A DNA stretch of 39,702 nucleotides, taken from the IMG/VR virus record IMGVR_UViG_3300021438_000032, positions 1 to 39,702 of that record, one strand, 5' to 3'. The notes under the pieces are model-generated. The model was not told the DNA's origin, did not search any database, and saw only the letters and a list, made by a program, of their open reading frames with translations. Numbering within the stretch: position 1 is the stretch's first letter; every line of letters starts with the position of its first letter. This DNA is from a virus. Below are positions 1 through 39,702 of this stretch, in pieces. A program made the position numbers and the translations under genes.

Positions 1-314
1 GAAATCTCTTTAAAAATATAATAATGATTGAATCTTATATTCTATTATGATTAATTCAATTGATTCTATTCTCAGAATATCGAGAATAGAATCTCTTGAT
101 TATTAGAATATCATCTTATTCTGAGATAATATTCTTTTAATCATCAAATGAGAAATCAAAATGAAGTATTCATCATATAAAAAATCGAAAGATTCTAAAG
201 AATCAATTAATTCTGAAAGAAAAATTATTGAAAATAATCTATCATTCAGAAAATTAGATATATCATCATCAATTGATGATAAAATCAATAAATTGAATCG
301 AGAATTGAGTCGAT
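1..314. repeat. Terminal direct repeat, left copy
   Basis: These 314 bases recur at 39389-39702. The copies differ at only two positions: A at 128 versus G at 39516, and T at 238 versus C at 39626. The repeat most simply means the sequence is circular or circularly permuted, with a unit of about 39388 bp. The two differences suggest variants in the sampled population or read error, because true terminal repeats copied from one concatemer should be identical. The segment holds the first part of the 120-aa gene and two hairpins. Confidence 0.9.
62..134. repeat. Two inverted repeats upstream of the 120-aa gene
   Basis: The first hairpin has perfect 12-bp arms at 62-73 and 82-93 around an 8-nt loop. 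The second has 11-bp arms at 106-116 and 124-134 with one C-A mismatch (112/128). They lie just upstream of the start codon at 161 and are repeated in the right terminal copy. They could be protein-binding sites, transcript structures or both. No clear promoter is visible between them and the gene. Confidence 0.7.
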
Positions 315-523
315 TAAATGAGAAAAGAGAAGAGACTTTAAATAGAAACTTCAAATATTATTCTCATAAAAAAGAATCTCTTAAAATCATAGCCTTTGAT
401 ATTAGAATCATCAAAGAAAAGATTGAAACTTTAAGAGATAAACCTAAAACAATAATGATTTCCTCGATAAATTCGAGAAAATTCAAACCAATCGGTAACG
501 GAATATACGTCACTCGAAGATAA
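161..523 (+). CDS. AT-rich charged coiled-coil protein, unknown function
   Basis: This 120-aa protein is very rich in Lys, Ser, Ile, Asn and Glu. Residues about 35-60 and 68-92 look like amphipathic coiled coil, and the last 20 residues are basic. I recognise no family. The ribosome site before ATG 161 is weak (GAG about 10 nt upstream), unlike most genes here. The composition is skewed to GAT/AAT/ATT words, as in the surrounding DNA. Support for a real gene is that the one difference between the two terminal copies inside it is synonymous, and that a strong hairpin starts directly after the stop. It is the first plus-strand gene after the junction, so it may act early in infection, but that is inference. 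Confidence 0.55.
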   Translation: MKYSSYKKSKDSKESINSERKIIENNLSFRKLDISSSIDDKINKLNRELSRLNEKREETLNRNFKYYSHKKESLKIIAFDIRIIKEKIETLRDKPKTIMISSINSRKFKPIGNGIYVTRR

Positions 524-559
524 TTCTTATTATTCTATCGAACGATAGAATAATAAGAA
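524..559 (+). terminator. 17-bp perfect hairpin after the 120-aa gene
   Basis: The arms 524-540 and 543-559 are perfectly complementary and begin right after the stop codon at 521-523. No long T run follows, so it may be a terminator, a 3' stability structure or a binding site. Confidence 0.6.
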
Positions 560-594
560 GGAATTTTCCTTCATCATAAATAGAGGATAAAATC

Positions 595-972
595 ATGAAA
601 ACCAATACAAAAGCCAAAGTTACAGCTTGCCTACTAACCATGATGGCGCCAACCATTGCGTCTCATGCGGCAGAGGGCATTCAAATGACTGATTGGTCAA
701 CAATTCGCGACACAACAGTCAAGAATGGCGAGAAACCAAGCCCAAAGGTGGTCAGTACTAGCTCACTCGGTAAGAAGATAGTCTGTCGAACTGGAGACTT
801 ACAAGCTGAGTCACTCGCTGACCTACTCAGACAGTTGGGCTATTCTCAAACAGAAGTCTGGGGTAAGACCAACAAACTCGAATGGGCGTGGCATCGCATC
901 AACAACGCCAAATTCAAACGAGGAGAACCTGTGGAATTTGAAGGACGAGTCTTCATCAAAAATTCGATTTAA
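595..972 (+). CDS. Putative exported protein with a C-terminal domain shared with the 300-aa protein
   Basis: This 125-aa protein has a convincing Sec signal peptide: basic N-terminus (K2, K6, K8), hydrophobic core at about 10-22 and an AxA-like site near SHA-AEG (24-28). It is therefore predicted to reach the periplasm. Residues 61-122 form a small domain whose core AW.RI..AKFK.GE..EFEG..F (98-120) matches residues 251-273 of the cytoplasmic protein encoded at 5951-6853. I do not recognise the domain by name. Helices followed by a short beta hairpin suggest a small DNA- or protein-binding fold. The start is set by AGAGGA seven bases upstream of ATG 595. Its last codons form the left block of repeat element A. 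A role at the envelope, such as superinfection exclusion, is speculation. Confidence 0.75.
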   Translation: MKTNTKAKVTACLLTMMAPTIASHAAEGIQMTDWSTIRDTTVKNGEKPSPKVVSTSSLGKKIVCRTGDLQAESLADLLRQLGYSQTEVWGKTNKLEWAWHRINNAKFKRGEPVEFEGRVFIKNSI

Positions 973-1047
973 GAATGATTCGATTCAATCGATATAATCT
1001 ATCGATTGAATCATTTTCATTGAAAATAGGTTATATAGAGTTCGATA
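965..1047. repeat. Dispersed intergenic element, copy A
   Basis: Architecture is CGATTTAAG, 40 nt, TTTTCATT, 14 nt, TAGAGTTCGAT. The left block supplies the stop codon of the 125-aa gene. The arm at 993-1001 can pair with 1029-1037 (one G-T), next to the right block. It is the same element as at 10830, 19291 and 23914. Confidence 0.85.
982..1012 (+). terminator. 13-bp hairpin downstream of the exported-protein gene
   Basis: The arms 982-994 and 1000-1012 are perfectly complementary with a 5-nt loop, ten bases after the stop at 972, and are followed by ATTTTCATT. It is plausible as an intrinsic terminator, but it lies inside repeat element A and may instead be part of that element. Confidence 0.5.
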
Positions 1048-1065
1048 AATCATATCATTTGAATC

Positions 1066-1100
1066 ATTCTTATAGATTCTGAATCAGAATCTATAAGAAT
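1066..1100. repeat. 16-bp perfect inverted repeat
   Basis: The arms 1066-1081 and 1085-1100 are perfectly complementary around a 3-nt centre and contain GATTC/GAATC. A second, 7-bp inverted repeat follows at 1099-1115. Both sit just upstream of the ribosome site for the gene at 1141, so they could control its transcription or translation. Confidence 0.65.
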
Positions 1101-1140
1101 GGTTATGGTAACCATTAAATCAACAATAGAGGATAAAATC

Positions 1141-1395
1141 ATGAGTATGTATGTTATAATAGAATTCAAACCAGTGGATAACCAAGAGCTGGCTGACGTC
1201 CTAATGATAAACTACAGAAGTATGGACTTCATACATTTGGAGGACGATGTTCTTAACTGCGCATTTGAATTATGTGACAACCAAGAGTTGGATGCCTTAG
1301 TGACTCCGCACTGGCAATTCATTAGAGAACATGAGCTACCACACGATGGCTCTGACCGAGCAAGTTACTTGTACGAGCAATACGGAGTATACTGA
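1141..1395 (+). CDS. Small acidic protein, diverged paralogue of the next gene
   Basis: This is an 84-aa protein of unknown function. I chose ATG 1141 because it has the same leader as the 595 gene (AGAGGA, then TAAAATC, then ATG). An upstream in-frame ATG at 1099 lies inside a hairpin and has no ribosome site. The N-terminal strand (YVIIEF), a central L.D.VL block and a C-terminal DGS...L...YG motif all recur in the next gene, which suggests tandem duplication. It has no membrane segment or signal peptide. As a small early gene without homologues I recognise, a host-takeover role is possible but unproven. Confidence 0.7.
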   Translation: MSMYVIIEFKPVDNQELADVLMINYRSMDFIHLEDDVLNCAFELCDNQELDALVTPHWQFIREHELPHDGSDRASYLYEQYGVY

Positions 1396-1401
1396 GTTCG
1401 T

Positions 1402-1429
1402 AATAGGCTCTTACCAAAAAGAGTCTATT
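1402..1429 (+). promoter_or_regulatory. Hairpin between the two paralogues
   Basis: The arms 1402-1412 and 1419-1429 form 11 bp with one G-T pair and a 6-nt loop, placed between the stop at 1395 and the ribosome site at 1455. It may separate or tune expression of the two genes. Confidence 0.45.
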
Positions 1430-1466
1430 GCGGGCGATGTTGCCCCAATCATATAGGAGAACAATC

Positions 1467-1745
1467 ATGACCACTTACAAACTGTCAATTCCACTTCACA
1501 TGAATATGGACTACGTCCGTCTAATCATGTCTAAGTTTGATGAAACCAAATCTGTCAACTTAACAGATAAAGTGTTGGAAGTCGAAATTTTCGCTGACGA
1601 GCATCCTAACTCCCTATGTTCCCAGTTAGACCAACTGTGGTGCAGCAAGTCACCAGATGGTTCAGTAGGATTTGTTGACTTCCTGCAGACGTTTGGCGCA
1701 GTTGAGCCAAATCCTTTTGGTCGCGGCGATGAAGGTGAACCCTAG
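1467..1745 (+). CDS. Small acidic protein, diverged paralogue of the previous gene
   Basis: This is a 92-aa protein of unknown function. ATG 1467 is supported by AGGAGA seven bases upstream. An upstream in-frame TTG at 1428 lies in a hairpin and is less likely. It aligns with the 1141 product through the N-terminal Y..S/I strand, the L.DKVLEVEIF block and the C-terminal PDGS...FL..FGA block. The last 15 residues are Pro, Gly and acidic. A perfect hairpin lies 15 bases after the stop. Confidence 0.7.
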   Translation: MTTYKLSIPLHMNMDYVRLIMSKFDETKSVNLTDKVLEVEIFADEHPNSLCSQLDQLWCSKSPDGSVGFVDFLQTFGAVEPNPFGRGDEGEP

Positions 1746-1760
1746 CATCCAGACACAGCT

Positions 1761-1801
1761 TAACCTCAGAATTATCGCTTTTCTTTGCAATTCTGAGGTT
1801 A
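1761..1801 (+). terminator. 13-bp perfect hairpin closing the left plus-strand genes
   Basis: The arms 1761-1773 and 1789-1801 are perfectly complementary with a 15-nt loop rich in T. It lies between the last left plus-strand gene and the opposing gene at 2058-2387, as expected for a terminator. There is no T run directly after it. Confidence 0.55.
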
Positions 1802-2057
1802 GTGTCCCGTTCCCGCCTTTCAACTCAATGGGGGGAATCGTTCGTGATTACGGCTAAACCGGTTGCACGCATGTCTGCTCATCACAGCACAATAAAACTA
1901 TAAGTTGGGGACACATCAGCAGAAAGTTGCAGTTGGTAGACCGTTGGGCATGTCATGTCGCGTGGTGCATGTGGTGGCCAACTAACATTCTTTCTGACTG
2001 TGTGACTATTTTATAATATTTAGGCCGGTCTGTCAAGAGATATTTTCTCTTTATAAA
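1802..2057. other. Gene-free stretch with a possible folded RNA
   Basis: I see no credible gene here. Nested pairings 1911-1915/1999-2003, 1920-1926/1990-1996 and 1931-1936/1978-1983 enclose 1937-1977, giving an imperfect hairpin of about 93 nt. A TATAAT at 2012-2017 has no good -35 partner. No T-loop or other tRNA signature is present. It could be a small RNA, a leader or a packaging signal. Confidence 0.35.
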
Positions 2058-2062
2058 TCAAT
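2039..2062. repeat. Direct repeat flanking the TerS-like gene, left
   Basis: The sequence GATATTTTCTC..TATAAATCAAT matches 2462-2482 apart from three missing bases. It overlaps the end of the TerS-like gene. Confidence 0.5.
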
Positions 2063-2387
2063 CACTTGTAGTAACCATATCAATTATTAAGCGAGAGCTG
2101 TCGGACTGACCAGACTTCACTTCGACAGCTCTTACGTCTGGGACTACCTTGCGCAGTAGACCAGCTAAGATTTCATGCTTCAGTTTAATTGCTTGTATAG
2201 CAGGTACCTGCTGCTCTACTTTCAATTCAAGTGCGGCATCGACCTCGTCTACCAATGAGTAGATTTGCTTTACCAAAGATTCTGCGTCGATTCTCTCGCG
2301 AATTTCCTCTGCTTTTAAGGCAGCATTTACTTTCTTCTCGGCCAAGATTTGTTTGCGTGCCATGGCAACTATTTCATGCTCTAACAT
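2058..2387 (-). CDS. Putative small terminase subunit
   Basis: This 109-aa protein is mostly helical. Its C-terminal half has the pattern common in short phage TerS-like proteins: a run of Lys/Ala helices, then LLRKVVPDVRAVEV and a polar tail. I infer the DNA-recognition subunit of packaging, partner of TerL at 37166-38632. Support is family resemblance only; no helix-turn-helix is obvious. ATG at 2387 has GAGG seven bases upstream. On the circle it lies upstream of TerL on the same strand, separated by about 2.4 kb that carries opposing plus-strand genes, an unusual split. Near-identical 21-24 bp direct repeats flank it (2039-2062 and 2462-2482). It could instead be another small DNA-binding protein. 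Confidence 0.5.
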   Translation of the reverse strand: MLEHEIVAMARKQILAEKKVNAALKAEEIRERIDAESLVKQIYSLVDEVDAALELKVEQQVPAIQAIKLKHEILAGLLRKVVPDVRAVEVKSGQSDSSRLIIDMVTTSD

Positions 2388-2412
2388 TTTTTACCTCATT
2401 TTTGGTATTTTT

Positions 2413-2730
2413 TTGGTTCTTGAGATACTTTATTCTATCATAAGAACCTGTTTTTTTTTTCGATATTCTCTTATAAATCAATACCTTAGATGATTAGAGA
2501 ACCAGAACCAATTCAATCTGGCTCGGTGATATATATTTTTTTATCAATATTTTTCTTCTATTCTCTATTTATATCTGGTTCTTTTGGTTCTTTGGTTCTT
2601 ATAATAAAATTAATCAATAAAATCAATAACTTATAACAAGAACCGAAGAACCTTTGGTAACCAAATCTTTTGGTTCTTGGTCAAAAATCATTGGTTCTTC
2701 GGTTCTTTTTGGTTATCATAATTGGTTCTT
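2413..2730. repeat. GGTTCTT iteron array, candidate replication origin or control region
   Basis: The 7-mer GGTTCTT occurs eight times forward (2415, 2577, 2586, 2594, 2672, 2693, 2701, 2724) and three times inverted as AAGAACC (2442, 2638, 2646). Near matches are at 2497 and 2503. The common extended form is TTGGTTCTT. A palindrome TTTGGT-A-ACCAAA sits at 2653-2665. The array is embedded in very AT-rich DNA between the divergent TerS-like and primase genes, as in iteron-type origins. The binding protein is unknown. An operator array controlling both directions is the main alternative. Confidence 0.7.
2462..2482. repeat. Direct repeat flanking the TerS-like gene, right
   Basis: GATATTCTCTTATAAATCAAT is the right partner of 2039-2062 and lies within the iteron region. 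The pair may mark insertion or duplication of the gene between them, or may be two binding sites. Confidence 0.5.
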
Positions 2731-2731
2731 G

Positions 2732-2782
2732 TATAAAAATCAATGAGATAGATAATTTTAAAAAAAAAGATTGATTTTTATA
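2732..2782. repeat. 13-bp inverted repeat before the primase promoter
   Basis: The arms 2732-2744 and 2770-2782 are perfectly complementary, with a 25-nt spacer that includes a run of A. The right arm overlaps the -35 box of the promoter at 2771, so a dimeric regulator or structure here could control primase expression. Confidence 0.55.
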
Positions 2783-2799
2783 TCTGAATGATTTATAAT
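2771..2799 (+). promoter_or_regulatory. Sigma-70-like promoter for the replication block
   Basis: TTGATT (2771-2776), a 17-bp spacer and TATAAT (2794-2799) give a near-consensus promoter pointing at the primase gene, about 145 bp upstream of its ATG. The same -35, -10 and flanking bases recur at 12543-12570. The leader 2805-2943 has no gene that I can support. Confidence 0.65.
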
Positions 2800-2943
2800 G
2801 AATATGAAAATTAGATGTTACCTGTTGCCAAAGGATTGGACTACTGTGAACTAACCAATCACCGCCCCATGTCATATTGGTGACCTCTGGGGCAATGTAG
2901 TTACTACCACTCGTGGTGAGTGGCTGATGACAAGAGGTAATAT

Positions 2944-5106
2944 ATGAACGCAGTAATTGATTTTGAGCAAATAACAGAAGTAGTAGGCAGTAAATGCTTC
3001 AATCAATTTGGTATTCCAGTAGAGTTGAAACAGTTAGACCGTTGGGTATGTTGGTCTTTGGTTAAAACAACAAAAAGTAAAGGAGATAAACCACAAAAAC
3101 GACCTGTGGCACCAGCATATCGTAGCGATTTTGGTATTCGTGTAGCTAAATGGGCTGCACCTGAGCACCAAATGTCCTTTGAGGACGCGTACGAGCTGTA
3201 TGAAGACAACGAAAATATACATGGTTTAGGCTTTATTCCTAGCCAAAATGATGAAATAGTAGTAATAGACTATGACCGTTGCCTAACTTCAAGCAATGAA
3301 GTTATACTTGGTGACAAACGAGCCAAGCACATTCAAAGCTTATGCACTGAAACTTTCGTTGAGTCGTCTGTATCTGGTAAAGGTTTGCACATATTTCTCA
3401 AAGGAAAGTTACCAACTGGGCGTAAGAATCTTGGTTCCACTGTGGGTGTAGAGCTATATCCTGGCAATAAGCCAGCATTTATAGCTATGACTGGTGCCGT
3501 ATTTGCTGATTCCCCTTTGGCACTATCTGATGGTACAGCGACAATAGCCGAGCACTTACAGGAATTCTTTGGTGAAACAGGGCAAGCAAACAACAAACCA
3601 GCATATTCCATACCAGACTCTCTTGGTGAGGGCAATAGAAACTCTGGTATGACGCAAATTTGTGGTTGGTTATATAGCCAAGGATGGCAAAAGAGTGACA
3701 TATTGTCTTATATGCTAAAATACAATGAGTTTAAAGTTGTACCGCCACTGCCAGAGAGTGAGGTATTGTCCATACATAAATCCATATCTAAAGCTCAAGA
3801 GGATAAGGATGCTATAAAAGAGCAAGAGCTTCAGACGTATTTAAACGACATATACCACATACGCACACATGCCATGTGGTTTGACTTCAAAGGGCATGTG
3901 TTGGTATCGGCAGACTCGTTGAACACAACATATTATAACAAAGGGTTCAGAGGTAAAAAAGACTCTTTGCCTCTTATAGCTAATTGGTTGAAGGCACAAG
4001 CTAACTTTAAATCAGCAGAGAACGTATCTTGGTTGCCTGTACCGTACGGAACTGAGCAACGTTTAATAAGGTCAGACAACGGCTCGTCTATGGTAAACAC
4101 ATGGAGAGGGTTTGCTGTAGAGCCAAAGGAGGGAGATGTACAACCTTGGTTAGACCATTTGCAGCACGTTGTGCCAGAGTCTGACTATCGTTCGGCACTA
4201 CTGTGGTGGATAGCTTATACGATTCAGCGTCCTAATAAGAAGGTATCGTGGCAGCCAATAATTCTTGGTATATCTGGTGCTGGTAAAGACGCTCTATTCA
4301 CTCCAATACATGACATACTTGGTCGTGCGTACAAGACAATTGGTAATAAGGATATTAAAGGTGACTACGACGATGGGTTGTGGCAGACCAAACTGCTTCA
4401 TATATCAGAAGCATCTGGTTTAAAAGGCAACGCAATTGACTTCTATAAGCGAATTACAGCACCTGAGAGTGACTCGATGATGCTTTTGAACATTAAGGGA
4501 CAGAAGAAGGTAGAGCAGCCTAACATTTGTAACGTATTGGTTATCACTAATAACGTTGATGCTATGAAGTTTGATATAACTGAGCGCAGAGCGTTCATAC
4601 TTAATGCACCAACTGTTATGTCAGAAGAGCAAACATACAAATATTACGAGGGATGGCTGCACGTTGGCGGTGCAAAGGCATTGTTTCATTACTTACTAAA
4701 CTACCCTTTAACAGAACATACGCCAACCAAACTGCCATTCTTAACAACTCACTTCTATGAGATGTTCGACATGACTAGAGACAAAGAGGAGTCTAGCATT
4801 AAATATGACTGGGAAGACTCTAAGGGGCTGTTCAAGTACGATTTTGTACAGTTCAGAACGTTATCGGCGCACTACCCAGACCTGTCAAAGGCTAAACTAA
4901 AGCAAGCGCTTGAGCTATTTGGGTTTGTTAAGGTTGACAGTATAGTAACAAAGGCACAAAAAACTATTGACGGAAAAAAAGATTACGCTGAAAGAGACTG
5001 GTGGGTGCTAAAAACGCACCCTTGCCTTAAGTCAGTAGAGTATTATGAAGCTATACTAGCTGTAAAGGAACTAGTGGCAAAAGAGCAAATTAACAGAAAA
5101 TTTTAA
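2944..5106 (+). CDS. Primase-polymerase/helicase replication protein (NrS-1-like architecture)
   Basis: This 720-aa protein combines priming and unwinding for phage replication. The N-terminal archaeo-eukaryotic-type primase part (about 25-205) shows the metal-binding pair D109/D111 in VIDYD, the S.SGKGLHIF motif (142-151) and E170 in VELY. Residues 229-283 match a PriCT linker (GEGNRN..., PPL..SE..SIHKS). The C-terminal part is an SF3/DUF5906-type helicase with Walker A G442-x2-G-x-GKD449, and later motifs ISEASGL and VLVITNN. This order is known from the phage NrS-1 primase-polymerase. ATG 2944 has AGAGGT eight bases upstream. It follows the iteron array, which fits origin-proximal expression. 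The next gene starts 38 bp downstream. Confidence 0.85.
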   Translation: MNAVIDFEQITEVVGSKCFNQFGIPVELKQLDRWVCWSLVKTTKSKGDKPQKRPVAPAYRSDFGIRVAKWAAPEHQMSFEDAYELYEDNENIHGLGFIPSQNDEIVVIDYDRCLTSSNEVILGDKRAKHIQSLCTETFVESSVSGKGLHIFLKGKLPTGRKNLGSTVGVELYPGNKPAFIAMTGAVFADSPLALSDGTATIAEHLQEFFGETGQANNKPAYSIPDSLGEGNRNSGMTQICGWLYSQGWQKSDILSYMLKYNEFKVVPPLPESEVLSIHKSISKAQEDKDAIKEQELQTYLNDIYHIRTHAMWFDFKGHVLVSADSLNTTYYNKGFRGKKDSLPLIANWLKAQANFKSAENVSWLPVPYGTEQRLIRSDNGSSMVNTWRGFAVEPKEGDVQPWLDHLQHVVPESDYRSALLWWIAYTIQRPNKKVSWQPIILGISGAGKDALFTPIHDILGRAYKTIGNKDIKGDYDDGLWQTKLLHISEASGLKGNAIDFYKRITAPESDSMMLLNIKGQKKVEQPNICNVLVITNNVDAMKFDITERRAFILNAPTVMSEEQTYKYYEGWLHVGGAKALFHYLLNYPLTEHTPTKLPFLTTHFYEMFDMTRDKEESSIKYDWEDSKGLFKYDFVQFRTLSAHYPDLSKAKLKQALELFGFVKVDSIVTKAQKTIDGKKDYAERDWWVLKTHPCLKSVEYYEAILAVKELVAKEQINRKF

Positions 5107-5111
5107 TTGAG

Positions 5112-5123
5112 TCCGCATGCGGA
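5112..5123. repeat. 12-bp perfect palindrome
   Basis: TCCGCATGCGGA lies in the short gap between the replication protein and the HNH-like gene. It is strikingly GC-rich for this region. It may be an operator or a small transcript hairpin. Confidence 0.45.
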
Positions 5124-5144
5124 GAACACTTTTAGGAAAACAAA

Positions 5145-5660
5145 ATGATTGAAGAGCATAGAATGCCCAGGCTGCCAGAGGCAGAACGATTGGCAGCAAA
5201 ACAGGCTGGTAGAACACAAGGCAAGCCAAGAGACTACTCAAAATGTAGTCTAACACAAGAAAAATTGCATTCATTGGTGCACTACGACCAAGATACTGGT
5301 ATTTTTACCAAGCTATCTAACGGTATGCGATACCTAGCCACTGACAATGGTGGATATGTTCGTGTATCACTTGGTAAGTACGGTGTGTTTCAAGCGCATA
5401 TACTTGCTTGGTTTTACGTCACTGGTGAGTGGCCAGATGGTATCATTAAGAAACGTGACAGCGACCCAGGCAATAACGCATTTACCAATTTGGTGTATAT
5501 AAGCAAAGACTCACGCGTGTTCTATGGTTTCGACATCAAGCCATCTGGTGTGTTTATTAAAACACGAGTTGGTGACAATCCGATTGAGCTAATTGGTCCA
5601 TTCGAGAGTGTTGAGGTGGCTAAAACAGCAAGACAGGAACTAAGGAACGTGCAGCTATGA
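5145..5660 (+). CDS. HNH-endonuclease-like protein with a degenerate active site
   Basis: This 171-aa protein keeps the layout of free-standing phage HNH endonucleases: YDQDTGIFT strand (46-54), GGYVRVSLGKYGVFQAHILAWFYVTGEWPDG core and a NNAFTNL block. The usual general-base region, I/V-D-H-x-D before N-N, reads IKKRDSDPGNN here, so the catalytic His is replaced. It probably cannot cut DNA by the standard mechanism and may survive as a DNA-binding or structural protein, or as a decaying homing endonuclease. The ribosome site AGGA is eight bases upstream of ATG 5145. It overlaps the next gene by 4 bp. Confidence 0.7.
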   Translation: MIEEHRMPRLPEAERLAAKQAGRTQGKPRDYSKCSLTQEKLHSLVHYDQDTGIFTKLSNGMRYLATDNGGYVRVSLGKYGVFQAHILAWFYVTGEWPDGIIKKRDSDPGNNAFTNLVYISKDSRVFYGFDIKPSGVFIKTRVGDNPIELIGPFESVEVAKTARQELRNVQL

Positions 5661-5863
5661 GAAAATCAATAGGACATAGTGAATTATCTTTGGCGCTTGC
5701 CTTGTATACAGTAGGGCTTACGCTACGGGCGCTACCTGCTGAAGTAACAAGAACGTTTGTGCGTGTCCTTAAGGACGATGAAAAAGCTATTGACAAGGCA
5801 AAAGCTAAAAGACTAAGAAGACTAACTCGTAACCAAGAGATTTTAAAAAATCAGAATAAATAA
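5657..5863 (+). CDS. Small basic protein, unknown
   Basis: This 68-aa product starts at an ATGA overlap with the HNH-like gene. Residues 8-27 are moderately hydrophobic (LSLALALYTVGLTLRAL), and the C-terminal half is highly basic helix (KAKAKRLRRLTRNQEILKNQNK). It could bind nucleic acid or sit at a membrane. I recognise no family. Confidence 0.6.
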   Translation: MRKSIGHSELSLALALYTVGLTLRALPAEVTRTFVRVLKDDEKAIDKAKAKRLRRLTRNQEILKNQNK

Positions 5864-5864
5864 A

Positions 5865-5893
5865 TAGACAAAATCATTTTTATATAATAATAT
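5865..5893 (+). promoter_or_regulatory. Sigma-70-like promoter before the 300-aa gene
   Basis: TAGACA (5865-5870), a 17-bp spacer and TAATAT (5888-5893) form a plausible promoter about 58 bp upstream of the next ATG. A small hairpin with ATCATTT/AAATGAT arms follows in the leader (about 5900-5922). AGGAGG precedes the start codon, the strongest ribosome site in this part. Confidence 0.5.
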
Positions 5894-5950
5894 ATGCCCA
5901 TCATTTGAGATTATTAAATGATATTTTAATCAACTTAATAGGAGGCCGTC

Positions 5951-6853
5951 ATGGCTAGAGCAAAAAGAGATTCACAAGAAGTATCTGACAACGAAGAGTT
6001 TTTTGGAGAAGGCCAGTCAACTGCTTTTGAACAATCCGACGTAGAAACTGAAGCTACACAAGAGCTGGCACAAACAGAAGAAGCCGCACTTACACAGGCG
6101 TTAGCACAAGAAGATGTGGTTACTGCACTGACTGAGCTAAAAGAAACAGCCACAGGCAAATTGCCTGCATTCATTGCAACGTATATCGCATTGAAAAATG
6201 CACTTGGCGATGAGTCACCAGCCACACAAAATGCACTTGCCAATCTGCAGACGTATAAAACTGACGTTGTTAAGCCTACAAAAGAACATAAAGCCAAGGC
6301 ATTCAACGAAAAAACTGTATTGGCAGCAGCGTTGAAAGACACGGTTGGTTCTGTTGAAGGCCAGGACGTTATTGAAAAATCTTGGCAGGAAAAACTTAAA
6401 GATTTGCAATCCGACGAACGTATTAGCGAAAAGCTTAAGGCACTGCTGGTAACTTACCATACATTGGCTTCAATAGAAGACGAGTCGTTGGCGCCTTCTG
6501 TTGAATTGGCGCTGACACAACTTCGTGCATACGCATCAAAAAGCAAATCGTTGGCTAACAAAACCTCAACACGTATTGGTCAGCCATCTGTTCGCCTGAG
6601 AACCAAAGTGGTTACCAAAGATGGTAAAACGTTTGTGGCGGCAACACTTGCTGCAGCAATTAGACTGCTTGGTAATGAAGACAAAGAGTTTGTTTTAAAA
6701 GCCTGGAAACAAATCGGTACTGCCAAATTTAAAGCTGGTGAAACCATTGAGTTCGAAGGTCATAAATTCAGCTTGACTGACGAAGATACGTCTGGTGAGC
6801 CCGAAAAGCAAATCGAAGGCGTTGACGAATCGACCTTGCAAGAATTAGCATAG
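5951..6853 (+). CDS. Acidic repeat protein with a C-terminal domain shared with the exported protein
   Basis: This 300-aa protein has three parts. Residues 1-55 are strongly acidic and disordered-looking. Residues about 70-102 and 161-194 are an internal duplication sharing KL.A...TY..L......ES.A....AL..L..Y. Residues 219-276 are a small domain whose core AWKQIGTAKFKAGETIEFEG matches residues 98-117 of the signal-peptide protein at 595-972. No signal peptide is present, so this version stays in the cytoplasm. I do not recognise a named family. With AGGAGG before the start and its own promoter it is likely abundant. Its place just before the Cys-rich protein and the DNA polymerase suggests a replication or nucleic-acid role, by context only. 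Confidence 0.8.
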   Translation: MARAKRDSQEVSDNEEFFGEGQSTAFEQSDVETEATQELAQTEEAALTQALAQEDVVTALTELKETATGKLPAFIATYIALKNALGDESPATQNALANLQTYKTDVVKPTKEHKAKAFNEKTVLAAALKDTVGSVEGQDVIEKSWQEKLKDLQSDERISEKLKALLVTYHTLASIEDESLAPSVELALTQLRAYASKSKSLANKTSTRIGQPSVRLRTKVVTKDGKTFVAATLAAAIRLLGNEDKEFVLKAWKQIGTAKFKAGETIEFEGHKFSLTDEDTSGEPEKQIEGVDESTLQELA

Positions 6854-6863
6854 TAAATGGCAA

Positions 6864-6885
6864 GGCACCAGCCGCATTTGGTGCC
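6864..6885 (+). terminator. Hairpin after the 300-aa gene
   Basis: The arms 6864-6870 and 6879-6885 (GGCACCA/TGGTGCC) form a GC-rich 7-bp stem with an 8-nt loop in the 53-bp gap. There is no T tract, so it may attenuate or protect the message rather than end it. Confidence 0.45.
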
Positions 6886-6906
6886 AACAACTAAGAGAGC
6901 AATAAA

Positions 6907-7692
6907 ATGAGCGAGCAAGAAATTCAAACAATGCCAGAGCTTCCTCCAGAAGTACAAGCTTTAATGGAAGCAGCGGCACAAAAAATAGCCAGTGAAGAAA
7001 ACAATGGTATACCTTTCATTAGCCTTAAAGGTAAAAAATTCTCCATAGGCGACGAAAAGGTTGGTTACAAAGACGAAAAACTTGGCTTAGCAATTCGTTG
7101 CGTTATTGTTGCAACAGCCTTTGATTTCACTTGGTACGACCGTCCTTACGACCCTTCAAGTGAAGACTTTAATCCACCTGCGTGCTTCGCGATTGGCGAT
7201 GAACAGGATGGCTTAACTCCACACGAAGACTCACCAATTCCACAGTGCCACAGCTGCATGGTCTGTCCAATGAATCAGTTCAAGTCAGCAGCAAATGGCA
7301 AAGGTAAAGCCTGCCGCAACGGTAGACGATTGCTTATTGCATACGTTAATGATGATGGTAGTGCAGACCTTGACAACTTGGCTATAGTCAGTCTATCACC
7401 TACAGCACTTCGCGGTTTCTCGTCTTACCTTAAAAAAGTAAGCGAGGTCAAAGGCTTGCCAGTTTGGTCTGTTGTTACAATACTGTCATTCGAGCAAGAA
7501 CAAGCGTATCCGCAAGTTGTTGCAACATTTGACGGGATACTAGCACATAACATGGCTGGCCAAACATCTTTGATTGAAATTAGTAAACGCCTAGACGAGT
7601 TCCAAAGTAGTGTATCAACTCCGTATGATTGCTCAACCTTTGTGGCGTACGAACCAAAAGTACCTAGCGAAAAGAAAAGTAAGATGTCATAG
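6907..7692 (+). CDS. Conserved phage Cys-cluster protein, possible ssDNA-binding protein
   Basis: This 261-aa cytoplasmic protein resembles a family of phage proteins found next to DNA polymerase genes. Visible hallmarks are a WYDRPYDP motif (77-83), PPACFAIG with C93, and a probable zinc site in PQCHSCMVCP (C114, C117, C120) plus C136 in GKGKACRNGRRL. The C-terminal third looks like beta strands and ends in a Ser/Lys tail. By position (between replication protein and polymerase) and beta-rich character I suggest single-stranded DNA binding, but I see no diagnostic motif. The 53-bp gap before it carries a hairpin, and a double hairpin follows it. Confidence 0.6.
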   Translation: MSEQEIQTMPELPPEVQALMEAAAQKIASEENNGIPFISLKGKKFSIGDEKVGYKDEKLGLAIRCVIVATAFDFTWYDRPYDPSSEDFNPPACFAIGDEQDGLTPHEDSPIPQCHSCMVCPMNQFKSAANGKGKACRNGRRLLIAYVNDDGSADLDNLAIVSLSPTALRGFSSYLKKVSEVKGLPVWSVVTILSFEQEQAYPQVVATFDGILAHNMAGQTSLIEISKRLDEFQSSVSTPYDCSTFVAYEPKVPSEKKSKMS

Positions 7693-7704
7693 CTGCGACG
7701 CCTT

Positions 7705-7776
7705 GGAATAGCGGCCACAATACCGCTTAAATAGCTATTCCCAATTGGTCTTTGCCTACTCAGAGACCAGTTGGGA
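7705..7776 (+). promoter_or_regulatory. Double hairpin between the Cys-cluster protein and DNA polymerase genes
   Basis: Arms 7705-7712/7734-7741 with inner GCGG/CCGC (7711-7714/7723-7726) form one hairpin. Arms 7739-7751/7764-7776 form a 13-bp stem with one G-T pair. They share 3 bases, so the two structures are partly exclusive, as in an attenuator-like switch. The region is the only gap over 100 bp in this part of the block. Confidence 0.5.
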
Positions 7777-7819
7777 GCAAGTTACAATTAAGTAACCTCC
7801 AAAATTAAGAGGAATTGCA

Positions 7820-9601
7820 ATGTACTGCATAGATTTTGAGACTTTTCCAATTGAGAACGGGTCAAACACAACGCCAGTTCCTGTTGGTGTTTCTATTAAG
7901 ATAGATGCCAAACCTAGCGTGTATTATGCATGGGGGCATCCTATCAAAAACAATACAACTAAGGACACAGCTTATTGGGCTTTAAAAACCATAGTAGAAT
8001 CAGACGATTTGGTTGTGTGTCATAATTTAAAATTCGACTTACGCATATGCTTAGAGCATTTAGATTTACCTTTTCCAAAAAATATTGCAGATACGATGAT
8101 AATGGCGTACCTGCACGACCCTCGCGAAGACTCTCTTGGATTGAAAGAACTTGCCGATAAATATCTTGGTATGCCGCCAGATGAGCAGACAGAACTCAAC
8201 AATTGGCTAATATCCCATGGTTTTAAACCTGGACGTTACATTGCTAAAGCACCAGGAGATATAGTTGGAAAATACGCCATTGGTGATACAGACCGCACAT
8301 ACGAGCTGTACTGGTACTACAAGACTTTGATGGACACCGTTCCTAGAATCTGGGATGCTTTTAATCGTGAAATGCAGCTTATTCCCATTGTCATTGGAAT
8401 GGAACAACGCGGTCTACACCTTACACCTGACATTCAAGCAATAAACACCAAGTGGCAAGGTGAGTTTGATTTAATTGAGCTACAGCTTAAAGCTTATGGT
8501 GGTGGTGAAGAGCCCGGCAAGAAGGCGTTCTTTACGGCTCTTGCAAACAAAGGCTTAATAGACAAGTCAAAAATTGAATACACTGGAAAAGGCAATCCAC
8601 GATACGGTGCAGAGTTTTTAACCAAGTACATTAGCGATGAATACCTCCTTAGTTTAATGAAGCGTCGTTCTAAGCTTCAAAAGCTTATTGGTACTTACGT
8701 CAGACCTTTTGCAGAAAAAGCTGCTAAGTACAACGGCAAGATGTATCCGTACTACAACCAAACTCGTGGTGAGGACGATTATGGCACACGCTCTGGACGC
8801 TTCTCGTCTAATATCCAACAGCTGCCTAAAGGTGCGCTAAATGTGTCAAAAGATGCTACAGCCAAGGCTGATGACTTGCCTAATCCAAGACGTTTGATTG
8901 TATCGAAGCCCGGGCACTCATTTGTTAAACGTGACTTCTCAGGACAAGAGCTAAGAGTGTTGGCTCATTATGCAGAAGGTACTATGCTTGAAGCTTATGT
9001 AAATGACCCAAAGACTGATATTCATGCTTTTGCTAGTGACTTAATTTTTAAATTCACTGGCAATAGACTTAACAGAACGTTTGTTAAGGTTATGAACTTC
9101 TTATGCGTATACGGTGGAGGCGCTGGTGCATTATCAAGAAACCTTGGTATTGACGCTGAAACTGCTAAAGAGATGCTTGCTCTACATAAAAGAGCATTCC
9201 CTGAGATTGGTGACTTAAGCTCAGAGCTTACCAGAATATCAAAGTCAGGTAAACAAATTGTCACTTGGGGTGGACGTGGATATTGGGTTGAAGAGCCAAA
9301 GATAGTTAATGGCAAAAGACAAGAGTGGTACTATAAGTTGTTGAACTTGCTAATCCAAGGCTCGTCTGCTGATATGACTAAAGAAGCAATGGTTCGTTAT
9401 TACAACCATCCAGACAGAAAAGGCGAAATTGCTGTACAGGTGCATGACGAAATTGTACTTGAAGTGTTAGATGAGTACGTTGACAGGGACATGGAAATTT
9501 TGAAATGGGCAATGGACGATATTCCTGGTTGGGACGTTCCTTTAATGTCTGATGGTGAAGTTGGTAAAAACCTTTATGATATGGTGAAATATGATGAATA
9601 A
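7820..9601 (+). CDS. Family-A DNA polymerase with 3'-5' exonuclease
   Basis: This 593-aa replicative polymerase has an N-terminal proofreading domain: D5/E7 (IDFET), H68-N69...D73 and D156 (YAIGD). The polymerase domain shows motif A D372 (RDFSGQELR), motif B R419-x3-K423-x3-F427 then Y431G, and motif C HDE (542-544). All catalytic acids are present. It is shorter than T7 gp5 but has the same domain set. The residue equivalent to E. coli Phe762 is Phe (F427), a state usually linked to virulent phages. ATG 7820 follows AGAGGA. It overlaps the next gene by 11 bp. Confidence 0.95.
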   Translation: MYCIDFETFPIENGSNTTPVPVGVSIKIDAKPSVYYAWGHPIKNNTTKDTAYWALKTIVESDDLVVCHNLKFDLRICLEHLDLPFPKNIADTMIMAYLHDPREDSLGLKELADKYLGMPPDEQTELNNWLISHGFKPGRYIAKAPGDIVGKYAIGDTDRTYELYWYYKTLMDTVPRIWDAFNREMQLIPIVIGMEQRGLHLTPDIQAINTKWQGEFDLIELQLKAYGGGEEPGKKAFFTALANKGLIDKSKIEYTGKGNPRYGAEFLTKYISDEYLLSLMKRRSKLQKLIGTYVRPFAEKAAKYNGKMYPYYNQTRGEDDYGTRSGRFSSNIQQLPKGALNVSKDATAKADDLPNPRRLIVSKPGHSFVKRDFSGQELRVLAHYAEGTMLEAYVNDPKTDIHAFASDLIFKFTGNRLNRTFVKVMNFLCVYGGGAGALSRNLGIDAETAKEMLALHKRAFPEIGDLSSELTRISKSGKQIVTWGGRGYWVEEPKIVNGKRQEWYYKLLNLLIQGSSADMTKEAMVRYYNHPDRKGEIAVQVHDEIVLEVLDEYVDRDMEILKWAMDDIPGWDVPLMSDGEVGKNLYDMVKYDE

Positions 9602-9803
9602 TGTAATGAATGAGTATTTTTGCACTACAGCATCAAGTCACCAAGAGGGCAGTGGTTACTATAAAGTAATAGCTACTGATGTCCTACAAGCAAGATTGGC
9701 TGTGCACAAACACACAAATGGTAAATGGTCATTTTTGTACAAGTCTTTGGAAGATGTCCATCCTTTAGACAGAAAGTGTCATGGAGTACTACATGGAGAC
9801 TAA
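9591..9803 (+). CDS. Small protein between polymerase and nuclease genes, unknown
   Basis: This 70-aa product is encoded in an ORF overlapping both neighbours. The pattern EYFCTTASSHQEGSGYYKVIATDVLQARLAVH suggests an alpha/beta fold, with a strand and a helix that reads like a small DNA- or protein-interacting domain. There are two adjacent ATGs (9591, 9594). I recognise no family. Translational coupling with the polymerase is likely. Confidence 0.6.
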   Translation: MMNNVMNEYFCTTASSHQEGSGYYKVIATDVLQARLAVHKHTNGKWSFLYKSLEDVHPLDRKCHGVLHGD

Positions 9804-10440
9804 GCAAAAAACATGGAGCTATAGTTCATTAAGTTCTTACAAACAGTGCCCGCATAAATGGCTTTACCAACGAGTTGTAAAAATGCCAGAGCCTCCTAGC
9901 TATCATTTGTCTCGTGGTAATGACATACACAAAATGGCGGAAGATTACCTGAATGGTGTTGTTACATCGTTACCACCAGTGCTGTCAAAATTTGCTAAAG
10001 AGTTTGAACAACTCAAAGATAATGGTGCTATTGCTGAACAAGAGTTGTGCCTTGACAAAAATTGGAAACTTGTAGAGGACGGGTGGGAAAAGCCAGAGAC
10101 TTGGCTAAGACTCAAAATTGATGCTACTGTACACAAGCACAATTTGGTTATTGACTTTAAAACAGGTAAGCAGTATGATGAGCACGTAGACCAAGCTCGT
10201 TTGTACGCTAACGTGTACCTGTTGCTTAATGAATCAATAGATGAGGTCGATGTCGAGTTTTGGTACTTAGACTCTGGTGAAGTAAAAGGCTGGACGTTTT
10301 ACCAGACTGATTTGGCAGAGCATTTATATGCTTGGAAAAAAGAAGTTAGTAAAATGCACAACGACGAAACGTTTGCACCAAAACCAAACCAATATTGTCG
10401 TTACTGTTATGTTAAGCACTTATGTTCGGGATATGAGTGA
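9793..10440 (+). CDS. PD-(D/E)XK nuclease, RecB/Cas4-like, with Fe-S-type cysteines
   Basis: This 215-aa nuclease has the full RecB-family signature: H46 (GNDIHKMAE), D110 (LKIDAT), D121-x-K123 (IDFKTGK) and Q134 (DQARLYAN). Four cysteines, C19 plus C202, C205 and C211, are placed as in Cas4/AddB-type iron-sulfur nucleases. It probably degrades or trims DNA ends in replication and recombination. I chose ATG 9793 because GGAG lies six bases before it. An in-frame ATG at 9781 would add four residues. It overlaps the previous gene and touches the VRR-NUC gene. Confidence 0.85.
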   Translation: METKQKTWSYSSLSSYKQCPHKWLYQRVVKMPEPPSYHLSRGNDIHKMAEDYLNGVVTSLPPVLSKFAKEFEQLKDNGAIAEQELCLDKNWKLVEDGWEKPETWLRLKIDATVHKHNLVIDFKTGKQYDEHVDQARLYANVYLLLNESIDEVDVEFWYLDSGEVKGWTFYQTDLAEHLYAWKKEVSKMHNDETFAPKPNQYCRYCYVKHLCSGYE

Positions 10441-10718
10441 TGTTAGAAAAAGTCGTCGAGAGATATTTGGTTACGCAAGTTACCAAAAATGGTGGCGAAT
10501 GCTTTAAGTGGGTAAGCCCTCAAAACAAAGGTGTACCAGATAGAATTGTTTTGCTCAATAAGCAAGTTTGGTTTATTGAGCTAAAACGTCCAGGCTTAGA
10601 TTTAACAGATTTACAAAAACATGTTAAGGCTAAAATAACTAAGCATACTACTAACTACAAAATGATTAACTCAAAAGAGTTGGTAGAGGCGTTTATTAAA
10701 GAGGTGTGTGATGATTAA
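10440..10718 (+). CDS. VRR-NUC domain nuclease
   Basis: This 92-aa stand-alone VRR-NUC protein is of the type often found in phages as a small structure-specific or Holliday-junction-like nuclease. The catalytic set is visible: G31-V-P-D34-R, E47-L-K49 (FIELKRPG) and Q59. It starts at TGATG overlapping the stop of the RecB-like nuclease and ends in an 8-bp overlap with a small membrane-protein gene. It likely acts with the nuclease before it and the helicase after it in recombination or branch processing. Confidence 0.85.
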   Translation: MLEKVVERYLVTQVTKNGGECFKWVSPQNKGVPDRIVLLNKQVWFIELKRPGLDLTDLQKHVKAKITKHTTNYKMINSKELVEAFIKEVCDD

Positions 10719-10878
10719 AGATTATAAGAGTATGTCGGTACGAAACCAAAAACGAATCAGAAACTGGTTCTGGGGCTCTGTAACGCTAATGTACTTGGTT
10801 GCCCCTAATGGCTTTAATCGATTATTTTTCGATTTAAGAAGATTTTTGATAGGCCTATATGATGATATTAGATTTTAA
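10711..10878 (+). CDS. Small one-membrane-span protein, unknown
   Basis: This 55-aa ORF starts with ATG 10711 inside the end of the VRR-NUC gene (GTGTG upstream). Residues about 20-35 (WFWGSVTLMYLVAP) form a probable membrane span after a basic N-terminus. The final 15 residues are encoded by the left part of repeat element B, so the reading frame may have been extended or truncated by that element. I see no recognisable family. Confidence 0.5.
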   Translation: MIKDYKSMSVRNQKRIRNWFWGSVTLMYLVAPNGFNRLFFDLRRFLIGLYDDIRF

Positions 10879-10913
10879 TTTTCATTCAATATAGGTCTAT
10901 TAGAGTTCGATTA
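10830..10913. repeat. Dispersed intergenic element, copy B
   Basis: Blocks CGATTTAAG (10830), TTTTCATT (10879) and TAGAGTTCGAT (10901) keep the same spacings as in copy A. A 10-bp pairing (ATAGGCCTAT with ATAGGTCTAT, one G-T) joins the middle to the right block. A further 14-bp inverted repeat (TTAAAGATATGATT and its complement) follows, before the next gene. Confidence 0.85.
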
Positions 10914-10968
10914 AAGATATGATTTTGATTAATTTTAGAATCATATCTTTAATTAACGAGGAGGTTTT

Positions 10969-11175
10969 ATGCCAGGTATAGATTATAAATTTTTACCGTG
11001 TACTATTAAAGAGTTTGCTGATATGCACAAAGTTGAAATAGCTGAAGCAGGTGGAGGCGTAAAAACAGAGTACAAAAAGTACTTGCTAACAAACGCACAT
11101 CAGCATCACTATAACGACAGAAACTTACAAGAATGGTACAACAGAGAGATTGAAGACTATAAAGAGGAGGTTTAA
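10969..11175 (+). CDS. Small hydrophilic protein before the helicase gene, unknown
   Basis: This 68-aa product has a very strong ribosome site (GAGGAGG, six bases before ATG 10969). It is charged and Tyr-rich, with HQHHYNDRNL and a C-terminal acidic helix. Its stop abuts the helicase start codon, and its last codons (GAGGAGGTT) provide the helicase ribosome site, so the two are coupled. Function is unknown. Confidence 0.65.
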   Translation: MPGIDYKFLPCTIKEFADMHKVEIAEAGGGVKTEYKKYLLTNAHQHHYNDRNLQEWYNREIEDYKEEV

Positions 11176-12525
11176 ATGTTGTTCGTACCACACGACTACC
11201 AGAAAGATGCGATTGAGTGGATACTGACTCACAACGGTGCTGGTCTGTTTCTACCGCCAGGTCTTGGCAAAACACCATCAACACTTATGGCTATTAGAGC
11301 GTTGCTAGAGCACAAGCAAATTGACCGTGTGCTGGTAGTTGCTCCATTGCGTGTATGTTATGCAGTATGGCCAAACGAGGTTGAGAAGTGGGAGCAGTTT
11401 AAAGACTTGTCTGTAGCTATAGTACATGGTGAAGCCAAAGATTCGATAATTCGCAAAAAGCATGATATTTACGTTATTAACCCAGAGGGTTTAAAATGGC
11501 TATTTCAAAACCATACTCAGTTGTTTGTTAAATACCGTTTTATGCTTGTACTTGATGAGTCAACACTATTTAAAAACCATTCGTCTCAACGGTTTCACTT
11601 ACTTAAGTCAAACTTACAGCTGTTTGCCAGACGAGTAATTTTAACTGGAACTCCAGCACCTAATGGTTTAATACAACTTTGGCCTCAAGTGTATGCTTTA
11701 GATTTCGGGTCAAGACTTGGGAAGTTCATAACACACTTTCGGAACAAGTACTTTAACAAGTCCTATGATGGATGGGGATACGAGCTAAAAGATGGTGCTG
11801 ATGAGGCCATTTATGGTGCTATAAACGACATTATCATGCACAAAAGCCATGACGAAATAACATTGCCAGAGCGTATTGATAACGTTATTCAAGTTATACT
11901 ACCAAAAGTAGCTATAGATGCGTACAACAGTATTAAAAACGAGTTCATACTAGAGCATAAAGAGTCTGGTGAGACAGTGACTGCACTGAACGCAGCATCA
12001 CAAGGTAGCAAGTTAAAACAGATAGCCAATGGTATAGTATACTCTGAGACCAGAGAGCCTGTGGTTATACATGCCGAAAAGGTAGATGCTGTAAAAGAGC
12101 TTGTAGAGTCTTTAGCTGGCAGGCCACTATTGGTTGTATACGAACATTTACATGAGTTAGCACTACTAAAAAAGCATTTAGGTGAAGCACCAACAATTGG
12201 AGGAGGCGTAGGCAATGCTGCACTGACTAAAACCATTGCTGATTGGAGTGCTGGCAAGCTTCCAATATTATTTTTACATCCAAGAGCTGGTGGTCACGGA
12301 CTAAACTTACAATATGGTGGATGCCATGACGTTGTTTGGTTCAGCATACCGTTCGATTTAGAGCTATACGACCAAGTTAACGCAAGAGTGCACAGACAAG
12401 GTGTTAAGAACTCGGTAACAATACACCACATTGCTGCTAAAGGCACTGTTGATTACAACATACTGAGTGTACTTAAAGACAAGTCAGCGTTACAAAACGC
12501 ACTACTAGAGGCTGTTCTTAAGTAA
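11176..12525 (+). CDS. SNF2-like superfamily 2 DNA helicase/ATPase
   Basis: This 449-aa motor protein has Walker A PPGLGKT (27-33), VVAPLRV motif Ia, a Walker B/DEAD-like LVLDEST (124-130), LTGTPAPN motif III (156-163) and, near the C-terminus, VWFSIPFDLELYDQVNARVHRQG (motifs V/VI with the arginine finger). This is the usual phage SNF2-type helicase, likely used in replication or recombination with the neighbouring nucleases. It follows the 68-aa gene without a gap. After it comes an 80-bp gap with a new promoter. Confidence 0.9.
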   Translation: MLFVPHDYQKDAIEWILTHNGAGLFLPPGLGKTPSTLMAIRALLEHKQIDRVLVVAPLRVCYAVWPNEVEKWEQFKDLSVAIVHGEAKDSIIRKKHDIYVINPEGLKWLFQNHTQLFVKYRFMLVLDESTLFKNHSSQRFHLLKSNLQLFARRVILTGTPAPNGLIQLWPQVYALDFGSRLGKFITHFRNKYFNKSYDGWGYELKDGADEAIYGAINDIIMHKSHDEITLPERIDNVIQVILPKVAIDAYNSIKNEFILEHKESGETVTALNAASQGSKLKQIANGIVYSETREPVVIHAEKVDAVKELVESLAGRPLLVVYEHLHELALLKKHLGEAPTIGGGVGNAALTKTIADWSAGKLPILFLHPRAGGHGLNLQYGGCHDVVWFSIPFDLELYDQVNARVHRQGVKNSVTIHHIAAKGTVDYNILSVLKDKSALQNALLEAVLK

Positions 12526-12542
12526 AATAATTTAAAAATATA

Positions 12543-12570
12543 TTGATTTTATTTGAAAATCATTTATAAT
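12543..12570 (+). promoter_or_regulatory. Sigma-70-like promoter for the nucleotide-metabolism genes
   Basis: TTGATT (12543-12548), a 16-bp spacer and TATAAT (12565-12570) closely resemble the primase promoter at 2771, including ATTTATAAT around the -10 box. Short inverted arms ATTGATTT/AAATCAAT bracket it. It lies in the 80-bp gap after the helicase. Confidence 0.6.
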
Positions 12571-12605
12571 AAATCAATCTAAAAATTCAGACTTGAGGTG
12601 ATAAG

Positions 12606-12863
12606 ATGATAACGTTTGTAAAAGGCCCAATGTACAACATTTGTGATGAGTCAAATGGAACTAATGCAGTAAAAACGTATGATGAAGCAACTGAAGTAAC
12701 TATTACGTTAGTAATTGATGGAACTCCTTACTATGGAGCAATATCAGTAATAGCAAAAACAGAAGATGATAAAGTGCTGTTTAACGAGGAAGAGTTCGAT
12801 AATATTTTTAACGCAATAAAAGAAGCTTATGAACAAAGCTATAAAATTAAGTGCGGCAGGTAA
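12606..12863 (+). CDS. Small protein, unknown
   Basis: This 85-aa product has GAGGTGATAAG before ATG 12606. It is beta-rich at the N-terminus (TFVKGPMYNICDE, EVTITLVIDG, AISVIAK) and helical at the C-terminus. It is acidic and soluble. It is first in its transcription unit. I recognise no family. Confidence 0.7.
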   Translation: MITFVKGPMYNICDESNGTNAVKTYDEATEVTITLVIDGTPYYGAISVIAKTEDDKVLFNEEEFDNIFNAIKEAYEQSYKIKCGR

Positions 12864-12945
12864 GCCTGTTGTGCTAGTACCAGAACACACACTAAACTTC
12901 GGTGATTGTTTAGATGTGACATTTCAACTAAAGAAACAAAGGTAA
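12829..12945 (+). CDS. Possible 38-aa protein overlapping its neighbour
   Basis: ATG 12829 lies 35 bp inside the previous gene and the frame ends six bases before the deoxyribosyltransferase start. The product has an ordered-looking composition (AIKLSAAGKPVVLVPE). The ribosome site is weak (AGAAG). It fills a gap otherwise empty of genes in a very compact genome, which is the main support. Confidence 0.4.
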   Translation: MNKAIKLSAAGKPVVLVPEHTLNFGDCLDVTFQLKKQR

Positions 12946-12950
12946 AGAAA

Positions 12951-13400
12951 ATGAGCGAAGAAAGAAGTCATGAGTGTTACTTGGCAGGTCCATGGTTCAC
13001 TGATGCTCAAATGGCAAGACTTGAGCGAGTTAAGTCAATTTTGGCAGGACAAGGTATTACGTACTTTAGCCCAAAAGACGAAAACTTATTTAAGCCAGGC
13101 ATGACAACCAAAGATGTGCTTAACGCCAATTTGATAGCTATGGATGAATCACAGTTTGTTTTAGCTATTACAGATGGTAAAGACGTTGGCACAATGTTTG
13201 AGTGCGGTTGGGCTCATGCAAAAGACATTCCAATACTATACGTTTGGCTAACACGAGAGTATGGACAAAAGTTCAACCTTATGTTGGCAGCATCTGGTGC
13301 GTTTGTTACAACAGAGCATGAGCTAAAAATGGCACTTGTAAACTGGTTAAAGTATGCTAAGTTTGAAAGTACTGAGGTGCATGATGACCTCATTGAATGA
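12951..13400 (+). CDS. Nucleoside 2-deoxyribosyltransferase family protein
   Basis: This 149-aa enzyme-like protein shows the PF05014-type fold: YLAGPWF (10-16), conserved acidic residues D65 and D75/D78, and the G80-T-x2-E84-x-G-W motif in which the Glu is the catalytic nucleophile. It would exchange or hydrolyse bases on deoxynucleosides or deoxynucleotides for salvage. Start ATG 12951 has AAAGG upstream; an upstream TTG would add 15 unlikely residues. It overlaps the HD-domain gene by 17 bp. Confidence 0.8.
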   Translation: MSEERSHECYLAGPWFTDAQMARLERVKSILAGQGITYFSPKDENLFKPGMTTKDVLNANLIAMDESQFVLAITDGKDVGTMFECGWAHAKDIPILYVWLTREYGQKFNLMLAASGAFVTTEHELKMALVNWLKYAKFESTEVHDDLIE

Positions 13401-13896
13401 GTTTTTGGCTCAGATTTACAACTTGGCTTTTATACATCGTTACAGTGTTATACCAAGAGTTAAAAATGAGTCGATTGCTGAACATTCTTTTTTTGTTGCA
13501 TCTTTGGTTATTAAGTTACAAGATGACTATGTGTTTGACTTAGGTAAAGCTGTTACAATGGCAACAATACACGACTGGACAGAGAGTTGGACTGATGATA
13601 TAACTGTAGCAACCAAAAGAAAATTTCCTTTGATTGCTAATGCTGTAGAGGTTGTAGAGTACCAAGTGGTTAATCAATTCTTTCCTATTGGCGTAAAAAA
13701 CATTTGGTCAGAGTATAAAGAAGGGCACTCTGTAGAAGCAAAGATTACTAAGTATGCTGACACCTTGCAAGTTATTCAGTATGCAGAAAATGAGGCTAAA
13801 CTTGGAAACATGTATATGGAGTCTGTAGTAGAAGACGCCAAACAAAGACTTTTAAAATTGGAGGATGCGCTAAATGAGTACAGAAGAGTTGCTTAA
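13384..13896 (+). CDS. HD-domain 5'-deoxynucleotidase (YfbR-like)
   Basis: This 170-aa metal-dependent phosphohydrolase matches the YfbR-type pattern: R..NESIAEHS (H34), TIHDWTESWTDDI (H63-D64, D71/D72) and KYADTLQ (D126). It likely converts dNMPs to nucleosides or otherwise trims the nucleotide pool. ATG 13384 sits six bases after GAGG; an adjacent ATG at 13381 is possible. It is embedded in the nucleotide-metabolism cluster and overlaps both neighbours. Confidence 0.85.
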   Translation: MTSLNEFLAQIYNLAFIHRYSVIPRVKNESIAEHSFFVASLVIKLQDDYVFDLGKAVTMATIHDWTESWTDDITVATKRKFPLIANAVEVVEYQVVNQFFPIGVKNIWSEYKEGHSVEAKITKYADTLQVIQYAENEAKLGNMYMESVVEDAKQRLLKLEDALNEYRRVA

Positions 13897-14575
13897 TAAA
13901 GGAAAAACAGAGCGAATGGTTGTTAGACCAATCATTCAGACGTTAATTGATGTTTACGCACTAAAAGGACCTGAAGGCTTTGGTGTGTTGTTTGAAGGCT
14001 TTAACTTACCAAGATGGTTACCTTTTAAAGGTAAGTTTGTTGGCAAAATGGGGTTTGGCCAATCAGAAGAGCGAATGTATAACATCCAACAATTTGCTAA
14101 AGCTGCTATGAAGCACGGTGACAGAGCGGCAGAGTTTGGTGTATACACAGGCTACACAACTCGGATGTTATTGGACATGGGGTTTGATGTTCTTGCGTTC
14201 GACTCGTTCGAAGGCATTAAAGGCTCTGGTGAGCACGATATAATGCAAGACGGTGAGTTTAGTGTTGACAGCATGCTTGAAGAAACGTTTGAGCGAATTA
14301 AAGATGCGTACGTAGTAGTTGGTACGTTGCCAGGCACGTTAGAAGGCCGTGATGATATGTTTAACTTTGTTCACTTAGACCTTGATGTGTACGAGCCAAC
14401 ACTGGCTGTTCTACGGTACGTATACCCAAGAATGCACACTGGTGGAGTTATTGTGCTAGACGACTACGGTTACCACATAACACCTGGCATTAAAAAAGCT
14501 GTAGATGAGTTTGTTGCAGAATCTGGCGCTAAGTTCATTTACTTAACATCCGGACAAGGAGTTATATTAGTATGA
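13874..14575 (+). CDS. TylF/macrocin-O-methyltransferase-like SAM enzyme
   Basis: This 233-aa protein has the TylF-type class I methyltransferase layout: SAM-binding AEFGVYTGYTT (86-96), FDSFEG (109-114), HLDLDVYEPT (167-176) and GGVIVLDDYG (190-199), the Asp residues matching the metal site of TylF/MycF enzymes. These usually methylate sugar hydroxyls. Here the target is unknown: a phage or host glycan, or a modified nucleotide given the neighbours. GGAGG precedes ATG 13874. It overlaps by 23 bp upstream and 4 bp downstream. Confidence 0.8.
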   Translation: MSTEELLNKGKTERMVVRPIIQTLIDVYALKGPEGFGVLFEGFNLPRWLPFKGKFVGKMGFGQSEERMYNIQQFAKAAMKHGDRAAEFGVYTGYTTRMLLDMGFDVLAFDSFEGIKGSGEHDIMQDGEFSVDSMLEETFERIKDAYVVVGTLPGTLEGRDDMFNFVHLDLDVYEPTLAVLRYVYPRMHTGGVIVLDDYGYHITPGIKKAVDEFVAESGAKFIYLTSGQGVILV

Positions 14576-14841
14576 GTGTAGAAGAAACATTGGAGCAACG
14601 TGGCTCCATTTATGGCGACTACGAAGAAGGCACTAAAACACGTGGATGGATAATGGAGACTTTACGTGAGCACAAAAGAAGGTGCTCTGGTTCTGGTTTT
14701 ACGCCTGCGGAAGAAGTTATGATTACAGACTTGGTTAACAAGCTTGTAAGATTTGCAGGTTCACCAACACACATAGACAGCATACATGATTTGGCTGGCT
14801 ATGCAACTTTAATTGAAAGGACATTAACATGCCAAAAGTAA
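14572..14841 (+). CDS. DUF6378-like small phage protein
   Basis: This 89-aa protein has the typical pattern of a short phage family: R-G-x-x-Y-G-D-Y (11-18), a central helix, and ITDLVNKLVRFAGSPTHIDSIHDLAGYATLIER. It is helical and may be distantly related to MazG-type nucleotide-binding helices, though I see no full catalytic set. It is wedged between the methyltransferase and ThyX with 4- and 13-bp overlaps, consistent with a nucleotide-related role. Confidence 0.65.
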   Translation: MSVEETLEQRGSIYGDYEEGTKTRGWIMETLREHKRRCSGSGFTPAEEVMITDLVNKLVRFAGSPTHIDSIHDLAGYATLIERTLTCQK

Positions 14842-15707
14842 TAAGAACAGACATTGAGCCATTCTACTGTGAAAAGAAGTTTGGCAAACCAGCTAATCTA
14901 TCAATGGTAGAGCAACTGTCAAGTATTAAAGTTGAGTTGATTAACCCAACAGATTTGGAGGAAGCAGTTAACACTATGTGCCAATTTTCTATGAACGGTT
15001 GGAACACAGAGCCAAGAACTGAGTTTACTAAGGAAGATGTGGAAAAATGCTTGTCTGAATTGTTTGCTGGAACAGCACTTCCATTGGCGTTAGAAACATT
15101 TAGAGTAAACTTCAGCGTATCAGGACTTGATTTAGTTGACGTGACACACTTGATTAGACACCGTGCGTTTACGTTCTCAGCACAATGCTCAGACCGCGAC
15201 CTTCGTGACTTGGAGCTGGTTGTTAAGCCATCAATACTTGCCAACGAGGAGTTTAGAGAACGGTTTGAGTTCCTTGCGTACCACTCAGCACAGCTTTATG
15301 CCGACATGCTTGACTCTGGTGAAGTCAATGTGTTTGATGCTAGAACTATTTTGCCAGTAAACAAATCTCACTACTACCTGGTGTCTGGTTGTTTAAAAGA
15401 CATAATTAACTATATCAAACAACGCATTGACGAGCACATTCAAACACAATCTGACAACGTTGTTGCGCTGTTGCTATGGACTGAATTGTGCAAAGTGTAC
15501 CCGTTCTTAAAACCATTGATTGACCTAAATGGTAAAGATACGTACCACATTAACCAAGTCAAGGCTGGAAAAACAACTATATTCCCACCATCAGAAAAGA
15601 ACGATGTGATGGATTGGGACAAAGACCAGTTCTTTCACGATAAGCACCGTGACCAGTTTCCTGGCAGTAATGTGTACTTAGGTATAAAAGAACGTTTGAC
15701 TAAGTAG
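14829..15707 (+). CDS. thyX: Flavin-dependent thymidylate synthase (ThyX)
   Basis: This 292-aa protein likely makes dTMP from dUMP with FAD and methylenetetrahydrofolate. The ThyX signature is R110-H-R112 followed by FTFSAQCSDRDL, but the conserved Ser lies eight residues after RHR (S121) instead of seven, with Cys at 120. The upstream helix LVDVTHLIRHR is typical. It works with dCMP deaminase and the dUTPase-like enzyme downstream to supply dTMP. GAAAGGA precedes ATG 14829. A related activity on dUMP (for example a modified thymine precursor) cannot be excluded given the altered spacing. Confidence 0.85.
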   Translation: MPKVIRTDIEPFYCEKKFGKPANLSMVEQLSSIKVELINPTDLEEAVNTMCQFSMNGWNTEPRTEFTKEDVEKCLSELFAGTALPLALETFRVNFSVSGLDLVDVTHLIRHRAFTFSAQCSDRDLRDLELVVKPSILANEEFRERFEFLAYHSAQLYADMLDSGEVNVFDARTILPVNKSHYYLVSGCLKDIINYIKQRIDEHIQTQSDNVVALLLWTELCKVYPFLKPLIDLNGKDTYHINQVKAGKTTIFPPSEKNDVMDWDKDQFFHDKHRDQFPGSNVYLGIKERLTK

Positions 15708-15715
15708 TTAGCGTG

Positions 15716-15738
15716 AGTGGTGTGTAACAGGCACCACT
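15716..15738 (+). promoter_or_regulatory. Hairpin pair in the ThyX-dUTPase gap
   Basis: The arms 15716-15722 and 15732-15738 (AGTGGTG/CACCACT) form one stem. A second, AGTAAC/GTTACT, follows at about 15742-15760 just before GAGGAG. They may act as an attenuator or as stabilising structures. Confidence 0.4.
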
Positions 15739-15778
15739 TGCAGTAACTATTTTGGTTACTAACAACCGAGGAGCTGTT

Positions 15779-16171
15779 ATGAACGAAATACTAAATAAAC
15801 AACTGCAACTACTTAACATAGTTGCCCAAAATACAACCGATTTGCACCCATGCTTTATGCCGGAACAGCCGACAAAAGGAGACATTATAAAGTATATTAA
15901 GGAACATTCGTTCTTTATGAACCAAGAGGTTGTTGAGTTAATGCAACAGATTGGACATGGCAGTACAGTGTTAAAACCATGGAAACAGTCACATTTGGCT
16001 GTATGCCAAGAAGAAGCTATCATTGATGATGAAGTTAAATCAGAAGCTATAGATATGTTATGTTTTTGCTTAAACATTTGTCTGGCTGCTGGTATAACAC
16101 CAGAAAATATAGAAGTTGAATACGACAAAGTTTGGCTCAAAAACATTAGCAGACAACAAAATGGCTATTAA
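15779..16171 (+). CDS. All-alpha NTP pyrophosphatase, dUTPase/MazG-like
   Basis: This 130-aa protein has the metal-binding helices of the all-alpha NTP pyrophosphatases: E50-x2-E53 (NQEVVEL), E89-x2-D92 (KSEAIDML) and a C-terminal YDKVWLKNISRQQNGY block resembling dimeric dUTPases. It probably hydrolyses dUTP or dCTP to the monophosphate, feeding ThyX and lowering uracil in DNA. ATG 15779 is five bases after GAGGAG. It is followed by the dCMP deaminase gene. Confidence 0.75.
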   Translation: MNEILNKQLQLLNIVAQNTTDLHPCFMPEQPTKGDIIKYIKEHSFFMNQEVVELMQQIGHGSTVLKPWKQSHLAVCQEEAIIDDEVKSEAIDMLCFCLNICLAAGITPENIEVEYDKVWLKNISRQQNGY

Positions 16172-16198
16172 ACGTGAACTACACCCATTTGGAGAACT

Positions 16199-16636
16199 AT
16201 GATGGCTATTCGCCCCTCAAAAATGATGACGTTCACCAGACTCGCAGAAGATATTGCTGAACAGTCGACGTGTAAACGAAGACAGGTTGGATGCTTCTTG
16301 GTTGATGCAAACCACCATGTACTGTCTGTTGGTTATAACGGTGTTGCAAAGGGTATGAAACATTGCTTAGATGAGCCATGCTCTGGCTCAGAGTGTAAGT
16401 CTGGTGAAGGCTTAGATTTATGTTTGGCTATACATGCAGAGCAAAATGCTTTAATTCGATGCAAAGAACCAAATGTGATTCACACCTGCTACACCAATGT
16501 GGCGCCTTGCATGCATTGTTTAAAAATGCTTCTAAACACAAGCTGCCAAAGAGTTGTGTTCTTGCATAACTATGCTGATAGCGTACGATGTAAAGAGCTT
16601 TGGGAAAGTGCTAATAGACAATGGGTGCAGTTATGA
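16199..16636 (+). CDS. dCMP deaminase
   Basis: This 145-aa zinc enzyme converts dCMP to dUMP for ThyX. The cytidine/dCMP deaminase signature is HAE (79-81, proton shuttle E81) and PC104-x2-C107. The insert C56...C61...C66 may form the second zinc site seen in dCMP deaminases. GGAG lies just before ATG 16199; an adjacent ATG at 16202 is equally possible. It ends in an ATGA overlap with a membrane-protein gene. Confidence 0.9.
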   Translation: MMAIRPSKMMTFTRLAEDIAEQSTCKRRQVGCFLVDANHHVLSVGYNGVAKGMKHCLDEPCSGSECKSGEGLDLCLAIHAEQNALIRCKEPNVIHTCYTNVAPCMHCLKMLLNTSCQRVVFLHNYADSVRCKELWESANRQWVQL

Positions 16637-16833
16637 AAATTGAATGGGAAGTACTGGTATTAATTTTAGGTATGGTAGCAATCACCTTGCTTTATATGCC
16701 TCCTGTTGACAGCATAGAGCAAGCTAGTAACATTATTGCTATGGAGTATACTAAAGACCAAAAAGGTAACTGCTATGCTTATCAATCAAATACTCCAAAA
16801 TTCTCTTGGATTCCTTGCGAGTTAACCAAATGA
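16633..16833 (+). CDS. Small one-span membrane protein
   Basis: This 66-aa protein starts at the ATGA overlap with dCMP deaminase. Residues 5-23 (WEVLVLILGMVAITLLYMP) are a clear membrane span. The remaining 43 residues contain two Cys (GNCYAY, WIPCE) and would be periplasmic if the N-terminus is inside. Function is unknown; early membrane proteins of this size can act in superinfection exclusion or lysis timing. Confidence 0.65.
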   Translation: MKIEWEVLVLILGMVAITLLYMPPVDSIEQASNIIAMEYTKDQKGNCYAYQSNTPKFSWIPCELTK

Positions 16834-17165
16834 TAGATGAAAAAGTTAGTGACCAAATAGGCCGAATATTCGACAGCTTAAAGCAATCGTCAAAAGAGCA
16901 AGTATTTGACGACATGAAAGTCATCGGTATTCGCATAGAGCTAGGTACAGACTCGTGGCGAAACTTCATGTACCAGAAGGCTAAAAAGACTAAAGGCAAG
17001 TTAGGCAAGCTGTACGGCTTAATGAGCTTATTTGAAAAAGAAGACATAGAAAAATTCTTTGCGGCTTTTACAGAGCATATTGTATTAGACAACACTACTC
17101 TGCCGCCGAAGAAACCGTTGGTCCGTATTGCTTTAGGAGATTTAAATGACTGTAACACTTTATAA
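16830..17165 (+). CDS. Conserved-looking soluble protein before the ligase gene, unknown
   Basis: This 111-aa product starts at ATG 16830, overlapping the previous stop. It is helical and charged with a Lys/Gly-rich centre (YQKAKKTKGKLGKLYG). Its C-terminus (PPKKPLVRIALGDLND) overlaps the ligase gene by 20 bp and carries the ligase ribosome site. I recognise no family; a ligase-associated role is possible from coupling alone. Confidence 0.6.
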   Translation: MIDEKVSDQIGRIFDSLKQSSKEQVFDDMKVIGIRIELGTDSWRNFMYQKAKKTKGKLGKLYGLMSLFEKEDIEKFFAAFTEHIVLDNTTLPPKKPLVRIALGDLNDCNTL

Positions 17166-18234
17166 AACAGATGCAAATGACCAAATACGTGTATGGTCTA
17201 TTCTTGCAGAAAACAACGTGTTAATTATGCAGCACGGTATTTTAAATGGAGCCATGCAAGTAGCTACTGACGTAGTAGAAGTTAACCAATCAGGCAGACA
17301 TATTGACGAGCAGGTTGCTTTAGAAATTCGGTCTCGAATTAACAAGCAGCTTGACAAAGGGTACTGTCCTACAATTGAAGAAGCTATTGCTTCAAAAGGC
17401 CTTAACGCTAGTAAGTTATTAAAGCCAATGTTGGCTCAAAAGTTCAGAGATGTTAAAAACATCGATTATGCAAAATGCTTCTTACAGTACAAGTACAATG
17501 GGCATAGATGCTTGGTTACAAACCAAAACCATAAGCTAACAGCATACTCTCGCAATGGCAAGCCAATTCTATCTATTAATCATGTTTTAAAAGAGCTACC
17601 CTGGCTACTGCCTGGGTATACACTTGATGGCGAGTTGTACCATCATGGAACCGCGTTGCAAACCATTGGTTCTTGGGTTCGTAAGAACCAAACAGAAAGT
17701 CAGAATCTTGTATATGTTGTGTATGATGTTATTGTACCAAACTCTGATATTAGCTATGCAGCTCGTATTGATTGGCTAAGAAAGAATGGTAGTAGTCAGT
17801 CTGTAGTTATAGCACCAACTACTAAGTACGTTAAAGGCATGAATATTAAAGACATGCTAACAGACTCTATTGATAAAGGGTATGAAGGCTTAATCTTGCG
17901 GCATGGAGATACTCCATACGAGCCAGGTAAACGCAGTCAATCGTTGGTTAAAGTCAAACAGGTGCTAGATGATGAGTTTTGTATTATTGGAGTGCACCAA
18001 TCGTCTGATGGCTGGGCTATTTTTGAGTGTAACGCTATGCCAAGAGTTGGGCCGACGGCAAAGGCGTTTAGTACCTTTCGAGTATCTGCTATGGGCACTA
18101 TGCAAGACAAACATAATGCTTGGACAAACCGAAATGATTTTATAGGAAAGATGCTTACCGTTGAGTTCTTTGAATGGACCAATGACAGAAAGCCTTTCCA
18201 TCCAGTAGCAATTGGAATAAGAGGTGAAGAGTAA
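17146..18234 (+). CDS. ATP-dependent DNA ligase with WGR-like N-terminus
   Basis: This 362-aa ligase seals nicks in replication. Motif I is K116-Y-N-G119, so the lysine nucleophile is present but the usual Asp of KxDG is Asn. Later motifs are clear: LDGELY (160-165), YVVYDVI (190-196), EGLILR (247-252) and LVKVK (267-271), followed by an OB-like C-terminal part. Residues 1-72 resemble a WGR-type domain (VWSILAENNVLIMQHGILNG), rarely joined to a phage ligase as far as I know. AGGAG lies seven bases before ATG 17146. Confidence 0.85.
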   Translation: MTVTLYKTDANDQIRVWSILAENNVLIMQHGILNGAMQVATDVVEVNQSGRHIDEQVALEIRSRINKQLDKGYCPTIEEAIASKGLNASKLLKPMLAQKFRDVKNIDYAKCFLQYKYNGHRCLVTNQNHKLTAYSRNGKPILSINHVLKELPWLLPGYTLDGELYHHGTALQTIGSWVRKNQTESQNLVYVVYDVIVPNSDISYAARIDWLRKNGSSQSVVIAPTTKYVKGMNIKDMLTDSIDKGYEGLILRHGDTPYEPGKRSQSLVKVKQVLDDEFCIIGVHQSSDGWAIFECNAMPRVGPTAKAFSTFRVSAMGTMQDKHNAWTNRNDFIGKMLTVEFFEWTNDRKPFHPVAIGIRGEE

Positions 18235-18359
18235 TGCGAGCTATAATTGAAATAGGCGTCTTGTTATACATGCTTTCAATGATAGGCAAAGCAGAGAAAG
18301 ACGGATTTAGAGACGGCTTAAACACTATCTGTGAGGTACAAAATAATGTACAATATTAA
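18234..18359 (+). CDS. 41-aa one-span membrane peptide
   Basis: This short gene starts in a TAATG overlap with the ligase stop and ends inside the next gene. Residues 3-17 (AIIEIGVLLYMLSMIG) form a hydrophobic helix, followed by a charged tail (KAEKDGFRDGLN). Tight coupling on both sides supports it. Function is unknown. Confidence 0.5.
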   Translation: MRAIIEIGVLLYMLSMIGKAEKDGFRDGLNTICEVQNNVQY

Positions 18360-18552
18360 TGAAGGAGTTAATACAATACCAGGAGAGCCTGAGCCAGCTT
18401 TCTTTGTCAACATAGGTTTTGAAATAGACGGTGAACTTAAGTACGTAAGCACAACAGACTTGCAAGCGGCTTTTAAAAATAAAGAGCTAAGCCAAGAGTC
18501 GTTTACGTACGTTATCAAATACTTAACGGGGATGCGTAATGGCAGAACCTAA
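18346..18552 (+). CDS. Small acidic protein, unknown
   Basis: This 68-aa product is soluble and acidic. ATG 18346 follows GAGG by nine bases; a GTG at 18331 is the alternative start. It has a strand-rich middle (FFVNIGFEIDGELKYVS) and a helical end. It overlaps both neighbours. Confidence 0.6.
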   Translation: MYNINEGVNTIPGEPEPAFFVNIGFEIDGELKYVSTTDLQAAFKNKELSQESFTYVIKYLTGMRNGRT

Positions 18553-18742
18553 GTACGCAGTAACCAACATGTTACGTACAGATTACGAGCCATTCAAAAA
18601 GTACTGTAATGACCATGATATTACTATCAAACAAGCTCTTGCAGAAGCTACCAAGATGTGGCTTGCCGAACAATATCTTTTAAAAGATACTCAGCAAGAG
18701 CAAGAGCAAGAACAAGAGCAAGAGCAAAACAAGCCTATCTAG
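18539..18742 (+). CDS. Possible ribbon-helix-helix-type protein with a Gln-Glu repeat tail
   Basis: This 67-aa protein is last in the plus-strand block. Residues 7-45 (strand, then FKKYCNDHDITIKQALAEATKMWL) resemble a CopG/Arc-type ribbon-helix-helix DNA-binding unit, a tentative call. The tail is a (QE)n run encoded by CAAGAG hexamers at 18695-18727. Its 3' end overlaps the opposing late gene by 8 bp. If it is a DNA binder, it could be a transcription regulator at the early-late boundary. Confidence 0.55.
   Translation: MAEPKYAVTNMLRTDYEPFKKYCNDHDITIKQALAEATKMWLAEQYLLKDTQQEQEQEQEQEQNKPI
18695..18727 (+). repeat. CAAGAG hexamer tandem repeat
   Basis: About five and a half copies of CAAGAG (one CAAGAA) encode alternating Gln-Glu at the end of the 67-aa protein. 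The unit number could change by slippage without a frameshift. Confidence 0.8.
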
Positions 18743-19262
18743 CATTTCTTATCACTCGCAAGAGAGCTTTAGCACGCTCTCTTGCCTCTTTCGTTCTGGC
18801 ACTAATCTGGTCACCAGTGCCTTCAGCCTGCGCCATAATACTTTCGTACAAACTCTGTGGTTGCATAGTTGCACCACCAACCACATTTGGTAGCTGCCGT
18901 GGGGGCTGTTGCGTAGCAGGTAGCATAGTTGGTGACAGAGCGTCCTGTGCTCTACCTGTATCCCCAGATATAAAGCTCATACCGTGACTAAGACCTTGCG
19001 TAGCGGCATCGTGTCCTATGTTAAAGTCGCCAAGTAACCGTAAAATTCCCATTTTGTCTAAGCCGCTAGCAGCATCTTGCTCATACCCCTGTTGCACACC
19101 TTGCTGTTGCAGTTGGTACTGCATAGCTGCCTGACGCATAGCATCAGCATTAGCTTGTCTAAATAATTCCTCCTCTCTTTTCTTTTTAGCTAAAGCATTC
19201 AAGTAAGCTCTATTACTAGCATTTTGTTGGTCGTTAAGCATTTGTTCAGCGGATACAGACAT
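18735..19262 (-). CDS. Last late gene: helical, Gln-rich virion protein candidate
   Basis: This 175-aa protein has a charged coiled-coil N-terminus (about 10-60, KKKREEELFRQANADAM...), a Gln/Pro-rich middle and a basic C-terminal helix (RERAKALLRVIRNAR). It ends the late block right after three large internal proteins, so a minor internal or ejection protein is the best guess. AGAGGTG precedes the ATG at 19262. Repeat element C lies directly upstream. Confidence 0.6.
   Translation of the reverse strand: MSVSAEQMLNDQQNASNRAYLNALAKKKREEELFRQANADAMRQAAMQYQLQQQGVQQGYEQDAASGLDKMGILRLLGDFNIGHDAATQGLSHGMSFISGDTGRAQDALSPTMLPATQQPPRQLPNVVGGATMQPQSLYESIMAQAEGTGDQISARTKEARERAKALLRVIRNAR
18758..18785. 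terminator. Terminator-like hairpin at the convergence point
   Basis: The arms 18758-18767 and 18776-18785 form a perfect 10-bp GC-rich stem with an 8-nt loop, 15 bases after the last plus-strand stop and inside the end of the opposing gene. CTCTTTCGTT follows on the plus strand. It probably ends the early transcript. Confidence 0.55.
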
Positions 19263-19290
19263 TTTACACCTCTTTTATTTTAAAAATTCT

Positions 19291-19375
19291 CGATTTAAGA
19301 TGATTTTTATTGAATAGATATGATGATATTAAAATTAATTTTTCATTCAATCTTGGATAGATAGAGTTCGATTAA
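19291..19375. repeat. Dispersed intergenic element, copy C
   Basis: Blocks CGATTTAAG (19291), TTTTCATT (19340) and TAGAGTTCGAT (19362) keep exactly the spacings of copies A and B. It fills most of the 124-bp gap between two late genes and is in reverse orientation relative to their transcription. ATTGAAT in its middle can pair with ATTCAAT. Confidence 0.85.
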
Positions 19376-19386
19376 TTATCATTATT

Positions 19387-22362
19387 TCATTCTATATTCC
19401 CTAATAATCTCGATATTAGATTATTAGCGTCGTTGTAGTAATCCTCATTAACGCCAATAGCAGACAACAGGTGTGGGTTAGCTCCAACAGCACCTTGTCT
19501 AGCATGGAACAGGTTGTAAGGAGACATGATACCAGAATGTTTAATGCCTCTTGAGTCCGTACCTTTGTACCTTACTCCTAACAAACCAGTCTCTATTGGC
19601 CATCCACCTTTAACGTGCCCTTTGGCAGCAAGCTTTTGGATTGGACTTCCAACCAGACTATCTGGTGTCATAAGGATTCTTTCTAGTAGTGGCTGTTTAG
19701 ACACTTCGGAGTTAAGCCCTTGGGTATTTAATGCACCGTGTTGCTTAGATAGTAGTTCACCAAGAGTTGCTGCATGTTGCAAAGCTATTTTAGGGTCAAC
19801 GTCGTTACCTTTGAAGTCATCTATGCTAATACCACGTCTACGTAAGGAGTCGTTCATAAGCCTGTCGTCAGCTCTAAACGCGTCTTTTATCCAGTTCAAA
19901 TCTATGTCACCACCTTGAGTCATTCCTTTGTCCAACGTCTTGGCCATAGCATACTTTGACCTAACGTCTCGTATTTCCTTTTCTGTCATACTTGAGTTGA
20001 GCTTGTATCCTTCATCGTAAGCATCAGACACAAACTTACTAAATGGCTTGAACTGGTCTGCATGGGCTGAGTTTAAACCAAGCACTTCACCACTGTTGTA
20101 CATGTTGTTAAGCTGAGTGTTAACCTTCTTACTTAACTGGCTCATAGCAGTACCAGGTACCTCAACAGGAATAAACTTCCCTGTTATTGGGTCACGAGTT
20201 TCTGCAACTTGAGTTTTAACTTTGTTAAGATAGCTTTTTAAACCATCGTACAATGGCTGTAAAGCTGGGTCTTGGTTTAAGCCCTCTTTAGCTAACATCT
20301 TGGCTTCATGGGTGTTTAAAAACTTAACCTCTTCGTCAGTTATGTTAGCACCTTTTCCACCAGCCTTTTGGTTAGCAAACTTCAAAGTCCTAAAGAATGG
20401 AGCTATCTCAGCTTTAAACTTATTCTCATAGCCTACCGGTGCTGACAAATGTAAGTTCTTTAGCTCATCACCAAGACTTTTTAGCTCAGCAGAGTCTATA
20501 GTTTTTGGTACAAACTGAGGTGTACGCTTTGTGTATCCAAGAACTGTCTGTAGGTGATTATTAGCTAAATCATACAGCTGCCTGTCTGTAGCATCTGTGC
20601 TTGTACCCAGCTTAGCTACAAACGCTTTCATTTCCTCTAAAGCATCAGGTGTAAACCTGCCGGTTGTTTCATTTTGTATCTTATCAAATTTTGAACCAAG
20701 AAAGCGTTTGGAGGAATCAACAACGTCTGGTGTAAACTCCTCAAACTTATTAAAGTCAAAATCTTTACCATGTTGTTGCTTGTAAAAATCAGCAAACTCT
20801 TTTTGGTCTAGTCCAAGAACGTCACGAGCCATAGTTTTGTTAACGTTCTTTTGGTCAATCATCCGTTCAGTATTAACGTACCCAGCAGTTTTTGGATTTG
20901 TGCCAGCATAATGGTATCCAGCCTGTAGCTCAGGGTTATTGTACCTCAAGCCTGTTGAACCTTGCCAACCATTCTTACGAAAATAGTCAACAGAGTCTTG
21001 GTAATTCTTGTTTAACGGAACTCTACCTTCTACATCCAAGTGTGCAAGCTTTGGGCCAAAAACGTGCGCAAGTACGCCACCAGATAGTCCATATAAAGCA
21101 CCTTCCTCAGCTGACTGGTCTGGTCTTGACCATCCCTCAGCAAGGCCTTGCACTGTGCCACCAGTTATTTGGCCTGGTGCCATTTTAAGGTAAGGGTTGT
21201 CAGTGTAGCCTTTAATTCTGTTTAGCTTAAAACCTTTTTCTATTGCGTTTGGAATAGCTATCTCAGCGTCAGCCTGTGAACCTTTGCCAAGTGCGTGCAA
21301 AAGTTTTAGCATAAGTGATGAAGTTTCACTCTTGGTTGTATCAACTCCTTTAACAGCTAGTTTAGCAAGGTTACCAACTGTTGCATCACCTATGGCTGTA
21401 GTAGTTGGACCCATAAGCGCTCCACCAACACCGTAAGGTACCATGTCACCAATAAAGCCAGACATACCTTGCACTTTGGTTAAAATGTCCCTAGCAGGAG
21501 CAGACTCTTTTAGAGCTTCGTTGTCATCACCACTATTAGCTATAGCAGCATCTTTTTTAGCAGCATACTCATTAAGTATTTGCGGAAATAAACCTTTATC
21601 AGCCCAGTTATGTGCTGCCATACTAGCGCCAACATCAACTATGTTACCAATTCCTGTAGTAAGCATATCAGATGTGTGCCCAGCACCTAGCATGAACCTA
21701 CTGTTAGGATGCAAGTTATTACCAAAATCTGCTCCAATTCCAGGGATGTAGTCGGTTATTTTAGTTCCACTACCTCCAATTGCCGCAGGTCTCGGTATGT
21801 AGTCGTACCAATTGTTTCCTGGTCCAGTTTTAAGTGGCCAAGTATTATTTCTTATTAAAGGCAGCTTGTCTAACACGTTTGCCTTGGACATGTACGATAG
21901 CACTTTTGAGTCAGCAACGTCTGCGCCAGTAGTATTTTGTGTTTGAGAAGTGTCTAATAAAGTGAACGGCATACCAGGTAACGCTTTGGTGTCTTTGTAT
22001 AAAAGCTTTTCGCCTGGAGACAGGTTAGTGTAATACTTACCTTCCTCTTCTATGTCACGTGCTTCTTGGCTTAAGTATTTGAACGTAGGAGTCTGTTCAA
22101 AAGGTGGTGGTTGACCGTACTCTTGGTTTAACTTTTGTGAGCGCAATTCTTGTGGCGATAGTTGTGCTGTAGCATTTGAGATTTGGTTTTTTAGCTTGTA
22201 CTCCTCAAGCAATTTTAGTGCGCCTTCCATATCGCCACTGGCGTACGAAGCTTTTATTTTTTGCTCAATAGGTTGTGATGACTCCAATTGACCTAGTATG
22301 GACTCGGCTTTGTCATAGTCACCATTGGCTATAGCATCTTTGTAATCATCTTGTAGTGACAT
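19387..22362 (-). CDS. Large internal virion/ejection protein candidate
   Basis: This 991-aa protein is the largest in the genome. The N-terminus (1-55) is made of short helices reminiscent of TPR-like repeats (ANGDYDKAESILGQLE, ASGDMEGALKLLEE). Residues about 290-420 include Gly/Ala-rich, moderately hydrophobic stretches (MVPYGVGGALMGPTTT), as in proteins that enter the cell envelope during DNA ejection. The rest is mostly alpha-helical. Size, late position and adjacency to a transglycosylase protein match internal core proteins of podoviruses (T7 gp15/gp16 analogues), but I see no sequence signature that proves it. It overlaps the transglycosylase stop by 1 bp. Confidence 0.7.
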   Translation of the reverse strand: MSLQDDYKDAIANGDYDKAESILGQLESSQPIEQKIKASYASGDMEGALKLLEEYKLKNQISNATAQLSPQELRSQKLNQEYGQPPPFEQTPTFKYLSQEARDIEEEGKYYTNLSPGEKLLYKDTKALPGMPFTLLDTSQTQNTTGADVADSKVLSYMSKANVLDKLPLIRNNTWPLKTGPGNNWYDYIPRPAAIGGSGTKITDYIPGIGADFGNNLHPNSRFMLGAGHTSDMLTTGIGNIVDVGASMAAHNWADKGLFPQILNEYAAKKDAAIANSGDDNEALKESAPARDILTKVQGMSGFIGDMVPYGVGGALMGPTTTAIGDATVGNLAKLAVKGVDTTKSETSSLMLKLLHALGKGSQADAEIAIPNAIEKGFKLNRIKGYTDNPYLKMAPGQITGGTVQGLAEGWSRPDQSAEEGALYGLSGGVLAHVFGPKLAHLDVEGRVPLNKNYQDSVDYFRKNGWQGSTGLRYNNPELQAGYHYAGTNPKTAGYVNTERMIDQKNVNKTMARDVLGLDQKEFADFYKQQHGKDFDFNKFEEFTPDVVDSSKRFLGSKFDKIQNETTGRFTPDALEEMKAFVAKLGTSTDATDRQLYDLANNHLQTVLGYTKRTPQFVPKTIDSAELKSLGDELKNLHLSAPVGYENKFKAEIAPFFRTLKFANQKAGGKGANITDEEVKFLNTHEAKMLAKEGLNQDPALQPLYDGLKSYLNKVKTQVAETRDPITGKFIPVEVPGTAMSQLSKKVNTQLNNMYNSGEVLGLNSAHADQFKPFSKFVSDAYDEGYKLNSSMTEKEIRDVRSKYAMAKTLDKGMTQGGDIDLNWIKDAFRADDRLMNDSLRRRGISIDDFKGNDVDPKIALQHAATLGELLSKQHGALNTQGLNSEVSKQPLLERILMTPDSLVGSPIQKLAAKGHVKGGWPIETGLLGVRYKGTDSRGIKHSGIMSPYNLFHARQGAVGANPHLLSAIGVNEDYYNDANNLISRLLGNIE

Positions 22363-23903
22363 TATTGTATCCCCAATTTTTTAGCGCGCTCTTCTAATGC
22401 GGCTTTACGCGCTTCGTTCTTGGCTTTACCATCTGGTGATTGGTCAAATATTTTTTTAACCAAAGGATGGCTAGCATTGTACTCAGCTTGTTTTTTAGCT
22501 ACATCAGCTTTACTTCCAGCATAGCTATCGACAATTTTGTTAACATACTCCTTGGTTTCTTTATAAGGAGGTATGCCGTCATACTTATCAACAGCTCCTG
22601 GTCCTGCGTTATAAGCGGCCAACGCTTCTGGAACATTGCCGTATGTGTCTAGCTGTCTTTTCAAATACTCAACGCCACCAAAAATATTTTGCACAGGGTC
22701 ATTGACGTTAGTTACACCGAGCTGTTTTGCTGTACTAGGCATTAACTGCATAAGTCCGCCTGCTCCCTTAGGGCTAACGGCATTTGGGTTACCGCCACTT
22801 TCTTGCCCAATAACGCCTCTAATTAAATCAGGGTCAACGCCGTGTTTAGCGGCAGCTGCGTTAATAATATCATCGTAGCTATTTTGGCCTACAGGTTGCT
22901 GCAAAGCTGGGCCAGCTCTATTTATAGCTCCGGCATGCAAGCTTTTTAAAGACTCTAGTTTAGTAGATAAGTCTTTATCACCCCACTGAGGGATGTATGC
23001 ATTAGCCTTTTCTTCAGCCTCAGCCGCTGAGAAGCCTGAACCTGTAAGAACGTGCACTACCATTGTTTTTGCTTCAGCAGCCTTGGCCTCAAACTTTTGG
23101 CGCTCTGGTGACATCTGTGCTCGACCATAGTCCTTAAGTATAGGAATGCCTGTTGCTGCAGCTACACTACCTAAGTAACTTTTGTCAGTAATATCAGGAG
23201 TCATACTCATAGTCTTTGACATGGACTCTAGCTGACCTATAGCGTCACCTAATCCTTGTGCGTACATAGCTGTTTTAGCTTGGTCTTCCGTGACAGCTTT
23301 GGGCCTAGCTGTAACTTCTCCAGTCTTTGTATTAAGCATAGCAGGTACGTCTCTAGGTATGCCCCAATTATCCTTGTCTAAAGTAGAAGCTGGCACCATT
23401 TGCTTGCCGTCTCCAACGTTGATATTAGTACTAGCATGACTTAATTTCATAAACTCAGACATTCTTGCTTGTTCCTCCGGAGAAGCATTTTGCCAATCTG
23501 GATATGATATTTTCTCGTCGTACTTTGCAGCAATCTTTTTCTGCTTCTCATCCTCAGCTATTTTCATAGCATAAGAAACCAGCTGTGGATTACCAGACTT
23601 AAGCATTGCTTGCACCTGAGGGTCATCAGATAGTTCAGACTCGTGACCAACAACAGCTTGAGCTTGCTGTGCTTCTAAAGCTGCTTTTTGCTTTAAATGA
23701 GCCTCATACTGGTCTTCTTGCTGCTTCTTTTGTAGAGCAGCTTCTGCGTACATGCCCCCATAGTCGGTCATTTGCGGCATCTGCATTTGAGTCATTTGAG
23801 GTGCCTGATTCTGACTTAAAAATTGCATAATCGGCCCTAATCCTTCTGACTGCTGTTGAGTAGCTTGAGGCTTAGTCATTTGTAGTAAATCAACTAGGTT
23901 CAT
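22362..23903 (-). CDS. Virion lytic transglycosylase
   Basis: This 513-aa structural protein has a C-terminal SLT domain (about 342-470) that cuts peptidoglycan during infection. Catalytic E368 lies in GQESGG, followed by the conserved SPKGAGGLMQLMP (377-389) and ALAAYNAGPGAVDKY (427-441). The first 340 residues are Gln-rich and helical and probably fold into the internal core. A peptidoglycan layer in the infection path implies a Gram-negative-type envelope or at least a murein barrier. Element D ends 10 bp upstream of the ATG at 23903; the ribosome site is only a weak GAG. Confidence 0.9.
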   Translation of the reverse strand: MNLVDLLQMTKPQATQQQSEGLGPIMQFLSQNQAPQMTQMQMPQMTDYGGMYAEAALQKKQQEDQYEAHLKQKAALEAQQAQAVVGHESELSDDPQVQAMLKSGNPQLVSYAMKIAEDEKQKKIAAKYDEKISYPDWQNASPEEQARMSEFMKLSHASTNINVGDGKQMVPASTLDKDNWGIPRDVPAMLNTKTGEVTARPKAVTEDQAKTAMYAQGLGDAIGQLESMSKTMSMTPDITDKSYLGSVAAATGIPILKDYGRAQMSPERQKFEAKAAEAKTMVVHVLTGSGFSAAEAEEKANAYIPQWGDKDLSTKLESLKSLHAGAINRAGPALQQPVGQNSYDDIINAAAAKHGVDPDLIRGVIGQESGGNPNAVSPKGAGGLMQLMPSTAKQLGVTNVNDPVQNIFGGVEYLKRQLDTYGNVPEALAAYNAGPGAVDKYDGIPPYKETKEYVNKIVDSYAGSKADVAKKQAEYNASHPLVKKIFDQSPDGKAKNEARKAALEERAKKLGIQ

Positions 23904-23913
23904 TTTAAATTCT

Positions 23914-23998
23914 CGATTTAAGAAGAGAAAATTTTTAATCTATATATCAATATCAGATTTAATTTTTCATTCAAATAAGTTTATATAGAGTTCGATTA
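23914..23998. repeat. Dispersed intergenic element, copy D
   Basis: Blocks CGATTTAAG (23914), TTTTCATT (23964, one extra base in the first spacer) and TAGAGTTCGAT (23986) match the other copies. TCTATATA in its middle can pair with TATATAGA at the right block. It occupies the gap between the 284-aa gene and the transglycosylase gene. Confidence 0.85.
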
Positions 23999-24036
23999 TT
24001 TATCATTTTTTTGAATGGTTTTTAACCTAAAATTAA

Positions 24037-24891
24037 TTACCCAAATAGATTGCCAAAACCGACACTATTACCTTTGCTCTTTCCTGACGATGAGCCAGAT
24101 GAAGTGCCGCTGCTAAGTATTGTTGGCTGGCCAATTATATTGGACAAACCTTGTATGTTACCCCATCCGGCAGATGCAGGTGCTAAAGCTCCAAGGCCAA
24201 GATTTTGCATACCTTCACCCATACCAAGTGCGCCTGTAGAAGCACCATTCTGCGCTCCTAACATTCCTGACAGCATCTGTTGGCGTGCTAAAGTACCCTG
24301 GTCAGCTTGCTGAGCAATCATTAGTTTATTGCTTAAATCTTTGTCGAACGTATTGTAGCCAACGTCTGCAAGGTTCTTTTGCAGGTTGCTATTAATGTCA
24401 TAGTTACCAAGTGCGGTAGCGACACCTTGTCTTGAGCCGCCAGACATACCTGAACCTGTAGCCCTGGCATCTAAAGTACGCATCATATTGTCTCGTGCTC
24501 TATTAGCATCTCCAACAAAAGAAGCCTTCATAGCATCGGCATAATTATTGCCGTTGCCACCCATCATTTGAGAGTAGATTGACGATGTAGCCGATGGAGA
24601 ATTTAAAGAGTTATTTAGACTACTCATTAGCTGATTGCCAATACCAAGGTTTGCGTATGCTCCACCGTTTAGTTGTTGTTGCCAAGCAGGTATAGCTGAA
24701 CCAATTACTTGGTTAGCGGTATTTTGAGCTGTTTGTTGCCCTGGACCTACATACTGCTGATTTTGGTTAAATACACCATTGGCTAAACCATACAAGTTTG
24801 ATAATGCTGCATTCTGCGGCGCATTAACAAATTGCTGCATCTGACTTTGGTTGTTTGCACTTTGTTTATTTTTGCTTAGTGACGCGCCCAT
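24037..24891 (-). CDS. Gln/Asn/Gly-rich virion protein, possible internal protein
   Basis: This 284-aa protein is rich in Gln, Asn, Ser and Gly with a long low-complexity tail (SSGTSSGSSSGKSKG). The middle (NYADAMKASFVGDANRARDNMMRTLDARATGSGMSGGSRQGVA, in parts) resembles proteins annotated as tail or DNA-ejection proteins in podoviruses. It lies in the internal-protein group, between the zincin-like protein and the transglycosylase. The function is inferred from context. Confidence 0.6.
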   Translation of the reverse strand: MGASLSKNKQSANNQSQMQQFVNAPQNAALSNLYGLANGVFNQNQQYVGPGQQTAQNTANQVIGSAIPAWQQQLNGGAYANLGIGNQLMSSLNNSLNSPSATSSIYSQMMGGNGNNYADAMKASFVGDANRARDNMMRTLDARATGSGMSGGSRQGVATALGNYDINSNLQKNLADVGYNTFDKDLSNKLMIAQQADQGTLARQQMLSGMLGAQNGASTGALGMGEGMQNLGLGALAPASAGWGNIQGLSNIIGQPTILSSGTSSGSSSGKSKGNSVGFGNLFG

Positions 24892-24902
24892 GTTATTCCC
24901 CT

Positions 24903-25700
24903 TTATTTAAGCTTTGGTAAGCTAGTATAGTCATTGTTTTTGAATCTTAACTCTCGCATCCTAGCCGACTGCTCGTAAGGTAAGTTTAAATACTGCTCGT
25001 ACGTTTTAGGCGTTTGAGGCTTAAAAATTTCAGGTATTGTAAGTTTATGGTCTAACTCATGCAAGAACGTATTGTACATGTCTTTGTCCTTAGCACTTAA
25101 ATTTATAAGCATAGACTTAGGATTGTATGAGCCTTCATTTTCTGCGTGCGACCGCATTACTACATACTCATCTTTTAGCCACGGATAGTTTTTAAACAAC
25201 TCTGGGTGGTTTACTATTCTACCAAGTGGTGCACTTACATCATGCATTCTTGCTTCGGCTATGCTTTTAAGCTTGGCTATTTCAGCTAAATTAAAGCCTG
25301 TTCCAGCGTCAGATATTTCGCCTACCAAAGTATTTCCTAACGGATGGTACCCTGTTTGTTTCCACACTGAAGCTAAATCTTCACCTTTAGATATTTTTGC
25401 TTTGGCCATACTTGATAAAACTTTAGAATAGCTAGTTGCTGATGGAAGCTTAACTGTGCCCAACGTACCAGCTCCTTTAGGGGCAAATGGCAAGCTACCA
25501 GTCATTGCAGAAGCTGCTACATTAAAAGCATCCTCAATATTAGGATTACTCATTCCGCGTTTAAAACTATCGTACACTGACTGCGCGCCATTGTACGCTA
25601 CTCTAGGCCCTGACGTAAAAGAATACAAAGCCTTATCTACCATAGGACTATTGCTATCTACTGACACGTTACCAGAGATGTAATCCCATAAGTTAGCCAT
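24903..25700 (-). CDS. Zincin-like (HELDH) virion-module protein
   Basis: This 265-aa protein has a metalloprotease-type motif H214-E-L-D-H218 in FLHELDHKL, followed by YLNLPYEQSAR (237-247), where E243 could be the third metal ligand. This pairing is typical of the metallopeptidase domains in phage polyvalent proteins delivered with the DNA. Residues 1-75 are unrelated and may anchor it in the virion. Its place between tail/fibre and internal-protein genes supports packaging in the particle. It could process internal proteins or cut a host target after ejection. It overlaps the GNAT-like gene by 8 bp. Confidence 0.7.
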   Translation of the reverse strand: MANLWDYISGNVSVDSNSPMVDKALYSFTSGPRVAYNGAQSVYDSFKRGMSNPNIEDAFNVAASAMTGSLPFAPKGAGTLGTVKLPSATSYSKVLSSMAKAKISKGEDLASVWKQTGYHPLGNTLVGEISDAGTGFNLAEIAKLKSIAEARMHDVSAPLGRIVNHPELFKNYPWLKDEYVVMRSHAENEGSYNPKSMLINLSAKDKDMYNTFLHELDHKLTIPEIFKPQTPKTYEQYLNLPYEQSARMRELRFKNNDYTSLPKLK

Positions 25701-26128
25701 CCGACTCTCCAGTTAAATCGTATTTAATAACTTCATAGCATGACTTCCAATTTAAATCGTGCTGTTTTAGTTTTCGTAACCAACCTGTACGAGCCGCCAT
25801 GCCTCGCAGCTCAGTACATCCAAACTGCTTGGCAATGTCTTTGCACATGTAAAAAAACTGCTCGCCCCATTCATCTATGTGGCTGCCGCCAATTATTGGA
25901 ATATACAACGCTTTAAGACCAGTGTCAAATGTCTGAATCTCTAAAGTAGCTACACCAAATAATCTTGCGCCGCTTGTCACAATTATTAACGTGCTTTTTC
26001 CGTCAAGTATAGACACTTTAATACCGTCAACAGACAGTTCATTGCTGCTTACTTCTATAACAGATAGAAGTCGTTGAGATACTTCAAACCAAACATACTC
26101 AAGCAACGATGGAGGTATTACTGTAAAA

Positions 26129-26136
<8 letters not shown>
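25693..26136 (-). CDS. GNAT-like phage protein
   Basis: This 147-aa protein resembles small acetyltransferase-fold proteins often found near podovirus tail-fibre genes: central strands (FGVATLEIQTF, ALYIPIIGGS), a helix (FFYMCKDIAKQFGCTELRGMAARTGW) and a final strand. The acetyl-CoA loop is not convincing, so activity is uncertain. I chose the ATG at 26136, which overlaps the stop of the upstream zinc-finger-like gene (ATGTATAA). A longer frame begins at 26232 but overlaps that gene extensively. Confidence 0.6.
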
Positions 26137-29750
<3,614 letters not shown>

Positions 29751-29969
29751 TTGCTATCGCTTCTGCCAACTGGTTGGATGCTTGTATTTGGCCGTATGTT
29801 GCTTTAGTGTTATCCATAATCAGTATGGCTTGCGACACTATAGCGCATTGTTTTTTATCTACTTGCTCGCCTGTTTGAGGGTCTACGCCTTTTAATTCTA
29901 GCAGCCAAGCGCACACGTGAATCTTGTTATCTTTTATTGTCTCGCATGCATGACCTAAAGGACATGTAA

Positions 29970-30626
29970 CTAATTTTTCGAGCATAAAATTAGTCCTAAG
30001 TATCGTGGTGACCAGTTTGCCCCGCCTGTGTTATTATCTATAGTTAAACTTGATAAAGTGTGCGTATGGTCGCCGGCGGTACCAATAGTGGCTGTAGATA
30101 TTTCTATATTACCAGTTCCACCAAAAATATTACCTGGTCCACCAACAACTGGGTCTACTACTTGTGAAGGTGTAAACGAGTGCGTATGACTGCCTGCAGA
30201 GTCAGTAGTGCCGCCTGACGCATGGTGGTTATGCGTCGGCACTTTATCATTCAATAAAGGGTCATCTGTACCCGCTGATGTATGCCCTGTAGTACCACCA
30301 ACTACTAACATTCTGGTAGTAGGTTGACTAACAAGCGTCCACCCTGTTGGAGGCGCTGCGTTATAAAAAGGCAGTACTGTACCAGCTGGAAATGTGGCGT
30401 TACCTATAAGCGTCATTATATCGGCATTTAAACCATGTAAATGGTTTAACTCGTCTTCAGTAGCAATAATTTGCTTGTTAAAGCCATTTCCGCCTGAACC
30501 TGGAAAAGTGCTTTTTAGCACTGATTTTATAAGCCTTAAATGGTTATCGCCAAACGTACCACTATCCGTGCCTAAAGGCCAAGAAGAATTTAATGCGCTA
30601 ATAAAAGAAGCAGTCTCTAAACCCAT
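29970..30626 (-). CDS. Tail-collar/fibre-tip protein with His-rich knob
   Basis: This 218-aa protein starts with a phage tail-collar-type segment (SSWPLGTDSGTFGDNHLRLIK, in parts) and GTVLPFYNAAPPTGWTLV. The C-terminal half carries regularly spaced HxH motifs (THNHH, SHTHSF, DHTHTL) and ends NWSPRYLGLILCSKN, as in receptor-binding tips whose His residues hold metal ions in a trimer. It lies next to the adaptor gene and is likely a second host-contact protein. Confidence 0.8.
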   Translation of the reverse strand: MGLETASFISALNSSWPLGTDSGTFGDNHLRLIKSVLKSTFPGSGGNGFNKQIIATEDELNHLHGLNADIMTLIGNATFPAGTVLPFYNAAPPTGWTLVSQPTTRMLVVGGTTGHTSAGTDDPLLNDKVPTHNHHASGGTTDSAGSHTHSFTPSQVVDPVVGGPGNIFGGTGNIEISTATIGTAGDHTHTLSSLTIDNNTGGANWSPRYLGLILCSKN

Positions 30627-30630
30627 GGCG

Positions 30631-31251
30631 CTATCCTAATTTTTGTTGTAAAGGCGTTGTACCTGACCATTGTGTTCTATAGTCGGTGTTTTCAATATTG
30701 TCCAGTTCTTTTTGAAATCGTGCGTCCCATGCAGCTGCGGCCTCAGCATCTTTAACAAACGCATAAAGTTCTACTAATAAACCAAATATATACACTTGAG
30801 GACTGCTTATAGAAAGCCAATTCTCATCGTCTGTGGCCTCTAGTGCAGGCAACTGTTGCTCATAACGAATATGCAGCTCTTGTGAACCATCATCTTTTAT
30901 CTGATATGCAAGCTGTATTGCACCATTTGTTACCGTATAATAAGGTTTTGACACACCGTTAGCTATAACTTTATTTAAATAGGCTTCGCTTATATATTGA
31001 AAAATAACTTCTATACCAGATGTTTCAACTAACTTTACCTGCTTTAAAAATAAAACATCGGCAGGGAATGCAAAGGTCTGGTTTGTAGTTGTAATAGGTA
31101 TAACAGAATCTTTTAAGCTTAACCGTGTAGTAAGCACGCTATTTATACGCCCTTCTACAATAGGTATCCATGATAAAAAGTTGTTTGATACTTCTGTATC
31201 GTACCTATCAGAATATCCTAAAGCAGCTGTTTTTATTTGAAGTAAATTCAT
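30631..31251 (-). CDS. Head-tail adaptor (tail tubular A-like)
   Basis: This 206-aa protein fits podovirus adaptor proteins, which sit under the portal. It has an N-terminal helical bundle (MNLLQIKTAALGYSDRY), a central beta domain (VIPITTTNQTFAFPAD, VKLVETSG) and a C-terminal helix pair (PQVYIFGLLVELYAFVKDAEAAAAW). Its order, after capsid and before nozzle, agrees. It overlaps the membrane-protein gene by 4 bp. Confidence 0.75.
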   Translation of the reverse strand: MNLLQIKTAALGYSDRYDTEVSNNFLSWIPIVEGRINSVLTTRLSLKDSVIPITTTNQTFAFPADVLFLKQVKLVETSGIEVIFQYISEAYLNKVIANGVSKPYYTVTNGAIQLAYQIKDDGSQELHIRYEQQLPALEATDDENWLSISSPQVYIFGLLVELYAFVKDAEAAAAWDARFQKELDNIENTDYRTQWSGTTPLQQKLG

Positions 31252-31532
31252 TTTTTAGATACCAAAAAGATGTCTTCAAGACGTATTCCATATGCGGATA
31301 TTATAAAACCTACTATTCCGGCGACTACGCCCATAACTGACACACAAGCAAGAATATATAGCTGAGCTTTTAAAATTAAGTGTTCTAGCTTAGCTATATC
31401 CTCTTCACTCTTTTGTAGTTCAGACCTAATAGACTTTCCAAAGCCGTTAAGGTTATCTACACAAGTAGAAACTTTGACTTCCATTGCAGCTACGGTTTGT
31501 AATAATTTTATAATTTCTGATTCATTATCCAT
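31248..31532 (-). CDS. Coiled-coil protein with C-terminal membrane hairpin (XhlA-like)
   Basis: This 94-aa protein has about 60 residues of amphipathic coiled coil followed by a hydrophobic C-terminal stretch (AQLYILACVSVMGVVAGIVGFI, in parts). This layout is like XhlA-type lysis proteins and small phage membrane proteins. I chose ATG 31532 (TAATG overlap with the upstream gene); a longer frame adds five residues. It lies far from the endolysin gene, so a role in the virion or at the membrane during ejection is also possible. Confidence 0.6.
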   Translation of the reverse strand: MDNESEIIKLLQTVAAMEVKVSTCVDNLNGFGKSIRSELQKSEEDIAKLEHLILKAQLYILACVSVMGVVAGIVGFIISAYGIRLEDIFLVSKK

Positions 31533-31849
31533 TATTGCACCAAACAAGCCTTGCCTTCTGGGCTACGTAAAAAACGATTCATCTCACGAGCAGCTACGTC
31601 TTTATCTTTACTAAGTAAGTCGTACCCATCTCTAATAGCTTCATATAGCGTAATCATTGGTATGGTTGCAACCTGGCGGCCAAAAGATTCACCAGATTGC
31701 TTTCCTAAGTCTTGTATAACGCCGGGATTTTTACGCAGCTCTGCATTCCTAGCAAGTATAAAATCTCTGCTAGGTTGGTCAAGCTTTCGAGTTAAAGTTT
31801 CAGTGTGTTCTTGAAAGTGAAACTCTGATGTAAAAATCCCGTCGTTCAT
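31532..31849 (-). CDS. Helical head-module protein, unknown
   Basis: This 105-aa protein is predicted to be mainly helical (TLTRKLDQPSRDFILARNAELRKN; LYEAIRDGYDLLSKDKDVAAREMNRFLRS). Small proteins of this size occur between capsid and adaptor genes in many podoviruses. I do not recognise a defined function. Confidence 0.6.
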   Translation of the reverse strand: MNDGIFTSEFHFQEHTETLTRKLDQPSRDFILARNAELRKNPGVIQDLGKQSGESFGRQVATIPMITLYEAIRDGYDLLSKDKDVAAREMNRFLRSPEGKACLVQ

Positions 31850-32064
31850 TATTTTAAACCTTCTAAAAACATATGCAGCATTGAAAACTCAGCTGCGTTG
31901 AAATCAACTTCTTCGTTTGGCGCAACTGCGCCACATGTAAGTTGCAAGGTTTTACCTGACACATTACGCATCTTTGTATATTTAGCAGGTGCCTCAGCAG
32001 GTGCCTCAGCAGGTGCCTCAGCAGGTGCCTCAGCAATAATTTTAGGTTTAAGTTGTTCAGCCAT
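31849..32064 (-). CDS. Small protein with Ala-Pro-Ala-Glu linker, unknown
   Basis: This 71-aa protein has a stiff (EAPA)4 linker at residues 12-27, encoded by a 12-bp DNA repeat, followed by a compact beta domain (MRNVSGKTLQLTCGAVAPNEEVDFN). Short beta-domain proteins after the capsid gene can be capsid decoration or head-completion factors, but this is a contextual guess. Confidence 0.6.
   Translation of the reverse strand: MAEQLKPKIIAEAPAEAPAEAPAEAPAKYTKMRNVSGKTLQLTCGAVAPNEEVDFNAAEFSMLHMFLEGLK
31985..32035 (-). repeat. 12-bp tandem repeat (Ala-Pro linker)
   Basis: Four copies of GCAGGTGCCTCA (plus strand) encode the Ala-Pro-Ala-Glu linker of the 71-aa protein. All copies are identical, which suggests recent expansion. 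Confidence 0.85.
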
Positions 32065-32103
32065 AATGTATTACTCCAAAGTAGACGTCCTTGTCTTCTA
32101 AAT

Positions 32104-33147
32104 TTACGCAGTCATCGCTGCATCAGGATTAACGTCACCAATCATGCCTTGTGACTTTTCGTTGTAGCACATAAAAGTCCAATCACAAGACATCAGTCGT
32201 TTTTCACTAAGACCTGTTTTAGCTAATGACTCTACTTGATGGCCACGTAAATACGAAGTAGTTATGTATTTTGGGTCTAACAAAAATACGTCAGCACAAG
32301 TGGCTGCCGCAGAGTCAACATGAGTTTGCTGCATACGATTTGGCACCAAAGAGATAGTGCCAAAATCAGATACATATACGTTAACAGCTGCAAGAACAGT
32401 GGCTGCCTCAGATGCATCAGAAATATTGTTACGTACTTGCGCTACTTTAGCAGAAGACGTAAACAAAAACTCTGAAATACGGCTGATAATGCTTGGCACA
32501 GTCATTAAGACTCTGACATCACCACCTTGTTGGTAGACAGCCTGTATTGCATTACGCAACATAGCTTCTGACAGCGCACCTCTAGTACCTGGTGTTCTTG
32601 CTACTGTCAAACCAGTGCTTGTGTTAAATCCACCTGCTGTTGCACCTGAGCCGGCTGCAAAGTGGTTAGTAGCAATCCAGCTAGTTAAAGTGCCTAGTTT
32701 ACCTGCCACACCACCGGGGCCTGTATCTGCTACAGATGCTTGGTTAGCTAGTAATATACCTTCTTGGTCACGGCGCAAATCAATTTGACGACGTTCAATT
32801 TGGTAAGCAAGTTCTGAGGCGCGACCAAACTTTTTAACAGTGTCAGCGCGGGTAGATACCTGAATGTTTTTAACCGATGTCTGACAATGGTTTCCAACAC
32901 GAGCACCAAGTTTAGTATCGTTGCCCGTTGCGTCATAGCCGTCAGTTACCGCGTTATTCAAATCGGGCGCTGACAATGTGTCAGTAGTCCATTCTTTATA
33001 AGACGATTTTGCTGCTTCACCAACGCCAATAAGGTCTTGGAATGGCAGTGGAATATTTGAAATATCCCAAATTTTATTCATGACGTCTTCGGCAATTAAA
33101 CCACCTTTTGCGACGTTTTTAAGGGTTGTTGCTGTTAGTAAGGCCAT
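32104..33147 (-). CDS. Major capsid protein, DUF5309 family
   Basis: This 347-aa protein matches the DUF5309 (SU10-type) HK97-fold major head proteins: a block of RVGNHCQTSVKNIQVSTRAD, then KFGRASELAYQIERRQIDLRRDQEG, then a Gly-rich GKLGTLTSWI, and the C-terminal AVNVYVSDFGTISLVPNRMQ and VFLLDPKYI. It follows the scaffold gene with a 1-bp overlap. No N-terminal propeptide or delta domain is obvious. Confidence 0.85.
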   Translation of the reverse strand: MALLTATTLKNVAKGGLIAEDVMNKIWDISNIPLPFQDLIGVGEAAKSSYKEWTTDTLSAPDLNNAVTDGYDATGNDTKLGARVGNHCQTSVKNIQVSTRADTVKKFGRASELAYQIERRQIDLRRDQEGILLANQASVADTGPGGVAGKLGTLTSWIATNHFAAGSGATAGGFNTSTGLTVARTPGTRGALSEAMLRNAIQAVYQQGGDVRVLMTVPSIISRISEFLFTSSAKVAQVRNNISDASEAATVLAAVNVYVSDFGTISLVPNRMQQTHVDSAAATCADVFLLDPKYITTSYLRGHQVESLAKTGLSEKRLMSCDWTFMCYNEKSQGMIGDVNPDAAMTA

Positions 33148-34142
33148 TATAAGGCTCCTTTAAGTAATTCAGCTACAGCACTAGTTTTAAGCTGCTGAGC
33201 TTGATAGTTGTTAGTTGTACTACGAGCTTGCTTTACAAGTCGATTAACTTTGTTCGCATTCGTATTACCGTTATTACCATGCTTAACTTTTGGGCCTTGT
33301 TGAACTGTCTTATTAACGTTGTTCAATGCACCTTTCAATTTTGCTAAATCCCGCAATAGCGGAAAAATTCTTGCGTCCTGGACGCCTTTCAATTCCTGGT
33401 CACTGAAGCCATACTCCGACATGACACTTTTAATACTTTCAAAATCTTTCTGTAGCACTTCTTTGTCAGCCCACTCTGGTACCAGAGTTAAAGTGGCTTC
33501 TTTTTGGCTTTGCAAGTATTGCGCATACTCTTGCGCTTGTTGCTCCTGCAGTTCAGCACTAGTTTGTTGCAGCTGTTGTTGCACAGAGTTTACTAAATTT
33601 CCAAAGTACTGTTGTTTTTCAAAGTACTCTGCTTTTAACACTCTGGCATCTTGTGGACGTTCTTGCTCTAATCGAGCCCAGTCAACAGTCGCATACTCAC
33701 CAAGAACTTGCTGTGCAATAACATTAGCCAATTGCTCATGCACTTGCAACTCTGCGACGGTTTTTTGATGAAACTGCTTTTGCTGCTCAACAAACTCAAG
33801 ACGCTCTTTAGCAAGCTGCTGTGATTTTTGCGTATTGTGCGCGTTGAAACTATATCCAGCTACAACATCTTTTAAAGGTACAATAGACTCTTCACCGTCT
33901 ACCTTTACTTTAATACCTGCTACTGTGCCATTTTCGTCAAGGACAATTTTATCGTCCTCAATGCCTAGTGCCTGGCCCCAAGAGCCGACATCGCCTTCTT
34001 GGTCTTCGCTAGGTTCTTGCTCTTCTTCATCTTCGCCTTCTAATCCTTGGTCGTCAGTGTCTTCTTCGGTCTCGTCTATTTCGACGTCCTCAAAATCTTC
34101 TTCACCAAGTAGTTCAGCTATTTGACTTGTTGTATTGCTCAT
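33147..34142 (-). CDS. Scaffolding protein
   Basis: This 331-aa protein has the usual scaffold features: very acidic N-terminus (about 12-50, runs of Glu/Asp), long coiled-coil middle (KSQQLAKERLEFVEQQKQFHQ; NSVQQQLQQTSAELQEQQAQ) and a basic C-terminal end that could bind the capsid protein. It lies between portal and capsid genes. The role is inferred from composition and position. Confidence 0.8.
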   Translation of the reverse strand: MSNTTSQIAELLGEEDFEDVEIDETEEDTDDQGLEGEDEEEQEPSEDQEGDVGSWGQALGIEDDKIVLDENGTVAGIKVKVDGEESIVPLKDVVAGYSFNAHNTQKSQQLAKERLEFVEQQKQFHQKTVAELQVHEQLANVIAQQVLGEYATVDWARLEQERPQDARVLKAEYFEKQQYFGNLVNSVQQQLQQTSAELQEQQAQEYAQYLQSQKEATLTLVPEWADKEVLQKDFESIKSVMSEYGFSDQELKGVQDARIFPLLRDLAKLKGALNNVNKTVQQGPKVKHGNNGNTNANKVNRLVKQARSTTNNYQAQQLKTSAVAELLKGAL

Positions 34143-34151
34143 TTTACACGC

Positions 34152-34418
34152 CTATTCGGATAGTGTTTTTAAACTTTCTTCGGCATTTTTTCCGACAGAT
34201 ATGTCAGATAATACCTTACCTTTTAAATCGACCAGTGCCATCTGACACCGTTTTAACTCTGTTAACTTCGCTTCATCAAAAGGCGAGTTTACAAATTCTG
34301 TGTAAATAGTTAATTCACGCTCTTTAAAAAACGTATCAAGGTATAGGTCAAAAGCTCTTTGTGCATTTTGTCCAATTGTAACACGTTCTTGCAAAATTTG
34401 TTTATTTGTTTTGTCCAT
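34152..34418 (-). CDS. Small helical protein between portal and scaffold, unknown
   Basis: This 88-aa product is predicted helical and charged (KQILQERVTIGQNAQRAFDLYL; TELKRCQMALVDLKGKVLSD). GGAGG six bases upstream selects the ATG at 34418; the frame runs further upstream but inside the portal gene. It overlaps the portal gene end by 17 bp. Similar genes next to podovirus portals have no assigned role. Confidence 0.65.
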   Translation of the reverse strand: MDKTNKQILQERVTIGQNAQRAFDLYLDTFFKERELTIYTEFVNSPFDEAKLTELKRCQMALVDLKGKVLSDISVGKNAEESLKTLSE

Positions 34419-36480
34419 CATCTTCCTCCAACTTATCTTCCGTGGCTTCAAACTCTTCAGCAGTTTTCTCAAGCTCTAAGAGCTTAAGCGCTGTAGTTGA
34501 TTCTAGCTGGTCATATTTGAACTGAAGCTCGTCAGTGCCTTGCTTAGCTTTAAGTTGCTGCTCTAACATTTTAATCTGTTGTGCTTGTTGGTCTATCTGA
34601 GCTTTTAGGCTAACATTTTGTTGTGCCGTTTGTGCTTTACTAACCTCTGCCTGAGCAACATCAGCCATAGCTTTTAGCTCTGTCTGTTGCTGTTGTATCT
34701 GAGTTTGCTGCGCGGCTTGTTGTTGCGCAGCAACTTGCTGTGCAAATGCTTGGCCATCTTCGCTTTGTGGGTCCATGAAATATCTTGACGCACCAACAAG
34801 CCCGTACGCTTTTGCAAGCTCGTCCAGTGTCTTGTAGATGTTGCCCGGGCCAACCAATGTTTGTCCTGGTACAGCCACAGCAGTTTGTTGGTATTGTAAG
34901 ATAGTAGACAGCGCAGTAATTTTAAAAGCTTTGTCACCAGAACCTGTACCACAGCGTATAGTCGTAGATTCACGTTTAAACCACTCAGCAGGATTAACCT
35001 GTTTCCAAGCCCCTCTCATTTTGTAATTTTCTGGCTTGCCTGTAGCATGTTGAACCAATAGGTCGCGTATACGTATACAAACCGGCTTCATTAATGTCTC
35101 TGCAAACACTCTTACCATCAACCCTGTAAGCTCTTCTTTTGCAGTCATTATTTGATTAATGCCCTCACTTCCTACTCTGTCACCAACATCATGTGGCTGA
35201 GCTGCACCTTCTGCTGACACACCAGTTCGTCCTGTGCGAACATTCATAAGGTGGTCCATCATGCCAAATGCTGCTTGACCAACTTGCCCAGTCTCTATAG
35301 GCTGAATAACGCCCTGCTGTTTGACTCTTACAATACCACCTGGAACGTTTAGCTGTAAGTCGTCAAGATTAACCATGCTCTCTTGGACAGCTAGTCTTGC
35401 ATTGTTAGTAAAATAGATATTATCTAAATTACTACGTAACAAGCTTGTCATCTGGTCTTGCAACGTTTTAAGTCTATCATACATAGACAAACCTTGGAAC
35501 TTATGACTCATCAATATAGCAGTTGTACCGAAAAATGATGAACACTCTACAGGCTCTATATGGAGCACGTGCGTTGCCATTAACGATGCTCCTGTGCCAT
35601 TAAGTACTACAATAATTTTGTACCAGGTAGCTATACCACATTCATACAAGTCAAGTTTGGCATAGCATTTACCACAAGTGATTATACGCTGGGAATCGTC
35701 GCTTGTAGGGTTAACAGGAAGAGTTATTGCTTCACTTTGCGCGCTAAATCTATAAATACGGTGAACCGCAGTGTATGCATAGTTACCAGATACTTCTTCA
35801 ATAATGCTTTGGTCGTAACCATCTTCAATCCATTTGGATGCTGTCTGAGTAATAATACGACATTGAAACCTAGCAGACTGTAAGTCAATACTATTATGGT
35901 CAGAATTTATAATAAAGTCTTCTGGTGCAAAAGCTTCTATTGTAACTTTAGGCTCCACGAATGGCTCTTTGTATACAATAGTTCCGTCTTCGTGCTGGTC
36001 TATTACTTCGCCATTAGTAGATTGTATTTGCGCGTACAAAAGACCAAACTCAAGTTCAGTAGTTGGTTGTGCAGACTTAATCCGATATTTAACTCTATCA
36101 TCAAACTCAACATCCATTATACCATTACGCTGTATAAGAGCATCTTTTACAGTTTGATGAATAGCTAAGAATCCATTATTCTTTTTCATCAAAACGTCTT
36201 GAACATAAAAAGACTCTAACTCAGCTTGGTCTTCGTCCTCTGGCCCGACTGGGTCAAACGTAACTACCTCGCCTTGAGCAGTCAAATTTTTAACGATTTG
36301 AGGCATTATCCACTCTACTACGTCGCCAACATCTTGGGACACAACTTGGCTACGGCCCTCTATCTCGTTACCGAGTGGGTTACCGAGGTAGTAATCTAAT
36401 GACTCTTTAAGATTTACAATCTGCGTCGCAAATCTTAAATCGTTAGATATAATGCCTACAATTTCTTTATCGTCTAACAC
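34402..36480 (-). CDS. Portal protein
   Basis: This 692-aa protein matches podovirus portals that form the dodecameric DNA gate: EIEGRSQVVSQDVGDVVEWIMPQI (41-64, in parts) near the N-terminus, EAFAPEDFIINSDHNSIDLQSARF, and FFGTTAILMSHKFQGLSMYDRLKTLQDQ in the middle. The last 110 residues are Gln-rich coiled coil, a long barrel-like extension. Translation begins at GTG (36480) behind AAGGAAGG, directly after the holin stop. No other late gene here seems to use GTG. Confidence 0.9.
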   Translation of the reverse strand: MLDDKEIVGIISNDLRFATQIVNLKESLDYYLGNPLGNEIEGRSQVVSQDVGDVVEWIMPQIVKNLTAQGEVVTFDPVGPEDEDQAELESFYVQDVLMKKNNGFLAIHQTVKDALIQRNGIMDVEFDDRVKYRIKSAQPTTELEFGLLYAQIQSTNGEVIDQHEDGTIVYKEPFVEPKVTIEAFAPEDFIINSDHNSIDLQSARFQCRIITQTASKWIEDGYDQSIIEEVSGNYAYTAVHRIYRFSAQSEAITLPVNPTSDDSQRIITCGKCYAKLDLYECGIATWYKIIVVLNGTGASLMATHVLHIEPVECSSFFGTTAILMSHKFQGLSMYDRLKTLQDQMTSLLRSNLDNIYFTNNARLAVQESMVNLDDLQLNVPGGIVRVKQQGVIQPIETGQVGQAAFGMMDHLMNVRTGRTGVSAEGAAQPHDVGDRVGSEGINQIMTAKEELTGLMVRVFAETLMKPVCIRIRDLLVQHATGKPENYKMRGAWKQVNPAEWFKRESTTIRCGTGSGDKAFKITALSTILQYQQTAVAVPGQTLVGPGNIYKTLDELAKAYGLVGASRYFMDPQSEDGQAFAQQVAAQQQAAQQTQIQQQQTELKAMADVAQAEVSKAQTAQQNVSLKAQIDQQAQQIKMLEQQLKAKQGTDELQFKYDQLESTTALKLLELEKTAEEFEATEDKLEEDDGQNK

Positions 36481-36750
36481 TTAGCCTTCCTTATTAATTG
36501 ACGAATCAGCTGTAAAGCCAGTCATAAATGCTATAGTTAAAGATTGCTCATCTAAACCAATAATTGCTTGCGTTTGGTACAGAGTAATTAATGTAGTAAC
36601 CAGTGTAAACAGCATAGCACCTGTATGTTTAGGCGCTTCTACCATGTATAAAATAAAGTTAGCACTAACCTCTTCTCTTAGCCAGCATTTTAACCAATGG
36701 AAAAACACACCAGTTAATGATACAGCAAATACTATTAATACCTGACTCAT
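36481..36750 (-). CDS. Holin candidate
   Basis: This 89-aa membrane protein has two clear spans (about 3-20, VLIVFAVSLTGVFFHWL; about 42-63, HTGAMLFTLVTTLITLYQTQA) and a possible third weakly hydrophobic one (LTIAFMTGF). Size, topology and the ATGA coupling to the endolysin gene fit a holin that permeabilises the inner membrane for lysis. A spanin is not recognised nearby. Confidence 0.75.
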   Translation of the reverse strand: MSQVLIVFAVSLTGVFFHWLKCWLREEVSANFILYMVEAPKHTGAMLFTLVTTLITLYQTQAIIGLDEQSLTIAFMTGFTADSSINKEG

Positions 36751-37166
36751 GCTATGCTCCGTAATTGGAAATGCATGCCGTCGGGTGTAGACCAGTGCCC
36801 TCCCCAGTCAAACCCTGCGTCAGTAAAGCAGTTAACCAGCTCGTCAGACATAAATGGCTGCTTACCAAACGGATTCCAGGCTGCGTTAATATCTATTGCT
36901 ACGCCCCATGAGTGTAACGATGGCGTTAATGCACCTCTTTTCTGACGTATGTTAAAGCACCCGTCCCATGTCTTAATCTGATGCCCTATGTCTTTAGCAT
37001 AAATCTGCGTTAACGCACGGCGTAATGGCTCTACCAAATCTTTATTACAATAAATACGTGAAGGCAAAGAGCTGATGTATAGTTGTGGAGGCACTTGCCA
37101 CACAACCATGTTATGTTCTTTCTCAGGGTCCCCATACTTAGCTAAGCAGTCTTTAGACGTTAACAT
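36747..37166 (-). CDS. Endolysin, M15 (VanY-like) D-Ala-D-Ala peptidase
   Basis: This 139-aa lysis enzyme shows the M15 zinc site: SLHSWGVAIDIN (H85, D92) and DGMHF (H132), with GFDWGGHW (118-125) nearby. It would cleave peptide cross-links in murein after the holin acts. ATG 37166 overlaps the terminase stop (TGATG). The cassette sits between TerL and portal, and there is no signal peptide, so export depends on the holin. Confidence 0.9.
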   Translation of the reverse strand: MLTSKDCLAKYGDPEKEHNMVVWQVPPQLYISSLPSRIYCNKDLVEPLRRALTQIYAKDIGHQIKTWDGCFNIRQKRGALTPSLHSWGVAIDINAAWNPFGKQPFMSDELVNCFTDAGFDWGGHWSTPDGMHFQLRSIA

Positions 37167-38632
37167 CACATTATACCTGTTTTTGGTTGAACTAATTTCA
37201 TTTTACTCTTAGCAAATATTACGTCACCGCCAGTAGCACCAAGTGTTAAATACTGTAGAGCGTCTGACACATGGCTAAATTTGTTTTTGTCTGGAACGTC
37301 CTTAAACCGCTCTTCGCCAGACACTTGCATACGTTTGTAGGAGTACCCACCAGACAGTGCCTTCCTTAGCACAGGTGCACCAGGTGTTATACAGAATGCT
37401 ACTTTTCCACCAAGTGTTAGGCGAAGCATCAAGTCACCAACTGTATCTCTGCGAATAATAAAATCGTTTGTGTACACAGGATATGCTGCAACACCTTGTT
37501 CGTATAGCACCTCATAAGGGGTGGTCTCGTCTGTTTGCGCTCTTGTATCACCAGCAGGGTCACCATACACCTCAAAGTCAAACCCTTTGTATGATAGCAT
37601 CCTTGTCTTAAGCAGCCTACCAAAATTGATGGCTCCCATGTTGAACGTCACCAACTCGTCAAATATTACTAGCCTACCAGCAATTAATTGACCAAATACT
37701 GCGGCAGGTGTTAGCCCAAAGTCTAAACCAACATAGATGGTGTGCTCAGGTACTGGAGAGAAGTTCTCACCAATGAAATGCACGTCGTCGTTATATTCTG
37801 GCCAAACTGGTGTTCCATCCATTACAAAACCGTACCTACCATGAATGTATACGTCAATCCAGACTTTACGTTTACCAATTGTTAGATTTTCGTAGTAACC
37901 TGGTATTAAGTTCTTAACGTTCTCAGCCTCGGCGGATAAGCCAGATGGCTGTTTAAACAAAATGTGATTAGATGGACATGAAATGAACTCACCAGTGCTC
38001 TCATCCATGTGTCCCTCGAATAGGTTATGCCACCAATGGTCTTTGTCTGGAGGGTTTGTATCCATTATGACACCATGAAATGTTGCGTTCTGATGTATGT
38101 CTACTGCTGGATACCTACCACATCTACCTTGTACAGCCTCTACCACAGATAAAGGTAACTCTCTTGCCTCATTTACCCATGCGGCTGTTATCTCTAGGCT
38201 TAATAACTTAGAGATGTCATCTGGTTTGTCCAATGCACGAAACATGAATTCGGCCATTAAGTGCGTACCATCTGGTAAATCTTGCTTTAACGTGAACGTC
38301 ATAGTTAAGTTAGAGAAGTGACCGGTACTTTTGTCTATCCAGTCGAAAAACGTTTTTAACGTAGTATCTAATAACTCTCTATACGTATTGCGTATTATCG
38401 CGAACCTTGTACGCCTTATGGGCCTTTCTGTCGAATTTGGCACCAAATACACACCATCATCAATTATATAACCTCTATCAGGCTCTTGTTGGTAAGCTAT
38501 CATTAATAGCTCTAACACACAAGTGACTGATTTACCAGAGCCAAAAGGACCCATGATGCCACGCACGAAATAATTACGTGCACCATGAAATTTGAGGCCT
38601 GTAGGAGAAGGTTTGTAGACTTTTGTTGGCAT
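37166..38632 (-). CDS. terL: Terminase large subunit
   Basis: This 488-aa DNA-packaging motor has an N-terminal ATPase with Walker A GPFGSGKS (28-35) and a Walker B/catalytic region AAWVNEARE (E156). The C-terminal RNase-H-like nuclease carries D304 (YVGLDFG), D358 (VYGDPAGD) and D457 (FSHVSDALQYL). It is the first gene of the late block, 20 bp downstream of a strong promoter; AAAGG lies just before the ATG at 38632. The small subunit is not adjacent; the best candidate is at 2058-2387. Confidence 0.95.
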   Translation of the reverse strand: MPTKVYKPSPTGLKFHGARNYFVRGIMGPFGSGKSVTCVLELLMIAYQQEPDRGYIIDDGVYLVPNSTERPIRRTRFAIIRNTYRELLDTTLKTFFDWIDKSTGHFSNLTMTFTLKQDLPDGTHLMAEFMFRALDKPDDISKLLSLEITAAWVNEARELPLSVVEAVQGRCGRYPAVDIHQNATFHGVIMDTNPPDKDHWWHNLFEGHMDESTGEFISCPSNHILFKQPSGLSAEAENVKNLIPGYYENLTIGKRKVWIDVYIHGRYGFVMDGTPVWPEYNDDVHFIGENFSPVPEHTIYVGLDFGLTPAAVFGQLIAGRLVIFDELVTFNMGAINFGRLLKTRMLSYKGFDFEVYGDPAGDTRAQTDETTPYEVLYEQGVAAYPVYTNDFIIRRDTVGDLMLRLTLGGKVAFCITPGAPVLRKALSGGYSYKRMQVSGEERFKDVPDKNKFSHVSDALQYLTLGATGGDVIFAKSKMKLVQPKTGIM

Positions 38633-38653
38633 AATTACCTTTATTTTTTGATT

Positions 38654-38682
38654 ATATTATCATATTTAGCATATTTTGTCAA
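38654..38682 (-). promoter_or_regulatory. Late promoter upstream of terL
   Basis: On the minus strand TTGACA (38682-38677), a 17-bp spacer and TAATAT (38659-38654) form the best sigma-70 promoter in the sequence, with a short leader to TerL. It borders a set of direct repeats at 38713-38960 that could hold activator sites for late expression. Confidence 0.7.
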
Positions 38683-38712
38683 TGGCTATTTTATAATAAA
38701 TTCTTAAGAAAA

Positions 38713-38960
38713 TTTGTATGCAAATGTCCTAAAACTTAAGTTCCTTAAAATCACTTACTACGATTTTTGTATGCAAATGGACTGAAACTTAAGTTCCTTA
38801 GAGTTAAATTTTTTAGTTTTGCTATTTAGCAATTTATTGCTAAGTTCAAAATGCTTGAGAGTACCTTATAGCTAAATTTCCAAAAGTCAAATGTCCTAAA
38901 AAAATTTTTTAAAATCACTTACTACGATTTTTGCTTGCTAAGTTCAAAATGCTTGAGAGT
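38713..38960. repeat. Interlocking direct repeats upstream of the late promoter
   Basis: Units 38713-38765 and 38766-38818 are a 53-bp imperfect tandem repeat (shared TTTGTATGCAAATG and AAACTTAAGTTCCTTA). Another exact 25-bp repeat is at 38745-38769 and 38909-38933, and an exact 26-bp repeat is at 38837-38862 and 38935-38960. CAAATGTCCTAAAA occurs at 38721 and 38888. No gene is present. The mosaic order suggests repeated local duplications at a protein-binding or packaging region. Confidence 0.85.
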
Positions 38961-39155
38961 TCAATCTACGACTCAGACTAGCCCGAAAATCCCCCCATCG
39001 ATTATATCAGATTTATCTATCGAATTATTAGATATTATTGATTAAATCAATCTAATCTTATCATTTGATTGAATCATGATTCTATGATTTAATATATCTC
39101 AATGAATCAAGAGATTGATTCATGAAATAAATGAAAATAAAGATTGATTTAATCA
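38961..39155. other. Gene-free AT-rich stretch with small inverted repeats
   Basis: After a short C-rich run (38989-38997) the composition shifts sharply to A/T with frequent GAATC, GATTC and ATTGAT. Inverted repeats include the 12-bp palindrome GAATCATGATTC (about 39072-39083) and ATGAATCAA/TTGATTCAT. I see no convincing gene. Confidence 0.6.
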
Positions 39156-39326
39156 TTGATTGATGATGAATTAATCGAGAATTTAAAGAATAGATTATCA
39201 TTAATTGAAGAAGATGATAATCGAATAGAAATTAATTCTTTGAATCAATCATTAGATAATGAATATCTAATGAGAATATATCTAAATAAATCGATTAAAA
39301 GATTAGATGAAAATTTAATTGATTAA
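39156..39326 (+). CDS. Possible short coiled-coil ORF or gene remnant
   Basis: This 56-codon open frame begins only with TTG (39156). A separate ATG frame at 39131 gives MKIKIDLIID and stops, in a frame one base away, so the two may be pieces of one broken gene. The product (LIDDELIENLKNRLSLIEE, in parts) is coiled-coil-like and resembles the 120-aa protein in composition more than in sequence. There is no good ribosome site. Confidence 0.25.
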   Translation: MIDDELIENLKNRLSLIEEDDNRIEINSLNQSLDNEYLMRIYLNKSIKRLDENLID

Positions 39327-39388
39327 TTCAGATAATGATGATAGATAATATTTGATTCTATCAGATAAGAATGAATGATTCATTCTTT

Positions 39389-39702
39389 GAAATCTCTTTA
39401 AAAATATAATAATGATTGAATCTTATATTCTATTATGATTAATTCAATTGATTCTATTCTCAGAATATCGAGAATAGAATCTCTTGATTATTAGAATATC
39501 ATCTTATTCTGAGATGATATTCTTTTAATCATCAAATGAGAAATCAAAATGAAGTATTCATCATATAAAAAATCGAAAGATTCTAAAGAATCAATTAATT
39601 CTGAAAGAAAAATTATTGAAAATAACCTATCATTCAGAAAATTAGATATATCATCATCAATTGATGATAAAATCAATAAATTGAATCGAGAATTGAGTCG
39701 AT
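39389..39702. repeat. Terminal direct repeat, right copy
   Basis: This is the same 314 bases as 1-314 with two substitutions. G at 39516 completes an 11-bp hairpin (39494-39504 with 39512-39522) that has a C-A mismatch in the left copy. C at 39626 is a synonymous third-codon change (Asn) in the 120-aa gene, which is cut off here by the end of the sequence. Confidence 0.9.
39549..39702 (+). CDS. Partial second copy of the 120-aa coiled-coil gene
   Basis: This is the first 51 codons of the gene at 161-523, repeated because the sequence wraps around, and cut at the end of the window. It carries one synonymous difference. It is not a separate gene if the molecule is circular. Confidence 0.8.
   Translation, partial: MKYSSYKKSKDSKESINSERKIIENNLSFRKLDISSSIDDKINKLNRELSR

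Follow-up and report, generated by a model that had tools for sequence, protein, structure and literature searches.

A predicted exported phage protein shares its C-terminal domain with a protein of the phage's own replication operon

We analyzed a window of 39,702 bases, the full length of the IMG/VR virus record IMGVR_UViG_3300021438_000032. Bases 1 to 314 are repeated at 39389 to 39702 with two mismatches, and the record is therefore probably a complete, or nearly complete, phage genome. The rightward arm encodes a primase/helicase, an HNH protein, the protein P0002, a cysteine-motif protein, DNA polymerase A, an exonuclease, a helicase, nucleotide-metabolism proteins, and a ligase, while the structural genes lie in the leftward arm. 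The portal protein had 43% identity with that of Cronobacter phage Ss1, and no relative of bases 1 to 25000 at the DNA level was found among 50,697 phage records. A gene adjoining the terminase gene encodes an M15-type peptidase (36747 to 37169; D-alanyl-D-alanine carboxypeptidase family; Pfam E value, 5e-16), which is likely the endolysin. A nucleotide cassette at 12906 to 16636 encodes a nucleoside deoxyribosyltransferase, a YfbR-like HD deoxynucleotidase (annotated by PHROG as dATP triphosphohydrolase), a TylF-like methyltransferase, a ThyX-like protein, and a dCMP deaminase. This cassette might serve DNA base modification; PurZ was absent among the family matches of the rightward arm, which came from a general family search. 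The genome closes in an AT-rich, palindrome-filled segment (38960 to 39702 and 1 to 594, with ∼24% GC in 1 to 594), and direct repeats occupy 38713 to 38960. From its sequence, the closure segment is a possible origin or packaging region. A small charged ORF (161 to 523) runs over the end overlap and has a sub-threshold Pfam match to KxDL (E value, 1e-4).

At the start of the rightward arm, an ORF at 595 to 972 encodes P0001, a protein of 125 amino acids that is predicted to be exported. P0001, P0002, and the features described with them are all on the + strand. The in-frame codon score of the ORF was the best of the six frames and lay 3.3 standard deviations (sd) above shuffles, and its GC content was 46%, compared to 24% in the upstream flank and 26% in the downstream flank. 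The ribosome-binding leader and start, AATAGAGGATAAAATCATG (579 to 597), occurs in the 39.7 kb only before ATG 595 and ATG 1141, and for this reason ATG 595 is well supported as the start codon. Based on the codon score, the GC content, and this leader, the N terminus of P0001, MKTNTKAKVTACLLTMMAPTIASHA followed by AEG, is very likely translated. The gene sits between a perfect 17-bp inverted repeat upstream (524 to 559) and two strong, terminator-like hairpins directly after its stop codon (982 to 1012 and 1062 to 1104; RNA fold z-score for 982 to 1104, −6.2), within the AT-rich segment around the point where the genome closes. Bounded in this way, the gene resembles an independently transcribed cassette, as far as its sequence features go. 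The small proteins encoded at 1141 and 1467 were tested for paralogy, and none was found.

The second protein, P0002 (5951 to 6853), is encoded in the replication operon and has 300 amino acids, with an acidic N terminus, a helical middle, and a C-terminal domain that also makes up the C-terminal half of P0001. This shared domain is about 60 residues long and covers residues 58 to 120 of P0001 (766 to 954) and residues 216 to 273 of P0002 (6596 to 6769). In a single BLASTP comparison, the two copies were 41% identical over 64 columns (E value, 4e-9). The earlier note had pointed to a motif common to both proteins and to weaker similarity ahead of it, and both observations held, the motif and its coordinates exactly. 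Residues 98 to 120 of P0001 (AWHRINNAKFKRGEPVEFEGRVF; 886 to 954) and residues 251 to 273 of P0002 (AWKQIGTAKFKAGETIEFEGHKF; 6701 to 6769) form the strongest part of the domain and are identical at 14 of 23 positions, and the alignment reaches back to residue 58 of P0001 and residue 216 of P0002 with one 6-residue gap. The conserved part is rich in charged residues (AKFK.GE..EFEG), and the net charge is +4 for mature P0001 as well as for the P0002 domain. The Smith-Waterman score of the two proteins was 89, which was reached by none of 2,000 shuffles (mean, 32; sd, 5; max, 60; Gumbel P value, ∼8e-7). Among the 51 non-overlapping ORFs in the window, P0001 and P0002 formed the only pair with an E value below 0.03 (3.9e-7), and when P0002 was compared with the entire record by tblastn, only the P0001 locus was matched besides P0002 itself (E value, 2.4e-5). 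These protein comparisons confirm the duplication. Because only ∼38 bases can still be aligned at the DNA level, the two copies are old, with each retained as a protein.

A Sec-type signal peptide is predicted at residues 1 to 25 of P0001 (595 to 669), consisting of MKTNTKAK, VTACLLTMMAPTIA, and SHA/AE, where the slash marks the cleavage site. By sequence, it has the parts of a type I signal: a positive n-region, an uncharged h-region (VTACLLTMMA), and an A-x-A-like site (SHA/AE). It is important to note that the test used was a crude filter for n-, h-, and c-regions with MalE and OmpA as controls and shuffles for comparison, and not SignalP. The filter passed MalE, OmpA, 2 of the 51 window ORFs (including 595 to 972), and 1 to 3% of shuffles; in two related phages, it passed 2 of 54 and 0 of 50 ORFs. 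The mean hydropathy of the hydrophobic stretch was 2.0, the same value as for MalE under the same rule, and the h-region was moderate and short (∼14 residues), with one proline. P0002 has no such N terminus. Thus, the earlier claim that only one of the two proteins carries a plausible Sec signal stood, and it is plausible from sequence that one version is exported while the other is kept inside. A 68-amino-acid ORF between the HNH gene and P0002 (5657 to 5863) also has a hydrophobic stretch and passes the crude filter.

The main rival to export is that the signal peptide works poorly or not at all and that P0001 remains in the cytoplasm as a stand-alone version of the P0002 domain, where it would compete with P0002 for a partner and modulate the replication operon protein. 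The charged conserved part suggests that an interaction surface was retained, and the equal net charge of the two copies and the moderate, proline-containing hydrophobic stretch are consistent with such a role. However, this reading requires the signal peptide to fail, even though all three of its regions are present at a MalE-like strength that few shuffles attain. Moreover, the start codon is well supported, and an N terminus of this kind would be needless for a cytoplasmic regulator. We therefore consider a cytoplasmic P0001 unlikely, although it deserves to be weighed.

The place of P0002 in the genome bears on where the domain came from. Its downstream neighbor is a 261-amino-acid protein with the cysteine motif C..C..N.F.S...GKGKAC (6907 to 7692), which marks conserved synteny. 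This neighbor matches the PHROG families phrog_27714 and phrog_23155, which are also found in phages of Stenotrophomonas, Pseudomonas, Acinetobacter, Rhizobium, and other hosts. In 27 records, phages that are otherwise unrelated carry the cysteine-motif family close to genes for DNA polymerase or helicase, and this placement points to a conserved replication-module gene. While the neighbor of P0002 is common to these phages and the window, we found in them neither a homologue of P0002 nor one of the shared domain. For instance, upstream of the cysteine-motif gene, Stenotrophomonas phage AXL_3 has a gene of another family, phrog_13900.

A scan of IMG/VR with the major head protein led to 46 related contigs, one of which carried an orthologue of P0002; scans with the polymerase and the primase returned one fragment and nothing, respectively. 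The orthologue, P0003, has 228 amino acids and is encoded by the relative phage G003 (37,467 bases), with E values of 7.8e-7 in the contig scan and 7e-11 by BLASTP. The gene order in G003 is that of the window, with primase, HNH, P0003, and a cysteine-motif gene whose product is 51% identical to the 261-amino-acid protein. P0002 and P0003 share the helical middle, where the match is strong, the site between the HNH and cysteine-motif genes, and a C-terminal AW..I..A.FK, which in P0003 belongs to a diverged copy of the domain. The helical middle (residues 42 to 204 of P0002; 6074 to 6562), which is also helical in a low-confidence structure model, is conserved in the orthologue and probably consists of a duplicated helical module (P0002 self-comparison P value, ∼0.002; repeat 1 of P0002 versus repeat 2 of P0003, ∼0.0007). 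On its own, the C-terminal copy in P0003 is weak, with P values of 0.16 against the P0002 domain and 0.003 against P0001 and an E value of 0.6 against a window-only profile; the match is convincing because it is collinear with P0002. A profile of the P0002 and P0003 C termini, built with P0001 left out, found P0001 with an E value of 4.9e-7 (best of 3,000 shuffles, 0.058), a score that leans on P0002. From these comparisons, the shared domain is most likely ancestral to the replication-operon protein, which makes P0001, in the best reading, a duplicate of this C-terminal domain with a signal peptide fused to it. Residues 1 to 56 of P0001 had no match in P0002 or P0003 (P values, 0.94 to 0.95), and thus the signal part appears to have been added.

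P0001 could instead have been acquired from another phage with a P0002-like protein. With hairpins on its borders and a GC content of 46% where the surrounding region has 24%, the gene is like a horizontally gained cassette, and P0001 and P0003 have in common AWH.IN and a longer loop, both of which are missing from P0002. Nevertheless, P0001 scored 89 against P0002 and only 38 against P0003, a large difference that suggests that it was copied within this phage's lineage, and no outside source was found in the phage records, viral contigs, and prokaryote genomes searched. We regard acquisition as quite unlikely. A P0001-like gene was not found in a second genome, which counts against export; the G003 contig starts just before the primase and may lack the equivalent region.

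Profile searches gave no significant match for P0001, P0002, or P0003 in Pfam, PHROGs, NCBIfam, PADLOC, or PDB sequences. Further, P0001, P0002, and their domains had no homologue in phage records, viral contigs, and prokaryote genomes, a result that is weak evidence of absence given that the pattern-based scans reach mainly close relatives. Matches to TPR designs in PDB sequences were rejected, as no single stretch was significant. Two weak matches in G023 were also set aside: one to residues 72 to 111 of P0002 (E value, 0.005) crosses a stop, and a second (E value, 0.003) covers 35 residues within a 723-amino-acid ORF. Two AlphaFold models had pLDDT values of 35.8 and 42.8, too poor to name or compare folds, because there are few relatives. 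In both models, a helix followed by a beta-hairpin falls on the shared motif, which at these pLDDT values is only a hint. A viral Foldseek search with one of the low-confidence models returned nothing below an E value of 0.001. Neither of the observations that the earlier note named as refuting, different folds and a nonfunctional signal peptide, turned up, although models of this quality give no verdict on the folds. With models of pLDDT 36 and 43 and no family matches, no fold or target could be assigned, and the earlier suggestion of a binding module with two targets was left unsupported.

P0001 might also be held in the inner membrane by an uncleaved N-terminal anchor and link the replication machinery to the membrane. 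The model for this is p16.7 of Bacillus phage phi29, a membrane-tethered replication protein whose domain is kept in the cytoplasm. Both proteins combine a hydrophobic N terminus with a domain possibly of DNA replication, which in P0001 is the domain of a replication-operon protein, and this is the layout of a membrane-tethered replication accessory. In contrast to p16.7, the charges of P0001 as read from its sequence (a positive n-region and E27 and D33 beyond the hydrophobic stretch) favor an N-in/C-out topology, which would place the domain in the periplasm. The good cleavage motif that follows the hydrophobic stretch also points outward, the h-region is short, and we find a membrane tether improbable. 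The idea that the similarity to P0002 is mere chance or low complexity, which the short region and its K/E-rich residues might suggest, can be dismissed given the 2,000 shuffles, the sole strong pair among 51 ORFs, and the support for homology from the profile that includes a third sequence.

The best explanation overall is that P0001 is a derived, exported, single-domain copy of the P0002 C-terminal domain, reused at the envelope; we give this reading a probability of roughly 0.5. P0002 would be cytoplasmic and, judging by its operon place between the primase/HNH genes and DNA polymerase, is probably a DNA replication accessory. A duplicate of its C-terminal domain would have become attached to a Sec signal peptide, giving P0001 as a gene of its own. 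Cleavage after SHA would then leave a periplasmic protein of ∼100 residues, whose domain fold may have been turned to a new target on the envelope side early in infection. We thus favor, with modest confidence, neofunctionalization of P0001 into an early envelope-acting protein. Its most likely use would be an early role at the host envelope, such as a superinfection block; this last step is a guess, drawn by analogy from other small exported proteins that phages make early. A role as a lysis regulator was dropped, since the M15 peptidase gene is distant from P0001, which belongs to the rightward arm. It is a long shot that the same fold works in replication within the cell and, in the periplasm, meets incoming phage DNA or an envelope component so as to exclude rival phages. 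The earlier note had also offered a decoy or competition system, which found no support: direct competition needs both proteins in one compartment, and separate compartments would therefore rule out a direct decoy.

To our knowledge, most small phage proteins that are exported to the periplasm are orphans, and it is uncommon for the origin of such a protein to be traceable. Here, sequence comparison gives P0001 an origin in the C-terminal domain of a protein from the phage's own replication operon. If export is true, acquisition of a signal peptide turned a cytoplasmic domain of this phage into an envelope protein, and a comparison of its two proteins could show what one fold binds on each side of the membrane.

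Among known systems, the superinfection-exclusion proteins T5 Llp and Cor are small phage proteins that are expressed early and act in the periplasm, and Llp provides a precedent for an early periplasmic phage protein (PMC9586334). P0001 would resemble them as a small phage protein with a predicted periplasmic location. Llp and Cor are lipoproteins, whereas the sole cysteine in the signal region of P0001, C12 (VTAC, residues 9 to 12), comes after the charged n-region and before the hydrophobic region, and not after the hydrophobic region as in a lipobox. A lipoprotein reading of P0001 was dropped for want of a usable lipobox. No sequence relation to Llp or Cor was found, and P0001 differs from both in having a paralogous domain in a replication-operon protein. 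P0001 is thus not a member of the Llp/Cor family, and the analogy with these proteins concerns the mode of action only.
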